DNA from: Eubacteriales bacterium
GTDB taxonomy: Bacteria; Bacillota; Clostridia; Lachnospirales; Lachnospiraceae
NCBI GenBank assembly: GCA_030524175.1
Contig: JAUNHC010000025.1
Span: 17,185-81,184, forward strand
DNA length: 64,000 bases
Direction: 5' to 3'
Shown here in pieces: positions 1 to 64,000 of this stretch (position 1 is the first letter of the stretch; the number at the start of each line of letters is the position of its first letter). The notes under the pieces are model-generated. The model had not been told where the DNA came from. It saw only the letters and a program-made list of their open reading frames with translations, and made no database searches. The translations under genes were made by a program, and so were the position numbers.

Positions 1-1
1 A

Positions 2-430
2 AAGGACCATTCTATCAAGAGGCGTTACCGGGCCGTTGTGTTGGGAAACCTTAAAGAGGATGAGGGAACGATAGAGGGACCGATCGGCCGGCATCCTGTG
101 GACAGGAAGAAAATGGCAGTAAATCAAAAAAACGGCAAGGATGCAGTCACCCATTATAAAGTGCTTGAACGTTTCGGCAATGCCACTTATGTGGAGTGCC
201 GTCTGGAAACAGGCCGTACCCATCAGATCCGTGTTCATATGACAAGTATCGGACATCCGCTTTTAGGAGATGAGGTATACGGCTCAGGAAGAAATCCGTA
301 TCACCTTCAGGGGCAGGCCCTTCATGCCATGGTATTGGGCTTTGTTCATCCCAGAACAGGGGAGTATATGGAGTTTACAGCCCCTTTGCCTGATTATTTT
401 TTTAAATTGTTAGATAAATTACGAAAATAG
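2..430 (+). CDS. RluA-family pseudouridine synthase, C-terminal part (5' truncated by window edge)
   Basis: The reading frame is open from the first bases of the window, so the gene starts upstream; about 142 residues are visible. They carry the conserved C-terminal block of RluA/RluD-type enzymes, GRTHQIRVHM followed by HPLLGD and Y-G, and an earlier RYRAVVLGN stretch typical of the central sheet. The family isomerises uridine to pseudouridine in rRNA or tRNA in the cytoplasm. The catalytic Asp (in an RLD motif) lies in the missing part. RluD is the best guess for a Clostridia chromosome, but RluA and RluC types cannot be told apart from this tail. The next gene follows about 70 bp later behind its own promoter. 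Confidence 0.85.
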   Translation, partial: KDHSIKRRYRAVVLGNLKEDEGTIEGPIGRHPVDRKKMAVNQKNGKDAVTHYKVLERFGNATYVECRLETGRTHQIRVHMTSIGHPLLGDEVYGSGRNPYHLQGQALHAMVLGFVHPRTGEYMEFTAPLPDYFFKLLDKLRK

Positions 431-460
431 TTGTCATTTACCCTGAATATATTGTATAAT
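431..460 (+). promoter_or_regulatory. Sigma-A-type promoter for the cytidylate-kinase-like gene
   Basis: A -35 box TTGTCA (431-436) and a perfect -10 box TATAAT (455-460) are separated by 18 bases, directly after the pseudouridine synthase stop codon. The start codon at 499 is about 30 bases past the expected transcription start. Confidence 0.75.
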
Positions 461-498
461 ATAGTTACGAATATTATTAGCGGAAGGGAGTGACGTAT

Positions 499-1131
499 AT
501 GAACAGTACTAGTTCAGTCATTACAATCGGACGGGAATATGGAAGCGCAGGAAGACAGATAGGTCAGGAAGTGGCGAAATATTTTGGTATTAAATGCTAC
601 GATAAGGAGCTTCTGGAACATGCTGCCAATGACAGCGGTATTTGCAAGGAATTATTTGAGAACCATGATGAAAAGCCAACCAATAGCTTTTTGTATTCTC
701 TGGTGATGGATACATATTCCTTTGGCTATTCTTCTGCAGGATTTACAGATATGCCTATGAACCATAAGGTTTTTCTGGCTCAGTTTGATGCTATTAAGAA
801 GCTGGCGTCCGAAGGACCGTGTGTGATGGTAGGGCGCTGTGCTGATTACGCATTGGCGGATTGGAAGGATTGCTTTAGTGTATTTATTCATGCAGACCTT
901 GACTGGAGGATAAACCGTATTTCCGGAAAATACAGCAAGTCGGCAAAAGAGGCAAAGGACATGATCACCAAGACGGATAAGAGCCGTGCCAGCTATTACA
1001 ATTATTATACCAACAAGAAATGGGGTTCTGCGGCAGGATACAGCATGTGTATTGACAGCAGCAAGCTTGGTATTGACGGTACCGCAAGGACGATCATTGA
1101 AGCAATCCAGATTTTTGATTCGCTGAAATAA
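499..1131 (+). CDS. Cytidylate kinase-like family protein
   Basis: A 210-residue P-loop kinase-like protein. The N-terminal ITIGREYGSAGRQIG is the modified phosphate-binding loop of the cytidylate-kinase-like family (related to Cmk), followed by CYDKELL. VMVGRCADYAL in the middle and a basic lid-like region near the C-terminus (RINRISGKY) fit the family. These proteins are widespread in Clostridia, often as extra paralogs of Cmk, and their substrate is mostly unknown. The ATG at 499 is preferred over an in-frame GTG at 490 because the GGAAGGGAG ribosome binding site ends at 490, giving normal spacing only to the ATG. The gene has its own promoter and ends at a shared terminator, so it is probably monocistronic. 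Confidence 0.85.
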   Translation: MNSTSSVITIGREYGSAGRQIGQEVAKYFGIKCYDKELLEHAANDSGICKELFENHDEKPTNSFLYSLVMDTYSFGYSSAGFTDMPMNHKVFLAQFDAIKKLASEGPCVMVGRCADYALADWKDCFSVFIHADLDWRINRISGKYSKSAKEAKDMITKTDKSRASYYNYYTNKKWGSAAGYSMCIDSSKLGIDGTARTIIEAIQIFDSLK

Positions 1132-1149
1132 ATACTATCAGATAAATGA

Positions 1150-1176
1150 AAGGGGTATCCTGTGAGGATGCCCCTT
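1150..1176. terminator. Bidirectional terminator between convergent genes
   Basis: Inverted repeat AAGGGGTATCC / GGATGCCCCTT with a 5-base loop (one G-U pair), flanked by A/T-rich sequence on both sides. It lies between the plus-strand kinase-like gene and the minus-strand TtcA-like gene, which converge here. Confidence 0.75.
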
Positions 1177-1182
1177 AATTTA

Positions 1183-1905
1183 TTATACTCTTAAATTCCA
1201 CCCTTTCAGATCTCCGTTTAAGATTGCAGTGAACATGCGCTCTTTAGTGCCGGGATGGTCGTGATTCAGCTGCCGGACGAGATTCTTGGCGTATTCCCGT
1301 TTTGTATTTCCGTCGGCAGGGCATCGGTTCTTTACAACCGGAAGATTGTATTTATGCTGAAAGCCGATAACATCAGCCTCCTCCATGAACAGAAGAGGGC
1401 GGATGAGAGTGAGATCCATCCTGTCCCAGTAGGTTACCGGTGAGAAGGTGTGGAACCGTCCTTCGAAAATAAGAGACATAAGCATAGTTTCCACAGCATC
1501 ATCCTTATGGTGTGCATAGGCGATCTTATTACATCCCAGTTCCTTGGCAACCTGGTTCAGGGCGCCTTTGCGCATTTTTGCACAGAGAGAACAGGGGTTG
1601 GATTCCTTGCGGTCTTCGAAGATGATCTTGTAAATTTCGGTAGGGATGCAGGTGTACCGGACTCCAAGCTGGTCGCACAGCTCCTGGATCGGCGCCATAG
1701 AAACACCTTTAAAACCTAAATCAACTGTAACAGCTTCTATTGTAAACGGATGGGGATAAAAACGTGCCAGGCCGTGGAGAGCATAGAGCAGAGTCAGGCT
1801 GTCTTTACCTCCGGAGATGCCTACTGCAATCTTGTCACCGTCCTGAATCATCTGGAATTCATCTACTGCTTTTCGTGTTACACTTAAAACTTGCTGTAAT
1901 TTCAT
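1183..1905 (-). CDS. TtcA-like PP-loop ATPase (tRNA 2-thiolation family)
   Basis: A 240-residue protein with the PP-loop SGGKDSLTLLYAL (about residues 31-43), which adenylates a tRNA base before sulfur transfer. A CSLCAKMRKGALNQ motif supplies the CxxC pair and a later NRCP provides a third cysteine, as in the TtcA/TtuA group that binds a [4Fe-4S] cluster. TtcA 2-thiolates cytidine 32 of tRNA; clostridial homologs of this length are annotated as TtcA or simply as ATP-binding proteins, so the exact base modified is uncertain. The ATG at 1905 begins MKLQQVLS. It is divergent from the AI-2E-family gene and convergent with the kinase-like gene. Confidence 0.85.
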   Translation of the reverse strand: MKLQQVLSVTRKAVDEFQMIQDGDKIAVGISGGKDSLTLLYALHGLARFYPHPFTIEAVTVDLGFKGVSMAPIQELCDQLGVRYTCIPTEIYKIIFEDRKESNPCSLCAKMRKGALNQVAKELGCNKIAYAHHKDDAVETMLMSLIFEGRFHTFSPVTYWDRMDLTLIRPLLFMEEADVIGFQHKYNLPVVKNRCPADGNTKREYAKNLVRQLNHDHPGTKERMFTAILNGDLKGWNLRV

Positions 1906-2062
1906 GGTTTACCCTTTCTTTATTTTTCCTCAGGCGTTATCATTTATAATAGACTATGTACGGTCAAAAGGCCGGGGATAGTAACATCTTCTCATTATAT
2001 CGGTTTTACCGGCAGGGTGCAACATCTAACCCGTAATAAATAATAAAAAAGTTTTAAAAAAC

Positions 2063-2092
2063 TGAGACATTTAATTAATTCCATGTTATAAT
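2063..2092 (+). promoter_or_regulatory. Probable promoter for the AI-2E transporter / dtd / M23 genes
   Basis: Perfect -10 box TATAAT at 2087-2092 with a weak -35 (TGAGAC, 2063-2068) 18 bases upstream. The start codon at 2121 follows 28 bases later behind a GGAGG site at 2111. Confidence 0.5.
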
Positions 2093-2120
2093 CTTGTTAG
2101 CAAAATTACTGGAGGCAGAT

Positions 2121-3530
2121 ATGAAATTTCGTTGGGATAATCGTTACTTGCATTGGGGTGTGACTGCTTTTCTTGTTGTGGCAGCCAGCTTACTTTTCTA
2201 CTATGGAATTTTCCATATGAAAACACTGATAGTAGGAATTAAGACATTTCTGAATATAATGGCTCCTATCATTTACGGAATCGCGTTGGCGTATATCCTC
2301 AGCTTTATAGTGAATTTTTTGGAAAAAATGATTGTTTTTCCACTGCTTAAAAAAAGAGATATCAAGTTAGAAAAAAGAGGCAGGAGAGTAGTCCGTTGGG
2401 TTTGTGTACTGTCTTCACTGCTTTTATTTGCAATTGTGATCTATGCTTTGATCATGATGATATTACCTCAGCTCATCAGAAGTGTTATGAATATTATTTC
2501 AAGTTTTCCTTACTATGTGGCAGTTGTGGAGAAGTGGCTCAATTCCTTTATAGAAAAGGGAGGAAACTTAAATCCGGAAACCATTGATATGCTGAACCAT
2601 TATTCTTTACAGGCTCAGGAGTATCTTTCAAATAATATCATGCCGCAGATGCAGGAGATGCTTAAGAATATATCTGCCGGTGTATTTGACATTCTTACTT
2701 TCCTCAAGAACTTTTTCATTGGTGCCATTGTGTCATTGTATGTACTGGCAGATAAGGAAATTTTTGTGGCCAGAAGTAAGATGATCATTTATGCCTTGTT
2801 CTCGCCGAACAAGAGCAATACCATTATCCATGCCATGCGTTTTACCCATAAGACCTTCGGGGGATTTTTCAGCGGTAAGCTTTTGGATTCAGCGATCATA
2901 GGGGTTCTCTGCTATATCGGGACAACAATCCTGGATATTCCGTACGCGATCCTTATCAGTGTGATCGTGGGAGTGACTAATATTATTCCGTTTTTCGGAC
3001 CATATTTGGGAGCTGTGCCATGTTTCCTCCTGATCCTGCTTGTTGATCCAGTGAAGAGCTTATATTTTGCTATTTTCGTCCTTGTACTTCAGCAGTTTGA
3101 CGGTAATATTCTCGGGCCTAAGATCCTTGGGGACTCCACAGGGCTTTCCAGCTTTATGGTTATCGTATCCATCATGGTGGGAGGCGGTCTGTTCGGAATA
3201 CCGGGCATGATCGTGGGTGTTCCGGTATTTGCTGTTATCTACGCAACGGTATGGAGCTTGATCAGCCATTTGCTCCAGGAAAAGGAGATGCCGTCAAATA
3301 CAGAAGACTATTGCGACATTGACTGTCTGGATCCAGAAACAAAGGAAGCAATTCCAATGCCTAAGGAAACACCACACAAAAGACCGGAGCATGTACAGAA
3401 CGTCAATCCAAACGGATTTTTTATGAAAATATGGACAATGATAGTGAAGATAGTCCTTTTATTGTGGAAGCTGCTGAAAGAAAAGTGTGTAGAAATCTGG
3501 GAGAAATTAAAAAATCTAAAGAAGAAATAA
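2121..3530 (+). CDS. AI-2E family transporter (PerM/YtvI-type membrane protein)
   Basis: A 469-residue polytopic membrane protein with about eight hydrophobic segments: two near the N-terminus, one at the SSLLLFAIVIYALIMMI region, one near ILTFLKNFFIGAIVSLYVLADKE, then a cluster in the second half that includes the family signature region GVTNIIPFFGPYLGAVP followed by LQQFDGNILGPKILG. The charged C-terminal tail (about residues 380-469) contains one more hydrophobic stretch. Members of this family were named for AI-2 export, but many are probably Na+/H+ antiporters or permeases of unknown substrate. The ATG at 2121 has GGAGG five bases upstream; an in-frame TTG at 2094 has no ribosome binding site. 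It runs into dtd with a 17-base gap, so the two are likely cotranscribed. Confidence 0.88.
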   Translation: MKFRWDNRYLHWGVTAFLVVAASLLFYYGIFHMKTLIVGIKTFLNIMAPIIYGIALAYILSFIVNFLEKMIVFPLLKKRDIKLEKRGRRVVRWVCVLSSLLLFAIVIYALIMMILPQLIRSVMNIISSFPYYVAVVEKWLNSFIEKGGNLNPETIDMLNHYSLQAQEYLSNNIMPQMQEMLKNISAGVFDILTFLKNFFIGAIVSLYVLADKEIFVARSKMIIYALFSPNKSNTIIHAMRFTHKTFGGFFSGKLLDSAIIGVLCYIGTTILDIPYAILISVIVGVTNIIPFFGPYLGAVPCFLLILLVDPVKSLYFAIFVLVLQQFDGNILGPKILGDSTGLSSFMVIVSIMVGGGLFGIPGMIVGVPVFAVIYATVWSLISHLLQEKEMPSNTEDYCDIDCLDPETKEAIPMPKETPHKRPEHVQNVNPNGFFMKIWTMIVKIVLLLWKLLKEKCVEIWEKLKNLKKK

Positions 3531-3547
3531 GGGAGACCATATAAGCA

Positions 3548-3997
3548 ATGAAACTGGTAATACAACGTGTAAATCATGCGGAAGTAAAGGTTGAGGGTGA
3601 GACAGTGGGAAAAATCGGAAAGGGACTTCTCGTTTTCATCGGTGTGGGACGGGAGGACGATAAGCCCGCCGCAGATAAATATTTAAAGAAACTTCTCGGC
3701 CTTCGTATCTTTGAGGACGAAGCAGGGAAAACGAATCTTTCCCTGGCTGATGTGGGCGGAGAACTTTTATTAGTATCCCAGTTTACACTTTATGCCAATT
3801 GTAAAAAAGGAAACAGGCCCAACTTCATAGAGGCAGGTGCGCCTGATCAGGCGGAAAGACTTTATGAATATATGATCGGGGAAGCGAAGAAGAGTGTGCC
3901 TGTGGTGGAACATGGCATTTTCGGGGCAGATATGAAGATATCTTTGGAAAATGACGGACCTTTTACCATTATACTGGATGAGGCTATTTTATCGTAA
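3548..3997 (+). CDS. dtd: D-aminoacyl-tRNA deacylase
   Basis: A 149-residue protein of standard DTD length. It hydrolyses D-aminoacyl-tRNA (and glycyl-tRNA(Ala)), keeping D-amino acids out of translation. The N-terminal [15 protein letters not shown], the SQFTLYA motif and the C-terminal [10 protein letters not shown] (the Gly-Pro motif region) are diagnostic. It lies between an AI-2E-family membrane protein and a secreted M23 peptidase, all on the same strand with short gaps, so the three may share one transcript. Confidence 0.95.
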
Positions 3998-4027
3998 CAG
4001 TTCAGGGAATGCACAAGGGGGATTTTG

Positions 4028-5575
4028 ATGAAGCATAAACTGAGGGCATTATGGACAGCACTGTTCTTTTTTTCAGCGGTATTTGTGTGTTCGGTGACAG
4101 TTTTTCACACAGTTGAAGTAAAAGCTGCCCAGACAACGGCAAAAGCACCTAAAAATCAATTTGTGAAGAAGAATGGAAAATGGTATTACTATGATCCCAA
4201 TGGGAAATTAGTTAAGGGTTGGTATACCTCCAAGGCCGGGGTGAAGTATTACTTCGGAAAAGACGGTGCTGCAAAGGAAGGGATCATTACCATCAGCGGA
4301 AAGAAATATTGCTTTAACGCTAAAGGCAAAATGCTGAAGGAATGGCAGACAGTCAAAGGGAAGAAATACTTCTTTGATCAGAATGACGGGCATATGCACA
4401 CTGGCTGGACTACCACGGCGGCAGGAAATAAATACTATTTCTGGAGTGACGGTGTCATCCGCCCCGGCTGGCAGAAAGTGAGCGGGAAGACGTATTATTT
4501 CAATGACCTGGGCAAAATGATAAAGAACGCCTTTGCCACAGATGGTGCAAAGAAATATTATCTGGACAAAAACGGACAGAGGAAAAAGGGCAGGATAAAA
4601 ATAAAAAATGCCTGGTATGCCTTTAACCGTACCACATATGTAATGGTAAAAAACGGCTGGTACAAGGAGACAGATGGTTCCTATTATTATGCCGGTCCGG
4701 ACGGAAAACTTCTCAGCGGATTCTATAAACCGGACAGTTATTACCGTTATTCCCGTCCTTCTGACTGCAGAATGTTAACAGGATGGCAGGAGATTGACGG
4801 TTGGAAATATTACTTTAAGAAATCAAATGGTCTTCGCTATGATGACTGCAAAATCACGCTGTCCGGTAAGATGTATTATTTTTCAAAAACAGGAAAGCTG
4901 TATGAGAAAAAATGGTTCACTAAGCCGGAAGGAACTTATTATGCCATGGATAAGGGTGTGCTTGCCACAGGATGGCTTACCCTTAAGGGCAATACCTACT
5001 ATATGAATTCAAAAACAGGTGTTCGGGAAACCGGATGGGTGACAGTAGGGGATGATAAGTATTACCTGAATCCGACCACCGGCATTCTGGCAAGAGAAGA
5101 ATGGGTAGATAAGGAGCACTATGTAGGGGAAGACGGGGCTTGGATAGAAGGTTACCAAAGCAACAATTTCCGCTGGCCGTTAGATTCCAAATGGAATACG
5201 ATTACAAGCGGCTTCGGGAACAGGGAGTCACCTGGCGGAATTGGTTCTACCAATCACAAGGGAATTGATATTTATGCGCCTACAGGTACACCTATTTATG
5301 CGGCAGCCGCAGGTACGGTGGTAACGAAGCAGAAACCGGCCCAAAGCGGCGGCGGAGGCAATTACACAGTGATTGACCATGGCAATGGCTTGATGACAGA
5401 ATATATGCACCAGTCAAAATTTGCCGCAGGACTGAAGGTGGGCAGCATAGTTAAAAAGGGCCAGCTCATCGGTTATGTGGGGACTACAGGAAATGTCACA
5501 GGGCCTCATCTGCATTTGGGAGTTATTGTGAATGGAATACGCAAAAATCCATTGAACTATGTGAAGAAACCTTGA
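4028..5575 (+). CDS. Secreted M23 peptidase with choline-binding-type cell-wall repeats
   Basis: A 515-residue exported protein. A signal peptide (about residues 1-35, hydrophobic core ALWTALFFFSAVFVC) is followed by roughly fifteen tandem repeats of about 20 residues rich in aromatic residues and glycine (pattern GWYY/KYYF-G-G), as in choline-binding or glucan-binding repeats, which hold proteins on the wall. The C-terminal 140 residues are an M23/LytM endopeptidase domain with the zinc ligands H410 and D414 (HKGID) and the HLH motif with H494 and H496. Active M23 enzymes cut peptide cross-bridges of peptidoglycan. The ATG at 4028 has AAGGGGGA just upstream; a TTG codon at 4025 also keeps the frame. 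Likely roles are wall remodelling or lysis of neighbours (inference). Confidence 0.92.
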   Translation: MKHKLRALWTALFFFSAVFVCSVTVFHTVEVKAAQTTAKAPKNQFVKKNGKWYYYDPNGKLVKGWYTSKAGVKYYFGKDGAAKEGIITISGKKYCFNAKGKMLKEWQTVKGKKYFFDQNDGHMHTGWTTTAAGNKYYFWSDGVIRPGWQKVSGKTYYFNDLGKMIKNAFATDGAKKYYLDKNGQRKKGRIKIKNAWYAFNRTTYVMVKNGWYKETDGSYYYAGPDGKLLSGFYKPDSYYRYSRPSDCRMLTGWQEIDGWKYYFKKSNGLRYDDCKITLSGKMYYFSKTGKLYEKKWFTKPEGTYYAMDKGVLATGWLTLKGNTYYMNSKTGVRETGWVTVGDDKYYLNPTTGILAREEWVDKEHYVGEDGAWIEGYQSNNFRWPLDSKWNTITSGFGNRESPGGIGSTNHKGIDIYAPTGTPIYAAAAGTVVTKQKPAQSGGGGNYTVIDHGNGLMTEYMHQSKFAAGLKVGSIVKKGQLIGYVGTTGNVTGPHLHLGVIVNGIRKNPLNYVKKP

Positions 5576-5603
5576 CAGTCTATAGAGACTGAATAAATTT
5601 TTC
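5576..5603 (+). terminator. Weak intrinsic terminator after the M23 peptidase gene
   Basis: CAGTCT / AGACTG stem of 6 bp with a 4-base loop (5576-5591) starts right after the stop codon and is followed by AATAAATTTTTC. Confidence 0.5.
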
Positions 5604-5681
5604 TATGATCTACGTGAGTAAGGATGGTATTGGTTTCTAAGCCGCTGGTTTATCTGTAAACGATAAGTCATGAAATGAGAA

Positions 5682-5714
5682 GCGCCGGATACATGATGAA
5701 GTGTATTCCGGCGC
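5682..5714. other. GC-rich hairpin in the 350-bp gap before the recombinase
   Basis: The gap 5576-5927 holds this inverted repeat, GCGCCGGATAC / GTATTCCGGCGC with one bulged T and a 10-base loop, a promoter at 5766-5794, and about 130 bases of leader before the recombinase. There is no T-run after either arm, so it is not a clear terminator. No small gene with a ribosome binding site was seen in the gap. Confidence 0.4.
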
Positions 5715-5765
5715 ATTATAGATGGATATATCTATACGACAAACCCGAGTTTTTCAAATAGATGG

Positions 5766-5794
5766 TTGCTAAAATACCGGGGGTATGCTACAAT
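5766..5794 (+). promoter_or_regulatory. Probable promoter for the tyrosine recombinase gene
   Basis: TTGCTA (5766-5771), 17-base spacer, TACAAT (5789-5794). It implies a leader of about 125 bases before the start codon at 5928, which has an AAGGAG site 8 bases upstream. Confidence 0.55.
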
Positions 5795-5927
5795 CTCATT
5801 ATGAGGCCATAATTTTGTATGGTTGTGCTCGGGTCAACTTTATTGCTATTAAAGACGTTTGCAGGTGCTGTTTTGATTTATATCTGCATTTATTATATTT
5901 TGATTACAAATTACAAGGAGCTTATGT

Positions 5928-6983
5928 ATGGACAAAAAAATCACGTATCATGAACAGACAGATATTCAGAATACCCTCAGGCTGCGTGAAGTTTTAAAAA
6001 CTTTACCGCCTTTCTGCAAGGATTATTTTCGTGCTATAGATGCAACTACAACTGCTAAAACAAGGATTTCCTATGCCTATGACATTCGGATCTTCTTTCA
6101 GTTCCTTCTGGAGGAAAATCCGGCTTTTAAGGACTATTCCATGCAGGACTTTAAAGTGGATGTTCTGGATCAGGTTAAGGCTCTTGATATTGAAGAATAT
6201 GAAGAATATTTAAAAGTATATCACAGCGGCGACAAAACAGAAACTAATGGCGAACGAGGCCTTAAGAGAAAAGTTTCTGCACTGCGAAGCTTTTATGCAT
6301 ATTATTATAAACGTGAAATGATCCAGACAAATCCTACTGTTTTAGTAGATGTTCCTAAAATCCATCAAAAAAGCATTATACGTCTTGATGCCGATGAAGT
6401 TGCACTGCTTCTGGATTACATTGAACACTGCGGCGACCAGCTGACAGGCCAGAAACGTGTGTATTATGAGAAAACCAAGGAACGTGACCTGGCCCTTGTG
6501 ACACTTCTTCTTGGAACAGGAATCCGTGTTTCTGAATGTGTAGGACTGGATATTGAAGACGTTGATTTTAAGAATAACGGTATCAAGGTTACCCGGAAAG
6601 GCGGAAATGAGATGGTGGTCTACTTCGGACCTGAAGTAGAAAAAGCCTTGAAGAATTACCTGGAGGTCCGTGAGGGGATCACACCTCTGAATGGTCATGA
6701 GCATGCACTCTTCTATTCTACCCAGCGCCGCCGTATGGGGGTTCAGGCAGTGGAAAATCTGGTAAAAAAATATGCCCGGGAAATTACCACCACCAAGAAA
6801 ATAACCCCTCATAAGCTGCGCAGCACCTACGGTACTGCCCTCTACCAGGAAACCAATGATATCTATCTGGTAGCTGATGTTTTAGGTCACCGTGACGTCA
6901 ATACAACGAAGAAGCATTACGCTGCCATGGATGACGCCAGACGCAGGCGGGCCGCATCTGCAGTTAAACTGCGGGAAGATTGA
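5928..6983 (+). CDS. Tyrosine recombinase (XerC/XerD-like)
   Basis: A 351-residue site-specific recombinase. The N-terminal SAM-like DNA-binding half (about 1-150) is followed by the catalytic domain with R200 (GTGIRVSE), the HKLR motif (H295, R298), LGHRD (H321) and the nucleophile Y331 in KKHYA. All catalytic residues of the family are present. The family cuts and rejoins DNA through a 3'-phosphotyrosine; XerC/XerD resolve chromosome dimers. No integration site, excisionase or phage genes lie nearby, so a chromosomal Xer-type housekeeping role is more likely than a mobile-element integrase. The last 12 codons are basic. It is convergent with the aldo/keto reductase gene, whose stop codon directly abuts its own. 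Confidence 0.9.
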   Translation: MDKKITYHEQTDIQNTLRLREVLKTLPPFCKDYFRAIDATTTAKTRISYAYDIRIFFQFLLEENPAFKDYSMQDFKVDVLDQVKALDIEEYEEYLKVYHSGDKTETNGERGLKRKVSALRSFYAYYYKREMIQTNPTVLVDVPKIHQKSIIRLDADEVALLLDYIEHCGDQLTGQKRVYYEKTKERDLALVTLLLGTGIRVSECVGLDIEDVDFKNNGIKVTRKGGNEMVVYFGPEVEKALKNYLEVREGITPLNGHEHALFYSTQRRRMGVQAVENLVKKYAREITTTKKITPHKLRSTYGTALYQETNDIYLVADVLGHRDVNTTKKHYAAMDDARRRRAASAVKLRED

Positions 6984-8117
6984 TCAGCTCTTTAATTTAT
7001 TTGTGAAATCTTCCATTGCCTCCGAGATTTTAATTTGCTGAGGACAGACTGCTTCACAGCTTCTGCATCCTATGCAGGCACTGGGCTTTTTGTCCTCAGG
7101 GTATGCCATCAGCGCCATTGGTGCAATGAAACCGCCTTCCGTAACGCAATGTTCATTATACAACGAAAGAAGTACAGGAATATCTAACTCCTGGGGGCAA
7201 TGGCTGGTACAATATCGGCATGCAGTACAGGGAAGGGCTATGGTACTTACCATTTTGTCTGCAATATCTAAAATTGTCTTCATTTCATTGTCTGATAAGG
7301 GTTTATCTTCCTCAAAAGTATGGATATTATTTTTCAGCTGCTCATAATTTGACATACCCGATAAAACAACTGTAACTTCAGGAATGCTTTGTAAAAAGCG
7401 GAATGCCCATGCAGGAATCTCTTCCTCCGGCCTCATTTCTTTCAGTCTGGCATTGTTTTCTTCAGACAGTGAAGCCAGCTTACCGCCACGGACAGGTTCC
7501 ATCACCCAGACAGGTATCTTATATTCTGTCAGTAATTCCACCTTCCTCTTTGCATCCTGGAAAGACCAATCTATATAATTTAACTGAATCTGTCCAAATT
7601 CTATGGCATCTCCATATGTCTCGAGGAAACGTTTCATTACATCATAGCTTCCGTGGGCCGAAAATCCCAGATGTTTGATCCGTCCATTCCTCTTCTGCTT
7701 GATCAGATAATCATAAATCCCATATTTTTCATCAAGATATGCATCAATATTCATTTCACATACATTGTGGAAGAGATAAAAATCAAAATATTCCACCTGG
7801 CATTTTTTTAACTGCTCTTCAAAGATCTCTTCTACTTTTCCCATATTCGAGAGATCATAGCCCGGGAATTTGGATGCCAGATAAAATTGATCTCTTGGAT
7901 AGTTCTTTAAAACTTTTCCCATCACGGTTTCAGAGTTTCCGTCATGATACCCATAGGCTGTATCGTAATAATTGATTCCATGTTCCATTGAGTATGCAAC
8001 CATCCGGGCTGTCTGTTCCTCATCGATCACTGCATCGTTTCCGTCAACCACAGGAAGGCGCATTGCTCCCATTCCAAGCATTGATAATTTCTTGTCTTTA
8101 AATGTTTTGTAAATCAT
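6984..8117 (-). CDS. Aldo/keto reductase with C-terminal 4Fe-4S ferredoxin domain
   Basis: A 377-residue oxidoreductase. Residues 1-270 form the aldo/keto reductase barrel: LGMGAMRLP at the start, YYDTAYGYHDGNSE (catalytic Asp and Tyr), KFPG (Lys) and FYLFHNV (His). The C-terminal 100 residues carry two cysteine clusters, CTACRYCTSHCP and CIGCRSCEAVCP, each followed by the proline typical of 4Fe-4S ferredoxin modules. Such fusions are common in anaerobic Firmicutes; their substrates are unknown and electrons may pass through the clusters rather than from NADPH alone (inference). It is the second gene of a two-gene unit behind a flavodoxin-like gene, with a 28-base gap and a GGAGG site. Confidence 0.93.
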   Translation of the reverse strand: MIYKTFKDKKLSMLGMGAMRLPVVDGNDAVIDEEQTARMVAYSMEHGINYYDTAYGYHDGNSETVMGKVLKNYPRDQFYLASKFPGYDLSNMGKVEEIFEEQLKKCQVEYFDFYLFHNVCEMNIDAYLDEKYGIYDYLIKQKRNGRIKHLGFSAHGSYDVMKRFLETYGDAIEFGQIQLNYIDWSFQDAKRKVELLTEYKIPVWVMEPVRGGKLASLSEENNARLKEMRPEEEIPAWAFRFLQSIPEVTVVLSGMSNYEQLKNNIHTFEEDKPLSDNEMKTILDIADKMVSTIALPCTACRYCTSHCPQELDIPVLLSLYNEHCVTEGGFIAPMALMAYPEDKKPSACIGCRSCEAVCPQQIKISEAMEDFTNKLKS

Positions 8118-8145
8118 GATTGTCCTCCGCTATATCCATCAACTG

Positions 8146-8769
8146 TTATCTGACAAAATTTGTCCTGTTACCCCGCTCTGCTTCCGGGTGACCAATTCCT
8201 TTGGTTTTGCCCAATTCAATACATTTCAGAATCCATGCCATATTACGGCCCACATTCCGCATTGTCTGAAGGCCTTCCAAATCCTCTCCCACCTGCTCAG
8301 GCTCTGTCCCGTGCACCATATTCCAGTATGTAGAACCGATTACAGGCATATTAGTAATGGTAAAGTATTTGTTTAGCACATCAAAAGAGGCTGTAGTTCC
8401 CCCTCTTCTGGCAGACACCACTGCTGCACCAGGCTTATACTGGAAGCTGGCTGATCCGGCATAAAACATCCGGTCAAGAAGTGACAGGAACTGGCCTGAC
8501 GGATGTGCATAATAAACCGGTGAACCGAAAACAAAGCCGTCAGCGTTTTCTGCCTTGTCAATCCACTCATTTACCAGATCATCATTGAATACACATCTTC
8601 CTTTTTCTGAACATTTACCGCATGCAATACAATCACGTATGGGCTTTCCTCCCATCTGGAGAAGCTCTGTTTCAATCCCTTCCTCTCTCAAAACCTTCTC
8701 CACCTGGGACAAAGCTATATAAGTACACCCGTTTAACCGCGTACTGCCGTTTATTAATAATACCTTCAT
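8146..8769 (-). CDS. Flavodoxin-fold NAD(P)H-dependent FMN reductase family protein
   Basis: A 207-residue protein starting MKVLLINGSTRLNGCTY, the FMN phosphate-binding loop of the NADPH-dependent FMN reductase / iron-sulfur flavoprotein family. CIACGKCSEKGRC near residue 47 is the compact cysteine motif of iron-sulfur flavoproteins, though in many close relatives it is only partly conserved. FGSPVYYAHPSGQ and SARRGGTTA are flavin-contacting segments. It probably moves electrons between a donor and low-molecular-weight acceptors. It heads an operon with the aldo/keto reductase gene and is preceded by a 19-base-spaced MerR-type promoter, which implies redox, aldehyde or electrophile control. 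Confidence 0.9.
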   Translation of the reverse strand: MKVLLINGSTRLNGCTYIALSQVEKVLREEGIETELLQMGGKPIRDCIACGKCSEKGRCVFNDDLVNEWIDKAENADGFVFGSPVYYAHPSGQFLSLLDRMFYAGSASFQYKPGAAVVSARRGGTTASFDVLNKYFTITNMPVIGSTYWNMVHGTEPEQVGEDLEGLQTMRNVGRNMAWILKCIELGKTKGIGHPEAERGNRTNFVR

Positions 8770-8851
8770 ATAATCCGCCTCCTGATTTATTTTAGATAGT
8801 ATTCATGTTAGAAAGTGATAGTCCTTTTTTCCATGAGGTCTGACTATATTA

Positions 8852-8882
8852 AGTATACACGTTAGAGTTAACTCAAAGTCAA
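8852..8882 (-). promoter_or_regulatory. MerR-family-type promoter/operator of the flavoprotein-aldo/keto reductase operon
   Basis: On the minus strand, -35 TTGACT (8877-8882) and -10 TATACT (8852-8857) are 19 bases apart, the long spacing that needs MerR-type untwisting. The spacer contains the palindrome GAGTTAACTC (8865-8874), which closely resembles AdhR/MerR-type operators of thiol- and aldehyde-responsive systems. No merR gene is found in the window. Confidence 0.75.
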
Positions 8883-8977
8883 TATATCTTTTTAATTTCT
8901 TATGCAAAATAAGTTTATGGGGTATGATCTACAGGTTAATACATATCTGCGGCAGGACAATTCCTTCTGCAATTATT

Positions 8978-11221
8978 TTATGGGGTGCATGATGCCCGCA
9001 GGCTTTGTGCTGTAAGTGTCGCGGCATTCAGCAGCATTTCCTCCGGGGTTCCCGTAAATACTATCTCACCGCCGTTTTTGCCTCCGTCCGGGCCGATATC
9101 AATAATCCAGTCAGCCTGCTTCATAACGTCAAGGTTGTGTTCGATCACCACAAGGGTATTTCCCCGGGAAACGATCATATCAAACAGCTTCAGTAAATTC
9201 TGGATGTCAGACATGTGCAGGCCTGTGGTTGGCTCGTCCATTACAATGATACTGCCCTTTTTCCCCAGATTTTTTGCCAGCTTGATTCTTTGGCGTTCAC
9301 CGCCTGACAGGGTGCTGAGAGGCTGTCCCAATGTGAGATATGATAACCCTACCTGCTGCATAAGCTTCAGGCGTTTTTTTATTTTGGTGTCTTCGAAGAC
9401 TTCCAATGCCTGGGAAGCAGTAAGTGACAGGAGTTCTACAATGTTTTTTCCTTTGTAGGTGCAGGCAAGTGCCTCCTGGTTATAACGTACACCGCCGCAG
9501 GCCTCACACTCAGTGATGATGGGATCCATAAAAGCCAGTTCAGTTACAATAACTCCCTTACCGCCGCACACAGGGCAGGCTCCTGCGGAGTTGAAGCTGA
9601 ACAGTCCTTCCGGCTTGCCGCTTTCCCGGGCCAGGAGCTTTCGGATTTCGTCAAAAAAGCCAAGGTATGAAGCAGGTGTGGATCTGTTGGTCGCCGTAAT
9701 AGGACCCTGGTCGATCATCACAATATCTTTCTCATACTGCCTGGCAAATACCTGGGAAATGAGGGTGCTCTTTCCCGATCCGGCAACTCCGGTGACAACG
9801 GTCATAATTCCAAGGGGGATATCTGCATCAACATTTTTCAGATTATGAAGACTGGCTCCGCGGATGGGCAGGCTGCCTGTCGGCCGGCGCGTGTTCTGTT
9901 TGACGGGCAGAGTTTCAAGCATTGCCCTACCTGTCAGGGTGTGGGATTTCAGCAAATCCGGATAGCTCCCTGCAAAGACAATCTCACCGCCATTCTGCCC
10001 TGCCTGGGGTCCTACATCGATGACATAGTCAGCGATAGAAATGACATCCTTGTCATGTTCCACCACAAGGACTGTGTTTCCTTTGTCCCGAAGCTGTTTG
10101 AGCAGGTTGTTCATTCGGTATACATCACGGGGATGCATTCCGGCGCTTGGCTCATCGAAGATATAGGTCATACCCGTCAGGCTGCTTCCCATGTACCTGA
10201 CCAGCTTCAGTCTCTGTGCTTCTCCTCCGGACAAGGACGGAGTATCACGGTTTAAATGAAGATAGGGTAAACCGATTTCAATCATTCTGTCCAGCCCCTC
10301 AATGAGTGTCTGTACCAGTACCCCTACTGTGGGATCAGAGAGTTGGGAAAGGACTTCCCGTAATTGTGTCAGCTCCATCTCACACATATCTGCAATAGAA
10401 TACCCATTTATTTTGCAGTTAAGGGCTTCTTTATTTAACCGTTTTCCCCGGCAGTCTGAGCATTCCATTTCAGCGATCAGTTGCTGGGACTTTTCCTGTG
10501 TGTGCCTGCTTTTGTTGGTGATATCCCGGTTTAAAAGAGTTTTTGTATATTTATGATATATTCCCGTTACTTTCGGGTTTTCAGGCTCGTCCTTTCCATT
10601 GCGGGAGCCGTATAAAAGAAGATTGTATTCCTCGCCGGTATACTCTTTAACCGGTTTATCAAGGTCAAACAGGCCGGATTCGGCATACTGCCTCCAATAC
10701 CAAGAACCAGGACGGTATAAAGAATCCTTCACACAGCCCTGGTTCCATGATTTATCCAAGTCTATCATTGCTTCTATATTAACTTTTGTAATTTTCCCAA
10801 GGCCGGAACAGGTTTTGCACATTCCGTTGGGGTCGTTGAAAGAAAAATAGGAGGCAGTTCCCACATAAGGTTTCCCTGTCCTTGAAAAAAGCAGTCTCAG
10901 GCTGGAGTACAAACCGCTGATGGTTCCTACTGTTGACCGTGCATTTCCGCCCAGCGGGGATTGATCTACCACCACAGAAGGCGTGAGGTTGTCAATGCGT
11001 TCTACTGCCGGTTTCGGATACTTGGGCAGTCTGGAACGGACAAATGCCGGATAGGTGGCATTCATCTGCCGCTGGGATTCAGCGGCAATTGTGTCAAATA
11101 CAATACTTGATTTTCCGGAACCGGAGACACCGGTAAAAACAGTGATTTTTTCCTTTGGAATATGAAAGGTTATATTCTTCAGATTATTCTGAGTAAGTCC
11201 ATGTACTATGATATCTGCCAT
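8978..11221 (-). CDS. UvrA-like ABC ATPase (short UvrA2-type paralog)
   Basis: A 747-residue twin-ATPase of the UvrA family. First cassette: Walker A GVSGSGKSS (about residues 31-39), signature LSGGEAQRLKL, Walker B TYIFDEPSAGMHP. Second cassette: GVAGSGKSTL, LSGGERQRIKL, IIVMDEPTTGLH. Cysteine pairs CKTC, CSDC and CPVC...CEAC give the zinc modules. It is about 200 residues shorter than standard UvrA (about 940), as expected for UvrA2-type proteins that lack the UvrB-interaction region. Such paralogs are linked to tolerance of DNA-binding drugs or DNA damage rather than to core excision repair. It is monocistronic, with an operator-like palindrome over its promoter. Confidence 0.9.
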   Translation of the reverse strand: MADIIVHGLTQNNLKNITFHIPKEKITVFTGVSGSGKSSIVFDTIAAESQRQMNATYPAFVRSRLPKYPKPAVERIDNLTPSVVVDQSPLGGNARSTVGTISGLYSSLRLLFSRTGKPYVGTASYFSFNDPNGMCKTCSGLGKITKVNIEAMIDLDKSWNQGCVKDSLYRPGSWYWRQYAESGLFDLDKPVKEYTGEEYNLLLYGSRNGKDEPENPKVTGIYHKYTKTLLNRDITNKSRHTQEKSQQLIAEMECSDCRGKRLNKEALNCKINGYSIADMCEMELTQLREVLSQLSDPTVGVLVQTLIEGLDRMIEIGLPYLHLNRDTPSLSGGEAQRLKLVRYMGSSLTGMTYIFDEPSAGMHPRDVYRMNNLLKQLRDKGNTVLVVEHDKDVISIADYVIDVGPQAGQNGGEIVFAGSYPDLLKSHTLTGRAMLETLPVKQNTRRPTGSLPIRGASLHNLKNVDADIPLGIMTVVTGVAGSGKSTLISQVFARQYEKDIVMIDQGPITATNRSTPASYLGFFDEIRKLLARESGKPEGLFSFNSAGACPVCGGKGVIVTELAFMDPIITECEACGGVRYNQEALACTYKGKNIVELLSLTASQALEVFEDTKIKKRLKLMQQVGLSYLTLGQPLSTLSGGERQRIKLAKNLGKKGSIIVMDEPTTGLHMSDIQNLLKLFDMIVSRGNTLVVIEHNLDVMKQADWIIDIGPDGGKNGGEIVFTGTPEEMLLNAATLTAQSLRASCTP

Positions 11222-11247
11222 GAGTTTATGCCTCGCTTCTTTTATTT

Positions 11248-11276
11248 TTTGTACAATCGTACAATTAGCATATCAA
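11248..11276 (-). promoter_or_regulatory. Promoter with overlapping palindromic operator for the UvrA-like gene
   Basis: On the minus strand TTGATA (11271-11276), a 17-base spacer and TACAAA (11248-11253). The 16-bp palindrome TTGTACAATCGTACAA (11249-11264) covers the -10 box and part of the spacer, a typical repressor position. No cognate regulator gene is adjacent. Confidence 0.5.
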
Positions 11277-11351
11277 AGAAATGCATTCCATTCATGATAT
11301 TTTTTGCGGAGTGCAGGCAGATGCATTACATTTTTTTAAGAATTTATGTAA

Positions 11352-12179
11352 TTACCAATTATTAAAATGGATTTTTCCTAAGTCCCATCGTTCTTCTTGT
11401 TCCGGCGCTTCTGCCGGATATCCTAATGCGATGACGGAAACAGGTTCAACTTTCAGCGGCAGATGAAACTCTTGAATGATCAATTTCTTCCAATCAGAGT
11501 TAGCTGCTATTCCGCACCAAACTGCCCCGACTCCTAGTCCATGGGCACATAATAGAATATTTTCAGAGGCCGCAAAACAGTCTGCATATAGAAATTCTTT
11601 CATTCCTTCCAGGTTGCTGTCACCGCAAACGATAACTGCACAGTGGGCATCCGCAAGCATTCTGGCATTGGGATTACTCTGTGACAATTTTAAAAGAGAA
11701 GGTTTTTCCTTTATTACAAGAAAATGACACGGCTTTTTATTTTTTGCCGTTGGTGCCGATAAACCGGCGTTTAGAATGGTATTTAAAGTTTTGCTGTCAA
11801 TAGGCTCAGATGTAAACTTACGGATGCTTCGTCTTGTCTTAATAGCTGTTATAACATCTGTTTTGCCGGCAGCAGTTTCTATATTGCTGATCGTTTTCGC
11901 CTGCGGATTTATCTGCTGGTCCAAATTCATGGTAACTTTTACTGTTATTGGATGTTCAGTGACACCGATCAACTTTTGCAAGGCTTTATTTAAAACAAGT
12001 ATATATTTTCCATTGCCTCGTGAAAGGAGTTTGCTCCGGTATTCTGCATCATTGATCTTTCCTGCAACGTAGATCGTACCTTTGGAAATATGAAATACTT
12101 CTTTTGCATCAAAGGGAAGTTCAATGAACGTGAGCCGTCCTTTTTCGTCTTTTCTTATTTCAGATGTAAAATTCTCCAT
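11352..12179 (-). CDS. DUF1905-nitroreductase fusion protein
   Basis: A 275-residue protein with two parts. Residues 1-85 match the DUF1905 beta-barrel pattern: FIELPFDAKEVF, then GTIYVAGKINDAEYRSKLLSRGNGKYILVLNKALQK. Residues 105-275 are a nitroreductase-family flavoprotein: AIKTRRSIRKFTSEPI at the FMN-binding start, SAPTAKNKKPCHFLVI, and a C-terminal GVGAVWCGI plus ALGYPAE. Nitroreductases use FMN and NAD(P)H to reduce nitro groups, quinones or flavins. DUF1905 is usually a stand-alone or YdeI-linked domain, so this architecture is notable. The upstream DUF2000 gene is on the same strand about 80 bases away. Confidence 0.85.
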   Translation of the reverse strand: MENFTSEIRKDEKGRLTFIELPFDAKEVFHISKGTIYVAGKINDAEYRSKLLSRGNGKYILVLNKALQKLIGVTEHPITVKVTMNLDQQINPQAKTISNIETAAGKTDVITAIKTRRSIRKFTSEPIDSKTLNTILNAGLSAPTAKNKKPCHFLVIKEKPSLLKLSQSNPNARMLADAHCAVIVCGDSNLEGMKEFLYADCFAASENILLCAHGLGVGAVWCGIAANSDWKKLIIQEFHLPLKVEPVSVIALGYPAEAPEQEERWDLGKIHFNNW

Positions 12180-12259
12180 GTTTTTTACAAACCTCTCTTA
12201 CTTAAAGGCATATATTAATTTCGGTAACATCTCATACCTGCCTGGAGTGTTACTGACTT

Positions 12260-12682
12260 TTATCTTAACAGAGGAAGGCTGCCGGTGAGTTTATTCACTA
12301 ATTTTTTCTCTCCGCAGATTCCGATTCCGAAATATGTGAAATTGTTCTCCTCCACAGAGGCAGCCTTCTGGATATAATCATCATATACGTTACAGCTTTG
12401 GGCCACATCGGAAAAGTCTACAACAATGAGGTTTTCGAACCCAGGCTGGTAAAGCCGTTCCCGTATTTCTTTAATCTTTTCCCGGTCTGCTTTCAGTACC
12501 GGAACAGGAATTTGAATGATCCCTAAATGGGAACTCCCGCTCTTATCCATAACCTGGGGGCCTACGGTTTCCGGTATATATTTACCTAATGTAATTCCCA
12601 TAATACCGGCAGTATTTGCAATGATGCCCAGGGGTAATGCTTCATCGATCACCATTACGCATTTATTAGAATTCAGTTCCAT
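12260..12682 (-). CDS. DUF2000 family protein
   Basis: A 140-residue protein. The N-terminal NKCVMVIDEALPLGIIANTAGIMGITLGKYIPE and later VPVLKADREKIKEIRER match the DUF2000 family, small proteins with a fold similar to peptidyl-tRNA hydrolase II and no assigned function. An AAAGGAG ribosome binding site precedes the ATG. It sits between a divergently inducible AraC-type regulator (upstream, same strand) and the DUF1905-nitroreductase gene; DUF2000 genes often neighbour AraC regulators, so control by that regulator is plausible. Confidence 0.8.
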   Translation of the reverse strand: MELNSNKCVMVIDEALPLGIIANTAGIMGITLGKYIPETVGPQVMDKSGSSHLGIIQIPVPVLKADREKIKEIRERLYQPGFENLIVVDFSDVAQSCNVYDDYIQKAASVEENNFTYFGIGICGEKKLVNKLTGSLPLLR

Positions 12683-12748
12683 ATATCTTTATCTCCTTTT
12701 ACCTTTATCAGACTATTATTTTACTGTATTTTCTGTTTTGATCAGTCT

Positions 12749-13576
12749 TCAACGTGTCTCCGTAAAAATCCTCTGATACTGTTTCGGTGTAACACCGATA
12801 AATCCTTTGAAAAAGTTTGTAAAGTGGCTCTGATCAGAGAATCCCGTCATACACGCTACATCAATGGGCTCAACGCCCTGTTCCAGAAGCTTTTTAGCTT
12901 TGTCAATACGGATGGTCTGTAAGTATCGGTAGGGGGAAACCCCTACCTGCTTGGTAAAAGAACGGAGCAGATAAGATTTTCCGAAGCTGGTCATGGAAAG
13001 CAGATCATCCAGGGAGATATTTTCTCCAAGATGTTCCTCCATATAGGTGCAGAGCATTTTGACCTGCCCGTCAGGTTCTGAATCGCTGATATTCTTATTA
13101 GGGGCAGCATATTCCTGCAAGACCTGTTCCAGAAGATGGAAAAAGGCCTCTTCCTTCTGAAGCTTCGGCGCGTCTGCCAGGATTGCATCATACACGTCAG
13201 CTACAGAAGGTGCAATTTCACTTTGATAGATCACATTCTGGGTGAAATGAGGGACGTAGTCTTTCCCTGTAATTCCTTTTGCTGCAGCAGACATGACATC
13301 ACAATTTATATTTAAGGCGCGGTAATCCAGTAATTCTTTGCCTACGGGGGCACAATAATGATTGTCCCGTGCATTAAATAAGACCAGATCCCCGGCGCTT
13401 AAGTCATATTCCTGGCCTTTGCACCAAAGGTGGCGTTTTCCGCCCTCAATAAAACCGATCACATAGAATTCGTGAAAATGATTGGGGAATTTCTGGACAA
13501 TTCCGCTTAGCTGATATGCTTCTATTCCTAAATCGCGGTCATAATAAATGTGCCGCTGTTCCTGATTTCCCGGCAT
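12749..13576 (-). CDS. AraC family transcriptional regulator (cupin + double HTH)
   Basis: A 275-residue regulator. Residues 15-110 form the AraC-type cupin ligand/dimer domain (FPNHFHEFYVIGFIEGG; HLWCKGQEYDLSAGDLVLFNARDNH). The C-terminal 100 residues are the double helix-turn-helix: ISLDDLLSMTSFGKSYLLRSFTKQVG as the first HTH and PIDVACMTGFSDQSHFTNFF with GVTPKQYQ as the second. The inducer is unknown. Start ATG 13576 has a TAGGAGG site. It is likely to control itself and the downstream DUF2000/nitroreductase genes. Confidence 0.92.
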   Translation of the reverse strand: MPGNQEQRHIYYDRDLGIEAYQLSGIVQKFPNHFHEFYVIGFIEGGKRHLWCKGQEYDLSAGDLVLFNARDNHYCAPVGKELLDYRALNINCDVMSAAAKGITGKDYVPHFTQNVIYQSEIAPSVADVYDAILADAPKLQKEEAFFHLLEQVLQEYAAPNKNISDSEPDGQVKMLCTYMEEHLGENISLDDLLSMTSFGKSYLLRSFTKQVGVSPYRYLQTIRIDKAKKLLEQGVEPIDVACMTGFSDQSHFTNFFKGFIGVTPKQYQRIFTETR

Positions 13577-13703
13577 GTTTGGTACCTCCTATAATGATAG
13601 CATTGAATCATTATAACACCCTGAATCGAATCTTTCTTGTATGATATGATACTTTATATCTCACAGCACCTCACACACCATATGGTTCGTGTCACTCCTT
13701 CCC

Positions 13704-14489
13704 TTATCTCTTCTTCAATTCGGCAATAGCGCCGTAGTGTAAAATATTAAACTGGGCAGGCGCGATTTCAGTGAGCAGTTTCATATGCTCCTGTTCCCAT
13801 GCCATGATTTCTTCATCGGCAAGTGAAGCTCCGATGCCTCGGCAGGCTTTCATTCTGCCATTCCAGCTCTCACGGGTAAAATGAACATTCAAGGGATATT
13901 CTTCATGGTAAATAAGTTCAAATTTCTTATCATAGCAATCTGGTATAAATATGGGGTGGATCGTCTCTCCTGCACCGCTCCACTTAGGATTATACTTCAG
14001 TACAAGCTCCTCGCTTGCTCCGGCAATACTGTCTTCAAAGGGCAGCCAGGCCATATACAAAACAAGAATACGTCCATTGGGCTTGAGCATACGGAAGATT
14101 TCAGGCATAATCTGTTGGTGGTCAAAATACCAAAAACATTGGCAGGCGGTAATCACATCAAATGAATTGTCAGGAAAATTTATGTTCTCGGCCGAGAGGG
14201 CATAATAGTCAATATCCAGACCTTGAGATAATTTTTTCGCCTGTTCGATCTGATTTTCCGAAATATCCGTACCTGTCCATTTGGCGCCAAAATGATACAT
14301 GTTTCTGGGAAGAACTCCTGTTCCGGTGCCTATATCCAGAACAGTCTGACCATTGATACATAGTTTACGGTTCACGATTTTGTCATAGAATTCCTGAGGG
14401 TAAATGTCCCGGAACTTTGCGTAGTCTTCTGAAGTTTTCCCCCAGTCAAATGCTTTGCCGCCGTCTATATTTTTATCTGTTATATTCAT
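13704..14489 (-). CDS. Class I SAM-dependent methyltransferase
   Basis: A 261-residue Rossmann-fold methyltransferase. Motif I is VLDIGTGTGVLPRN (about residues 50-63), motif II has the acidic GTDISENQ, and FDVITACQCFWYFD and MLKPNGRILVLYM give motifs IV-VI. It resembles the UbiE/Methyltransf_11 group, whose targets are small molecules. The ATG at 14489 is chosen because GGAGG lies 10 bases upstream, whereas the in-frame GTG at 14498 is only one base from it. The real substrate cannot be inferred; no biosynthetic neighbours help. Confidence 0.85.
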   Translation of the reverse strand: MNITDKNIDGGKAFDWGKTSEDYAKFRDIYPQEFYDKIVNRKLCINGQTVLDIGTGTGVLPRNMYHFGAKWTGTDISENQIEQAKKLSQGLDIDYYALSAENINFPDNSFDVITACQCFWYFDHQQIMPEIFRMLKPNGRILVLYMAWLPFEDSIAGASEELVLKYNPKWSGAGETIHPIFIPDCYDKKFELIYHEEYPLNVHFTRESWNGRMKACRGIGASLADEEIMAWEQEHMKLLTEIAPAQFNILHYGAIAELKKR

Positions 14490-14540
14490 AATTACCACAC
14501 CTCCGATTTAGTAATCTTATTATAACACCTGGAATAAAAT

Positions 14541-14628
14541 TTTTCCTCTGTAATCGGAGATCACAGAGGAGAAAAATAACAGAGCTCTGGGCATAGATGG
14601 ATATCCGGCTATGCTTCAGAGCTCTGTT
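14541..14628 (-). terminator. Tandem terminator hairpins after the FN3 protein gene
   Basis: Two stem-loops follow the minus-strand FN3 gene. The first pairs AACAGAGCTCTG (14578-14589) with CAGAGCTCTGTT (14617-14628), with an inner GCATAG/CTATGC stem, and is followed on the minus strand by TATTTTT. The second is an 11-bp stem (14541-14551 / 14563-14573) followed by an A/T-rich tract. Together they end the metallopeptidase operon. Confidence 0.7.
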
Positions 14629-14639
14629 AATATATATTA

Positions 14640-15875
14640 TTATTTGATCTTAACGGATTTTACAGTGCTGAAGGCTCCGTATATACGGCTTCCGTCAGGC
14701 ATTTTTGTGAAGGCACGTACTTTATAGTAATAGGTACCTTTTTTCAGTTTTGTCTGATTGTAGCTTGTTGTTTTTCCGCTGGTTAGTGTTTTCAGGCGGG
14801 AATAGGTTCCGTTTTTTGATGTGCTTCTGTAAATCTGGTAGCCGTCTGCCTGGGATACCTTTTTCCAGGATATCTTAACCTTCTTATTTTTGTCTGCCTT
14901 TACAGCTGCATTCAATTTCGCCGGTGCAGTTTTGGCAGAGATTACTTTTGAGAAGGAACCGTACACTCTGTCCCTTTTCGAGTCATTGGTATAGGCACGG
15001 ATTTTAAAACGATAAGATTTCCCGTAGGACAGTGCTTTGCTTGTATAGCTTGTCACATTGCCATCCTGGACAGTTTTCATGCGGACATAGGCCTTTTTGC
15101 CGGTATCGTACTGATAAATTTGATATCCGTCTGCTTTGGGCACTTTTTTCCAGGAGAATACGATCCGATTGCTGCCGTTTTTAGTTTTTGATTTTAATGA
15201 AGTTGCAGCTGGTTTCGTCACAGGGGCAGGTGTGGGAGTGACCTCCGGGGCAGGTGTAACCTGTGGTGTTGGTGTTGGGTCCGGTGTGGGCTGGGGTGTA
15301 GGCTGCGGCGCCGGAGTTGTGCTGCCGCCGGGGTCAGGAGCCGGTGTAACCTCCGGCGTTGGTGTGGGAGTTGGTTTCTCCGAAGCATTACCTACAATTG
15401 CACCTGCGGCGTCTGTGATATCAATTACTGTCTTGCCATCAGCTTTATTGATCACTTCATAGTATACCGGCATTAAATTAGCCTGAAATTCTTCTTCGCC
15501 CTCCCATTGGATTGAAATTTTGCCCAGGGAAAGGGATGGTGTCTCACTGAAAATATTTTGTGTCCCTGCAGTATAAATATGCAGTATCCCGTCATTTTTG
15601 TTATAAACAGCTTCTTTCACAGCCGAGGGTAATGCCTGGTTGAATAAAAATGTTACGGCAAGTCCTTGGGAGTTTCCTGCTGTCACTTCAACTTTAATAT
15701 CGATTTGCATAGAGGTCACATCTGCTGACTCTGCAGGCTGATGTAACATGATGTCAGCTGACTTTTCTCCGCCGGTTATCATAATATCGCTGCCCTCTGC
15801 CAGGACGGCAGAGGGTGCAATAGTCAGTCCCAGCAGTAATAAAGCAGTAAATAAGATTTTATACCATTTCTTCAT
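14640..15875 (-). CDS. Secreted protein with possible cohesin-like domain, Pro/Thr linker and two fibronectin type III domains
   Basis: A 411-residue exported protein. A signal peptide (residues 1-26, ending AVLAEG) leads into a beta-rich domain (about 30-165). Its pattern VTSMQIDIKVEV ... VYNKNDGILHIYTAG ... LSLGKISI resembles the strands of cohesin or carbohydrate-binding modules; I rate cohesin-like as plausible only. Next is a Pro/Thr-rich linker (about 167-220), then two FN3 domains (about 222-315 and 318-411), each with the KKVPKADGYQIY / KKVSQADGYQIY signature, that share clear sequence repeats with each other. There is no LPXTG or C-terminal membrane segment, so it is released or held non-covalently. 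Its ATG is one base after the stop of the M60 gene, which carries a dockerin, implying translational coupling and a shared role. Confidence 0.85.
   Translation of the reverse strand: MKKWYKILFTALLLLGLTIAPSAVLAEGSDIMITGGEKSADIMLHQPAESADVTSMQIDIKVEVTAGNSQGLAVTFLFNQALPSAVKEAVYNKNDGILHIYTAGTQNIFSETPSLSLGKISIQWEGEEEFQANLMPVYYEVINKADGKTVIDITDAAGAIVGNASEKPTPTPTPEVTPAPDPGGSTTPAPQPTPQPTPDPTPTPQVTPAPEVTPTPAPVTKPAATSLKSKTKNGSNRIVFSWKKVPKADGYQIYQYDTGKKAYVRMKTVQDGNVTSYTSKALSYGKSYRFKIRAYTNDSKRDRVYGSFSKVISAKTAPAKLNAAVKADKNKKVKISWKKVSQADGYQIYRSTSKNGTYSRLKTLTSGKTTSYNQTKLKKGTYYYKVRAFTKMPDGSRIYGAFSTVKSVKIK
15220..15378. repeat. Low-complexity Pro/Thr linker repeat inside the FN3 protein gene
   Basis: Degenerate in-frame repeats encode PTP/TPAPEVTP-type units joining the N-terminal domain to the FN3 domains. 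Such linkers are extended and flexible, common in secreted clostridial enzymes, and prone to length change by slippage. Confidence 0.8.
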
Positions 15876-15876
15876 A

Positions 15877-18800
15877 TCAGTCCCCTTCTCCTGTATTAAA
15901 AGTGATTTCCGGCAGCTTTTCCGGAATTGTCAGATACAGGGTATCACTTACCAGGCGTTCTCCTTCGTTTGTGAGTGCATTGTCTACCCGGTACAATTCA
16001 GCACGTACCTGTTTCGGGATATTGAACTTGCCCTGTGAGTCGGGTAGTACGTAGTAAATCCAGTTTCCTTCCGAAACCTCACCAAGCTCTCCGTGCTCCG
16101 GTACTTCCGCCAGAATGATCTGTTCTGATTTAAGATTTCCTTCGCTGTCTGTACCGCCTACCACATTGCCATTTTCATCGTACAGTACAGCTACATTATA
16201 AGCCGGGTTGCCTTTGTATGTTCCGGTGAAGACAAGAGAACCTTCAGGTATTTTTTGTACCCCTGTTTTATCGCTTGCGTATACATAATCCTCTTTTAAA
16301 ATTCCGACAGGGGCATCCTTGCGGAATTCCAGGTTGTCGCCGGAGGGTCCGAGGATTTCAAGCTCTGAAACAGAACGTTCCCCGGAGTCCAGAATCTGTA
16401 GCTTTAAATATTGGGCATCAAAGGTGCACACAAAGGGATCTTTCTTTTCATTCTGGAAGTAAACTACAGCGGTGTCCGTGTTGTCAGTCTGGAATTGTCC
16501 TTCCTTTACAGTAAACCATTTTGAGCCGTCTTTGCTCAGCTGTATTCTGTAATTCTTAATAGGAGTTGTTCCATCTTTCCATTCATATAACAGAGCGCTC
16601 ACAGGCAATGTCTTATGGAAGTCAAGAATGATCTCACCGTTTCCGGAGCTGCTTCCCGTAAAGGTACTGTTGGAATCATTATCAATCACCTTGTCAATTG
16701 CCCGTTCCACCAGTGCGATATCAGGATTCTCTTCATCCGGTTCTTTAACCTTGTCTTCATCAGTTTTTAAGTTATTATTTGTGTTCACAGTCCAGCCGGC
16801 TTTTGCATATCTTCCGTCAGAGGCTATTTTAACAGGGGCCAGACGGTAAGAGGCTGACCGGTTCAAGAACTTATCCACTGCTGCCACCTCATAGGTAACG
16901 ACACGGTTTGCCTGGCTGATTGCTGTGTCTGTATAGGTGTTTTCTGTGGTAAACGCCGCAAGCTCTTTTATTTCAGTTCCTTTGGCATTTGTACAGCGGT
17001 AAATCTCATAGCCAAGCAGGGCGCTGCTGTTGTTTCCGCTCACCGAAAGACTCAATTCTGCTTTTGTGCCATGGGTTTCCACAGATGCATTGACGATATT
17101 CTTATCCTTAAAGGTACTTTCAGTTCCGTTTTCAATCTCATACACGCGGGCCTCGTCATTGACATAGTAGATTGCCCGTTCCTCAGCCTCAAACTGATTC
17201 ATGTATGCTTTTGTGGCTTCATCAGGTACCATTCCCCATCTCTGGAAAAACTCTGTCAAATCTTTTTCTGCTGCTGCTGCTGCCAGGCGCATAAGGTTCT
17301 GGTCTGTATCGCTCAGCGTCAGTTTTACTCCTCCTGGTGACGGAGCCTTGGATGTATCTCTGGCATAGCTGTCCACCCTTGCAAAGAATAGATTGTTGAA
17401 AATATCTTCGTAGGTATCATATGTTTTATAGTTGTAGCCTCTGTCATAAGCCAGGTGCAGCTGCCAGTACAATGCCAATTGTACAAAAACGTTATCGGCA
17501 CGTCCTACAGTCCCGGATGTTACTTTTTCATATACATCTTTATATTTGAATCTTACAGTGTCATTGGTGTCATGTGCCTGAGCCAGAACTGAGAAGTAAT
17601 TATTTGTTATCTCAGCAATTGCATAGGAACCCTGGTTGATCTCATGGCCGATTTCATGTGCGATCCCCCAGCCGAAGTATCTTCCGCTCTCATATCTTCC
17701 GTTGTTGCTTACAATCGGTGTTCCGCTCATCAGACCTGTCACTGAACCCCACTCGATTCCAACGTGATTTCCTGAGGCGTACATAAAGGCACCCGAGAAC
17801 ATTCTCATATAGCGGATATTCAAATGCCGTGCCGGAAGCTTGTTTTTTGCACCGGCGTCGCTTGCATTGGTCAGACCTTTATGCTGGTAAAATAACAGCA
17901 TCATATCATCCATGGCTTTTAATGCCTGGTTCAGCTTCTCTGCCTTCTCTTGTGTACTTCCGGAGCCAAGCCCTGCAAGCACCTGGCTGGCAGGTACGGA
18001 ATACATCATCTGGTCAAGCATGATGTCTGTTGTATTTAAGATACAGTTTTTTGCATCATAATCGTAATTTACTGATGATAAATCACCTTTCTGATGCAGT
18101 TCTTTGTGCTGCTTTTCAAGTTCAGGTACAAATGCCTCTAATTCCTGTACATATTTTAAGATAGCATCGGCTCGTTCACTTTCTGATAATCTGTACAAAT
18201 CCAGCCGTGGTATCTCTGCGCCGCCGTTTACCCTTACTCCGTAAGAAATCCCATTCTGACCGCCTGTGTACTGCACATAAAGCTGACCGCCCTGTTCCGC
18301 GGCGATACTCTGGATGGAAGGAATCGTCACTTCGTTACGGCCTACATTCAGAGTGGCAATTTCCTTTGCAAATGAGCTGGCTTCTGCATGATTTTGTGTC
18401 ACAAATAATTTCATTTCCGCAGAAGTGCCTGTTTTCTTAGTGCTGTGTCCCACAAAGACTGTGATGGTTTCCCCGGCCCGGGCGCTTACCCCTAAAGGCT
18501 GCCATGCATTTAAACCGGTAAATCCTAGATATCCGTCACTATTTCTGATTTCTCCGTGGATGCCTACTGTGGATTTCAGATTTCCTTCCAGAATGCCTTT
18601 TGCTGTATCCAATTCTTTCTGAAGCATTTCTTTTTCCGGGTGAAACTCACCGCTTACACTATCTCTGGTATCCAGTCTGTTCTGAAGTTCCTGGATTGTT
18701 TCTGCTGTCACTGTTTCCTTCAGCATGGTATGTAAATCGTCTTCATAGAGATTTATAATATCTGTTTCCAGACTGTCATAGTAGAAAAGATTCAAATCAG

Positions 18801-21255
18801 ACACTTGTATGCTTCTTATATAAGCATTAGGTTTTCCTATTCCAATATGGAACTTGCTTGCTTCCACAGGCTTATTGAATTTAACATAATAATATGCCTT
18901 GCCGTTGGTATCCAGTTTTCTGGAAATACTGGTATTCACGGATTTTACCGCATTATGCTCATCCCAGTAATCCAGCACTATCTTATTATAAGAGCCTTGA
19001 TTACTGCTGTCCACAAAAGAGAAGCCTCCAATCTGGTATACAGCATCCAGTGTTATGATCAGTCCCTTTCCGTCTATAGACGGGTAGTAGGCACCGTCAT
19101 CCCAGTCGTTCATATAATAGCTTGAGGACTGGTTATTGTCTGCGACACCGTAAGCTGAATTCTTTATCTCCGAAGCATCATCAAGAGGACTGTCAAGCAT
19201 TTTTCCTCTGCCATGTGTAATACTTTTAATATGTGCTGATAATTGTCCTTCACCCTTGCTTGTATTGATAAGCTTATATTCAGGCATTTTTACAGACGCC
19301 AGGCTTGTAGTGACTGCAACTGATTTCAGAGAAGGTTTGCCTTCTCCTTTCTCATTTACTCCTGTCACATATACGAAATATCTGGTGTTATCCTCCAGCT
19401 GGCTGACAGTATAGCTGTTCCCTGTAATATTCTCAATTTTATTATAGACAGAATCCGTGTCCTTACGGTAGTAAAGATTATAGCTGTCTGTATCCTTCAT
19501 ATTTTTCCAGGAAGCTGCCAGACTTTTGTATCCCCCTGTCACCTTGAGATTGTCAGGTGCATCTGGCACCTGGGTGGTTTTGGGTATTACCTCTTTAGGA
19601 GTGCAGTAGCCGCTTCTCCACTCGCCATTGACAGACTGTACTGAAATTTCATAGGTTTCATTGTTTTTCAGCTTATCATTTTTAAAAGATTTTACTGTCA
19701 TGGAAGTAGCAGAGGTTTTCTTGATTTCATCCTCATCTCCATGGAGGATTTGTACCTCGTATCCTGTGACGTTTGATTCCTGGTTCCATTCTAATGTAAA
19801 CTGCTGACTTCCGGCAGTTATACTTGTAATTACAGGAATATTCATCTGGGGTGCAGGAATCCGGTCCTGCATATTATTCACAAAGGTTACTTCAGATACT
19901 TCTGCAAGGGAAGTGTTAAGCTTTGTCCCTGTAATCTTGATCGTCACCTTCTTAACCGCGATCTGTCCATGAAAATCGATGACAATGGTGCCGTCTTTGT
20001 CCACAACTGCAGTGGGGCTTGACAGTTCAGAGGATTCCATCAGAAAGTATACAGCTTCCTCTGCTTTGGGTGAAAAGGGAACCTCAATGGGATATCCGGT
20101 ATCAGTACCATCATCCACTATTACGGTTATGGTTCCCGTTGTGACGGCATTATTGCTTCCAGCCGGGGACTCCAAGGTAATTCCCTGTATGGCTGGAGGG
20201 TTTTCCGCACTATTGGAGAAATCAAAGGCTACTTCCACAGGATTTTCTTGAGAAATCACCGCATTATTTGATGCTGCAAGCTGAACTGTACGCTCACTTT
20301 CGCTTAAGTTATTTCCGCCTAAGTTTTCAAGGTTTCCGCCTGTGATCTGTGTTCCTTCTGAAACATTCTTCTGTGCTGCCTGAACCGGAACAGAAGCCAA
20401 TACACTGGAAGTGTAGGAGGTTGTTTGCTCCAGGCCTTTTGCAAAATAGTGCAGATCCATAAGATCTACAGTTCCGTCAAGATTTAAATCCGCATTTATG
20501 TTACCGCTGCCGTTTTCAATTGTCTGCAGAATGATATCTTTATCCAGACTGTCTGTCATACCGTCGCCGTTTATATCCCCAATTAGCATAGCGCCGGGAT
20601 GCCCGGCAGCGTTATAGTCTACTCCTGCCAGCATTCCTGTATATACCTGAATGGAATAATCCATTGCCTCCACCGTAAGACTTTGCTTATATGGGGCAAA
20701 GCCCTGGCTATTGATCGTGAGTGTATAATCTCCTGCCTGCAGTCCGGGAAAATATGCAGATGTGGAAGGGATTCCCCCTTCACTTGCTGCAGGTATTGTT
20801 ATGGTCTGGTTCCCTGAGTTAGTCAATTCCACAGAAAAATTCCTGTCATTGGCCATGGTAACTGCTGAAAGCAGTTCAACCTTTAAGCTTCCGTTTCCCG
20901 TTCCGGAATTTTCTGCCAAATCAGTGAAGGCTTCTTCTGACTCTTCTGTTCCGTCCCCGAATAATGGTTCTTCTGCCATATCTTCACCGCTTTGGAACAG
21001 GGAGTCGTTTTCTCCTGTATCATTATTTTCAAAAATCTCCACATCATTCTGCGGATCCTCATTTTCAGCCGTCTGTCCGTCCTGGCTTTCCGCTCCCATA
21101 TCCTCCGTACTGCCGGGCTGCTCTTCTGTCCCAGGATTCTCATCATCATAAATCCCGGTTTCCTCAAAATCTGCGGCCATAATAATTCCGGGTGATGCAC
21201 AAATAGCCTGTACACTCAGGCATAAGGCAATAAATAGTGCTGCAGCTTTTTTCAT
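15877..21255 (-). CDS. Secreted dockerin-containing M60-type zinc metallopeptidase (multi-modular)
   Basis: A 1792-residue exported protein. Order of parts, with rough residues: signal peptide 1-27; acidic, probably disordered linker 28-115; small beta domain 120-215; dockerin 226-275 with two calcium loops (DINGDGMTDSLD and DLNLDGTVDLMD); beta domain to 460; two FN3 domains 468-652; F5/8-type or CBM32-like domain 665-830; M60/enhancin-like catalytic region about 900-1380 with HEIGH at 1200-1204 and E1215, fitting the family pattern HEXXH-X(8-28)-E; FN3 1385-1480; second CBM32-like domain 1510-1640; C-terminal beta region. M60 proteins cut mucin-type glycoproteins, and related clostridial enzymes also carry dockerin or cohesin modules. 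The ATG at 21255 (MKKAAALF) has AGGAGG nine bases upstream and starts a clear signal peptide; an upstream in-frame ATG (21324) lies inside the terminator. Expression is governed by the c-di-GMP riboswitch. Confidence 0.9.
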   Translation of the reverse strand: MKKAAALFIALCLSVQAICASPGIIMAADFEETGIYDDENPGTEEQPGSTEDMGAESQDGQTAENEDPQNDVEIFENNDTGENDSLFQSGEDMAEEPLFGDGTEESEEAFTDLAENSGTGNGSLKVELLSAVTMANDRNFSVELTNSGNQTITIPAASEGGIPSTSAYFPGLQAGDYTLTINSQGFAPYKQSLTVEAMDYSIQVYTGMLAGVDYNAAGHPGAMLIGDINGDGMTDSLDKDIILQTIENGSGNINADLNLDGTVDLMDLHYFAKGLEQTTSYTSSVLASVPVQAAQKNVSEGTQITGGNLENLGGNNLSESERTVQLAASNNAVISQENPVEVAFDFSNSAENPPAIQGITLESPAGSNNAVTTGTITVIVDDGTDTGYPIEVPFSPKAEEAVYFLMESSELSSPTAVVDKDGTIVIDFHGQIAVKKVTIKITGTKLNTSLAEVSEVTFVNNMQDRIPAPQMNIPVITSITAGSQQFTLEWNQESNVTGYEVQILHGDEDEIKKTSATSMTVKSFKNDKLKNNETYEISVQSVNGEWRSGYCTPKEVIPKTTQVPDAPDNLKVTGGYKSLAASWKNMKDTDSYNLYYRKDTDSVYNKIENITGNSYTVSQLEDNTRYFVYVTGVNEKGEGKPSLKSVAVTTSLASVKMPEYKLINTSKGEGQLSAHIKSITHGRGKMLDSPLDDASEIKNSAYGVADNNQSSSYYMNDWDDGAYYPSIDGKGLIITLDAVYQIGGFSFVDSSNQGSYNKIVLDYWDEHNAVKSVNTSISRKLDTNGKAYYYVKFNKPVEASKFHIGIGKPNAYIRSIQVSDLNLFYYDSLETDIINLYEDDLHTMLKETVTAETIQELQNRLDTRDSVSGEFHPEKEMLQKELDTAKGILEGNLKSTVGIHGEIRNSDGYLGFTGLNAWQPLGVSARAGETITVFVGHSTKKTGTSAEMKLFVTQNHAEASSFAKEIATLNVGRNEVTIPSIQSIAAEQGGQLYVQYTGGQNGISYGVRVNGGAEIPRLDLYRLSESERADAILKYVQELEAFVPELEKQHKELHQKGDLSSVNYDYDAKNCILNTTDIMLDQMMYSVPASQVLAGLGSGSTQEKAEKLNQALKAMDDMMLLFYQHKGLTNASDAGAKNKLPARHLNIRYMRMFSGAFMYASGNHVGIEWGSVTGLMSGTPIVSNNGRYESGRYFGWGIAHEIGHEINQGSYAIAEITNNYFSVLAQAHDTNDTVRFKYKDVYEKVTSGTVGRADNVFVQLALYWQLHLAYDRGYNYKTYDTYEDIFNNLFFARVDSYARDTSKAPSPGGVKLTLSDTDQNLMRLAAAAAEKDLTEFFQRWGMVPDEATKAYMNQFEAEERAIYYVNDEARVYEIENGTESTFKDKNIVNASVETHGTKAELSLSVSGNNSSALLGYEIYRCTNAKGTEIKELAAFTTENTYTDTAISQANRVVTYEVAAVDKFLNRSASYRLAPVKIASDGRYAKAGWTVNTNNNLKTDEDKVKEPDEENPDIALVERAIDKVIDNDSNSTFTGSSSGNGEIILDFHKTLPVSALLYEWKDGTTPIKNYRIQLSKDGSKWFTVKEGQFQTDNTDTAVVYFQNEKKDPFVCTFDAQYLKLQILDSGERSVSELEILGPSGDNLEFRKDAPVGILKEDYVYASDKTGVQKIPEGSLVFTGTYKGNPAYNVAVLYDENGNVVGGTDSEGNLKSEQIILAEVPEHGELGEVSEGNWIYYVLPDSQGKFNIPKQVRAELYRVDNALTNEGERLVSDTLYLTIPEKLPEITFNTGEGD

Positions 21256-21320
21256 CCCTTCATTCCTCCTATACTCCCTCTGTTTATTTCTCTTATGGAA
21301 ATTTTGACACAAAATTTTGC

Positions 21321-21361
21321 ACAAAAAAATCGTTTATATTTTTGGTAAAATATAAACGATT
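21321..21361 (-). terminator. Riboswitch-linked intrinsic terminator in the metallopeptidase leader
   Basis: A perfect 15-bp stem (21328-21342 with 21347-21361, loop of 4) is followed on the minus strand by TTTTTTTGT. It lies between the c-di-GMP aptamer and the metallopeptidase start codon, where a transcription-terminating expression platform is expected. The alternative antiterminator pairing was not worked out. Confidence 0.85.
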
Positions 21362-21432
21362 GCCGGCAAAACGTAAAACCTCACAACTGTCATAAAAACA
21401 ACGCTGACAGAACACAATGATCATGTGTATTT

Positions 21433-21545
21433 GTTACATTTCACTGAGAAAACTCTTGCGGCAACCGGCTGTCCTAGCTTCTGAAGAAGCCTTAGACCCT
21501 TGGCTTTGCGTCACCGTCTTTCGACAGTTTTGCTATTTCTGTAAC
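21433..21545 (-). ncRNA. Cyclic di-GMP-I (GEMM-I) riboswitch aptamer
   Basis: The minus strand shows the GEMM-I core in order: AGCAAAAC, a CTGTC-GAAA-GACGG hairpin with the GAAA tetraloop (21519-21522), GACGCAAAGCC, GGGTCTAAG, a short hairpin GCTTCT/AGAAGC, then AGCCGGTTGCCGC (21457-21469). GTTAC/GTAAC at the ends could close the aptamer; an alternative 8-bp closing helix (ACTGAGAA 21555-21562 with TTCTCAGT 21443-21450) would overlap the proposed -10 box. The class binds c-di-GMP. The downstream gene is the dockerin-M60 peptidase. Whether binding turns expression on or off depends on the pairing with the terminator at 21321-21361. Confidence 0.92.
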
Positions 21546-21559
21546 TTCCATATATTCTC

Positions 21560-21588
21560 AGTTTACTAATCTAAACCCTGGCTGTCAA
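21560..21588 (-). promoter_or_regulatory. Promoter of the riboswitch/metallopeptidase operon
   Basis: Minus strand TTGACA (21583-21588), 17-base spacer, TAAACT (21560-21565). The -35 box overlaps the stop codon of the upstream MATE gene. Transcription would start near 21553, just before the aptamer. Confidence 0.75.
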
Positions 21589-22922
21589 GTTATTTTTTTC
21601 AGTATCCGGATGCCTCCTGCAATGAGAAGAATGGCTGCTCCTGCCCATGCACAGGGTTCGGCGTAAAAAATTGCCTCACTTCCCCAAATTCTTGTGAAAA
21701 TAAGGGCTGCTGCAACACGCATAACAAATTCCGCTACCCCTGAAATCATAGGTATGATTGCGTTTCCAAGTCCTTGTATGGCACTCCGCCATCCATGAAG
21801 CAGATATAGAAACCAGAGAAGGCAGCTCATAATAACCAGATAGTGGTATGCTATGTTAAGAACTTCTCCTCCATTGGCATCCCCGGAGGACACAAACAAG
21901 CTTAAAACAGCCTTTCCCCCAAAAAGCATGACGGCGGATACACATACTGACATCAATACTGCCATAATAGTAATACTCTTCATCCCCTTGTGGATCCGTT
22001 CATTCAGACCTGCGCCATAGTTCTGGGCCATATAAGTGGTAGCAGCATACCCTAAGGAGATGGCGGAACTTTCCAGCAAACCGTATATCTTATTTGTGGC
22101 AGTAAAGCCTGCAACAAACAAGAAGCCATAGCGGTTGATGGTAGACTGCAGAATCATACCGCCCACAGCAATCAGCACGTGCTGAAGGGCTAAGGGAACC
22201 CCAAGCTGACACAGGCGTTTGATTGCAGGCCAATCCACGATCCAGTCTTCACGGGAGGTTCTGATGATCTCGATATTTTTCAGTACCATAAAGCAATACA
22301 AAAAGGCAATAAGCTGTGCTATAAGAGTAGCAACTGCAGCGCCCACAATACCCCAGCGGAACACAAGGATAAACAGTAAGTCCAAAACAATATTGGTACA
22401 GGCGGCAACTGCGATTGCGATCATAGGGGTTTTGCCGTCCCCAAGAGCCCGCAGGATAGCCGCTGCCATATTATATGCCATGACGATTACAGTACCTAAA
22501 AACAAGGTTATTAAATAGGAAGCAGCGCTGTCAAATATGTTTTCCGGAGTTTTTAAAATATGCAGCATGGGATATACAAGGAACAGCCCGATGGCAGTAA
22601 ACACAATGCCGATGACACCGCACAATGTGATTGACATAGCCACGCCCTTTCTCAGTTCCTGCTTGTCTCCTGCACCGAAATACTGTGACAGGCGTGTGGC
22701 AAAGCCTTGTGTCATGGCTTGGATCGTCCACAGGATGAGCCAGTAGGTCCAGTCTGTTGCCCCTACTGCAGCCAAAGCTTCCACTCCTACACCTCGTCCT
22801 ACAATAACTGCATCCGCCACCATATATAGCTGCTGTCCCAGGTTCCCTATCATCAAGGGTACAGCAAACATTAAAAGAAGCTTAGACGGCTTCCCTTTTG
22901 TCATATCTTTGATTCTGCTCAT
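21585..22922 (-). CDS. MATE family efflux transporter
   Basis: A 445-residue membrane protein with about twelve hydrophobic segments in two related halves, as in the MATE fold. The opening MTKGKPSKLLLMFAVPLMIGNLGQQLY and VDAVIVGRGVGVEALAAVGA are typical of the NorM/DinF-type group, as is ILRALGDGKTPM. MATE proteins export cationic drugs or metabolites using Na+ or H+ gradients. The start codon context lacks a strong ribosome binding site (only GGAAACGGAA), and a MITE-like insertion begins about 30 bases upstream, so its native leader has been interrupted. It is followed closely by the promoter of the metallopeptidase operon. Confidence 0.93.
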   Translation of the reverse strand: MSRIKDMTKGKPSKLLLMFAVPLMIGNLGQQLYMVADAVIVGRGVGVEALAAVGATDWTYWLILWTIQAMTQGFATRLSQYFGAGDKQELRKGVAMSITLCGVIGIVFTAIGLFLVYPMLHILKTPENIFDSAASYLITLFLGTVIVMAYNMAAAILRALGDGKTPMIAIAVAACTNIVLDLLFILVFRWGIVGAAVATLIAQLIAFLYCFMVLKNIEIIRTSREDWIVDWPAIKRLCQLGVPLALQHVLIAVGGMILQSTINRYGFLFVAGFTATNKIYGLLESSAISLGYAATTYMAQNYGAGLNERIHKGMKSITIMAVLMSVCVSAVMLFGGKAVLSLFVSSGDANGGEVLNIAYHYLVIMSCLLWFLYLLHGWRSAIQGLGNAIIPMISGVAEFVMRVAAALIFTRIWGSEAIFYAEPCAWAGAAILLIAGGIRILKKIT

Positions 22923-22943
22923 TTCCGTTTCCGTTCCCGACTG

Positions 22944-22951
22944 ACATGATG
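22944..22951. repeat. Left 8-bp target site duplication of the MITE-like element
   Basis: ACATGATG directly precedes the left terminal inverted repeat and is repeated exactly after the right one (23097-23104). Confidence 0.85.
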
Positions 22952-23096
22952 GTTACTGTTCACTGGTAATATCCCGCGAGGTGTTTTCATGCATATATGC
23001 ATGAAAATCCCGAGATATACAACGTGCGAAATTATGCAGTATGCATAATTTCTGTACATCGCGAAGCGTGTTGCTGGTCACGGAGTGAACAGTAAC
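22952..23096. mobile_element. MITE-like palindromic element, 145 bp
   Basis: The ends are perfect 13-bp inverted repeats, GTTACTGTTCACT (22952-22964) and AGTGAACAGTAAC (23084-23096). Inside are two further palindromes: a perfect 24-bp one (22984-23007, TTTTCATGCATA and its complement) and an 11-bp stem with a 3-base loop (23028-23052). The element is flanked by identical 8-bp copies of ACATGATG, the mark of transposition. It codes for nothing and must have been moved by a transposase in trans; the 8-bp duplication fits several insertion-sequence families and does not name one. It lies between the divergent MATE and AraC genes. Confidence 0.85.
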
Positions 23097-23104
23097 ACAT
23101 GATG
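23097..23104. repeat. Right 8-bp target site duplication of the MITE-like element
   Basis: ACATGATG, identical to 22944-22951, immediately follows the right terminal inverted repeat. Confidence 0.85.
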
Positions 23105-23136
23105 CTGGGGATATGCCTGCATTGCCCCGGCATCAT
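23099..23136. promoter_or_regulatory. 12-bp hairpin/dyad at the AraC gene promoter
   Basis: ATGATGCTGGGG (23099-23110) pairs with CCCCGGCATCAT (23125-23136), with one G-U pair and a 14-base loop. The right arm runs into the -35 box of the AraC gene promoter, so it may be an operator dyad; there is no T-run to support a terminator. The MITE inserted at the outer edge of the left arm. Confidence 0.45.
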
Positions 23137-23165
23137 TGACATTACCTTACAACAATTGATATAAT
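23136..23165 (+). promoter_or_regulatory. Consensus sigma-A promoter for the AraC-type regulator
   Basis: Perfect -35 TTGACA (23136-23141) and perfect -10 TATAAT (23160-23165), 18 bases apart. A leader of about 90 bases follows before the start at 23263. Confidence 0.8.
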
Positions 23166-23262
23166 AATAAAACCAAAATGCCGGTTTGAATATCTATTTT
23201 TGTATCAATTGCTATAAAAATAATCCCAACATTATGAATATCATCACTATGGGAGGAACAGA

Positions 23263-24183
23263 ATGGGAAATAAAACAGTAATTGTGGATGAAAATCTGCT
23301 GGAACGCATCCATTATCAAAGTAATTCTCTGCCCATTTCCAGCTGTGCTGATTATTTTGACGACTATCTGAACGGACAGTTTGATTATCATTGGCATAAT
23401 GAATTTGAATTTGCTCTGGTACTTAAAGGCGCTGTGGAGTATCGTATTACCCAGGGAAAACATGAGTATGCCCCAAAAGTTCTGCGGCAGGGAGAAGGTG
23501 TTTTTGTGAATTCCAAGGCTTTGCACATGGCCAGGCAGTTAGAACCGGGAACACAGATGTTTGACTGTGAATTTCCCCCGGGCTTTTTCAGCCTGCAGCC
23601 GTCAGGTTCTGTTTATAAAAAGAATATTCTCCCTATTATAAAGCTTCCCGTCCCCGGCATCTACCTTTCATCAGAGTTGGCAAATGAGAAGGAAATTCTG
23701 GATGCCTTGTATGAATTCTATGAACTTCCTTCCGATACCTTAGGGTATGAACTTAAATGTATGGAGCTTATCTGCAGAATCTGGCGTCACCTTCTTTGCC
23801 TGACGGCTGATATGAAGGATTTTCCCAGGGTACATAACAGTGAACTTCTCCAGGAACAGCGCGTCCGCGCCATGCTCTCCTACATCCATACTCATTTTAG
23901 CGAAAATATATCTATTGACAGTATCGCAGACGCTGCCAATGTAAGCAGGAGTGAATGCTTCCGGTGCTTTAAGGAGATTCTGCGGAAAACGCCTATAGAA
24001 TATTTATGCGAATACCGCCTTTCCAGGGCAGCACAATTATTGGCAGGTACGGATGAGACCATATTCCATATCAGCTATTCCTGCGGTTTCAACAGTCCCA
24101 GCTATTTCAGCAAGCTGTTTAAAGACAAATGCGGTATCTCTCCAGGCCAGTTCCGTTTGAACTCTCAGAAAACACATGAATAG
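23263..24183 (+). CDS. AraC family transcriptional regulator
   Basis: A 306-residue regulator. Residues 40-120 are a cupin-type sensor domain (FDYHWHNEFEFALVLKGAVEYRI; GEGVFVNSKALHMAR). The C-terminal 100 residues form the double HTH: ISIDSIADAANVSRSECFRCFKEILRKTPIEYL, then HISYSCGFNSPSYFSKLFKDKCGISPGQFR. The ligand is unknown. It is divergent from the MATE transporter gene and could regulate it (inference from layout). GGGAGGAAC precedes the ATG. It ends at a strong shared terminator. Confidence 0.93.
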   Translation: MGNKTVIVDENLLERIHYQSNSLPISSCADYFDDYLNGQFDYHWHNEFEFALVLKGAVEYRITQGKHEYAPKVLRQGEGVFVNSKALHMARQLEPGTQMFDCEFPPGFFSLQPSGSVYKKNILPIIKLPVPGIYLSSELANEKEILDALYEFYELPSDTLGYELKCMELICRIWRHLLCLTADMKDFPRVHNSELLQEQRVRAMLSYIHTHFSENISIDSIADAANVSRSECFRCFKEILRKTPIEYLCEYRLSRAAQLLAGTDETIFHISYSCGFNSPSYFSKLFKDKCGISPGQFRLNSQKTHE

Positions 24184-24184
24184 A

Positions 24185-24214
24185 AAATGACAGCCCTAAA
24201 AACGGCTGTCATTT
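24185..24214. terminator. Bidirectional terminator between AraC and DUF368 genes
   Basis: AAATGACAGCC / GGCTGTCATTT, an 11-bp perfect stem with an 8-base loop, starting within two bases of the AraC gene stop and overlapping the DUF368 stop codon. A/T flanks serve both directions. Confidence 0.85.
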
Positions 24215-25036
24215 CTGTCCATTTACCTGCCCTGCCCCTGAAAGCAGACGGATGACGGTATATCCCGCTGCCAGCGTAATGATACAGATCAAAAGTTCAG
24301 GACCTTCAGGGATCCCGGGAAAGATTTCTGCAATAGAGCCCAGAACAAATCCCAGTATAATAAGGTAGGTGGGCTGCGGGTGTTTTGTCATGGCTCGTTC
24401 TAACGCCTTGGTGGTAAGGACGATTCCAAGTATCAGCCCAATCCCCAAAGGGATCAGGAAAGGCAGATAAAACTCGCTGATCGCCCGCATAGTTCCATCA
24501 TACAATCCCATGAGGAGCAATAAGTAGGAAACACTGATTCCTGGCAGGACCAGCGCTGCAGCAGCAATGACACCTGCCAGGCTTAAAAATAAGGAGTTGA
24601 TCTTATTACCGTTTATCATTGACTGAAATGTTCCATTTGGAAGCACAGAAATAAGTAAGACCGCAGACAACCCAATGGCCATATATATTGGGATTTTCAA
24701 CGAAAAAGCCTGGATTTTTGCCTGCCTGAAAATCAATGGAAAACCTCCGGCCACAGCTCCTATAAAGAAATACAGCATAGGCATAGGATATTTCTCAATG
24801 AGTTTCAGTAGCGGATTTGCAAACAGCAGCATGCCGGCAGCGCCTCCCGCTGAAAAAAGGAGCAGAAAAATGAAATTTTCTTTTTTCCTCTTCATAAAGG
24901 AACTAACGGCTGAAACCAGGTTGTTATATATTCCAAGTATCATGGCCATAGAGCCTCCGCTTACTCCCGGGACAAGCATAGTACCTCCCACTATCATTCC
25001 TTTTAGTATTGTGAACAAAGGATGGATTCTTTTCAC
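24209..25036 (-). CDS. DUF368 membrane protein (candidate polyprenyl-phosphate translocase)
   Basis: A 275-residue protein with about eight to nine membrane segments. The opening LKGMIVGGTMLVPGVSGGSMAMILGIYNNL is the DUF368 signature, repeated in degenerate form at GVIAAAALVLPGISVSYLLLLMGLYD, reflecting an internal duplication. Work on DUF368 proteins (PopT) supports a role in recycling undecaprenyl phosphate across the membrane, alongside DedA-type UptA; I carry that over by family only. A GTG at 25036 has AAGGGGA seven bases upstream and is preferred to the TTG at 25042, which abuts it. Confidence 0.85.
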   Translation of the reverse strand: MKRIHPLFTILKGMIVGGTMLVPGVSGGSMAMILGIYNNLVSAVSSFMKRKKENFIFLLLFSAGGAAGMLLFANPLLKLIEKYPMPMLYFFIGAVAGGFPLIFRQAKIQAFSLKIPIYMAIGLSAVLLISVLPNGTFQSMINGNKINSLFLSLAGVIAAAALVLPGISVSYLLLLMGLYDGTMRAISEFYLPFLIPLGIGLILGIVLTTKALERAMTKHPQPTYLIILGFVLGSIAEIFPGIPEGPELLICIITLAAGYTVIRLLSGAGQVNGQK

Positions 25037-25185
25037 TGGCAATCCCCTTTCTACTGATTTAGAACAAGCAGCCTTGTGTAAGGATTATGCCTATTATATG
25101 AAAATAAATCCGGTTCTATGAGGAAAAGAATAAGAACACTTAAATGCAGAAGCATGGTATACTTGTAAATCGTCCCTCAGATTTG

Positions 25186-25869
25186 CTATCTCTCCGGCAT
25201 CTTGAATCCCTTAAGAGCCTGGTTCAGGTAATCATTAAAAGGTTTCATTTTTTCAAAGACAGATACTGCCGTTCTGAAGAAATTGTCGGCGTCTTTGACA
25301 ATTTCATCACTCACAGGATACTCCAAATACCAGCTTTTGTACTTCAGATATTCCGCCTGGGAGTGTGTACTGTCATAGCCTTTAGGCACATTTTTAAGAG
25401 CTGTACCCTGTACATGAAAAATTTCCTTAAATTCCGGTGCGGTGATGACCTGTTCCCATTCATGGGGATGGTTTGTTATGTAATCTCTCACCATTGTGGT
25501 GGCATCCTTAAACATATCGGCAAAGAGGCCGCCGCCTAAAAAAGACTGGTTTCCGGGTTTGATCATTATATAATACCCCACAGGGACAGGCAGCTTCCCC
25601 ATGGAAGAAATATGTGCACGAAATGCAGGATTGTAAGGAGACTTATCATGGCTGAACCGGGTATCCCGGACTAACTTGAAGGTTAAATCTTTAGGTGAAT
25701 TATTTAAAATACTGCTGTCAAATTGTCCGATGCCCAGAATTAATTCCTGGACAAGTGATTCAAATTCCTCATTTGCTTCCTTATATTCTGCTTTGTGTCC
25801 GTGATACCACTCCCGGTTGTTGTTCTGGCTTAAACAAGAAAGATAATTTAATATGACTTCGGTGTTCAT
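25186..25869 (-). CDS. DUF2461 family protein
   Basis: A 227-residue soluble protein with the DUF2461 (TIGR02453) hallmarks: LSQNNNREWYHGHKAEYKEANEEFESLV at the N-terminus, FKLVRDTRFSHDKSPYNPAFRAHIS in the middle and YYIMIKPGNQSFLGGGLF. The function of the family is unknown. It follows the sigma factor gene with a 12-base gap and a GGAGG site, so the two are cotranscribed. Confidence 0.88.
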   Translation of the reverse strand: MNTEVILNYLSCLSQNNNREWYHGHKAEYKEANEEFESLVQELILGIGQFDSSILNNSPKDLTFKLVRDTRFSHDKSPYNPAFRAHISSMGKLPVPVGYYIMIKPGNQSFLGGGLFADMFKDATTMVRDYITNHPHEWEQVITAPEFKEIFHVQGTALKNVPKGYDSTHSQAEYLKYKSWYLEYPVSDEIVKDADNFFRTAVSVFEKMKPFNDYLNQALKGFKMPER

Positions 25870-25881
25870 GACATAACCTCC

Positions 25882-26733
25882 CTATGAATTCTTTACAGTG
25901 GAAAATGTAGTGGATTCCAGAAAATTCAGGAAAAACTGTTTTATTTGTGCCGGAGACTCATATGCTTTGCAAAAGGAGAAATGTTCGGATAAATCATCAA
26001 TATCCTCCATTGCATTCTTAAATTCCATCATCTTATCCTCTGACAATTCTGATGCCCCTGTATAGTCCAAAACTGCAGGATTCAACCGATGACTTTGGAT
26101 TGCGTAATTCAGCCGTTCTTTACACCGGCATTTTCCTTTTCCATATTCTCCGCAGTAATCAGTGAGAAAATCAGCTACTTTTCTGCGAACTCTGGACAAT
26201 CTCTGACGGTACGCTTCCGGTGACATGTCAAGAATGTCCCCGGCAATGCGGCTGTCCAGCTTAAACATGGTCCCCAGAACAAAAATACAACGGCTTTCTG
26301 CATCAAGGCATTGCAGCATAACATTTGTACAGGACATTTTTAATTCCTCTGCCAGGATGGATTTCTCCACATTCTGTGTGAGATCAGGCAGATCATAAAT
26401 ATTGCCGTTTTTAATATCATCCCCGTAAAATTCAAAGTTCAGGGGGGCGTGGGCAAACATATGCTTCTTATAATTGATCAGGTGATTTGTTGCAATACGG
26501 AATACCCATGTAGTAAAGGTACTCTCCTTCCTGAAGGATGACAGATGGGTCATGATCTTCAAGAGAATATCCTGGGCGGCATCCTCAGCATCCTGAAAGG
26601 TTCCCAGCATCCGCAGTGACAGGTTAAATACAAGATCCTGAACACTTAAAATAACAGTTTCCAACGCTTCCTTATCTCCGGCAGTGGCCTTATCGATCAA
26701 AATACCCAGATCTTCATTTGCTTTTATACTCAT
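25882..26733 (-). CDS. ECF-type sigma-70 family RNA polymerase sigma factor with C-terminal extension
   Basis: A 283-residue sigma factor. Region 2 is seen at DLVFNLSLRMLGTFQDAEDAAQDILLKIMTHLSSFRKESTFTTWVFRIATNHLIN (about residues 30-85), and region 4 at LQCLDAESRCIFVLGTMFKLDSRIAGDILDMSPEAYRQRLSRVRRKVADFL (about 135-190). About 90 residues follow region 4, starting with a cysteine cluster CGEYGKGKCRCKERL, which could bind metal or an effector. ECF factors average about 180 residues, so the extension is unusual. No anti-sigma gene lies next to it; the downstream gene is DUF2461. Confidence 0.87.
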   Translation of the reverse strand: MSIKANEDLGILIDKATAGDKEALETVILSVQDLVFNLSLRMLGTFQDAEDAAQDILLKIMTHLSSFRKESTFTTWVFRIATNHLINYKKHMFAHAPLNFEFYGDDIKNGNIYDLPDLTQNVEKSILAEELKMSCTNVMLQCLDAESRCIFVLGTMFKLDSRIAGDILDMSPEAYRQRLSRVRRKVADFLTDYCGEYGKGKCRCKERLNYAIQSHRLNPAVLDYTGASELSEDKMMEFKNAMEDIDDLSEHFSFCKAYESPAQIKQFFLNFLESTTFSTVKNS

Positions 26734-26890
26734 AATTTCCTCCTATGCCGCACAACCGCGGTTTTATTCTGTATGGGCCTGGTGCCCGTTTTTACCTCCT
26801 GATAGATTAGACATGACAGGTTTGTTTGTGTGACAGATTATTTTAGATTTTTACTATTTCTTTTTTACAAGTTCTGCCTTTAATGTGACA

Positions 26891-26926
26891 AGAGCTGATT
26901 ATCTTTAATGACAGATAATCAGCTCT
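26891..26926. terminator. Hairpin between the sigma factor and P-loop genes
   Basis: AGAGCTGATTATC / GATAATCAGCTCT, a perfect 13-bp stem with a 10-base loop. It lies downstream of the minus-strand P-loop gene within the 264-bp gap 26734-26997. The best T-run (ATTTTT) is on the plus-strand side, so termination of minus-strand transcripts is only likely, not certain. I see no small gene in the gap. Confidence 0.5.
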
Positions 26927-26997
26927 CAGATTTTTCAGTATGTAATTTTCAGTTTCGTATTTATAATTATTGTAGCACTAATATTCAAATGAGTATA

Positions 26998-27417
26998 TTA
27001 TAAGGCAACACTTACTTTATCCTGGAATGCTGCCGGGATTTCCTCCTTATCCAGTGATATGCTTATTACGAAAGTAATATTAAACATATTGGAAACTTTA
27101 TCGAGCTTTTCTAATGTACTGGTGACATCTGAATCTTCAAGTTTGGCAACCTTCAAGAAACTGTCAAGATATATTTGCTCTAAATCATGATCCTGAGAAA
27201 TGATACCACAGATAAAACCAACAAATTCATCTGAATTGCTGACAGGATATCCGGATACATCAATGAGACGTACCTTATTGTTCAGCTCATACATATGCTT
27301 CGTGCTCTTGTCTAAGTAAACTATGCTGCCATTTGCGTCTTTAATTGCGCCGTTCACTCTGTCTAACAGTACTTTTGTTTTGCCCTTGCCTTTCTTTCCT
27401 ACAATCAGTTCAACCAT
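26998..27417 (-). CDS. Small P-loop protein, function unknown
   Basis: A 139-residue protein beginning MVELIVGKKGKGKTKVLLDRV, with a Walker A-type loop GKKGKGKT. A possible Walker B is IYLDSFLK around residue 93, and a C-terminal strand FVISISLDKEE follows. Similar short proteins in Lachnospiraceae are labelled PilT-like or nucleotide-binding, without evidence of function. Start 27417 is preferred to 27438 because AAGGAGG lies just upstream of it. It is monocistronic, with an A/T-rich leader (27418-27629 holds no other gene that I can see). Confidence 0.65.
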   Translation of the reverse strand: MVELIVGKKGKGKTKVLLDRVNGAIKDANGSIVYLDKSTKHMYELNNKVRLIDVSGYPVSNSDEFVGFICGIISQDHDLEQIYLDSFLKVAKLEDSDVTSTLEKLDKVSNMFNITFVISISLDKEEIPAAFQDKVSVAL

Positions 27418-27629
27418 CCTGTTTTCCTCCTTAGACACATATAATATTAATTTTAACCAAAAACCTTATTTAATATGTTTCAATTATAGTGCATTTTAGT
27501 AAATAAATCAAGACAAATCGCTTTCTTCTCAGAAAATATTTGGATGGTTTGTATTGTTAAAAAATGGATATCCTAATTTTTCCTATGTCTAATTTTACTA
27601 TGACAGTAACTTCTTAAACATTAAGATAT

Positions 27630-30077
27630 TTAAGCTTTTTTGACTGCTATAGCCATTTCCACACTCTCGCACCCTTCAGAGGAAAATATCAATTTTATTT
27701 CGCCAGGTTCAAATCCGGCCCTTACCACTGCCTGCACCCGGCCTTCAAATGCCGGAATGTTTTTTTCCTGATAACTTCCCTGGAAATACGGATCTGCGTT
27801 GCCATAACCCTGGATTATCCCGTTCCCTTCTATTTCAACAGCAATATTTCTTCTCTCCTGCATATTTACGATACTATTTTCATCCCGTAATTCTACAGTA
27901 ACAAATGCAAGATCAGCACCGTTTGCCTGAAGTTCCTTTCTGTCAGTTTCCGCACAAAGCAGCAGTTTTTCTTTTGCTGTGTGAAGCTTCTCCGTGTATA
28001 CTGTGTCTTTATAATATGCCTTAACTTCCAAAACTCCCGGCTCGTACACGGCTTCATATTTTGCTGTAAACTGATGCTGCTCTCCTGTCGGCTTTTTGCC
28101 AAGAGATTTGCCGTTAATAAACAATTCCACCTCATCAGATGAGGAGTAAATGTCCACTGCTATGTTCTTTCCCTCGAAGCCGCTCCAGGTCCAGCTTGGA
28201 ATACTGTCCTCAAATGCCCACTTGCTCTTCTTCTGTGTCATTCCGTAATGAGCAGGGTCTTCTACTGCTATATAGGGCGTTTTTCGCAGACCGTAAACTA
28301 TCTCCCTTAAATAGCTTATGGGGCGGCGTTTACCTGTAATATCAATGTCACCTGACCATGACGTTCTTCCAATCCTTTCTTCTGTTTTTTCTTCAAATGT
28401 AATCACTCCCAGTCCTGTTTCTCCCAGATAATCATAACCTGTCCATGTCATATCTCCGATTACATGGGGATTACGCTTTACTATGTCCCATAGTCCGGCT
28501 ATATCTGAGGGAAAGGTTTCCGCTCCCAGAACTACCCGGTGAGGCTTCCTCTCAAGATCCATTTCGTGACGAAGAGTAAGGTAATTATAACCGGCAATAT
28601 CCAAGCTTCCCATAAACGCATCAATTTTTTCCGTCATAATAGGATGGACTTCCATACCGCTGATCATCTCGGAGTCCATAATATCAATGGTTTCCCCCAT
28701 AATATCATTAAGACCCTTACTTTCCCTGGCCGCTTTTTCTCTCAGATCGGAACAGATTACCTGTTCGTAGTCAATTGCTGCCAGTAAACCGTTAAATGCG
28801 TTTGTTACATATCTGGTGCTGTCCAGGCTGCGGATTTTTTCTGCAATTCTGCGGTTTAAATCCACGCCCTTCGGTGTTCCTACTTCCTGGATTTCATTAC
28901 CGGTACTGTACATGATAACAGATGGGTGGTTGAAATCTTTTTCCACCATTCTTGTCACATCCTTCTCCCAATCTGTATCAAAATATGTGGCATAATCATT
29001 GATATTCTTTGGCCATGTCCACATGTCGGAGAGCTCATCCATGACAAGCATTCCATATTTATCACAGGCATCAAGTAGCGCTTTTCCTGCCGGATGATGT
29101 GAACTACGGATACAGTTAAATCCTGCTTCCTTCAACAGACGGCACTTTCTTTCCTCTGCCATCTCAAGAGTGCAGGCGCCAATGACCCCATTATCATGGT
29201 GTACGCAGGCACCCCGTAGTTTTACTTGTTTTCCATTTATGCGAAGCCCATGAATACTGTCCAGCTGAAGCTTCCTGATACCGAATTTCAGTTCTGTCTG
29301 CTCTGTCTCTTCCCCGTCCTTTTGTAATGTAAGACGGCAGGTATATAAATACGGATCATCACAATCCCAGAGCTGCGGATTTAAAACAGAAATTTTCTGG
29401 TAGAGTGTCTGCTCTGTTCTCCCGTAGATAAATGAAGTGCTGGTTTCTTCTGATACTACCCGTCCTTCCATATCAAGGATTTCTGTTTTCACCTGCAGCT
29501 TATGGTTTTCTCTGTCCTCATTCTTTATACAGGGCTGTACCTGAACTATGGAAAAATCCTTCTCCACGTCCGGGGTACTGATTCTTATTCCGTCAATAGC
29601 AAAGTGGACCGGCTCTCCAATATAGAGCTGTACATTCCTGTACAATCCACTGCCTGTATACCACCTGCTGTTGAGCGCTTCATTATTAACGAGAACCTCC
29701 ACCCGGTTGACCTTGCCATATAAAAGACTATGGTCAAGCTCTACGTAAAAGTTAGAATAACCGTAATGACATCCGCCTACATGATCATTATTCAGGTATA
29801 CACGGCTATTCATATAAGCGCCTTCAAACTCCAATGTGACTGTCTTGTTCTTCCATTCTGGAGGTGCTGTAAATTCCTTGGTATACCGATAATATCCTCC
29901 GGGAAAATGAGCTGTCTGCGTACTATTTATACAATCTGCGCTGATTTTCTCTTCTATCATGGCATCATGCGGCAGGGTTACCTCCCTGCCTTCGGGAAAC
30001 CCGTTTATCTGCTGTCCGAGGATTTTTCCATCAATTTTACTTACCTTCCAACCCTGGTTAAAGCTTGTTTTTTTCAT
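27630..30077 (-). CDS. Glycoside hydrolase family 2 (beta-galactosidase-like)
   Basis: An 815-residue GH2 enzyme, last gene of operon A. An N-terminal jelly-roll sugar-binding domain (about 1-165) is followed by an immunoglobulin-like domain and a TIM barrel (about 270-590). The acid/base is E395 in STGNEIQE and the nucleophile E520 in GAETFPSD. C-terminal beta domains (about 600-815) resemble DUF4982 plus an Ig-like module. There is no signal peptide, so it acts in the cytoplasm on imported oligosaccharides. Beta-galactosidase is most likely, beta-glucuronidase less so. A second GH2 of matching layout is at 57638-60049. Confidence 0.93.
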   Translation of the reverse strand: MKKTSFNQGWKVSKIDGKILGQQINGFPEGREVTLPHDAMIEEKISADCINSTQTAHFPGGYYRYTKEFTAPPEWKNKTVTLEFEGAYMNSRVYLNNDHVGGCHYGYSNFYVELDHSLLYGKVNRVEVLVNNEALNSRWYTGSGLYRNVQLYIGEPVHFAIDGIRISTPDVEKDFSIVQVQPCIKNEDRENHKLQVKTEILDMEGRVVSEETSTSFIYGRTEQTLYQKISVLNPQLWDCDDPYLYTCRLTLQKDGEETEQTELKFGIRKLQLDSIHGLRINGKQVKLRGACVHHDNGVIGACTLEMAEERKCRLLKEAGFNCIRSSHHPAGKALLDACDKYGMLVMDELSDMWTWPKNINDYATYFDTDWEKDVTRMVEKDFNHPSVIMYSTGNEIQEVGTPKGVDLNRRIAEKIRSLDSTRYVTNAFNGLLAAIDYEQVICSDLREKAARESKGLNDIMGETIDIMDSEMISGMEVHPIMTEKIDAFMGSLDIAGYNYLTLRHEMDLERKPHRVVLGAETFPSDIAGLWDIVKRNPHVIGDMTWTGYDYLGETGLGVITFEEKTEERIGRTSWSGDIDITGKRRPISYLREIVYGLRKTPYIAVEDPAHYGMTQKKSKWAFEDSIPSWTWSGFEGKNIAVDIYSSSDEVELFINGKSLGKKPTGEQHQFTAKYEAVYEPGVLEVKAYYKDTVYTEKLHTAKEKLLLCAETDRKELQANGADLAFVTVELRDENSIVNMQERRNIAVEIEGNGIIQGYGNADPYFQGSYQEKNIPAFEGRVQAVVRAGFEPGEIKLIFSSEGCESVEMAIAVKKA

Positions 30078-30084
30078 ATCTTTT

Positions 30085-32721
30085 TCACTTTCTCCCTGCC
30101 TCCAGACGAAGCATTGTATTCAGAATTCTTTTCACACACAAACGTAATTCAGCCATAGATATTTCATTCTTTTTCACGGCCTCGTATACACCTCTGATAT
30201 CAGGATGCGAGCCTGGCATAATTAAATCATTGCCTGCACGGATGCAGCCGGCACAGGTAGAAGCAGGATATTTTCTCTTATCGTTATCGCTCTGGGATGT
30301 GGTTCCCCAGTCAGTCATAACCATACCGTCGAACCCCCATTCATCTCTGGCAAGCAGCGTCAGCAGTTCATAATGGTTAGCAGTATGTGTACCGTTTATC
30401 AGGTTATAGGAGGACATGATCGCCGCCGGATGCGCTTTCTTTGCCGCAATTTCAAAGCCCTTGAGATATATCTCCCTCAATGTCCTTTCAGATACGTGCG
30501 CGTTGGTACCGTGGCGGTTATCTTCCTGGTTATTACAGGCAAAATGCTTCATCGTCACACCTGCAAAGGGGAAGCTCTGTATTGCATTGATCACAGAAGC
30601 CGCGCACTCTCCCGTGATCAAAGGATCTTCTGAATAATATTCAAAATTGCGTCCGCATAAAGGATTCCGGTGGATATTCATGGACGGAGCAAGCCATAGC
30701 TCCACATGGAAAAGCTGCATTTCTTTGCCCTCAATTTCACCACACTTTCTCCATAGTTCCCTGTCCCACGTCTGTGCCAGCATGGTGGCCATGGGAAGCC
30801 CTGTGGTATACTGTTCATATACCGCATGATTCACCCGGTCCTTAATATAATCTCCGCCCAATATCTTGTCCACATTTCGAACAGATAAGATGCCGTCTGT
30901 CAGAAGCCGCCCATTTTCATCCACCTCATATTCCGGAAGCATGCGGAGTCCGCTGCCGCCATCCGACATATGCATATTCGGAATACCTCTGCGCTCCATC
31001 AGTTCTCTTGTTGTGTCGCAGGTTCCGGGAGCCATGGGAACCATGATATCCGTCTCAGTATTACTTCCATCATAGCTGGCAAAGGTGGCATCTTCCCGCT
31101 CTCCGGCATTTCCTACACAGAGATAAGACATTTCTTCCGTGGTCAGAGAATTCACAAAGTCATCAAGGCTTATCTTGCCCGCCCGGACATCCTCGAAACG
31201 CAGCACATCCGTATTTCCGTCTGCCGCCGCTTCCTCTTTCCACAGAGGACTGCGGTATTGGTGGCAGATACATGTAAACTCCTGACCGCTGATATGAATA
31301 ACGGGAATATTCGTATCTGCCAACCGACCTGCAATCACTGAATGATAGTGTTCGGCAGATTCCTCCTTATCTTTAGAGGACATTTCTTCCATTTCGCAGT
31401 CAAGAGGAAACAGATTTTTACATTGTTCACAGATGATCTTCTCGTTTATTCTGAGTATAACTGCTTCCTTTGTATTCCTCGAGGAGTTTCCAACGCGCAA
31501 TATGTAATCGCCCGGCTCCAGTATCCAGGCGCTGTCCTTCTCACTGTAGCACGCGAAATCTCTGATATTCACAAAAATCTTTACAGTCTGGCTTTCTCCG
31601 GGCAGCAGAAGCTTTGTCTTGTCAAATCCTTTAAGCTCCTGATAGGCTTTGTCCAACCGTCCGCTTGGCGCAGATACATATACCTGAACCACCTCTCTGC
31701 CTGCAAACCTGGATCCGATGTTCGTAACTACTGTTTCAATGCAGACCGTTTCCGCGGATCTGTCAATCCGCCTGGCTTCCATCTTGAATTCCGTGTATGA
31801 CAGGCCATAGCCAAAGGAATATGCCGGCGTCACATCAAAGGTATCAAAATACCGGTATCCTACGTATATACCCTCAGAGTACATCTCATCATCAAGATTG
31901 CCATTCATGGCCGCAAAGTTTTCTGCATTGGGATAGTCCTCATACTTCTCTGCCCATGTATCTGTAAGTTTGCCCTCCGGTGTCACTTTGCCAGTAAGCA
32001 CATCCGCCACCGAAAGGCCTGTGACCCCTGCTGCCTGCCCCACAAAAAGCAGAGCACATAAGTTTGGCAGAGACCGGATATAAGTAGTATCCATGGGTGC
32101 GCCCACATTTAAAAGGACAATGAGCTTGTCAAAATTCTTCGACAGAATATTTAGATTTTCCTCCTCTTCTTTTGAAAGCAGATAATCTCCTTCTGCATGC
32201 CTGCGGTCTGCATCCTCTCCGGCCACACGGGAAATCACAAAGATTGCTGTATCTGTTTCTTGATTCTGTCCGCCCCTCTTTGCCTCAAGTAAATCCGCCT
32301 CCGTAATAACCGGCTGCACTGCCGGAATATAGGGCTCCTTATACATTTTCAAAACACCATTCATCAGTACGCCCTGGGAAGCTTCACGGATTCCTTCATA
32401 ATATGCATCCTCCTCAGCCTGCATGGCCGCCGCATACCTATCCAGATATCCTTTCGATGTCACTGTGATCCCGGCCTGCTTAAGCCCCTCCTCAATACTC
32501 ACTTCCTCACGGCTGGTAAAACTTGCGGCACCCAGACCGCAAAATACCGTATTGGCGGCACCGTAACCATAAAGGGCCACACAGCTTCCTTTTGCAATGG
32601 GTAATACCCCCTTATGCTCCAGCAGTACCATGCCCCTGGCAGCAATATCCCGTACCAATGCCGTATGCTCTTTTTCCTGCTGTGTGACTATTCCAGGTTT
32701 ATTTCCATAATATTTATTCAT
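30085..32721 (-). CDS. Glycoside hydrolase family 3 with swapped domain order
   Basis: An 878-residue GH3 enzyme. The usual order is reversed: the GH3 C-terminal alpha/beta domain comes first (ARGMVLLEHKGVLPI, VALYGYGAANTVFCG), a fibronectin-like domain sits in the middle (YVSAPSGRLDKAYQELKGF), and the catalytic (beta/alpha)8 domain comes last, with the nucleophile D804 in VMTDWGTTS. This permuted layout is known from rumen GH3 beta-glucosidases. No signal peptide is present, so it is cytoplasmic. The ATG at 32721 has AGGAGG nine bases upstream; an in-frame ATG 15 codons earlier lacks one. It probably removes beta-linked glucose or xylose from imported glycosides. Confidence 0.92.
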   Translation of the reverse strand: MNKYYGNKPGIVTQQEKEHTALVRDIAARGMVLLEHKGVLPIAKGSCVALYGYGAANTVFCGLGAASFTSREEVSIEEGLKQAGITVTSKGYLDRYAAAMQAEEDAYYEGIREASQGVLMNGVLKMYKEPYIPAVQPVITEADLLEAKRGGQNQETDTAIFVISRVAGEDADRRHAEGDYLLSKEEEENLNILSKNFDKLIVLLNVGAPMDTTYIRSLPNLCALLFVGQAAGVTGLSVADVLTGKVTPEGKLTDTWAEKYEDYPNAENFAAMNGNLDDEMYSEGIYVGYRYFDTFDVTPAYSFGYGLSYTEFKMEARRIDRSAETVCIETVVTNIGSRFAGREVVQVYVSAPSGRLDKAYQELKGFDKTKLLLPGESQTVKIFVNIRDFACYSEKDSAWILEPGDYILRVGNSSRNTKEAVILRINEKIICEQCKNLFPLDCEMEEMSSKDKEESAEHYHSVIAGRLADTNIPVIHISGQEFTCICHQYRSPLWKEEAAADGNTDVLRFEDVRAGKISLDDFVNSLTTEEMSYLCVGNAGEREDATFASYDGSNTETDIMVPMAPGTCDTTRELMERRGIPNMHMSDGGSGLRMLPEYEVDENGRLLTDGILSVRNVDKILGGDYIKDRVNHAVYEQYTTGLPMATMLAQTWDRELWRKCGEIEGKEMQLFHVELWLAPSMNIHRNPLCGRNFEYYSEDPLITGECAASVINAIQSFPFAGVTMKHFACNNQEDNRHGTNAHVSERTLREIYLKGFEIAAKKAHPAAIMSSYNLINGTHTANHYELLTLLARDEWGFDGMVMTDWGTTSQSDNDKRKYPASTCAGCIRAGNDLIMPGSHPDIRGVYEAVKKNEISMAELRLCVKRILNTMLRLEAGRK

Positions 32722-32787
32722 TTCCGTTGTCCTCCTCTCTATCCATAAACAGCCATACAATAACACCGTGACAGATATTTTTTTGAT

Positions 32788-34899
32788 TTACATAAACAAA
32801 AAGATGCCGCGGTAGGAGATCAGCGGAATTGTTTTCCCTTTTTCCACTGTGCACACAGAACCATCAGACGGATCCCATACCTGTACACTGCTTCCTTGTG
32901 CAAAATCCCAATTGATATCTACATCATTTTCAGAATTGTTCACTACAAAATACATAACTCTGCCATCCTTAACAAAGCGGGCCTTCAATAGCATAGGGCT
33001 GCCGGGAGCATTCAGCACCAATTCCTGCTCCTGTCCGTTCAGCCGGCTTAGAATTTCCTCCTCTGACACAGCAGAGAATTCCTCTGTCTGTACACACCGC
33101 GGTCCTCGGATTGCTTCCTCACGGAAATCATAAAATACGAAATCATTTTTCTCTCCGATTCTCACAGACGGAAGCTGGTCGGTAAACCAGATATTTACAT
33201 CTGCTCTTTTCAGACAGATCAGAGCCTCCCATGCGTCCCGCCAAATTGCATCCATACATGGCAGGATAATATTTTTCACTGTAATACCGGAAATCTTTGC
33301 CGTTCCGTCAGCGAGAGACTTGGACGCCTCCACAATATCCTCACGATCTGCAAACAGATAATCATGTCCCTCTTCATAAATCTGCCGTGTGAGAGAAAGG
33401 ATCGAACGGTCGGTGGTACAATTTGATGATTCCTGCGCACAATGTCCGGGCCTTGTTTTCGCCTGTACATCCTCAAGCGCGTAATACACAAACGTACCGC
33501 AGTCATTCTGTACGCCGTCCAGCATATAACCCAGCCGGCCCACATATTCGTTTACCCAGCGGGCTTGCTCCGCGTTCATGTAGCCCTCATGATTTTTCAA
33601 TATTTCCGGACTATAAGATGCAAAATCTGAAGAGAAATAAGAGTTAATACATCTGCAGCCTCCCAGATACAGCAAATTCAGAATGCCTGTTGCATAGCGT
33701 ACAGGTTCTTTTTCAAAATATGGTATATCTATAAACGGACACAGCTCTGTCATCAGTCCGTTTGCTCCTTTTTTTCTTGCTGCCATCTGCGCAAAACGTG
33801 TGGTATTATAGTGATAGATTTTCGGATATGCCGCCAGTACATCAACTCCGGGATAATCTGTGGCTTTGAGCACCTCAAGATAAGAGCCGTAGTAAAGAAC
33901 ATGATGCTGCAGCGCTTCCTCAGCCAGATAATGACCGGAAAATACGGTACCATGCTCATGACACCACTCTGAAATCTGCTTCACATAAGCTTTTGCAACA
34001 AGCTTGCCAACAAGCTGATAAAATAATACTCTTATATTCCAGGAGCTTTGCCGTCCCTCAAAAATCTGCGGAAGATACGGTAATACAGAAAATCCATACT
34101 CCTGCTGAAAATCTTCAAATAATCCTTCCTTCCAGGGCGCAAGCGCGTACGGCCATACCTCATCTCCGTGCATATATGCAACCATCAGACTCGGCTCATC
34201 TGTAAATACAGCACACGCATTACGGTATGCCTCCGCTGAGGCGGCTGCAATGGGCTCATAGCATACATCAAGAAAGCGCCTTACTGCCTTTTCATCCATA
34301 ATATTGATATAGCGGCTGCGTGAACACACATTATGCGTAAGATGTGTGCCTTCATAGCAGGACTTTACACAGAATATAAAAAACGCCTCATTTTCATTAA
34401 GGTCACATTCACAATATGTATCTGTATATGGCACCGGCTCCATTTTGTCATACACGATCTGACTGGTGTTTATGACAGAACAATCCACCGGATATTTCGC
34501 TGCCCAGATAATACGGTCTGACTCTTTATCAAGGTGAAAAACCGTATGCTTTGGCTCATATGCAATCCTGCGTACCATATAAAAGCCTTTTGCTTCAAGC
34601 TCCGGATGGTCCTCCAAGGCTAAGCCCCCGGCATAGCCGGAAGGGTAGCCCTTTTCGTCATAAATCCAATAATCCAATCCCTTTTGTTTCAATTCCTTAA
34701 GCAGTTCATCGAACTCCTGCAGGTTCTGGTGATTTGACGTGTATCCGTTTTCCTGGCTTGGATTGGTAGCTACACCCCCATATCCAAATTCTTTGACCGC
34801 CTCCATCAGCACTTCCGGCTGTTTGGGCCATGCATGTATAATTGTTTTCATCCGGTATTGCAATTCCGGATTTATAAAAGCTTCTCTCTGCAGCTTCAC
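32788..34899 (-). CDS. Putative glycoside hydrolase, possibly GH106-like, family unassigned
   Basis: A 703-residue protein. The first part holds a barrel-like region: GYGGVATNPSQENGY, then LKQKGLDYWIYDEKGYPSGYAGGLAL, a stretch I associate with proteins often listed near GH106 rhamnosidases. FTDEPSLMVAYM (Glu after Asp) and GHYLAEEALQHHV (Glu) are candidate catalytic segments. The C-terminal part (about 540-703) is beta-rich. I cannot place it in a numbered family with certainty. It has no signal peptide and lies between two recognised glycosidase genes of operon A, so a cytoplasmic glycosidase role is strongly implied. It may remove rhamnose, given the GH78 neighbours (inference). Confidence 0.7.
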   Translation of the reverse strand: MKLQREAFINPELQYRMKTIIHAWPKQPEVLMEAVKEFGYGGVATNPSQENGYTSNHQNLQEFDELLKELKQKGLDYWIYDEKGYPSGYAGGLALEDHPELEAKGFYMVRRIAYEPKHTVFHLDKESDRIIWAAKYPVDCSVINTSQIVYDKMEPVPYTDTYCECDLNENEAFFIFCVKSCYEGTHLTHNVCSRSRYINIMDEKAVRRFLDVCYEPIAAASAEAYRNACAVFTDEPSLMVAYMHGDEVWPYALAPWKEGLFEDFQQEYGFSVLPYLPQIFEGRQSSWNIRVLFYQLVGKLVAKAYVKQISEWCHEHGTVFSGHYLAEEALQHHVLYYGSYLEVLKATDYPGVDVLAAYPKIYHYNTTRFAQMAARKKGANGLMTELCPFIDIPYFEKEPVRYATGILNLLYLGGCRCINSYFSSDFASYSPEILKNHEGYMNAEQARWVNEYVGRLGYMLDGVQNDCGTFVYYALEDVQAKTRPGHCAQESSNCTTDRSILSLTRQIYEEGHDYLFADREDIVEASKSLADGTAKISGITVKNIILPCMDAIWRDAWEALICLKRADVNIWFTDQLPSVRIGEKNDFVFYDFREEAIRGPRCVQTEEFSAVSEEEILSRLNGQEQELVLNAPGSPMLLKARFVKDGRVMYFVVNNSENDVDINWDFAQGSSVQVWDPSDGSVCTVEKGKTIPLISYRGIFLFM

Positions 34900-34913
34900 T
34901 TTGTCCTCCTGTT

Positions 34914-36449
34914 CTATTCCTCTCTCACTGCCAATACCGCTATCCCTTCTTTTCCCGGCAGCTTCAGTTCAACAGTTCCGTTTACTCCGGTCAGAATAGT
35001 TTCTCTTGTCATCTCCCAGACATCAATGATCTCCACCCGGTAGCTCCCCGTGGATTGTAATTCCAGGGTTCCCACCGCAGTACAATGCCGCCCGTAATAG
35101 GCAAGGTAGGCATCCGTACCGCAATGTCCCGTAAATATCCGTACATCCCTGCAGATATTTTCCAGCATCCTCTCTGCCTCTGCTTTCGGCAGCTTCAGTA
35201 CCGCCCGGGTGAAATCCGTCTGCTCATCCTGATATGATCCACTGCGCATCCCCTCCAGCTTTTCCTTTGTCACAAAATCAAAGGGGACAGGCTCCAGCGC
35301 TCCCGGTAATTCATGAATTATCTTTTTTAAAAATCCGATTCTCTGCGGCGATTCTCCAACAAGGCAGCCGCCCTTTCCCCACCATAGCGTATCTGTATGG
35401 TTCATAAAGGTTTCCCCATGGGTGCCGTAACCGCCCATCACACAGCAAAGCCAGAAACGATTAACCAGTTCAAAGCCGGACAGATCTCCCCAATGACAGA
35501 AAATATTACCTTCATAGCCAAACTCATCAACCAATACAGGTTTGTGATAACGTTTCATCAGTGCTTCAACACTGGTCACATCCCCTTGTATTGAGCAATG
35601 CGTCACCTGGGGCCGGTCAAAATCATACATTTCCAGCATATGATGACAGCTCAGCATATGCCCATATACATCGTTCCTGTTGATAAAACTGTCAATAAAC
35701 TCCCAATCATCCTTTGTAAACGCCGTCATACAGTCATATTCATTTGCCAGACTCCACCATACATTGGAATACGCCGCGAAACGCGCCAGAAGATATGTGA
35801 GGTACGGCAGATACTCTTCTCGCGTCATCTGCGCAAATCCCCAATGGTCGTATGGATGGAACAGGATCAAATCCACCTCAACCCCATGACTGCCAAGCTT
35901 CTCAAGCATTTCTTCGAAGGCATCCCAGAATGCAAAACATGGACGATGAAAATCAAACGTGCCGTCCCCGCTCTTTTCAAATGCAAAGAATTGCGGTTCG
36001 TTCTCATTAAATATATAATGCTTAGGGAATACGCAGGTACGTAACTTATCAAAGGGTGAATCTAAAATTGATTGAATCGTTTGCTCAATTAATTCCTTTG
36101 ACTGGTGCATCATAGCATAGACCGTAGTCCCAAAGGGACGGCAGCTTGTACCATCCTCATACGCAAGGGCTGTGCCACATGGTCTGACTACCCCATGATG
36201 AACTTTGTCGCTGCATGGAATACACTCTTCCTCTCCCTCGGCAGTAAACAACCCTCGTATTTTCCACTGTACAGTTCCTGTCTCCTGGGGCAGGTAACGG
36301 ACGATATACTTGCCATTTCCCGCATAAAATCCGGAAACCGTTTTAACAGAATCACCGCAGCGAAATGTCGCTGCCAGATCAATAACCGATTGTGAGCCTT
36401 GGGGACTTTGACCCCAGAAGCTCAATTCAAACATCTGATATTGAACCAT
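34914..36449 (-). CDS. DUF5060-type putative glycoside hydrolase (copy 1)
   Basis: A 511-residue protein. An N-terminal DUF5060 beta domain (about 1-80; MFELSFWGQSP, GFYAGNGKYIVRYLPQETG) leads into a TIM barrel of the DUF4038/apiosidase-like group (about 100-430): CVFPKHYIFNENEP, ILFHPYDHWGF, the probable acid/base E237 in SLANEYD and the probable nucleophile E309 in LVDEFGYEG. A short C-terminal beta domain ends GKEGIAVLAV (DUF5605-like). It acts on an unknown glycan in the cytoplasm. A paralog of the same architecture is at 45650-47209. It is 16 bases downstream of the LplC-like permease gene. Confidence 0.85.
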   Translation of the reverse strand: MVQYQMFELSFWGQSPQGSQSVIDLAATFRCGDSVKTVSGFYAGNGKYIVRYLPQETGTVQWKIRGLFTAEGEEECIPCSDKVHHGVVRPCGTALAYEDGTSCRPFGTTVYAMMHQSKELIEQTIQSILDSPFDKLRTCVFPKHYIFNENEPQFFAFEKSGDGTFDFHRPCFAFWDAFEEMLEKLGSHGVEVDLILFHPYDHWGFAQMTREEYLPYLTYLLARFAAYSNVWWSLANEYDCMTAFTKDDWEFIDSFINRNDVYGHMLSCHHMLEMYDFDRPQVTHCSIQGDVTSVEALMKRYHKPVLVDEFGYEGNIFCHWGDLSGFELVNRFWLCCVMGGYGTHGETFMNHTDTLWWGKGGCLVGESPQRIGFLKKIIHELPGALEPVPFDFVTKEKLEGMRSGSYQDEQTDFTRAVLKLPKAEAERMLENICRDVRIFTGHCGTDAYLAYYGRHCTAVGTLELQSTGSYRVEIIDVWEMTRETILTGVNGTVELKLPGKEGIAVLAVREE

Positions 36450-36465
36450 AACATACCTCCATATT

Positions 36466-37353
36466 TCATCCCTTCACGCCGCCGATCACAATACCCTTCA
36501 CAAAGTATTTTTGAAGGAACGGATAAATGATCATTACGGGAAGAACGGCAATTACCGCTATCCCCATACGGATTCCGATCGTCGGCAGGTTTACCTTTGC
36601 GGCATCTGCTCCGAACATAGCCGCATTTCTGGAAAGAAATTCAATATTATTGATCATATTATTTAGAATCATCTGTACCGTATACAGATTCTGATCCTTC
36701 ACATAATAGAGACCGTTCATCCAGTCATTCCAGTAGTTTAATCCAACCATCAGCACAAGCGTTACGATCATAGGTTTCGAAAGCGGAAGGATGATTTTTG
36801 TCAAAACGCCAAGTTCACTGGCGCCGTCAAGCTTTGCAGCCTCGATCAATGCATCAGGAATGCTTGACGTAAAGAAAGACCGCATCATGATAACGTAAAA
36901 TGCATTCATCATCAAACTTGGAACTATGAGTGCCCATATGGTATTTTTGATATGAAAGATATTTGAATACATCATATAAGTCGGTACCAGTCCGCCGTTA
37001 AACAGCATGGTAAAAAACAGAATGAATGACAGGACTCCTCTGTAAGGCAGATCTCTTCTGGATAACGGATATGCAAACAGTATTGTAAGCGTCAGGTTAG
37101 ACAGCGTGCCTACAGCCGTAACAAGGATTGTCATACCGTAGCCCTTCAGAATAGTCTTGGCACTTTTGATCAAATAGGAATACGTTTCCAGACTGAAATG
37201 TTCCGGAATAAACCGGTATCCGTCTCTCGCCAAAGCGGCCTCTTCTGTAAAAGAAGCAGAAACCATCAGTATAAACGGAAGTACGCAGCACAATGTGAGT
37301 ATTATCATAAAAACATGCATCACCGTCTGCTGTACACGATCATGTTGAACCAT
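36466..37353 (-). CDS. Carbohydrate ABC transporter permease (LplC/CUT1 type)
   Basis: A 295-residue inner-membrane permease with about six membrane segments. The C-terminal half has the EAA loop EAAKLDGASELGVLTKIILPLSKPM (about residues 187-211), which contacts the ATPase. The opening QTVMHVFMIILTLCCVLPFILMVSASFT is typical of the LplC group for oligosaccharide uptake. It pairs with the LplB-like permease just upstream. No ATPase gene is in the window, as is common: a shared MsmX-type ATPase encoded elsewhere would power it. Confidence 0.93.
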   Translation of the reverse strand: MVQHDRVQQTVMHVFMIILTLCCVLPFILMVSASFTEEAALARDGYRFIPEHFSLETYSYLIKSAKTILKGYGMTILVTAVGTLSNLTLTILFAYPLSRRDLPYRGVLSFILFFTMLFNGGLVPTYMMYSNIFHIKNTIWALIVPSLMMNAFYVIMMRSFFTSSIPDALIEAAKLDGASELGVLTKIILPLSKPMIVTLVLMVGLNYWNDWMNGLYYVKDQNLYTVQMILNNMINNIEFLSRNAAMFGADAAKVNLPTIGIRMGIAVIAVLPVMIIYPFLQKYFVKGIVIGGVKG

Positions 37354-37370
37354 ATGTATTTCCCCCTCTC

Positions 37371-38297
37371 TTAGAACAATGCGTTGTCCTTATCAATTTT
37401 AGATACAACAAAGTTAGCCGTCAGTACCAGCAGGAAGCCGCAAATAGACTGGAAGAAGCCTGCTGCTGCCGATCTTCCGATGTCATTCAGTAAAATCAAT
37501 CCATTGTAAACATAAACATCAATTGTTGTGGTAACATCATATAATAAGCCGGAATTCATGGGCACCTGATAGAACAGACCGAAATCTGAATAGAATACAC
37601 GGCCTACTGCCAGCAAAGTCATCGTAATAATTGTCGGCCGAAGTCCCGGCAAAGTTACATGCCAGATGCGCTGCCATCTGGATGCGCCATCCACTACAGC
37701 CGCCTCATATAAGGAAGAATCAATACCAATCACTGTAGCGTAATAAATAATACTGTTATAACCAAAGCTTTTCCAAAGATTTACCAGCACCAGAATGAAG
37801 GGCCAGAATTTCGCCTGCATATACCAATTGATTTTATGATCTAATATAGAGTTATTGATAAAACCACTGTCTGCGCTCAAAAAGGCAAATACAATATAGC
37901 TTACCACTACCATGGAAATCAGATAAGGAATCAAAATAAAGGTCTGATATACCTTCTTCGATAATTTCCCTCGTACCTCATTGAGTATGATAGCTACTGC
38001 TATGGCAAAAACAGTTCCCGTGAGAATAAAAATAAAATTATATCCAAGTGTATTGCGTATGATCAGTCCCGCGTCCCGGGTGCTGAAGAGAAATTTGAAG
38101 TTGTCAAAACCGTTCCAGGGACTGTCCCAAATCCCTTTTGTATAGTCATATTTTTTAAAAGCAAGAGCCAGACCGCCAATGGGCAGATAATTATTGATCA
38201 GCAAATAGATAAGACCCGGTACCATCATCAGATACAGTCCCTTGTATCTGCGCAGCGTCCCGAATTTTTTCTTATGAACTTTTACACTCGTCTGCAT
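37371..38297 (-). CDS. Carbohydrate ABC transporter permease (LplB/CUT1 type)
   Basis: A 308-residue permease with about six membrane segments. YKGLYLMMVPGLIYLLINNYLPIGGLALAFKKYD near the start marks the LplB group. The EAA loop is EAAVVDGASRWQRIWHVTLPGLRPT (about residues 195-219). It forms a heterodimer with the LplC-like partner, whose gene lies 17 bases downstream, and would import an oligosaccharide delivered by the solute-binding protein whose gene lies upstream. An intercistronic hairpin lies just before this gene. Confidence 0.93.
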   Translation of the reverse strand: MQTSVKVHKKKFGTLRRYKGLYLMMVPGLIYLLINNYLPIGGLALAFKKYDYTKGIWDSPWNGFDNFKFLFSTRDAGLIIRNTLGYNFIFILTGTVFAIAVAIILNEVRGKLSKKVYQTFILIPYLISMVVVSYIVFAFLSADSGFINNSILDHKINWYMQAKFWPFILVLVNLWKSFGYNSIIYYATVIGIDSSLYEAAVVDGASRWQRIWHVTLPGLRPTIITMTLLAVGRVFYSDFGLFYQVPMNSGLLYDVTTTIDVYVYNGLILLNDIGRSAAAGFFQSICGFLLVLTANFVVSKIDKDNALF

Positions 38298-38323
38298 CTT
38301 TGCACCTCCCGAATTTTAGGTTG

Positions 38324-38361
38324 AAAAAGGCGACCGGTAAGCATTCACCGACCGCCTTTTT
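38324..38361 (-). terminator. Intra-operon attenuating hairpin after the solute-binding protein gene
   Basis: AAAAAGGCGACCGGT (38324-38338) pairs with ACCGACCGCCTTTTT (38347-38361), a 15-bp stem with two G-U pairs. On the minus strand it is followed by TTTTTC. It lies between the solute-binding protein gene and its permease genes, where partial termination or mRNA stabilisation commonly gives more binding protein than permease. Confidence 0.75.
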
Positions 38362-38398
38362 ATTTAAATGTTTATTTTCGGTTTTAATCCTCCGCCAT

Positions 38399-39856
38399 TT
38401 ATTTTTCTGCAAGAAATGCATCGAGCTGTGTTTGTGCTTCTTCCATAATTTCATAGAATCCGATAGACTCAAGCTCTGACTGAATGTTTGGAAGCACATC
38501 CTCAAGAGGGATACTTCCTGTGGTCACTGCGTCAAAATATTTTTCTTCCATATTTGCATAAGCAGTTACAAAATCTGTATACTTTGTTGTATCGAAAGAC
38601 CATCCAAAGTAAGGCGGAACCTCTACGCTTTCATTCCAGGAATCAAGGGCAGCCTTGTAATCATCCACAACTGCTGAGTCCTTCAGCGGAGCCAATGTAT
38701 AGTTTGGATACGTAGCAGATGCCACAAAACCGCCATACGGTGCGTTCTCAGTTGTCACTCCTTCCGGAAGAGCTGCACGCCCATCTTCATTATATACCCA
38801 GTGTTCGCCTTCCACACCATACATCAAAGTAGGAATCAATTCCTCGTCTGTATAGATTGCTTCAAGAAGCTTAAATGCTTCGTCCGGGTGTGCACTGTTA
38901 GAGCTGATACCATACTGGAGATTTCCGATATCTGTCGCCTGTGCCATCGGAGCAATAATATCACCGGAAACTACTGTATTCGGATACAATTTATCAAGCG
39001 GGTCAATATCCGCATTATGCAGACACGCAAACGCGGTACCTGCACCTACGAGATCAGAACCCTCCATTGTATTGCTGATGGCATCAGACATGATCAAGCC
39101 ATCATTGTACCATTTGTTTGTATAGGAGCAAAAGTCCTGGAAACCTTTGGATTCAAATACACTTTTCAGCTCTGTATCCCTGGGGGAATCTGTGTAAAGG
39201 AAGGATGCTCCCCCGACTGCTTTGCCCCAGGACTGACACCAGGTCATGTCTGCGCTTGACTGGGGAACAAGCGTCCACATATCCGGGTAAGCTTCATGCA
39301 CCTTATACAGTACCTCACCGAGGCTTTCCATATCTGTAATGGATGCCGGATCAATACCCATTTCCTCAACAATGTCCTTGTTCATAACAGCAACCTCTTT
39401 GCCGCCGTACTGATATTTCCGGACCACTCCATACATACGGTCATTAACCTTAGATGCGGAAAGCTCTGCCTCCGTAAACATTGTCTTAAACTCTTCAGAT
39501 GCGTTGTTGAAATAATCTGTGATATCAAGGAGCTGACCGTTATTTGCATAGTTTGCCAGTTTTCCAAACTCGTTAAAGTAGCATGTCACGTCCAGTTCAT
39601 CTGTAGTCATCGCCAGATTGATACTCTGCTCAAAATTCCCGATTTCAATGTATTGCAGATCAACCTGAATACCATACTTTTCAGCCAGATGCTCATTCAT
39701 CACTGCCTCTGTCTGGGCAATTGCCTCCTCTGAATAAGTTGCAAGAGACGGAATATACAGTGATACAGTCACCATTTTTTCTGCCGCAACCGGGGTTGCC
39801 AATGCTCCTGTCAACATTGCCGCACATAATGCTGTTGTTAAAAACCTTTTTTTCAT
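38399..39856 (-). CDS. Extracellular solute-binding protein of a carbohydrate ABC transporter (no clear lipobox)
   Basis: A 485-residue secreted binding protein of the family that works with LplB/LplC permeases. It begins MKKRFLTTALCAAMLTGALA and continues TPVAAEK. The only cysteine in the signal region (residue 11) is preceded by TAL, not a lipobox, and the likely cut is a type I site after PVAA. Most Gram-positive binding proteins are lipoproteins, so anchoring is unclear. The mature part has the two-lobe pattern (TVSLYIPSL; NKDIVEEMGIDP; GISSNSAHPDEAFKLLEAIY). A weak promoter may lie in the 120-base gap upstream. The substrate is presumably the glycan fragment degraded by the operon A enzymes. 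Confidence 0.9.
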   Translation of the reverse strand: MKKRFLTTALCAAMLTGALATPVAAEKMVTVSLYIPSLATYSEEAIAQTEAVMNEHLAEKYGIQVDLQYIEIGNFEQSINLAMTTDELDVTCYFNEFGKLANYANNGQLLDITDYFNNASEEFKTMFTEAELSASKVNDRMYGVVRKYQYGGKEVAVMNKDIVEEMGIDPASITDMESLGEVLYKVHEAYPDMWTLVPQSSADMTWCQSWGKAVGGASFLYTDSPRDTELKSVFESKGFQDFCSYTNKWYNDGLIMSDAISNTMEGSDLVGAGTAFACLHNADIDPLDKLYPNTVVSGDIIAPMAQATDIGNLQYGISSNSAHPDEAFKLLEAIYTDEELIPTLMYGVEGEHWVYNEDGRAALPEGVTTENAPYGGFVASATYPNYTLAPLKDSAVVDDYKAALDSWNESVEVPPYFGWSFDTTKYTDFVTAYANMEEKYFDAVTTGSIPLEDVLPNIQSELESIGFYEIMEEAQTQLDAFLAEK

Positions 39857-39976
39857 ATCTTTCCCCTTTCTCTACTTGTATCCTTTTTGTTTTGTTGTTC
39901 AAGGTCTGTTGTTCTTTACAAGTATTATTCTAATATGAACACATATGAAAAAATAGCTGTTTTGCGACCTGGAATA

Positions 39977-41542
39977 TCAATTTTCCGACTTCGGCATATT
40001 ATGATACTGTTTCCGGTAGTCAGTAGGTGTCAATCCTGTCGCCTTGCGGAATGTCTGTGTGAAATTCGTATAATTATCATAACCCACCTTTGAAGCCACA
40101 AGTGCTATGGGCATATTCGTATCTACCAACAACTTCCCCGCATAATCCATCTTCTGCTTCACAATATATTCCTTATATCCCATCCCCGTCTCCCTGCGAA
40201 ACATTCTGGAAAAATAATCTTCGTTCAAAAAGACATATTTGGCAGCTTCCCGCCTTGAAATCATTCGGTCCATATTTTCATCTAAATAGCGTAAAATCTC
40301 CTGTATCCGTTCCTGAACAGAAAAGGAGCTATTATCAGCTCTTTCTGAAATCAGCTCTCTATACCGCCGCAAACAGAAATCCACACCCTTGCTCAGTTCA
40401 TCAACAGAAGAATAGGAATGCAGCATTTTTTCGTATGTAAACGTATCTGTAAACAGTTCCGTAAGATTATGCTTCTGTTCATAACAGGCAATAGAGCATG
40501 ATTCCAGAAAAGCATGTATCAATTTCTGCATATAGCTCACCGTCAGATACCGGTCCTTTTGAGCGAAACGAAGAAGATTTGTAATCTGATTTTTTATCAG
40601 CTCTGTATCATTACGCAGCATCCAACGTCCCCATACAGCACTGTCCGGCTGGCGGATTTCATACGGTATGGCCGCGTCTACATGATATACCTCGTTCTTT
40701 TCCAAAATACGTCCTGCCTTAAAGGCCATAACCTGCCCGATGAGCTGTGGCAGCTCTTCACCTCCACACTGTCCCATATAAAGATTTTTTTCACCGATGT
40801 GCCCTTCACAGACAGACCAGATTCTGCTTTCCATAAATGACCGCTCGGGAATCATTCCGTTTCCATAAATTAGTATACCGATTTCTTCATCATTAAGTCG
40901 GCTGGCAACGGCAAATACTTCGCTGCCGTCAAGCATTGTTTTTTCCAGCTCGAGATTCAGCATTTCCTCCACTTCCTGACTGTCCGCCTCCCATATGCGG
41001 AGCAGGCAGGGCAAATACCACCAGCCCTCCCCTTCCGTATGAGAATCCCTCCGCCATTCATCCAACTGCCCAAACTGAGCCTTCTGATGGAACATAGAAA
41101 AAACATGATTTTTTAAAATGTTAGCAAGATTTGCATCATACTGACTGCTTTTATGAAGGATACTCTGCTTAGCTTCCAGCTTTCTGATGCATTTTTCCAG
41201 GGACTCTTCAATCGTTGCCATACTCGCAGGCTGAAGAATGTAATCAATCGCACCGTTGTGGATTGCTTTTTGGGCATACGTAAAATCTGCATGGGACGTG
41301 AGAAAAATGCAGGCGACGGACGGATATTCCTCCGCCACCCATTTCTGCAGTTCAATCCCATTCTCCCCCGGCATCTCAATATCCGCCAGCATAATATCGA
41401 TTTCCTCATCCGCCAGCACTTTTCTGGCCGCTGCAGCGCTGTTGGCTGTAAAAACACTATCTACCCGCAGTTTATTCCAATTTACAAGCTTTCTGGTAGC
41501 CTCCAGAATCTTTTCCTGATCATCTACAAGCAATACGTTCAT
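39977..41542 (-). CDS. YesN-like response regulator with AraC-type DNA-binding domain
   Basis: A 521-residue regulator. The receiver domain (1-120) has the acidic pair DD near residues 7-8, the phosphorylated Asp in MLADIEMPG (about residue 55), and T/S and K positions in FLTSHADF and the following helices. A long linker domain (about 130-400) leads to a C-terminal double HTH (about 415-515: ISRREAAKYVFLNEDYFSRMFRRETG; IALVASKVGYDNYTNFTQTF). It overlaps the end of the sensor kinase gene by 23 bases, implying coupled translation. It should activate the surrounding glycan-use operon in response to extracellular sugar. Confidence 0.93.
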   Translation of the reverse strand: MNVLLVDDQEKILEATRKLVNWNKLRVDSVFTANSAAAARKVLADEEIDIMLADIEMPGENGIELQKWVAEEYPSVACIFLTSHADFTYAQKAIHNGAIDYILQPASMATIEESLEKCIRKLEAKQSILHKSSQYDANLANILKNHVFSMFHQKAQFGQLDEWRRDSHTEGEGWWYLPCLLRIWEADSQEVEEMLNLELEKTMLDGSEVFAVASRLNDEEIGILIYGNGMIPERSFMESRIWSVCEGHIGEKNLYMGQCGGEELPQLIGQVMAFKAGRILEKNEVYHVDAAIPYEIRQPDSAVWGRWMLRNDTELIKNQITNLLRFAQKDRYLTVSYMQKLIHAFLESCSIACYEQKHNLTELFTDTFTYEKMLHSYSSVDELSKGVDFCLRRYRELISERADNSSFSVQERIQEILRYLDENMDRMISRREAAKYVFLNEDYFSRMFRRETGMGYKEYIVKQKMDYAGKLLVDTNMPIALVASKVGYDNYTNFTQTFRKATGLTPTDYRKQYHNMPKSEN

Positions 41543-43250
41543 TTGCTTCCTCCATCCTTACAGGCAAAAACACTTCACTGACTGCGCCGTCAGCATTGTC
41601 AAAAAACCAATTTACTTCCTCACCGTATTGTATTCTCATGCGGCTCAGCAGATTCGTAACCCCCACGCCAAGGCGTGAATCCCGGGATACCGCCTCCTGA
41701 TTAAGCATGCGTATCACTTCCTTTGGATATCCCGGCCCATTGTCATTTACCTTAATATCAAGATAATCTTTAAACTCCGTCCTTCTGTATTTCACACTGA
41801 TACGTATGACCAGAGTCTTATCCCCCATATCCCGGGCATATTTAACGGAATTTTCCACAAACGTCTGCAGACTCAGAAGGGGAATCTCTAAACCAAGCAC
41901 CGTCTCTTCTACTGCCATTTCACAAACCAAACCGCGTGATGTCATCAGCTTCTGAAGTTCTATATAATTACGTACGAACTCGCATTCTGAGCGGACTGTA
42001 ACCATTGTTAAATCCTTTTGCAGCAGATACCTCAAGTGGTTTGAAAGGCAGAGCAAAAATTGTTCCACATTTCCATATTCACCAAGCATTAACATACAGT
42101 ACGCGTTTTTGAGACAATTGGTATAAAAATGCGGGGCAAGCTGAAGCTGCAGGTACTGAAGCTGCGTTTTCTGTTTTTCCAGCTGCTCCTCGTAAGTACG
42201 GATCTTATATTGCTCAATCTCCCTTAACAAAACCTTCACTGTTTTCTGTACATTGTCAATTTCTTCTATACGGTTCTTTTCAGAAAACTCCACCTCCCAC
42301 TCACCGGCTTGAAGCTTCTGTAACGCCTCCGTCATGTCCTCAAGGGGATCTGTCATCTGCTCTGTTACAAGGCGGTAGATTCTGATCGCACAAAAAATCA
42401 GCAGGACCACAAATACCGCCAGCAATAGATGCAGCCAGTGAACATACAGCCACAAGCTTACAGGAATGATTTCCACAACAGACAGCTCGGCCGTCTCCAG
42501 TTCCCGCAGGTAAACAACCGTATTTCCTATCCTGTTTCTGCCTGGTGTCAGCTTCTCGCATTGTGCCGGTGTCAATTCCAACGGCTGGCCTGCAGTTTTA
42601 TAAAATTCGCCTTCATGGATGATCCCATATGCAGCTGTTTTTTCCAGCTCACCCGGCAGACCACGGTTTAAACGGACCAAACCGCCTATCACAGCAGTAT
42701 ATCTCTTTAGATAAATACTTAAATAAACGTTCTGCTCCGCAGCTAATATAGACTGACTATAGTTTCTGGTGATACTCTGAGCCACCGCCCTCCCGTTTTT
42801 GCGCAATGCCTCTTTTTCGTTAAATGATATCATATCATCCAGATAATACAGAAAGCTCTCAAGGTTATCATAGTATACGAACATACCATCCAGATTTCCA
42901 TTTGACTTCACCTGTATTTTAAAAAGGTTGCGCAGCGTATCCATATACTCACATTTTTCAGCTGATGAGCGATACTGGTCCAATCCTTGAAAGGCACTGT
43001 TAGTGGAATAGATCGACCCGGTGACATCATTGAGCTGTACAATGCTGTCATCCAATGATTGGGCATAAGCACTTAAGTCATCGATCCTTTTTCTATTGCT
43101 GTCATTCTGGTATTCCTGGATCAGGAAAGCCAAGATAACCACGATCACCATCACCACAGCAAACAACCCCCATAAAAGAAACCGTGAAATTTGTTTTTTA
43201 AGGCTGAACATCTTTTTTCCGTGCATCTGCGCCCTCACCTTCCTCCACAT
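41520..43250 (-). CDS. YesM-like sensor histidine kinase
   Basis: A 576-residue membrane kinase. TM1 (about residues 22-46) and TM2 (about 275-297, LLLAVFVVLLIFCAIRI) enclose an extracellular sensor of about 225 residues. A HAMP-like segment follows (MTDPLEDMTEALQKLQAGEWEVEF), then the His_kinase domain with the phosphorylated His in QLAPHFYTNCLKN and an ATPase domain with NDNGPG and LGVGVTNLLSRM. The ATG at 43250 starts 4 bases after the GH78 stop codon; an in-frame ATG at 43226, behind AAGGTGAGGG, is an alternative. It sits inside the operon it probably controls. Confidence 0.92.
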   Translation of the reverse strand: MWRKVRAQMHGKKMFSLKKQISRFLLWGLFAVVMVIVVILAFLIQEYQNDSNRKRIDDLSAYAQSLDDSIVQLNDVTGSIYSTNSAFQGLDQYRSSAEKCEYMDTLRNLFKIQVKSNGNLDGMFVYYDNLESFLYYLDDMISFNEKEALRKNGRAVAQSITRNYSQSILAAEQNVYLSIYLKRYTAVIGGLVRLNRGLPGELEKTAAYGIIHEGEFYKTAGQPLELTPAQCEKLTPGRNRIGNTVVYLRELETAELSVVEIIPVSLWLYVHWLHLLLAVFVVLLIFCAIRIYRLVTEQMTDPLEDMTEALQKLQAGEWEVEFSEKNRIEEIDNVQKTVKVLLREIEQYKIRTYEEQLEKQKTQLQYLQLQLAPHFYTNCLKNAYCMLMLGEYGNVEQFLLCLSNHLRYLLQKDLTMVTVRSECEFVRNYIELQKLMTSRGLVCEMAVEETVLGLEIPLLSLQTFVENSVKYARDMGDKTLVIRISVKYRRTEFKDYLDIKVNDNGPGYPKEVIRMLNQEAVSRDSRLGVGVTNLLSRMRIQYGEEVNWFFDNADGAVSEVFLPVRMEEANERIACR

Positions 43251-43253
43251 GTA

Positions 43254-45629
43254 TTATAATCCTTGAAGTACCTCACCATTCAGCCGCACACACCAGCCTG
43301 TCAGTTCAAAAGGCAGCTCTACGACAGGCTGCCATCCCTTTGGCAGTATAAGCTCCATTTCCAAAACATGATCATCATGATCTGCTTTCCAGTTAAAGAA
43401 AATCATACCATCACTACATCTCACACTTGCTTCGGCCCAGTGAAGCTCCCCCGGGTGGGGCGCAATCCGGACTGTTCTGGTTAGCTGTATCGGTTGTCCG
43501 AGCCCAAGGACATGGTTGACTATCAGTGCCCCTGCATTTGCATTAAAACCATGGCAGCCGCTAGGGTCATGGATTCCCTCATACAGTGTTCCGGGACCAT
43601 TAAGAAGCTGCGGAAGATACACATCCTTCAACTCCCTGACCAGAGTATCTATTCTCCCGATTTTTGCCAATACCTCGAACCGGACCATCAGCCCGATGAA
43701 AAGATTGGAACGGGCAATATTAGGGTCCGGACGCCTTACCGGAGCTGTCCCCATTGCCTCTGTAAAGGTACGGATACGCTCTCTGTCGTGCTGATGGAAG
43801 TCACACCATAATTCAAGTGCCAGCCCTGATTCTGTCCGGCAGCCATTTGATATAAACTTACCACTTTCATATCGGTATCCATCGCTGTGCGCTCCTGTTT
43901 GCATCATTACTTCATCAATGCGCTTTCGCACCCGTGCCGCAAGTATGCTCCACCGTTCTGTACCATACAATTCTGCCATGCATTCATACGCACGGACAAT
44001 CAGACAGTTGACAGGTATTGATATGGGTTTCAGGCAAAAGTCCGCATTCGACAGTGACCAGTCTACGAACAGGATATCAAAATTTTCAAATAACCCGCTC
44101 TCGCCCACATATGCGGCAACAGCATCCAGAAAAGTTTCAATTCTGTGGTAACAGCGATTGACAAACTCCCGGTCACCGGAACGCTGGTAATAATCCCAAA
44201 ACTCTGTCAGCAGCCAGAATGACCAGCTCTCTATCCCCGGACTTTTGGCAATACGGGTTATCCCCGGATATACCTCCGGAAAAAAAGCATTTTTATAATC
44301 ATTGGGGTCCGTACACATGAAGTTTTCAATAAAATCTTTCTCTACGCACAAATCGCCAAACATCTGCCATGCTGCAGGAGCCGTAAACTGTGCGTCACAA
44401 AGCCAGCCTCCTCGCTCTCTCTGGGGACAGTCCATGAAAATATCCAGTGTATTTAGGCGCAGTGTCCGACGCGCGCTTTCATAGATTAAATTCAGCTCAC
44501 CGTCACTGCACTCAAAGGTACAGAGCTTTCTATCCGGGTAGGTATAATCCAAAAGCTCCGGCATATGAAAGGTAACTCCACCATCTGTGCGGATCACCAG
44601 CTTGATATATTTCACCAACATGGGTTCAAAGGGAATAAGGTCATAGGTACCGGGAGCCAGTTCATAACGCACTGCAAAGGTATTTCCATCCACGGTACCT
44701 CCTTCGCTCTTATGATCACTGTTGATGATATCCACTACCGCCGCACGCTCTGTTTCTAATCTGATATGTACAAAGCCAAGCTCAGACGCTGGGATACAAA
44801 ACACAAATGCGGTGCTTCCTTCACAATCTGATATATTTATTTTATCACACTGCCTGTTCCATGTACCAGTGAAAGTTTCTTCCTTTTCCCCAAGGAGAAA
44901 GTCAACGAAATGCTCCTCTTCATCCAGTTTTTCATACCAAGAGGGATTGATCATCTTTGCCAGCTCATGCAGGCTGTCCTTTCTTTTTACTTTGTCCGGG
45001 ACCAGGCGTTTTACCCGCTGCAGTGTGGAAATAGGTATTACGTGGTAATCCGCATATGGCGCACCGCGTTTTTGATATGTTACAGTCTTGTTGATCAAAG
45101 CCGGGTGCTTCCAAAGCTTATATTCATCTGTACGCCATTGCTTCCAATTTGGAGTCAGACGATAGTGCTCCATGATTCCCCTGCAATGGCTCATCAGTTC
45201 TGTTATTGGACTGCGGTACAATAACTCTTTGTATCTGAAATCATCCTTTCCTGTTGCCGCCGCTGTCTTCCAATTTCCGGCTCCATCCCCAGTACACACC
45301 TCACATGCCAGCAGCCCCGGTTCCATGGTATTGTCGTTACAGTATTTCACATCTTTATCGTATGCTATGACTTCAATCGCAATCTTTATCAAGCCCTCGG
45401 CCCGAAACAGAATCTCGTCAACCCGGCAGTGTCCCTTTGCCGCCCGTGCCGGGCCATGAGATTTCATTTCTCCGTTCACATACAGACGGTAGTATGACCT
45501 TGCTGCGATATGAATCCTTATATCTGTCTCTTGCGGCACAGTCACGTCTGTACGAAACCCGAGATGCTGGTTGTATTCATAAGACAGTTCATCTCCCCAA
45601 ACAGGACATGCTTTCTGAAAATTAAACAT
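43254..45629 (-). CDS. GH78-like alpha-L-rhamnosidase (shorter form)
   Basis: A 791-residue enzyme. N-terminal beta domains (about 1-350; AARSYYRLYVNGEMKSHGPARA) precede an (alpha/alpha)6 barrel. IFMDCPQRERGGWLCDAQFTAPA (about residues 398-420) is the GH78 signature with its acidic residues, and GIESWSFWLLTEFWDYY follows. A C-terminal beta domain ends the protein. GH78 enzymes remove terminal alpha-L-rhamnose by inversion. No signal peptide, so it is cytoplasmic. It differs from the GH78 at 55064, having GG where the other has the usual MGW spacing. Confidence 0.87.
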   Translation of the reverse strand: MFNFQKACPVWGDELSYEYNQHLGFRTDVTVPQETDIRIHIAARSYYRLYVNGEMKSHGPARAAKGHCRVDEILFRAEGLIKIAIEVIAYDKDVKYCNDNTMEPGLLACEVCTGDGAGNWKTAAATGKDDFRYKELLYRSPITELMSHCRGIMEHYRLTPNWKQWRTDEYKLWKHPALINKTVTYQKRGAPYADYHVIPISTLQRVKRLVPDKVKRKDSLHELAKMINPSWYEKLDEEEHFVDFLLGEKEETFTGTWNRQCDKINISDCEGSTAFVFCIPASELGFVHIRLETERAAVVDIINSDHKSEGGTVDGNTFAVRYELAPGTYDLIPFEPMLVKYIKLVIRTDGGVTFHMPELLDYTYPDRKLCTFECSDGELNLIYESARRTLRLNTLDIFMDCPQRERGGWLCDAQFTAPAAWQMFGDLCVEKDFIENFMCTDPNDYKNAFFPEVYPGITRIAKSPGIESWSFWLLTEFWDYYQRSGDREFVNRCYHRIETFLDAVAAYVGESGLFENFDILFVDWSLSNADFCLKPISIPVNCLIVRAYECMAELYGTERWSILAARVRKRIDEVMMQTGAHSDGYRYESGKFISNGCRTESGLALELWCDFHQHDRERIRTFTEAMGTAPVRRPDPNIARSNLFIGLMVRFEVLAKIGRIDTLVRELKDVYLPQLLNGPGTLYEGIHDPSGCHGFNANAGALIVNHVLGLGQPIQLTRTVRIAPHPGELHWAEASVRCSDGMIFFNWKADHDDHVLEMELILPKGWQPVVELPFELTGWCVRLNGEVLQGL

Positions 45630-45649
45630 AACTTATTTCCTCTTTCGCT

Positions 45650-47209
45650 TTAAAATCTTACCGCCAGTACCGCAATACCCTCCTTGCCCGGAAGGGAAAT
45701 CTCAACTTTACCGCTGGCACCGAAATATGCCTGTTTCCTCGTCATCTCCCACGTATCAATGACATCCACACGGTAGGCGCCATCCTCCGGTAAATGCAAT
45801 GTAACAACTCCCGGCGCAGTATGTCCCAGATACTGTAAAAAGAACTGGCTCTCATATCGGGCTGCATATTCGGGAACCACAAACATCCTGTCACGCTCCG
45901 GCCCTTTTCCGTAATAATATAGGTTTGCCACCGGATTGTCTCTGCGCACATCCTTCAGGAACTCGTCCAGAGGCTTGTTCTCCTCCGGCTTAGCGTATTC
46001 CTTTAAGCACCAAGGTACAAGCGGACCGTCAGCTTCTTTTAAAAGTTCTTTTAAATAGGCAATCCTGGGTGTGCTCTCTCCCTTTAAAATGCCGCCTTTT
46101 GCCCACCAAAGCACATCATCAGGAGATAAAAACACCTCTCCGTGTGTACCGTAGGCTCCTTGTGAATAAAGTCCCCAGAAGCGGTGTACCAGCTCAAAAC
46201 CGGAAATATTTCCCCAGTCCATTGGTAGATCACCTTCGTATGCACATTCATCATAAATCACCGGCTTTTGATATTTTTTCATAAATTCCTTCACACGGTC
46301 TACGTCACGGATCTGCAGGGAACAGTGTGTGATATTTTTTCTTGAATAGTCATAAACCACAACACACTGATGATTGCTTAGCAGATGATGATAGGGATCA
46401 TTAGCCGCAATATATTCCTCCATCACATACCAATCCTCCATCCCACGCTTCAGCATCATATCGTATTCATTCGCCATGCTCCACCATACAGAAGGAAATG
46501 CGGATAAACGTCGTATCACGTAATCTAAATATCCTAAATTTTCTTCCATGGAAAGCTCACTGAAGCCCCATTTATCATATGGATGAAAGAGGATGATATC
46601 AGACTGAATGCCCATCCGCTCCAGCCTCATCAGTATCTTCTCAAAATGATCCCAGAATTCCATGGAAGGACGATGCACATCCCATTTTCCCTCCGCATCC
46701 TTTTCAAAGGCATATAATTCCGGTTCATTTTCATTATAGGGGAAGCTTTTGGGGAAAATACACCAGCGCAGTTTATTATACGGAGACCCAGCAAGAGTCT
46801 CAAAGGTTTGATCGATCAAAGCCTGGGGCTGATGTGCCAATGCATACACAGTCGTGCCTACCGGGGTGTAACGTGTGCCATCCTGGTATACAAAATGCAT
46901 TCCTTCGGTCTGCACTATTCCGTGACCAGTGCCTTCTAAAGCTTTGGTGTGCGTGGCTGCGTTGTTTTCCTGCGCACTGTCACAATTGATTTCTCCGCAT
47001 TCTTCGAAAATACCGGTTGTTTTCCATGTATAAACACCTGCCTGGCGCGGCAGAAAACGCACCTTATAAATCCCTTCTCCGGCATAATAGCCCTTTACCG
47101 CTGTGACTTCACCATCACATATAAATTCTGCCCTCAGATCAATCTGCACCCACGATCCAACCGGTGCTTTTCCTTTAAATTCCAGTTCATACATTTCATA
47201 TTGTCTCAT
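45650..47209 (-). CDS. DUF5060-type putative glycoside hydrolase (copy 2)
   Basis: A 519-residue paralog of the protein at 34914-36449, with the same order of domains: DUF5060 (MYELEFKGKAP; GYYAGEGIYKVRFLPRQAG), a DUF4038-like TIM barrel with the probable acid/base E248 (SMANEYD) and the probable nucleophile E321 (IYDECAYEGD), and a C-terminal domain ending GKEGIAVLAV. The nucleophile motif has Cys where copy 1 has Phe, so substrate preference may differ. The ATG at 47209 has AAAGGTGA just upstream and matches the paralog start; the longer frame upstream overlaps the GH3 gene. Confidence 0.86.
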   Translation of the reverse strand: MRQYEMYELEFKGKAPVGSWVQIDLRAEFICDGEVTAVKGYYAGEGIYKVRFLPRQAGVYTWKTTGIFEECGEINCDSAQENNAATHTKALEGTGHGIVQTEGMHFVYQDGTRYTPVGTTVYALAHQPQALIDQTFETLAGSPYNKLRWCIFPKSFPYNENEPELYAFEKDAEGKWDVHRPSMEFWDHFEKILMRLERMGIQSDIILFHPYDKWGFSELSMEENLGYLDYVIRRLSAFPSVWWSMANEYDMMLKRGMEDWYVMEEYIAANDPYHHLLSNHQCVVVYDYSRKNITHCSLQIRDVDRVKEFMKKYQKPVIYDECAYEGDLPMDWGNISGFELVHRFWGLYSQGAYGTHGEVFLSPDDVLWWAKGGILKGESTPRIAYLKELLKEADGPLVPWCLKEYAKPEENKPLDEFLKDVRRDNPVANLYYYGKGPERDRMFVVPEYAARYESQFFLQYLGHTAPGVVTLHLPEDGAYRVDVIDTWEMTRKQAYFGASGKVEISLPGKEGIAVLAVRF

Positions 47210-47219
47210 ATTATCACCT

Positions 47220-49628
47220 TTACTCGCAATCTTTGATTTCCACACCTGCATAGAATCCTCTGCTCCTTCCATCCACATGACAATCTCCGGTTATCCGGAA
47301 GTTTCCGCGCAGCCGGATATCTTCTGAGGAGCTTCCGATCATCACATCTATGTCTCCCGCCTCCACTTTCCACCGTAATTCGCTATCCAAAAAGGCCAGC
47401 TGACTCACAGGAAGCGTGAAACGAATTCTTTTTTTCTCTCCTGAGTCCAGGTTCACTCTAACGAAACCTGCAAGCTCCATATTGGGCCGGGTCATAGAAG
47501 CATATCTGTCTGTGACATAAAGCTGGACCACCTCGTCCCCTGCCATACCGCCTGTATTACATATATCCAGGCAGATTATAACTTTATCCCCTGCGGGAAC
47601 TTCACTGCGGTCCAAAAATAAATTCTCATATTTAAATGTTGTATAAGATAATCCATGTCCGAAACAATACCGTGGCTTGTGTACCATATCCACATAGTTT
47701 ACAAACCCTATGCTTTCCCCCTGATGCGTTGATGAACCAAAGGGATGGTTATAATAAACAGGAATTTGGCCCGCACATCTGGACGTACTCACAGGCATTT
47801 TTCCTCCCGGATTGTAATATCCAAGCAATGCCGCCACAATGGCCTCAGAACCTTTCTCCGCCGGATTCCATACTTCCATGATGGCATTGCAGCAATGGTC
47901 TGCGGCATCTGAAGATATAGGGCGTCCATTAAAGTGCACACCGACCACAGGCTTCTTTAATACGGCAAGTTTTTCCAGGAAATGTTCCTGACACGGTGGC
48001 AGATTAATATCTACTGCATCAATCCCCTCACCCATGGATGCAATGGAGCTGGTCCCGTGCTTGCCTCCTAAGGTTACAATTACAACATCTGCCTCATGCG
48101 CTGCCTGAAGTGCTTTCTCAAACTGTGATTCATCTGTCCCGGCAAAATGGTATCCGAAAGCATATGTCACTTCCGCATCCGTCAATGCCCGGCAAAGTTG
48201 CTCATACAGACTTTTTACCTGGGGCTTCTGCCGCTTTAGCACAGCTTCAAATTTTGGATGATCCTGCTGGATCTGTGTTCCGGGAATTGTGTCCATTGCA
48301 GCACTTTTTCCTGATCCGCCTGCAAGACCGGCCATACTGGTTCTTGCTGCCAAATCTCCCTCTGCCATGCTGAAATGTGTATATCCTCCAAAATTGATAC
48401 GTCCCGTCTGCCCATGATAGCCGATCAATGCAACCTTTTTTACCTTTTTATTGATTGGAAGTGTACCGTCATTTTTTAACAGAACGAGTGATTCCAGCGC
48501 TGACTGCAAAATAACCTGTTCATTTTCTTTTTTCTCAAAAATTTCCCGTACTTCTTCCGTATTCATTGCATATGGATGTTCAAAAAGCCCCATCCGGAAT
48601 TTTGCCTCCAACACTCTCAGAACTGCAGTGTCCAAAATACGGATATCGGCCCTGCCATCCCGGAACCATTCCATCAATTCATCATTAAAGCACTGCTTCA
48701 ACTGCATCTCCACATCCATGCCTGCTGTCATTGAACGCAGTCCTGCTCCTGTCCTGCTTTCAGTTACATGCTGTACTTCAAAAATATTGTTCACAGCGCA
48801 GTAATCCGACACATTCACTCCGTCAAAACCCATCTCACAGCGAAGTAAATCTGTCAAAACAGCGTGTGACGCAGAAACCGGCTCTCCATTCAAGGATGAA
48901 TAACACGGCATGATCCCTCGCAGTTTTGATTCTGTGATTGCGGCCTGAAACGGCTTGGCATATAATTCACGCAAGAGTCTTGGTGAGATCTCGCAGTGTG
49001 CACCGTGGATTCCCGCCTCTCCTGCATGAAAGCCCAGGAAGTGCTTCGCCACTCCTTCGCTTCTTCTCCCATCCGTCCTTTCAGCCTGCAGCCCTTTTAC
49101 GTAAGCACTTCCCATGGCAGCGGCCAGAGTGGGGTCCTCTCCATAAGTCTCTCCCTGCCTGCCCATACGGGAATCCCGGCTGATATCCAGCACCGGTGCC
49201 AGAGTATGTGTAATACCAACTGCACGCTCCTGCTCACCCACAATTCTTCCCACCTGTTCTTCCAGTGCCGGATTCCATGAAGAGCCTCTTCCTATACCGC
49301 TTGGAAAGCTGGCAGCTCCCTGCAGATAGGCGCCGCATAATCCTTCCATATGAAAGATTGCCGGAATATGATGGGGACTGGCATCCATCACTCTTTTCTG
49401 TATCTCCCGCTGCATCCGGGTACTTTCCTCCAGTGTTTTCTGCAGTCTCATCTGCAGTGCACTGACCTCTCCCACCCCGTACGGAAATTCGTCCAGACCA
49501 TCATATTCTCCCGGATTGATAACAAAATAGCAGTTTACCTGTCCCATTTTTTCTTCCAGAGTCATGTGTGAGAGCAGATCATGTGCCCGCTCCCTGGGTG
49601 TTCGATTTATATTCTCATATGCATACAT
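47220..49628 (-). CDS. Glycoside hydrolase family 3, normal domain order
   Basis: An 802-residue GH3 enzyme in the standard order. Residues 10-360 form the catalytic barrel (RAHDLLSHMTLEEKMGQ; KHFLGFHAGEAG; nucleophile D275 in NVSDYCAVN). An alpha/beta domain follows (LVLLKNDGTLPINKKVKKVALIG), and the C-terminal FN3-like domain includes GDEVVQLYVTDRYASMTRPNMELAGF. The layout resembles beta-glucosidases and bifunctional xylosidases. No signal peptide. The ATG at 49628 has GAGGGG eight bases upstream; an ATG two codons earlier is too close. Confidence 0.93.
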   Translation of the reverse strand: MYAYENINRTPRERAHDLLSHMTLEEKMGQVNCYFVINPGEYDGLDEFPYGVGEVSALQMRLQKTLEESTRMQREIQKRVMDASPHHIPAIFHMEGLCGAYLQGAASFPSGIGRGSSWNPALEEQVGRIVGEQERAVGITHTLAPVLDISRDSRMGRQGETYGEDPTLAAAMGSAYVKGLQAERTDGRRSEGVAKHFLGFHAGEAGIHGAHCEISPRLLRELYAKPFQAAITESKLRGIMPCYSSLNGEPVSASHAVLTDLLRCEMGFDGVNVSDYCAVNNIFEVQHVTESRTGAGLRSMTAGMDVEMQLKQCFNDELMEWFRDGRADIRILDTAVLRVLEAKFRMGLFEHPYAMNTEEVREIFEKKENEQVILQSALESLVLLKNDGTLPINKKVKKVALIGYHGQTGRINFGGYTHFSMAEGDLAARTSMAGLAGGSGKSAAMDTIPGTQIQQDHPKFEAVLKRQKPQVKSLYEQLCRALTDAEVTYAFGYHFAGTDESQFEKALQAAHEADVVIVTLGGKHGTSSIASMGEGIDAVDINLPPCQEHFLEKLAVLKKPVVGVHFNGRPISSDAADHCCNAIMEVWNPAEKGSEAIVAALLGYYNPGGKMPVSTSRCAGQIPVYYNHPFGSSTHQGESIGFVNYVDMVHKPRYCFGHGLSYTTFKYENLFLDRSEVPAGDKVIICLDICNTGGMAGDEVVQLYVTDRYASMTRPNMELAGFVRVNLDSGEKKRIRFTLPVSQLAFLDSELRWKVEAGDIDVMIGSSSEDIRLRGNFRITGDCHVDGRSRGFYAGVEIKDCE

Positions 49629-49699
49629 TCTCATTACCCCTCTCAGATTCCTGCTTTGTACTAAAAGCGCTGGTTTATACGCCAAGCTTTAGGGTATTA

Positions 49700-51124
49700 T
49701 CAGCTTTCCCTTGCACACAGCTCAAATGCCCCAAAACTCACTATCCCTTCCCCTACATAACGAATATACAATGACTGTATTCCATCAGGAATTGCAATTT
49801 CTGCTTCCCGCCACTTCCACTCATTACTTCTTGCATATGAAATTTCTCCGTAAACATCCCCGTTCCAATGTGTCAATATCTCAAACCTGCCCTTCCCAAG
49901 ACCCCGCGCTTTGATACGGATTCCTGTTATGCCCTGACAGTCAAAATACCGGAAACCGGCAACGGCTCCGTCCTCCATATTCGCAACATATCCCACTTCC
50001 TCATCGCCATCTCTTCCATCCTGAGTGATCCTTGGGTATTCAGGCCCTATATCACGGATTTGATCCCCTGTATATACTCTGGGGTTTTTACAAAACAGAT
50101 GGCATGCAATATATGCCGGGTATATGCCCACGCCCTTCAGCGGACCATTCATACCGCCCGAAGTAATCTCCACCTGAGGAATTGAGCCATCCGGAAGAAT
50201 CACAATCTTCTCTGCACAGCCCTGACGGCTATAACTGTTGCCATTTGTATGTCTGTGATAGAATATATAAAAATCATCATTTATGCACACAATGCTGCCA
50301 TGATTATTTGCACCGTAAGCCATAGGCTGCTCCTTTGGTTTATATGTATCAATACCAATGTCCGCATTTGATACAATGACCCCTCCATACTCAAATCCTT
50401 CTGTAGGGGAATCACTGACTGCATAACACAATTCGTGCATGACTACAGACGAATAAATAAAATAATATTTCCCCTTTATCTTACGAATAGAGGGCGCTTC
50501 AAAAAATTCATGTCCCTCGTATCCGCTTCCTTTGCTGTAATGTGCACTGGGAGCAATAAATCTTGGTTTTTCCTCTACAGTCAGCATATCAGCTCCAAGC
50601 ACTGTTACCATGGGACCTTTCCGCTGTGTTAATACGGGAGGACAAGAACCTGTGTACATATAAACTTTACCATTCTCAAACAGCACACCCGGATCAAACT
50701 GCGGCTCGTCTTTCAGCCCCTCTCCAAGCAATGTTCCATCAGCATATTGTACATAGCCATAAAACTCATACTTGCCCGCCGGAGTGTCACAAACCGCCAC
50801 AGATACGATGGATAATAAATCCAACACGTAATATAAATAATATCTTCCGTCTGCTCCCTTTACAACATCCGGAGCATACAGACACATTTCCCCATCTCTG
50901 TTCTTTGGATCATCTGTCTTTTTATAAATTACTCCCTCATACTGCCAATCCGACAAATCATTTACTGACGCGGACCAGCACACATAGTCATTCAGGCAAA
51001 ACGCATACCCGCGAAAACGGTCATGGGAACCATATACATAGACCCGGTCTCCAAACACATGCGGCTCTCCGTCGGGTATATATTCCCAGGACGGAAGATA
51101 AGGATTATAAATTTGCTGCTTCAT
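49700..51124 (-). CDS. Glycoside hydrolase family 43 (first gene of operon A)
   Basis: A 474-residue enzyme with a five-bladed propeller (about 1-330): the general base D18 in IPDGEPHVF, the pKa-tuning Asp in LYAPDVVKG and the acid Glu in HEFFEAPSIRK, all as in GH43. The C-terminal 140 residues form a beta-sandwich, probably CBM6-like (GFRYFDCQGITGIRIKARG). GH43 members are mostly alpha-L-arabinofuranosidases or beta-xylosidases; some act on galactosides. No signal peptide. It heads the glycan operon, so its 320-base upstream gap should contain the operon promoter. Confidence 0.9.
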   Translation of the reverse strand: MKQQIYNPYLPSWEYIPDGEPHVFGDRVYVYGSHDRFRGYAFCLNDYVCWSASVNDLSDWQYEGVIYKKTDDPKNRDGEMCLYAPDVVKGADGRYYLYYVLDLLSIVSVAVCDTPAGKYEFYGYVQYADGTLLGEGLKDEPQFDPGVLFENGKVYMYTGSCPPVLTQRKGPMVTVLGADMLTVEEKPRFIAPSAHYSKGSGYEGHEFFEAPSIRKIKGKYYFIYSSVVMHELCYAVSDSPTEGFEYGGVIVSNADIGIDTYKPKEQPMAYGANNHGSIVCINDDFYIFYHRHTNGNSYSRQGCAEKIVILPDGSIPQVEITSGGMNGPLKGVGIYPAYIACHLFCKNPRVYTGDQIRDIGPEYPRITQDGRDGDEEVGYVANMEDGAVAGFRYFDCQGITGIRIKARGLGKGRFEILTHWNGDVYGEISYARSNEWKWREAEIAIPDGIQSLYIRYVGEGIVSFGAFELCARES

Positions 51125-51443
51125 TTTTCATTTCCTCCATATCAATTTGTCAGGTAGCATTCCGGCACAGCATTTTTCATATAACTCTACCCTTATTACT
51201 GACAGTTTTAGAATTTCCCGATTTTATTGTCTCAGATTTATGGGGAAAATAATATTAGTTATCTGACCCATAATGTCAGTAATATGACTTCTGCACAAAA
51301 GTGACCAGATAGAATGCTTTGATGCTTAGAAAAATAGTCTCTTAAATCACCCATAAGCCAACAGCGGATAATAAAAAAAGACATATCATTTTACTGATAT
51401 ATCTTTTAATATGTTGTAAAAGCAGGCTGTGGATTGCTGAGAA
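51125..51443. other. Upstream region of operon A with a separated inverted repeat
   Basis: The 319-base gap contains ATTACTGACA (51195-51204) and its exact complement TGTCAGTAAT (51274-51283), 69 bases apart. These could be sites for the YesN-like regulator or could pair by chance. No clean sigma-A promoter was found; TTGTGC with CATTAT on the minus strand is a weak candidate. The 51377-51406 hairpin belongs to operon B. Confidence 0.4.
51373..51406 (-). terminator. Terminator at the end of operon B
   Basis: AAAGACATATCA (51377-51388) pairs with TGATATATCTTT (51395-51406), with one G-U pair, 6-base loop. On the minus strand it is followed by TTTTTATTAT, right after the GHKL kinase gene. It separates operon B from operon A. 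Confidence 0.8.
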
Positions 51444-52781
51444 CTAAAATGAATTTATTGTTTCATCCTGCGAGATCAATATCCTCAGCTCAAACCATCC
51501 GTCTTTTGCCTGAACAGTCACAGAACCATTATATTTTTCAACAATATTTTTTATGCTCTTCATTCCATATCCATGAAAATTCTTGTCCAGCTTTGTTGTT
51601 TTCGGGAGTCCGTTTTCAAATTCCAGGCTTCCCTCGTAGCAGTTTTCTACCTTGATTCGGAGAAAATTCTTTTTTCGTGAAACTACCATGTGGATCAGCC
51701 TTTTTTGCGGATCTCCGATTTTTTTTACACTTTCAATGGCGTTGTCCAACGCATTTCCGAACAGGGCTGTGATATCCATAGGATGCATAAAGTCAATTGC
51801 CTTGCCGTCTGCCACACATGTGAGGCTGATTCCCTGATTCTGGCATTGGAGGGTTTTCGCTGTGAGAATGGTGTCCAGGACCTTATTGCCTGTCTTATTC
51901 TGTGCTTCATATAGCTTGATCTCCTGCTCCATCTGATTCAGGTATGTTTCCTTCTCCTGGTCATCCATAGATGAGCGCAGAAAAGCAATCTGGTGCTTCA
52001 GGTCATGATACTTCTGATTCACAAGAGCGATGCTTTCCTCAGAAATCTTGTAGTTTTCATACTGTGCATGGAGCATGTTCTGCAGATATGCATTTTCCAG
52101 CTTTACGTTTATTTCCTGTATCTGCATATGATAGGCAAAGAGGATTCCAACTCCTCCCAGATCCACAAGGGTGCGGATGGTAAACATCTCTGCCGGGAAC
52201 TGGCTGCTGAAGGGCGTATTGGAAAAGACATAGCTGATATTGCTCATCATATAAACCAGCAGCAGGAGAAAAACACTGACCCGCAGTTCCCTGCCGCTTA
52301 TATGCAGTTCCTCGTTTGCTTTCCGGTAGCTTCTCTCCAGGAAATACATCACTCCGAACACACCGCCATAGGACACGGTAAGAAACAGGAGATTCCATAC
52401 CATATTAAGCTCCAGCTCCCAGTTCATCAGACCGAAATAGAATAGCTGCCAGTCCAGTGAAGCGGCAAGTTCTCCCAGGATAAATACCCGGGTACAGAAG
52501 TAGGCTGATTTTTTCCAGTCCATGTCACAGCAGATGTGAATGGTCATCCATAGGATCCCTATTTCCGTCAGAACGCAGGGAATAAACCACTTTACAGCTA
52601 TCTGGTCTGTGGCGATCATAAAAGCGATCAGCAGCACAGCAAGACCTGTCTGGGCTGCCCCACGTCTCTTTCCTGTGAGGCGCTTCTTATTGAGGCTGAT
52701 ATACAGGCAGCAGCTGAAGATATAGGCAAGGGCATAATAGATGCCTGGTGTATTATTTAAATTTGGGGTTACCTGCAGCAC
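51444..52781 (-). CDS. GHKL-family sensor histidine kinase (AgrC-like)
   Basis: A 445-residue membrane kinase. About six hydrophobic segments lie in residues 1-220, then a coiled region with the phosphorylated His in YHDLKHQ (about residue 263), and a GHKL ATPase domain with NALDNAIESVKKI and GYGMKSIKNIVEKYNG. The multi-TM sensor and GHKL catalytic part match AgrC/VirS-type kinases that pair with LytTR regulators. It starts at GTG 52781, sharing one base with the regulator's stop codon, so the two are translationally coupled. No signalling-peptide gene (agrD/agrB type) is seen nearby, so the signal is unknown. Confidence 0.88.
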   Translation of the reverse strand: MLQVTPNLNNTPGIYYALAYIFSCCLYISLNKKRLTGKRRGAAQTGLAVLLIAFMIATDQIAVKWFIPCVLTEIGILWMTIHICCDMDWKKSAYFCTRVFILGELAASLDWQLFYFGLMNWELELNMVWNLLFLTVSYGGVFGVMYFLERSYRKANEELHISGRELRVSVFLLLLVYMMSNISYVFSNTPFSSQFPAEMFTIRTLVDLGGVGILFAYHMQIQEINVKLENAYLQNMLHAQYENYKISEESIALVNQKYHDLKHQIAFLRSSMDDQEKETYLNQMEQEIKLYEAQNKTGNKVLDTILTAKTLQCQNQGISLTCVADGKAIDFMHPMDITALFGNALDNAIESVKKIGDPQKRLIHMVVSRKKNFLRIKVENCYEGSLEFENGLPKTTKLDKNFHGYGMKSIKNIVEKYNGSVTVQAKDGWFELRILISQDETINSF

Positions 52782-53491
52782 TATTTGCTCACCTCGTTCA
52801 TATGATCATTCAGCGCTTCCAGGAACGCTTTTCTCTTTGCACGGCTCACCTGGACCCACTCATTTCCCACAAGTGCATCGGAATTCTGCACAGCCTCAAC
52901 GTACTCCAGATTCACAAGATAACACTTGTTGCACCTGAAAAATCCGTGCTTTGTCAGGTCTTTTTCAACTTCAGACAAGGAGCCTTTTGTGGTGAATTTT
53001 TCCTCTTCTGTGTGATAGACAAGATCGTGGTCCTGAACCTCAATATATGTAATGGTTGAAATGTCCAGTTTTTTTAATCTGCCTCTGTTGGCGATCACCA
53101 CATATTTTTTTGCCCGTTTTCTCATTCTTGACAATGCCCGGTCCAGTCTTTGGGTAAAGGCATAATAGCTGACGGGCTTTAGTACGTAATCCAGTGCATC
53201 CACGGTGTAGCCCTTTATGGCATACTGGGGCATATTTGTAATAAAAATGATCACAACCTCTGTATCCATCTTACGGATACGTTCTGCCGCTGTCATTCCA
53301 TCCATAAAGGTCATTTCAATATCCATGAATATAATGTCATAGCACGCTTTATAATCTTCTGCAATCTCATCTCCGTCTGTGAATACGGAAATTTGAAATT
53401 TCTCTTTTATTTCCTGTTCATATTTATTCAGGTAATCTAACAGTTCCTGACGATACTGGGCGTCGTCCTCCACCAATGCGATCCTGATCAT
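52781..53491 (-). CDS. LytTR-family response regulator
   Basis: A 236-residue regulator. The receiver domain (1-120) has the phosphorylated Asp in FMDIEMTFMDG (about residue 57) and FITNMPQYAIKGY with the conserved Thr-type and Lys positions. The C-terminal LytTR DNA-binding domain (about 135-236) begins KYVVIANRGRLKKLDISTITYIE and ends with RCNKCYLVNLEYVE. It forms a pair with the GHKL kinase and is the sixth gene of operon B, after the GPH-type symporter. Targets are probably operon B itself (inference). Confidence 0.92.
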   Translation of the reverse strand: MIRIALVEDDAQYRQELLDYLNKYEQEIKEKFQISVFTDGDEIAEDYKACYDIIFMDIEMTFMDGMTAAERIRKMDTEVVIIFITNMPQYAIKGYTVDALDYVLKPVSYYAFTQRLDRALSRMRKRAKKYVVIANRGRLKKLDISTITYIEVQDHDLVYHTEEEKFTTKGSLSEVEKDLTKHGFFRCNKCYLVNLEYVEAVQNSDALVGNEWVQVSRAKRKAFLEALNDHMNEVSK

Positions 53492-53593
53492 CTTCTTCTC
53501 CCTATTTCAAAATGTGATTTTTCCGGCAGATATGTCCGTTTCACCGCTATTATACCAAAGATGACATTCTAAATAAAGGACGATTTCCGGTTT

Positions 53594-55060
53594 CTATGCC
53601 TTCTTCCTCGCGGCAATGGCTGCCTGCTCTTCGGGAAGCTTTTTCTCAATGGTGAAGAATAGGATCAGTACCGCGCAGATCACATACGCAATGGTTTCCA
53701 CCCATATGTAGCTGGCAGAGATAGCCCCCTGGGCCGCTGCCGTCTGCCCGGCGATCCCCATTGCCACATCCACGTTCTGGTCATAGCCGCTCATTCCTAA
53801 AACAGCACTGAAGATAGAATTACAGATGGGCGTGCCTGCCACCATAATGGAGCTGTAGATAGACATGGTGAGCCCGTCCGTCCGGATATGGCTCTTGTAC
53901 TCAATATGGTCGATAACATCTGCCAGCAATGCCAGTATCATATAGCATGCCGGGGCTGAGCCCAGGCACTTCAATCCCACGCCAACGGCAACCGGTATGA
54001 TCTGGCCGTTTCCTATGATCGCGATCACACCGCCGCAGGCGCCCAAAAGCATTCCTGCCATGCATATGATCCGTTTTCCATATTTGTTGCACAGAGGGAC
54101 CACAGCAATTGCCGCCAAAGCCATGGGAACTGCCCCCATAATGGAAAGAAGGGACTGGGAAGCGCCCCACGCATCTGCGGTTCCGAAAAAGGAATTATCA
54201 AGGACCCACTTGCAATAGTAGGACATGGAGCCGTTTTTCATTGCACCGCTCCACTGAAAGCCTACATAGAAAAACATAACGATCCACCAGGTTTTTTCGC
54301 TGACAACGGCCCTCAGCTGGCAGCCAAGAGAGGGCGCCGCGCCTTTTCCTGTGTCTGCCTCCCCGTTTTTTTCCAGTTCTTCTGTCACTCGTTCTCTTGT
54401 GAACATGTACTGCAGGTAAATGGTAAGGGCTGAGAAAATCGCAATGGCCAGCATTGCCATAAACCAAAGGCTCTGGTTCTCTTTCAAGGCAAAGGAAACA
54501 AGGACCGGGAACACCATGGAGCCTGCGCCCATGACTCCAAGTCCTGCAACATTGGTAAAGGATGCAAGAGCGCCTCTTTGTTTACTGTTTCTGGTAGATA
54601 ACGGTATCAGAGTGGAATTGGCCGTATTATAAATTGGATAGGCTACGGCATAAAACAGGTTATATGCGATTGCCACCCATACCATTTTGGCAGTTCCTTC
54701 AAAAGGCACGATAAACATCAGCACGGTGGCCACCGATAAGGTAAGCGCCGACAAAAGGATCCATGGCCTTGCTTTTCCTGCCATTGTTTTCGTTCTTTCA
54801 ATGAGCTGGCCCACAACGAGATTTGCGATCACGATAAATATGGTGGATATCAGCTGCAGGGTGGTGAGAAATGTCAGATTCAGTTTTAATACGTCCGTAA
54901 AATAGTTCTGCAGAATACTGGTGAAAATACCGGAAGCCAGCAATGCACCAAATGGTCCGATAAAATATCCCAACAGCATTTCCGGCATCTTTACGCGGTC
55001 GGATTTTATTTTGGAGCTAAAAAGGGGATTTTCCCATATACTCTTTTTTTTGCTTTTCAT
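53594..55060 (-). CDS. GPH-family sugar:cation symporter (MelB/YicJ-like)
   Basis: A 488-residue transporter with about twelve membrane segments. LLGYFIGPFGALLASGIFTSILQNYF and LVVGQLIERTKTMAGKARPWILLSA (MFS-like loop with the GPH signature) are diagnostic, together with a central hydrophilic loop and DVIDHIEYKSHIRTDG near the end. Members take up disaccharides or glycosides with Na+ or H+. It lies next to GH78 and GH2 genes, so it likely imports a rhamnose- or galactose-containing glycoside. It is preceded by the GH78 gene with a 3-base gap. Confidence 0.92.
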   Translation of the reverse strand: MKSKKKSIWENPLFSSKIKSDRVKMPEMLLGYFIGPFGALLASGIFTSILQNYFTDVLKLNLTFLTTLQLISTIFIVIANLVVGQLIERTKTMAGKARPWILLSALTLSVATVLMFIVPFEGTAKMVWVAIAYNLFYAVAYPIYNTANSTLIPLSTRNSKQRGALASFTNVAGLGVMGAGSMVFPVLVSFALKENQSLWFMAMLAIAIFSALTIYLQYMFTRERVTEELEKNGEADTGKGAAPSLGCQLRAVVSEKTWWIVMFFYVGFQWSGAMKNGSMSYYCKWVLDNSFFGTADAWGASQSLLSIMGAVPMALAAIAVVPLCNKYGKRIICMAGMLLGACGGVIAIIGNGQIIPVAVGVGLKCLGSAPACYMILALLADVIDHIEYKSHIRTDGLTMSIYSSIMVAGTPICNSIFSAVLGMSGYDQNVDVAMGIAGQTAAAQGAISASYIWVETIAYVICAVLILFFTIEKKLPEEQAAIAARKKA

Positions 55061-55063
55061 TGC

Positions 55064-57628
55064 TTATTTCTCCCGTTCTTTGCTTGTCTGTACTCTCTCA
55101 TATCTGCCGCTTTCCAGTATTTCGGCTGTTCCGTCCGGCAGCTTCAGGGTGCACTGACTTCCCACCGGCACCTCCACCTGAATCGTGAACTTGTCTCCTT
55201 CTCTCTTCCACTCTGAGAGGATACGGCCGTATGGCGTCTCTATGCTTCCTTTTGCAAAGGTAAGCATATCGGTGAGCACCGGTTCTATTTTAAATCGCTT
55301 GTAACCAGCTTCCTGTGCCTCAATCCCGGCTATGCGCCTGTAAAAAAAGTCTCCCACCGCGCCGCTGGCGTAGTGATTATAAGAAATCATCTGGTCTGTC
55401 CCGTCATCTCCGATAGGACACACACCCTTCTCATCCAGACCGTCCCAGCGTTCCCAGATGGTGGTGGCTCCGCATTTCACCTCGTAGAGCCAGGAAGGAC
55501 ACTTTTCATTGAAAAGCATCTGATACGCCGCGTCTGCTCTTCCGTTGTCGGCCAGAGCAAAGAGAATGTAAGGCGTTCCCGGAAAGCCGGTGCCGATACA
55601 ATAGTCATGTTCTTGTACCAACTTCACCAGATTGTCAACGGCTTTCTCTTTTTCCTGGCCTTCAAACATCCCGAAATATAAAGGAAGTACATAGGCTGTC
55701 TGAAACTCTTCTTTTAATTTTCCGTTTCCGTCTGTGAGTATGCTGCGGTAGGCATCTGCAGTCCGCTCACTGAGCTTCCTGTACTTTTCTTTATCCTGCT
55801 CCATTCCCAGGATTTCTGCAATCCCGGAAAGAAGCCGGCTTGTATGGCAGAGACTTGCGGTTGCCGTCCATTTGCTGCGTTTCTGCCACTGGGACATCTT
55901 AGGTACATCCGGTGCCACCCAGTCACCGAAATGGAGCATGGACGGGGTGTTCCAAATATATCTGTGTTTTCCTAGGCTGAACAGCCCTGCCCAGAATTTG
56001 CAGGCATCCACATATTTTTTCATCATAGGGTAATATTTTTCCAGAATGCGCTTATCACCTTCTGCCTGATACAGCGCCCAGGGAACTAAAATACATGCAT
56101 CTCCCCAGAATTCAATGGCCATTGCAGGCATGGTTGCGGGAAAACCGTAGCCCTGGGCCGGAATGGTATTGGGGATCCCCCCTGTGGGAAGCTGCTCGGC
56201 CTCCATATCGGCAAGCCATTTATCCAGAAAACGGCTCATCTTAAAATTGCAGCACGCAGTGGGGGCAAAAACCGCAATATCTCCTGTCCATCCCATTCGT
56301 TCATCCCTCTGGGGACAGTCTGTGGGAATATCCATAAAGTTTGACTTTGCACTCCATGTGATATTACTTTGCAGTCTGTTCAGCTTTGAAGAGGAACAAG
56401 AGAAGGATCCCTGCTGCTCCACGTCAGAATAAAGAGCTTTTGCAGAAACCACCACATCCTCCTCCCGGATACCCTGGATGCAGAGATACCGGAATCCCAT
56501 GTAAGTAAGCCTGGGAGAGTATGTTTGTTTTCCCTCTTTGCAGATATAGGTGGCTGTGGCCTTGGCAGTCCTTAAAAATTCTGTGTTTAAGGTACCGTCA
56601 GGATGGAGGATTTCTCCGTGCTTGACGATGATTTTCTGTCCTTTTTTCCCCTGGAGGGAAAGATTTACAACTCCTGCGAAATTCTGTCCGAAATCGTAAA
56701 TAAGCCCCTTTTCTGTTCTGGTGCAGCTTTTGGGCCGCAGAATTTCGTGTGCCCTCACCGGAGCGCCGGAGGCTGCAAAAATCAGGGGGGCTGTTCTTAA
56801 TTTTTCGGGAGAAGCCTTTCTCCAGTTTATTTTATCCATGCAGACAGTGGCATCGTATGTTTCCCCGTCATAAAAATCAGCTTCTCTGTAATTTCCTTCT
56901 TCTGTCACTTCCCAGTCTGTACCCGTTCCTATGACAGATTCGCTTCCGTCTGTATATGTGATCCGAAGCTCCAAAAGGAGTGCCTGGCGGTCCGCACTGA
57001 TACGGTTCTTCCTTGTGAATACAAAGGAACCCACAGCCCAGCCGCCCCCGGCCACCACATTCAGTTCATTTTCCCTGGTGAGGAAGGAAGTTACATCATA
57101 GGTCTGGTACTGAAGTCTTGTTTTATAGGAGGTGAAACCTGGGGCAAAGTATTCATCTCCCACCTTTTCCCCGTTCAGGAGGATTTCATAGATTCCCATG
57201 GCTGTAGAATAAATCCTTGCCCGCTTTACTTCTTTTTCCGCCTGAAATCTGTAACGGAAATTCATAGGGACAGGTGATACCTTCTTTTCTGTGAAAGAAT
57301 AGCTGCCGTCTGTGATCCAACAGGCCCTCCAGGGAGTACCCATCCGTCCTGTCTCAAAGCTTATCTTCCCGTGCGCTGTATCCCCGGCGTCGTCACGGAC
57401 CTCAAGCAGTGCTTCATAGGTGGTAAAGGGCTGTAATTTTTCTCCGGCGTATGGAATCCCGATCTGGCTTTTGGTTTCTGCAGACCAGTTTCCTACGGTA
57501 AGAACGGCTTTGTCTATCCTTGCCCCCTGCCTGTCACTATCCACAGAAAAGGAGAAGCATGGGTTCGGCTCATCTGTGACACAGCCATATGTTAAATTTT
57601 CACATGTAAATTTTCTGATCTTCAGCAT
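55064..57628 (-). CDS. GH78 alpha-L-rhamnosidase (standard form)
   Basis: An 854-residue enzyme with the typical GH78 layout: N-terminal beta domains (about 1-310, with PWRACWITDGSYSF and ARIYSTAMGIYEILLNGEKVGDEYFAPGF), then an (alpha/alpha)6 barrel with DIPTDCPQRDERMGWTGDIAVFA (catalytic acidic residues) and TTIWERWDGLDEKG, and a C-terminal beta domain. It removes terminal alpha-L-rhamnose. No signal peptide. It resembles intracellular rhamnosidases that act on flavonoid diglycosides, saponins or pectin fragments. Three bases separate it from the symporter gene downstream. Confidence 0.95.
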   Translation of the reverse strand: MLKIRKFTCENLTYGCVTDEPNPCFSFSVDSDRQGARIDKAVLTVGNWSAETKSQIGIPYAGEKLQPFTTYEALLEVRDDAGDTAHGKISFETGRMGTPWRACWITDGSYSFTEKKVSPVPMNFRYRFQAEKEVKRARIYSTAMGIYEILLNGEKVGDEYFAPGFTSYKTRLQYQTYDVTSFLTRENELNVVAGGGWAVGSFVFTRKNRISADRQALLLELRITYTDGSESVIGTGTDWEVTEEGNYREADFYDGETYDATVCMDKINWRKASPEKLRTAPLIFAASGAPVRAHEILRPKSCTRTEKGLIYDFGQNFAGVVNLSLQGKKGQKIIVKHGEILHPDGTLNTEFLRTAKATATYICKEGKQTYSPRLTYMGFRYLCIQGIREEDVVVSAKALYSDVEQQGSFSCSSSKLNRLQSNITWSAKSNFMDIPTDCPQRDERMGWTGDIAVFAPTACCNFKMSRFLDKWLADMEAEQLPTGGIPNTIPAQGYGFPATMPAMAIEFWGDACILVPWALYQAEGDKRILEKYYPMMKKYVDACKFWAGLFSLGKHRYIWNTPSMLHFGDWVAPDVPKMSQWQKRSKWTATASLCHTSRLLSGIAEILGMEQDKEKYRKLSERTADAYRSILTDGNGKLKEEFQTAYVLPLYFGMFEGQEKEKAVDNLVKLVQEHDYCIGTGFPGTPYILFALADNGRADAAYQMLFNEKCPSWLYEVKCGATTIWERWDGLDEKGVCPIGDDGTDQMISYNHYASGAVGDFFYRRIAGIEAQEAGYKRFKIEPVLTDMLTFAKGSIETPYGRILSEWKREGDKFTIQVEVPVGSQCTLKLPDGTAEILESGRYERVQTSKEREK

Positions 57629-57637
57629 AAACCCTTC

Positions 57638-60049
57638 TCAATTCCTTCCTTTATCCTCAATGGGGATATTTACCGTGTATTCCCCGTTTTTATCGGACAC
57701 TGCTACTTTGACGCTGCCCCTTTGCCCGGCACGGACAACAGCAAGCGCCTCTCCGTAATATGTTTTTGTATGGTTTTTCCAATAACCGTCCGGATTATAG
57801 GAGCAGGCATTTCCAAGCCCTTCCAGGGTCCCGTTTTCCACCGAAACCTTGATATGATGCTTTTCCATGGGTTTCCAGATCCCATTGGAGTCTGTATAGC
57901 GCAGCTGGATAAATCCAAGGCCGCCCGGAGATACTTTCTCCTGCTCCGGCAAGACGGACAGCTTTGTGTCCCCGCCGGCTGTGCACAGTGAATGCTTTCC
58001 TGTTATTTTTCCGTTTTCGTCATATGCCACAGCCGTTAATTTTCCTTTTTGATAGGGAAGCTTAAAGGTGGTACGGCAGCTTTTTTTCAGCTTCTTTTTG
58101 CCGGCACATTTTCCGTTTATATACAGTGCCACACAGGATGCCCTTGCATATACCTCCACCGCTGCTTTCATTCCCTCACATCCCGGCCAGGTCCAGCTTT
58201 CCATGGCATCTGTCATTTTCCATGCCGAGGGGGAATGCTTCCCTCTCTGGTAAACCGGCTTTACGGCGATCAGGGGGCCTTTTTCTTTTTCAAGAGCCAC
58301 CCTTGTGTAGGCGGCCTCTCCATTTGGAAAGCCTAAGATATTGATTCTGCCGCTTCCTGCCGTGAGCCACCCAAAGCTTTCGCCGTCAGCCGGAGCATAG
58401 TCGGTATACTCCCATGCCCCGATCCCGGCTTCTCCCATATAATCCATTCCTGCCCAGACGAAATCCCCCACAATCCGCGGTTCCCGTTTCGCCAGTTCAT
58501 AGAAATCATAGGCATCCCTGCAGAAAGTCTCACTTCCCAGTATCAGCCGCTTAGGGTATTTTTTTAAATCATGCCTGTATCGGAAAATCCCATAATTATA
58601 TCCGGCCACATCCATATTTGCGTATGCATCTCTTGTCTTTACATCGCACATGTGCAAAGTGGCCCCCATTTTCATTGCCTTATCTCCAAAAAGCCCGGCC
58701 ATGGTATTATAGAATTCACTTCCTACTGTTTTCTTCTTGGCCTTTTCTTCCGCAGCACTCTCCGCTTCTTTCCTGGCCTTGTCGTCACTGTAGACGCCCA
58801 GTCCCATGGAATACAGAAAATTAAAGAAGATATTGATCCCGCAGGTTACGGGACGTCCGGCATCTAAAGAATGGAGATATCTGGTCATCTGCCCGGTGAG
58901 CTGTATACCTTTTTTCTGCCCTGTTTCCGCCACTTCATTTCCGGTAGAATACATAATGACACTGGGGTGGTTATAATCCTTTTCCACCATATCCTTCAGG
59001 TCCTGCTTCCACCAGTCCTGCATATAAGCTGCATAGTCGTATTCATTTTTGTGGATATACCACATATCCGTGTATTCATCCATAACCAGCATCCCAAGCC
59101 TGTCGCAGGCCTCCAGCAATGCTTTTGAGCATGGATTATGTGCACTCCGGACGGCATTATAGCCGTTTTCTTTGAGGATGCGTATCTTGCGCTCCTCTGC
59201 TTCCGGGAAAGCACATGCCCCCAGGACACCATTATCATGGTGTATGCAGGCTCCCTTTAGGATCACATGCTCTCCGTTTATGGTGATGCCGTCTTTAGCA
59301 TCCCACCGGAGCATACGGATGCCGAATTGCTCTCTTACCTCATCCGCCCCGAATTTTACAATGCAGGTATAGAGATAAGGGGTTTCGGTGCTCCAGAGCT
59401 TTGCATCTGCGATCTCTGCCTGAAAAACTTGCGGATGGGCGGGATTAAGCTGTGGTGTGACAGCTTCCCGGCCATCAGGATCCAGAATTGTGATTTCAGG
59501 CTCACCTGGCAGAGAGGTGGCTGTGCTGATCTCAATCTGAGCCGTTTTTTCTTTCCGGTTATACCCTGTGGTGCGGATTTTCACCCCGTTGACCGGAATA
59601 TACAGTTCCTGTGCCACATACATCCATACGGGCCTGTATATTCCCGAGCCTGTATACCAACGGCTGTTGGGCTGGTCTGCATTTCTTGCGATCACACGGA
59701 TTTCATTCTCCTGTCCGAATTCAAGGAAAGGGGCAATATCCACATAAAAATTCGTATAGCCATAGGGCCTGTATCCGGCTTTTTTGCCGTTGATGTAAAC
59801 CTCTGCATTATGATATACACCCTCGAATTCCAGAAGGACTGCTCCGTTCTCATATTCTGTGGGTACTGAAAAATGTTTCCAGTATACATAATCGGAGCTT
59901 TCAAACCATCCGATGTTGTGCTGCCCCCGGCTCTGGGCCGAACGCCTTTCTGCACACATGGCATCGTGGGGAACTGTGATTTTTCTGCCAGTTCCCGCCT
60001 CATTCAAACGTTTATAATACCAGTCTTTGTTAAAATCCAGTTTTTTCAT
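57638..60049 (-). CDS. Glycoside hydrolase family 2 (beta-galactosidase-like, second copy)
   Basis: An 803-residue GH2 enzyme with the same domain layout as the protein at 27630-30077: jelly-roll domain (about 1-150), Ig-like domain, TIM barrel with the acid/base E372 (STGNEVAE) and the nucleophile E507 (GSETFCRD), and C-terminal beta domains. A lysine-rich insert EEKAKKKTVGSEF (about residue 430) is unlike copy 1. No signal peptide. It lies 9 bases upstream of the GH78 gene; coordinated removal of beta-linked galactose or glucuronate plus rhamnose is plausible. Confidence 0.93.
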   Translation of the reverse strand: MKKLDFNKDWYYKRLNEAGTGRKITVPHDAMCAERRSAQSRGQHNIGWFESSDYVYWKHFSVPTEYENGAVLLEFEGVYHNAEVYINGKKAGYRPYGYTNFYVDIAPFLEFGQENEIRVIARNADQPNSRWYTGSGIYRPVWMYVAQELYIPVNGVKIRTTGYNRKEKTAQIEISTATSLPGEPEITILDPDGREAVTPQLNPAHPQVFQAEIADAKLWSTETPYLYTCIVKFGADEVREQFGIRMLRWDAKDGITINGEHVILKGACIHHDNGVLGACAFPEAEERKIRILKENGYNAVRSAHNPCSKALLEACDRLGMLVMDEYTDMWYIHKNEYDYAAYMQDWWKQDLKDMVEKDYNHPSVIMYSTGNEVAETGQKKGIQLTGQMTRYLHSLDAGRPVTCGINIFFNFLYSMGLGVYSDDKARKEAESAAEEKAKKKTVGSEFYNTMAGLFGDKAMKMGATLHMCDVKTRDAYANMDVAGYNYGIFRYRHDLKKYPKRLILGSETFCRDAYDFYELAKREPRIVGDFVWAGMDYMGEAGIGAWEYTDYAPADGESFGWLTAGSGRINILGFPNGEAAYTRVALEKEKGPLIAVKPVYQRGKHSPSAWKMTDAMESWTWPGCEGMKAAVEVYARASCVALYINGKCAGKKKLKKSCRTTFKLPYQKGKLTAVAYDENGKITGKHSLCTAGGDTKLSVLPEQEKVSPGGLGFIQLRYTDSNGIWKPMEKHHIKVSVENGTLEGLGNACSYNPDGYWKNHTKTYYGEALAVVRAGQRGSVKVAVSDKNGEYTVNIPIEDKGRN

Positions 60050-60055
60050 ATGTTC

Positions 60056-60529
60056 TTACTCTTTTTTTAAGCTGAAAAATGCTGCCGCCATCCCGAATAC
60101 TGCCGCTGCGGCCAGCAGGACGATATTTGCGATCGCTCCGTGTGCAGAGGAGAGATTTGCTGCCGTCTGTACCTCATGCAGAACCTCTTCGTTTGACATA
60201 TAGATGAACGCAAAGCCCTCTATTCTGCCGGACACCAGTGTCATAGCTGCCGCCACTGCTGCCGGGGGAGCTGCGATTTTCACAGCGCCTCCCAGAAGGT
60301 CAAGGATTTTTCCGGCTGTCCCGTTCAAATTTACCTGTGCCATAACCACCCCAGCTGCCAGTAAAACAATTGTTACGATCATGTAAGTAACTGCTTTCGG
60401 TACTGTGCTGTTCTGAAAATACCCGTCACCATTTACATTTACGTTATATACTATCAATGACACAACAGCCAGGACCAGCGTTATAAAAGTTATCCAGCTT
60501 CCTGCGGACTGTCTTTTGATCATGTTCAT
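60056..60529 (-). CDS. Small four-TM membrane protein, function unknown
   Basis: A 157-residue protein with four hydrophobic segments (about residues 12-31, 45-65, 76-105 and 132-152) and a short outside loop (NGDGYFQNST). No known motif was recognised. It has AAGGAGG five bases from its ATG. The genes on both sides encode a membrane-anchored GH3 (upstream) and a GH2 (downstream), so it may help place or stabilise the GH3 at the membrane (inference). Confidence 0.75.
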   Translation of the reverse strand: MNMIKRQSAGSWITFITLVLAVVSLIVYNVNVNGDGYFQNSTVPKAVTYMIVTIVLLAAGVVMAQVNLNGTAGKILDLLGGAVKIAAPPAAVAAAMTLVSGRIEGFAFIYMSNEEVLHEVQTAANLSSAHGAIANIVLLAAAAVFGMAAAFFSLKKE

Positions 60530-60582
60530 AGTTTCCTCCTTTTTGCCCGTTTCCTCCGGGCATAATGATATGCTTTTTCTCT

Positions 60583-60620
60583 GCTCCGGTACCCCACAGC
60601 ATGGTGTACGGCACCGGAGC
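60583..60620 (-). other. Intercistronic hairpin between the anchored GH3 gene and the small membrane protein gene
   Basis: An 11-bp stem with one G-U pair on the minus strand (60583-60593 with 60610-60620; GCTCCGGT / ACCGGAGC core). It has no T-run, so it more likely stabilises or marks processing of the mRNA than terminates it. Confidence 0.4.
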
Positions 60621-60633
60621 GGATATCAACCTG

Positions 60634-63600
60634 TTATCTTGCTTCTTCCTCTTTCTTCTTTGGGGCAAGGGTAAAGCCAAGCCAGCAAAGAACGGCTGCA
60701 CCGGTGAGGATTCCGCTGATGATCTTGATCACGTTTAATGCTGTATCCCACCATACATCTACTCTTTCTGTGGATACGTTCATGACTGCGCTGTTGGCGA
60801 AGGTATACAGCTGATATTTCAGGTTCTCTCTGGCCTGATTTACCAGAACTGCGTCATTCTCCACAGAAGCCATTGAAATATAAGGCCATACAGCGTCCAC
60901 CCCGCCGTCACCAAGGTTAATGTGATTGTCATCACCGCCGAAGTCGGCAACCTGTGTCACAGTAGCCATGACCATGGATTCCGGTGTGAAATAATAGGAG
61001 TTGTTCATCATATCCGTGGAGATGATACCGGTATATCCCCATTCATCACGAAGAATGGTCTTAAGCATTCCGGCATGATGAGAAGCATTTGTGGCACCAA
61101 TACGGTTGAAGGCAACCATCACTGCCAGACCGCCTGCATCCTCCAGAGCACCCTGGAAGCCCCTTAAATCTGTCTCCCGGAATTTCTGTTCATTCATATA
61201 AGCTGCCACACCGTTACGGTTGTGTTCCTGGTCGTTAAATCCAATGTGTTTCGGTCCGTTTATGATACCTTTTTCCGTACAGCCCTTAATAATGCCGTAT
61301 CCGATCCTGTTTGTCAGCATGGGATCCTCGGAAATATATTCATAGTTACGTCCGTTGTAAGGCGTTCTTCTCTGTGTAAGTCCTGTTCCCCACAGGTCAT
61401 AGCGTTCCAGCCACAATCCGGAGTTTCCTTCAACGATTCCCCACTCATAGGCAAGCTCGGGATTAAAGGAGGAACCCAGCAGTGTCTGTGAATTTACATT
61501 AAAGTGATACTCTTTTCCTGTTTCTTCATCCTTATACGCTGCTGTAAATCCGTTGACGCCTTCATTTTGAAGTACGATGGGGTTATCTACGTTTGTCAGT
61601 GTATCTGTCTGGCTCCCGCCGTGGATCACTGCTCCTACAGCCTCATCAATGGTGATCGAAGAAACTAAAGTATCCCAATATGGATCTTCAATGTTGTCCA
61701 GCTGTTCATACTGGATGTCTTGTGTGCTGAACCGCACATCGTTGTCTTTTCCCTCTTCTGCCGGATCGTCTGTCTTGATAACATACTGACGGCCACGAAG
61801 GGCTGCGATCCACTCTTCTGCCTTGGAGCTGTCCGAAAGGTTGATGTCAACATCTGTATTGTAGTTCACCGGATAAGTTGCATCCCAATCCTGTCTGGAA
61901 AGATAGGTGACAGTATCATCCTCTGTCCAGTAATTTAAATCCGCATCATCCGCAACGTTTGTAACCTTCGTATTGTTGGAAATGGAAAATGTTGCAGTGT
62001 CAAGCTCTTGATTTTCATTCCATACCACTGCTGTCCCGGCGGCCTCTGCGTCCATGCCGTCCGCTATGGTCTTGCCCTGTGCGCCAAGGAAGTTGTTTAC
62101 TGCCTCATGAGAGCCGGCCGCTGCGGTAAAGTAATAATCCCCTTCGTCCAGAATGTATGTTTTTGCATTTGTGTAGTCATAGCTTGCAAGATACTTCGTG
62201 GGAACTGTGATAGTAACTTCCTGGGAAGCTCCTGCCCCAACATTCACTTTCGCAGAATTCAGGAACATGACTGCCGATTTTTCGATATTATTTTCTTTGT
62301 CATACTCTGTATAGGGCTGCTGTACATAAAGCTGTGTAAGGAAATATCCGTCCTGGTCGCTGTTGTTCTTTACTTCAATAACGGCTGTTACCTCACCGTC
62401 CTCAGACTTGTCCACATCCACACTCTTCACTGTCTGCTCATAATCCAGATAAGAAATGGTATGTCCAAAGGGATATACGACTTCATCGCCGTAATTCCAG
62501 GAATCTCCCTGAGTGGCCCCTGTCACGGCTGCAGCATTGGAGGAAGGATTTACAATAGAATCAAAATATCTTGTCTCATAGTATTTATATCCCACGTAGA
62601 TTCCTTCTGCCTCTACAATATACTGTCCTGCACTGTAGGTTTCGCTTCCGCCGCCGAAAGAGCCTGCGCTGCTTTCGTTAGAGATGTCCACCTTGGGGTA
62701 ACGGTCATCGTATCCGTTCTTGGCATTTGCCGCCACGATGTCAGCATCTGCATAATAATCGCCGCCGAAGTTCTGTACAGCCGGAATAGAGGCGCTGTCT
62801 GCAACATAGGTATCCGTAAGGGCGCCTGTTGCGTTTACCTTGCCGGTAAGCACATTAGCGATACCGGTGCACTGATAATCGTTGATACATCCTATGTATG
62901 CGATACCGTCTGCCTCATGTGTCCCGCCTGCGGCAATCTCTTTGATCTCCATGGCATTGCCGGAGTTGAGCAAAACTACAACCTTAGAGCAGGTTTCCTT
63001 TGCCGCGTCAACCACTGCAAGCTCGTCCTCAGATAATGCCAGAGGATCCTCACCGGTTTTTTCTCCTGCAAAATTAACTGCGGATCCCGGTGCGTAGGTG
63101 TTGGATTCTCCGCCCGGACGTGCAAATACACAGATGGCGGTGGTGTTGTCTTTGTCAATGTCTGACTTCCAGTCCTCAGGTGCGCCATACTCTACATACT
63201 TTTCCGGAGGAATCTCAGTGATGGCGAAATCTGCCATGTCGCCAACAGAAGTATTGTATATGTTATCATATCCGATAGAAACTTCTTCTGCTCCGGTCCA
63301 CTGATTCTCTGTTACCACCTCATGTGCGTTCATAAATTTGTTTACATAGAAGTTTTCCACTGTCTCATTTACCTGGACGCCTGCATTCTTCAGCGCCTGC
63401 AGCAGGTCCACCGAATCCTCGTTCCCGCCTCTTAAGTCTCCGGCATTGTACGGATACGGAGCATATGCAGCCAGTCCAAACAGGGCCACGCTTTCTGTAT
63501 TCAGGGGAAGCACCTCATTATCATTTTTCATGATAACAGTTCCTTCCTCACCTTCCCGAACTGCAATGTCCTTTGCCGCTGCCGCCATTTCCTCGATCGT

Positions 63601-63789
63601 GCTGTAATCACTCACAAAGCGTGCATTATCCTTATCGCTTGATATCACATAGCTTGTAGTACCAAGCACATCATCAAGGTTTTTTCTGTAAGAATCCGCA
63701 ATACTTGTGCCAAGGATTGACAGAGTAAGCAGGGATGCTGTTACAGAAGCAACACCTCGCATGACGTTTGCCATTTTCTTGTTCCTCAT
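60634..63789 (-). CDS. Membrane-anchored glycoside hydrolase family 3 with swapped domain order
   Basis: A 1051-residue GH3. An N-terminal hydrophobic segment (about residues 12-32) and a C-terminal one (about 1015-1040, LNVIKIISGILTGAAVLCWLGF, then KKKEEE) suggest an extracellular domain tethered at both ends. As in the protein at 30085-32721, the GH3 C-terminal domain comes first (GTVIMKNDNEVLPLNTESVALFG), then an FN3-like part, and the catalytic barrel last, with the nucleophile D926 in STDMMNNS. It would act outside the cell on glycan ends before import. It is the first gene of operon B with a promoter at 63843. Confidence 0.92.
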   Translation of the reverse strand: MRNKKMANVMRGVASVTASLLTLSILGTSIADSYRKNLDDVLGTTSYVISSDKDNARFVSDYSTIEEMAAAAKDIAVREGEEGTVIMKNDNEVLPLNTESVALFGLAAYAPYPYNAGDLRGGNEDSVDLLQALKNAGVQVNETVENFYVNKFMNAHEVVTENQWTGAEEVSIGYDNIYNTSVGDMADFAITEIPPEKYVEYGAPEDWKSDIDKDNTTAICVFARPGGESNTYAPGSAVNFAGEKTGEDPLALSEDELAVVDAAKETCSKVVVLLNSGNAMEIKEIAAGGTHEADGIAYIGCINDYQCTGIANVLTGKVNATGALTDTYVADSASIPAVQNFGGDYYADADIVAANAKNGYDDRYPKVDISNESSAGSFGGGSETYSAGQYIVEAEGIYVGYKYYETRYFDSIVNPSSNAAAVTGATQGDSWNYGDEVVYPFGHTISYLDYEQTVKSVDVDKSEDGEVTAVIEVKNNSDQDGYFLTQLYVQQPYTEYDKENNIEKSAVMFLNSAKVNVGAGASQEVTITVPTKYLASYDYTNAKTYILDEGDYYFTAAAGSHEAVNNFLGAQGKTIADGMDAEAAGTAVVWNENQELDTATFSISNNTKVTNVADDADLNYWTEDDTVTYLSRQDWDATYPVNYNTDVDINLSDSSKAEEWIAALRGRQYVIKTDDPAEEGKDNDVRFSTQDIQYEQLDNIEDPYWDTLVSSITIDEAVGAVIHGGSQTDTLTNVDNPIVLQNEGVNGFTAAYKDEETGKEYHFNVNSQTLLGSSFNPELAYEWGIVEGNSGLWLERYDLWGTGLTQRRTPYNGRNYEYISEDPMLTNRIGYGIIKGCTEKGIINGPKHIGFNDQEHNRNGVAAYMNEQKFRETDLRGFQGALEDAGGLAVMVAFNRIGATNASHHAGMLKTILRDEWGYTGIISTDMMNNSYYFTPESMVMATVTQVADFGGDDNHINLGDGGVDAVWPYISMASVENDAVLVNQARENLKYQLYTFANSAVMNVSTERVDVWWDTALNVIKIISGILTGAAVLCWLGFTLAPKKKEEEAR

Positions 63790-63842
63790 TTCTTTCCCTC
63801 CTGGTTTCTTATGTATCTAAGATGACACCAGTTTATCACATG

Positions 63843-63871
63843 ATTTTACCTTATGCGCGCCGCCTGCGCAA
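63843..63871 (-). promoter_or_regulatory. Promoter of operon B
   Basis: Minus strand TTGCGC (63866-63871), 17-base spacer, TAAAAT (63843-63848). The spacer is GC-rich and includes GGCGCGC, unlike the A/T-rich surroundings, so an operator there is possible. Confidence 0.6.
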
Positions 63872-63912
63872 ACCGTATTTTTACGAACGTAATCTGCATT
63901 GGGGTGTGTTTA

Positions 63913-63938
63913 TAATAAAAAGAACCCCTTAGGGTTCT
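63913..63938 (-). terminator. Intrinsic terminator of an upstream minus-strand gene beyond the window
   Basis: AGAACCC / GGGTTCT stem with a 4-base loop (63921-63938). On the minus strand it is followed by TTTTTATTAT. It would end a transcript coming from outside the window. Confidence 0.7.
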
Positions 63939-63951
63939 CTTTATATTTTCT

Positions 63952-64000
63952 GTGCGCCTGGCGGCGCACGTTTCTAATAGGTGAAAGTCCTTAATTCGCC
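63952..64000 (+). mobile_element. Possible 5' end of a group II intron (cut by window edge)
   Basis: The plus strand runs GTGCGCC, TG, GCGGCGCAC, then TTCTAATAGGTGAAAGTCC. A GTGCG start with a following GGTGAAAGTCC segment is characteristic of domain I of bacterial group II introns. It lies 14 bases after a terminator hairpin, where class IIC introns favour insertion. The intron body and reverse transcriptase would lie beyond the window. Confidence 0.55.

Follow-up and report, generated by a model that had tools for sequence, protein, structure and literature searches.

On the minus strand of the window, the 64-kb stretch of DNA that was analysed as a whole, a leader with a c-di-GMP-I riboswitch aptamer precedes two genes, which code for an M60-type metallopeptidase and for a smaller partner protein (Table 1). 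Riboswitches for c-di-GMP were reportedly first described by Sudarsan in 2008.

Table 1. Positions of the leader elements, genes and protein domains in the window.
Feature	Position	Strand	Basis and details
Promoter-like TTGACA-17-TAAACT	21560..21588	-	10/12 consensus matches
c-di-GMP-I (GEMM-I) riboswitch aptamer	21457..21544	-	RF01051, 78.8 bits, E 8e-14
Antiterminator strand 1 (CGGUUGCCG), 3′ part of the aptamer	21459..21467	-	9 continuous pairs with 21357-21365
Antiterminator strand 2 (CGGCAAUCG)	21357..21365	-	shares 5 nt with the start of the terminator stem
Intrinsic terminator	21323..21361	-	hairpin of 15 bp at 21361-21328, then a U tract at 21327-21323; -12.7 kcal/mol
Shine-Dalgarno-like AGGAGG	21265..21270	-	9 nt ahead of the ATG; sequence read directly
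M60 (O-glycopeptidase-type) metallopeptidase gene, 1792 aa	15877..21255	-	ATG at 21255; signal peptide assigned by eye
Dockerin type I module, residues 226-268	20452..20580	-	PF00404 and two calcium-loop motifs
M60 catalytic domain, residues 1112-1341	17233..17922	-	PF13402, E 4.3e-13; HEIGHE
Partner gene, 411 aa	14640..15875	-	ATG 1 nt past the M60 stop
Cohesin-like domain	15369..15797	-	predicted fold

The aptamer matches RF01051 over its full length (model positions 1-87 of 87, gathering score 35) and displays the conserved sequence and structure of this family; no other Rfam family reaches its own gathering score anywhere in the window. The score rules out a chance match or artefact. Downstream of the aptamer, the two arms of the terminator hairpin (21361-21347 and 21342-21328, 15 nt each) are 100% complementary in an inverted-repeat search and are followed by TTTTTG. 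This is the one terminator seen in the window leader. A consensus terminator scanner lists none at this leader, which we attribute to its demand for three G-C pairs. The aptamer, the strong terminator hairpin and their positions had been proposed from the letters of the DNA, together with a covariance search as the way to check them, and both elements are confirmed by the RF01051 match on the minus strand and by the perfect 15-bp hairpin. The promoter of the original prediction fared less clearly: the hexamers are present, but a scan of this kind gives 1.3 matches by chance in the region. The -35 hexamer overlaps the stop codon of the upstream MATE gene, and the leader of Blautia schinkii carries identical hexamers at identical spacing.

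The 1792-residue protein is composed of a dockerin, two fn3 domains, a Peptidase_M60 domain and an F5/8 type C domain. Its catalytic domain scores 49.9 bits against a curated cut-off of 25.8 and contains the motif HEIGHE together with the later glutamate. The closest solved relatives are 5kdn (83 bits), which we take to be ZmpB, 5kdj, and the ZmpC and ZmpA glycopeptidases 6xsz and 6xsx, so that the nearest structures (5kdn, 6xsz, 6xsx) belong to the O-glycopeptidases ZmpA, ZmpB and ZmpC of C. perfringens. The putative substrate is an O-glycosylated host protein. In contrast to the C. perfringens enzymes, for which we have seen no switch described, the M60 protein of the window carries an N-terminal dockerin and is followed by a cohesin-like gene. 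The dockerin is a borderline type I module: PF00404 stays below its cut-off of 22.9 in the protein scan (20.3 bits) and passes it in the genome search (23.5 bits), and two calcium-loop repeats are found with the customary motif pattern. Residues 220-275 match the solved chain 5lxv_B (E 3e-4), and no other PF00404 match was found in the genome. A secreted, dockerin-bearing M60 peptidase of 1792 residues, as originally predicted, is thus upheld by the reading frame, the Peptidase_M60 match (E 4e-13), a signal peptide assigned by eye, the genome-search score and the two loop motifs.

The 411-residue partner consists of a signal peptide (assigned by eye), a cohesin-like domain, a P/T linker and two fn3 domains. 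A hydrophobic C-terminal stretch is present in 22 of 24 partners, the exceptions being those of the window and of B. schinkii. The nine-strand jelly-roll of cohesins is seen in the predicted models of the domain. For the window model the best cohesin gives a Z of 9.2, with an unrelated protease domain within 1 of it (8.3), and structure comparison of the cohesin-like models yields a TM of about 0.5-0.6 with cohesins and of 0.3-0.4 with collagen-binding adhesin domains. At the sequence level, Pfam cohesin (PF00963) has 0 matches in the genome at its curated cut-off and appears weakly in just 3 of 23 members of the partner set (best E 0.014). Proof of cohesin identity by sequence failed for want of a significant match, and the cohesin claim therefore rests on predicted folds.

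The position of the partner gene is recurrent. In all 23 named relatives, the gene after the M60 gene encodes a homologue of the partner domain. A profile built from 22 of these relatives finds a single match in the window genome, the gene directly after the M60 gene, and at held-out loci it matches next to the M60 gene in genomes G222 and G014. In G046 (L065 4334-10651) it matches inside the M60 reading frame (E 1e-8), as if both were fused. The profile finds nothing at the dockerin-type loci of G736, G853 and G772. Profile-profile comparison (hhalign) of the next genes gives a probability of 88.6 for G772 and of 6.4 for G853, and the G772 gene (L137 8243-10135) carries three CWB2 cell-wall stretches behind a domain resembling the cohesin-like one. 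The gene pair is also present in Eggerthella and Gordonibacter (L072, L084; Actinomycetota), whose M60 domains form a fully supported pair within the Lachnospiraceae portion of the M60 tree. Transfer across phyla is possible.

An ordinary β-sandwich of the adhesin or Ig-like kind, which does not bind a dockerin and would leave the peptidase alone to matter, is a rather unlikely reading of the downstream domain. It would account for the lack of a significant cohesin match, for a TM of only about 0.5-0.6, for the matches to adhesin domains and for the lack of a dockerin loop motif in four (L076, L078, L084, L088) of the 24 M60 proteins that have a partner gene of this kind. We favour a cohesin-like receptor, on which the dockerin would dock; the downstream protein thus probably holds the peptidase at the surface.

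An antiterminator of -15.6 kcal/mol (p = 0.007, 300 shuffles) can form in the leader between the aptamer's 3′ part and the foot of the terminator. Folding of the free nascent RNA at 188-205 nt gives this duplex a probability of 0.91-0.92, which drops to 0 when the aptamer is forced, and the minimum-energy structures with forced aptamer contain no alternative antiterminator. At 225 nt, the basal pairs of the terminator reach 0.90 in the free RNA and 0.92 with the aptamer. The terminator dominates both ways, and any ligand effect must therefore be kinetic. B. schinkii retains eight of the nine antiterminator pairs, one of them with G-C replaced by A-U through changes in both strands; drawn from two sequences, this paired change is an indication only. 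The original prediction had named a terminator hairpin in the leader and proposed folding with and without ligand constraints as a check. A terminator-type leader is supported by the hairpin and the competing antiterminator, which in computation couple the expression platform to the aptamer.

For comparison, 12 c-di-GMP-I switches located before M60 genes were collected, two from the window genome and others including those of B. schinkii (L066) and Eisenbergiella tayi (L086); G462 was omitted because it is identical to B. schinkii. The leaders are not independent and form the kin groups window/B. schinkii, G641a/G641b/G754 and G736/G853. A filter for a hairpin with U tract between aptamer and coding sequence was passed by 10 of the 12, while in G772 and G771 a weaker and a nested hairpin, respectively, were placed by eye. 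When the unliganded RNA is cut before the 3′ strand of the terminator, pairing of its 5′ strand to the aptamer's 3′ part is predicted in 10 of 12 leaders, at mean probabilities of 0.20-0.72; among 100 shuffled platforms, between 1 and 7 were as high. In G771 the pairing probability is 0.04 (4/100 shuffles as high) and in G772 it is 0.00 (91/100). Measured by duplex energy, only three leaders fall below p = 0.05 for the 5′ strand (window 0.007, G736 0.013, G853 0.027), and two do so against the 3′ strand (G754 and G771, 0.040 each). Typing of the M60 proteins of 11 leaders, G754 being left out, assigns the window, B. schinkii, G222, G736, G853 and G772 to an fn3/dockerin type; of these six, G222 and G772 alone have a dockerin above the Pfam cut-off in the protein scan. 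The E. tayi protein shares this build with one loop motif and gives no Pfam dockerin at E 0.01. An NPCBM type with no dockerin match comprises the C55 switch of the window genome, G641a, G641b and G771.

These leaders point to an OFF switch, whereas no direction of control had been named in the original prediction. Since the antiterminator is made of the aptamer's own 3′ part, the ligand should exclude it. OFF logic is also the general rule for the class I switches of C. difficile, where zmpI falls 62-fold with c-di-GMP (PMC6200980, excerpt), and this match supports the OFF model. An ON switch, in which c-di-GMP unfolds the terminator and the operon is made at high c-di-GMP in the attached state, is unlikely. 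There are precedents, in that the class I switch Cdi-1-1 of C. difficile rises with c-di-GMP (PMC6200980, excerpt) and terminator T1 of the B. thuringiensis switch Bc1 unfolds with ligand (PMC11218506, excerpt), and the free full-length RNA of the window favours the terminator. However, 10 of the 12 leaders have an antiterminator built on the 3′ part of the aptamer, and in the window leader no other one emerges in the minimum-energy structures with the aptamer forced. That a real aptamer has lost control of its gene by decay or override, as reported for Bc1, which binds c-di-GMP while expression is unchanged (PMC11218506, excerpt), is very unlikely: the leaders of C55, E. tayi, G641 (both) and G754 do have two successive hairpins, but the window aptamer is full length at 78.8 bits, B. 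schinkii keeps antiterminator and terminator with one paired change, and decay would fit poorly with a recurrence in five families.

To assess this recurrence, an M60 place of the class sample was counted as switched if an RF01051 match lies on the same strand within 6 kb upstream of the M60 domain. In this sample of 391 genomes, M60 exceeds its cut-off at 32 places, and the 27 genomes that carry them were scanned for RF01051. Nine of the 32 places have a switch against 0.05 expected, and seven of 30 against 0.04 if the window genome is set aside. The switched places lie in seven genomes (the window genome G000, G641, G736, G754, G771, G772 and G853) of the families f1, f64, f77, f81 and f87, and the unswitched ones may include places too near a contig end for a leader. 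In the family sample (397 genomes; 43 M60 places in 41 genomes, one of them, G340:C35, under cut-off), three places are switched, two in the window genome and one in G222; the other 40 may likewise include places too near a contig end. Among 64 genomes of the genus sample, three of five M60 places, spread over four genomes, carry the switch: the two of the window genome and G462, the DNA of which is the same as B. schinkii L066 (7748/7748 nt compared). In the named relatives, where at least 411 nt of upstream DNA was examined at all 23 M60 loci, two are switched and 21 are not. Within the family of the window genome the link is thus uncommon; it is more frequent in other families of the class.

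In a tree of 93 M60 domains, 12 with a switch, the switch label needs eight changes, of which at least five are forced by well-supported branches; shuffled labels average 11.4, and 3 of 500 shuffles were as low. A single origin of the link was rejected on these changes. The label is also clustered, so that inheritance explains part of its distribution and fresh gain or loss the rest. The tree was built quickly; its long branches may mislead, and gains are pooled with losses. It omits the duplicates L098 (equal to G222), L094 (equal to C55) and G462 (identical to B. schinkii L066), L108 (a false motif hit), L140 and L141 (motif not found), G591, the second place in G729 and, as under cut-off, G340:C35 and seven class hits. 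The original prediction did not mention the recurrence across families, the second switch-M60 pair of the genome or the cohesin-like gene that follows 1 nt after the M60 stop.

The window genome harbors five c-di-GMP-I switches, two of them ahead of M60 genes. The second of these (G000:C55, L062 5536-991; 64.1 bits) precedes an NPCBM-type M60 gene of 1426 residues, counted from its ATG. A further switch (G000:C29, L063 2755-1786) is located before a gene for an EAL phosphodiesterase, where feedback on c-di-GMP is possible. The switch at G000:C23 (L061 2471-3977) precedes a 232-residue protein and a second, cut-off protein, neither with a Pfam match, and the DNA downstream of the switch at G000:C87 is a masked stretch. 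In other genomes, two consecutive M60 genes each have their own, very similar c-di-GMP-I leader (G641:C33, L133), and two or three aptamers stand in tandem at G322:C26, G323:C86/C41/C21, G498:C29 and G585:C40.

PPEP-1, the product of C. difficile zmpI (CD2830), is specific for Pro-Pro sites. Its leader is the nearest regulatory parallel, which the original prediction had aptly drawn: Cdi-1-12 is a class I switch with OFF logic before a secreted zinc metallopeptidase (PMC6200980, excerpt). The enzymes differ: the targets of ZmpI/PPEP-1 are sortase-anchored proteins of the same cell (PMC6200980 and PMC4591827, excerpts), whereas the window enzyme is of the mucin O-glycopeptidase-type M60 kind with F5/8, dockerin and fn3 domains and a cohesin-like partner. 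Dockerin enzymes held on cohesins break down mucin in the mucinolysome of Limousia; its scaffoldins, like those of cellulosomes, carry tandem cohesins (PMC12997984, excerpt), in contrast to the single dockerin enzyme and single cohesin-like protein of one operon found here. A terminator-type 5′-UTR was proposed as a riboswitch before the dockerin enzymes of the papyrosolvens xyl-doc cluster, which are hemicellulases with an oligosaccharide as proposed signal (PMC5815224, excerpt). In the window a c-di-GMP aptamer precedes a peptidase, and as its class is known, so would be the signal, unlike in the xyl-doc proposal. Like the window leader, Bc1 has a long, terminator-bearing platform behind a class I aptamer; it differs in having two terminators, as compared with one here, and in an expression unmoved by c-di-GMP (PMC11218506, excerpt).

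Already known are hence the c-di-GMP-I aptamer class, the M60 family, the cohesin and dockerin modules and, from the excerpt of PMC5815224, the proposal of a riboswitch before dockerin enzymes. A 2025 review of cellulosomes treats riboswitch-linked dockerins as a design concept (PMC12484212, excerpt). In an M60 survey, the domain table lists Dockerin type 1 with 2 and 2, and the word 'riboswitch' does not occur (PMC3267712, excerpt); the excerpt of PMC11651100 presents no link to M60. In the accessible parts of the open-licence literature, no paper was found to place M60 peptidases or a dockerin/cohesin pair under the control of c-di-GMP.

Taken together, an OFF-switched operon of a dockerin-bearing M60 peptidase and a cohesin-like surface anchor is considered reasonably probable. 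In the proposed mechanism, the c-di-GMP-I riboswitch would control both genes by premature termination of transcription. Without ligand, the 3′ part of the aptamer would pair with the terminator foot and the operon would be read; upon binding of c-di-GMP the aptamer would retain its 3′ strand, so that the terminator could form and peptidase and anchor would be turned off. At low c-di-GMP, in free-living cells, the peptidase would be exported and held by the cohesin-like protein, and at high c-di-GMP, in attached cells, this peptidase of mucin-type glycoproteins would be shut off.

The chances are finely balanced for a wider statement: that in Clostridia c-di-GMP-I switches have repeatedly come to stand before M60 genes, mostly as OFF switches, and that a dockerin branch co-produces its cohesin-like receptor, forming a riboswitch-gated cellulosome of a single enzyme, by which one second messenger would determine if a gut commensal exposes an enzyme that cuts mucin. 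According to the model, single dockerin-cohesin pairs at the cell surface would be widespread and missed by the Pfam cohesin model. Occurrence of the link in several separate lineages would suggest selection for a connection between c-di-GMP and attack on mucin. If the model is true, c-di-GMP, the signal for the motile or attached state, would be tied directly to how commensal-type Clostridia attack mucin-type glycoproteins of the host.
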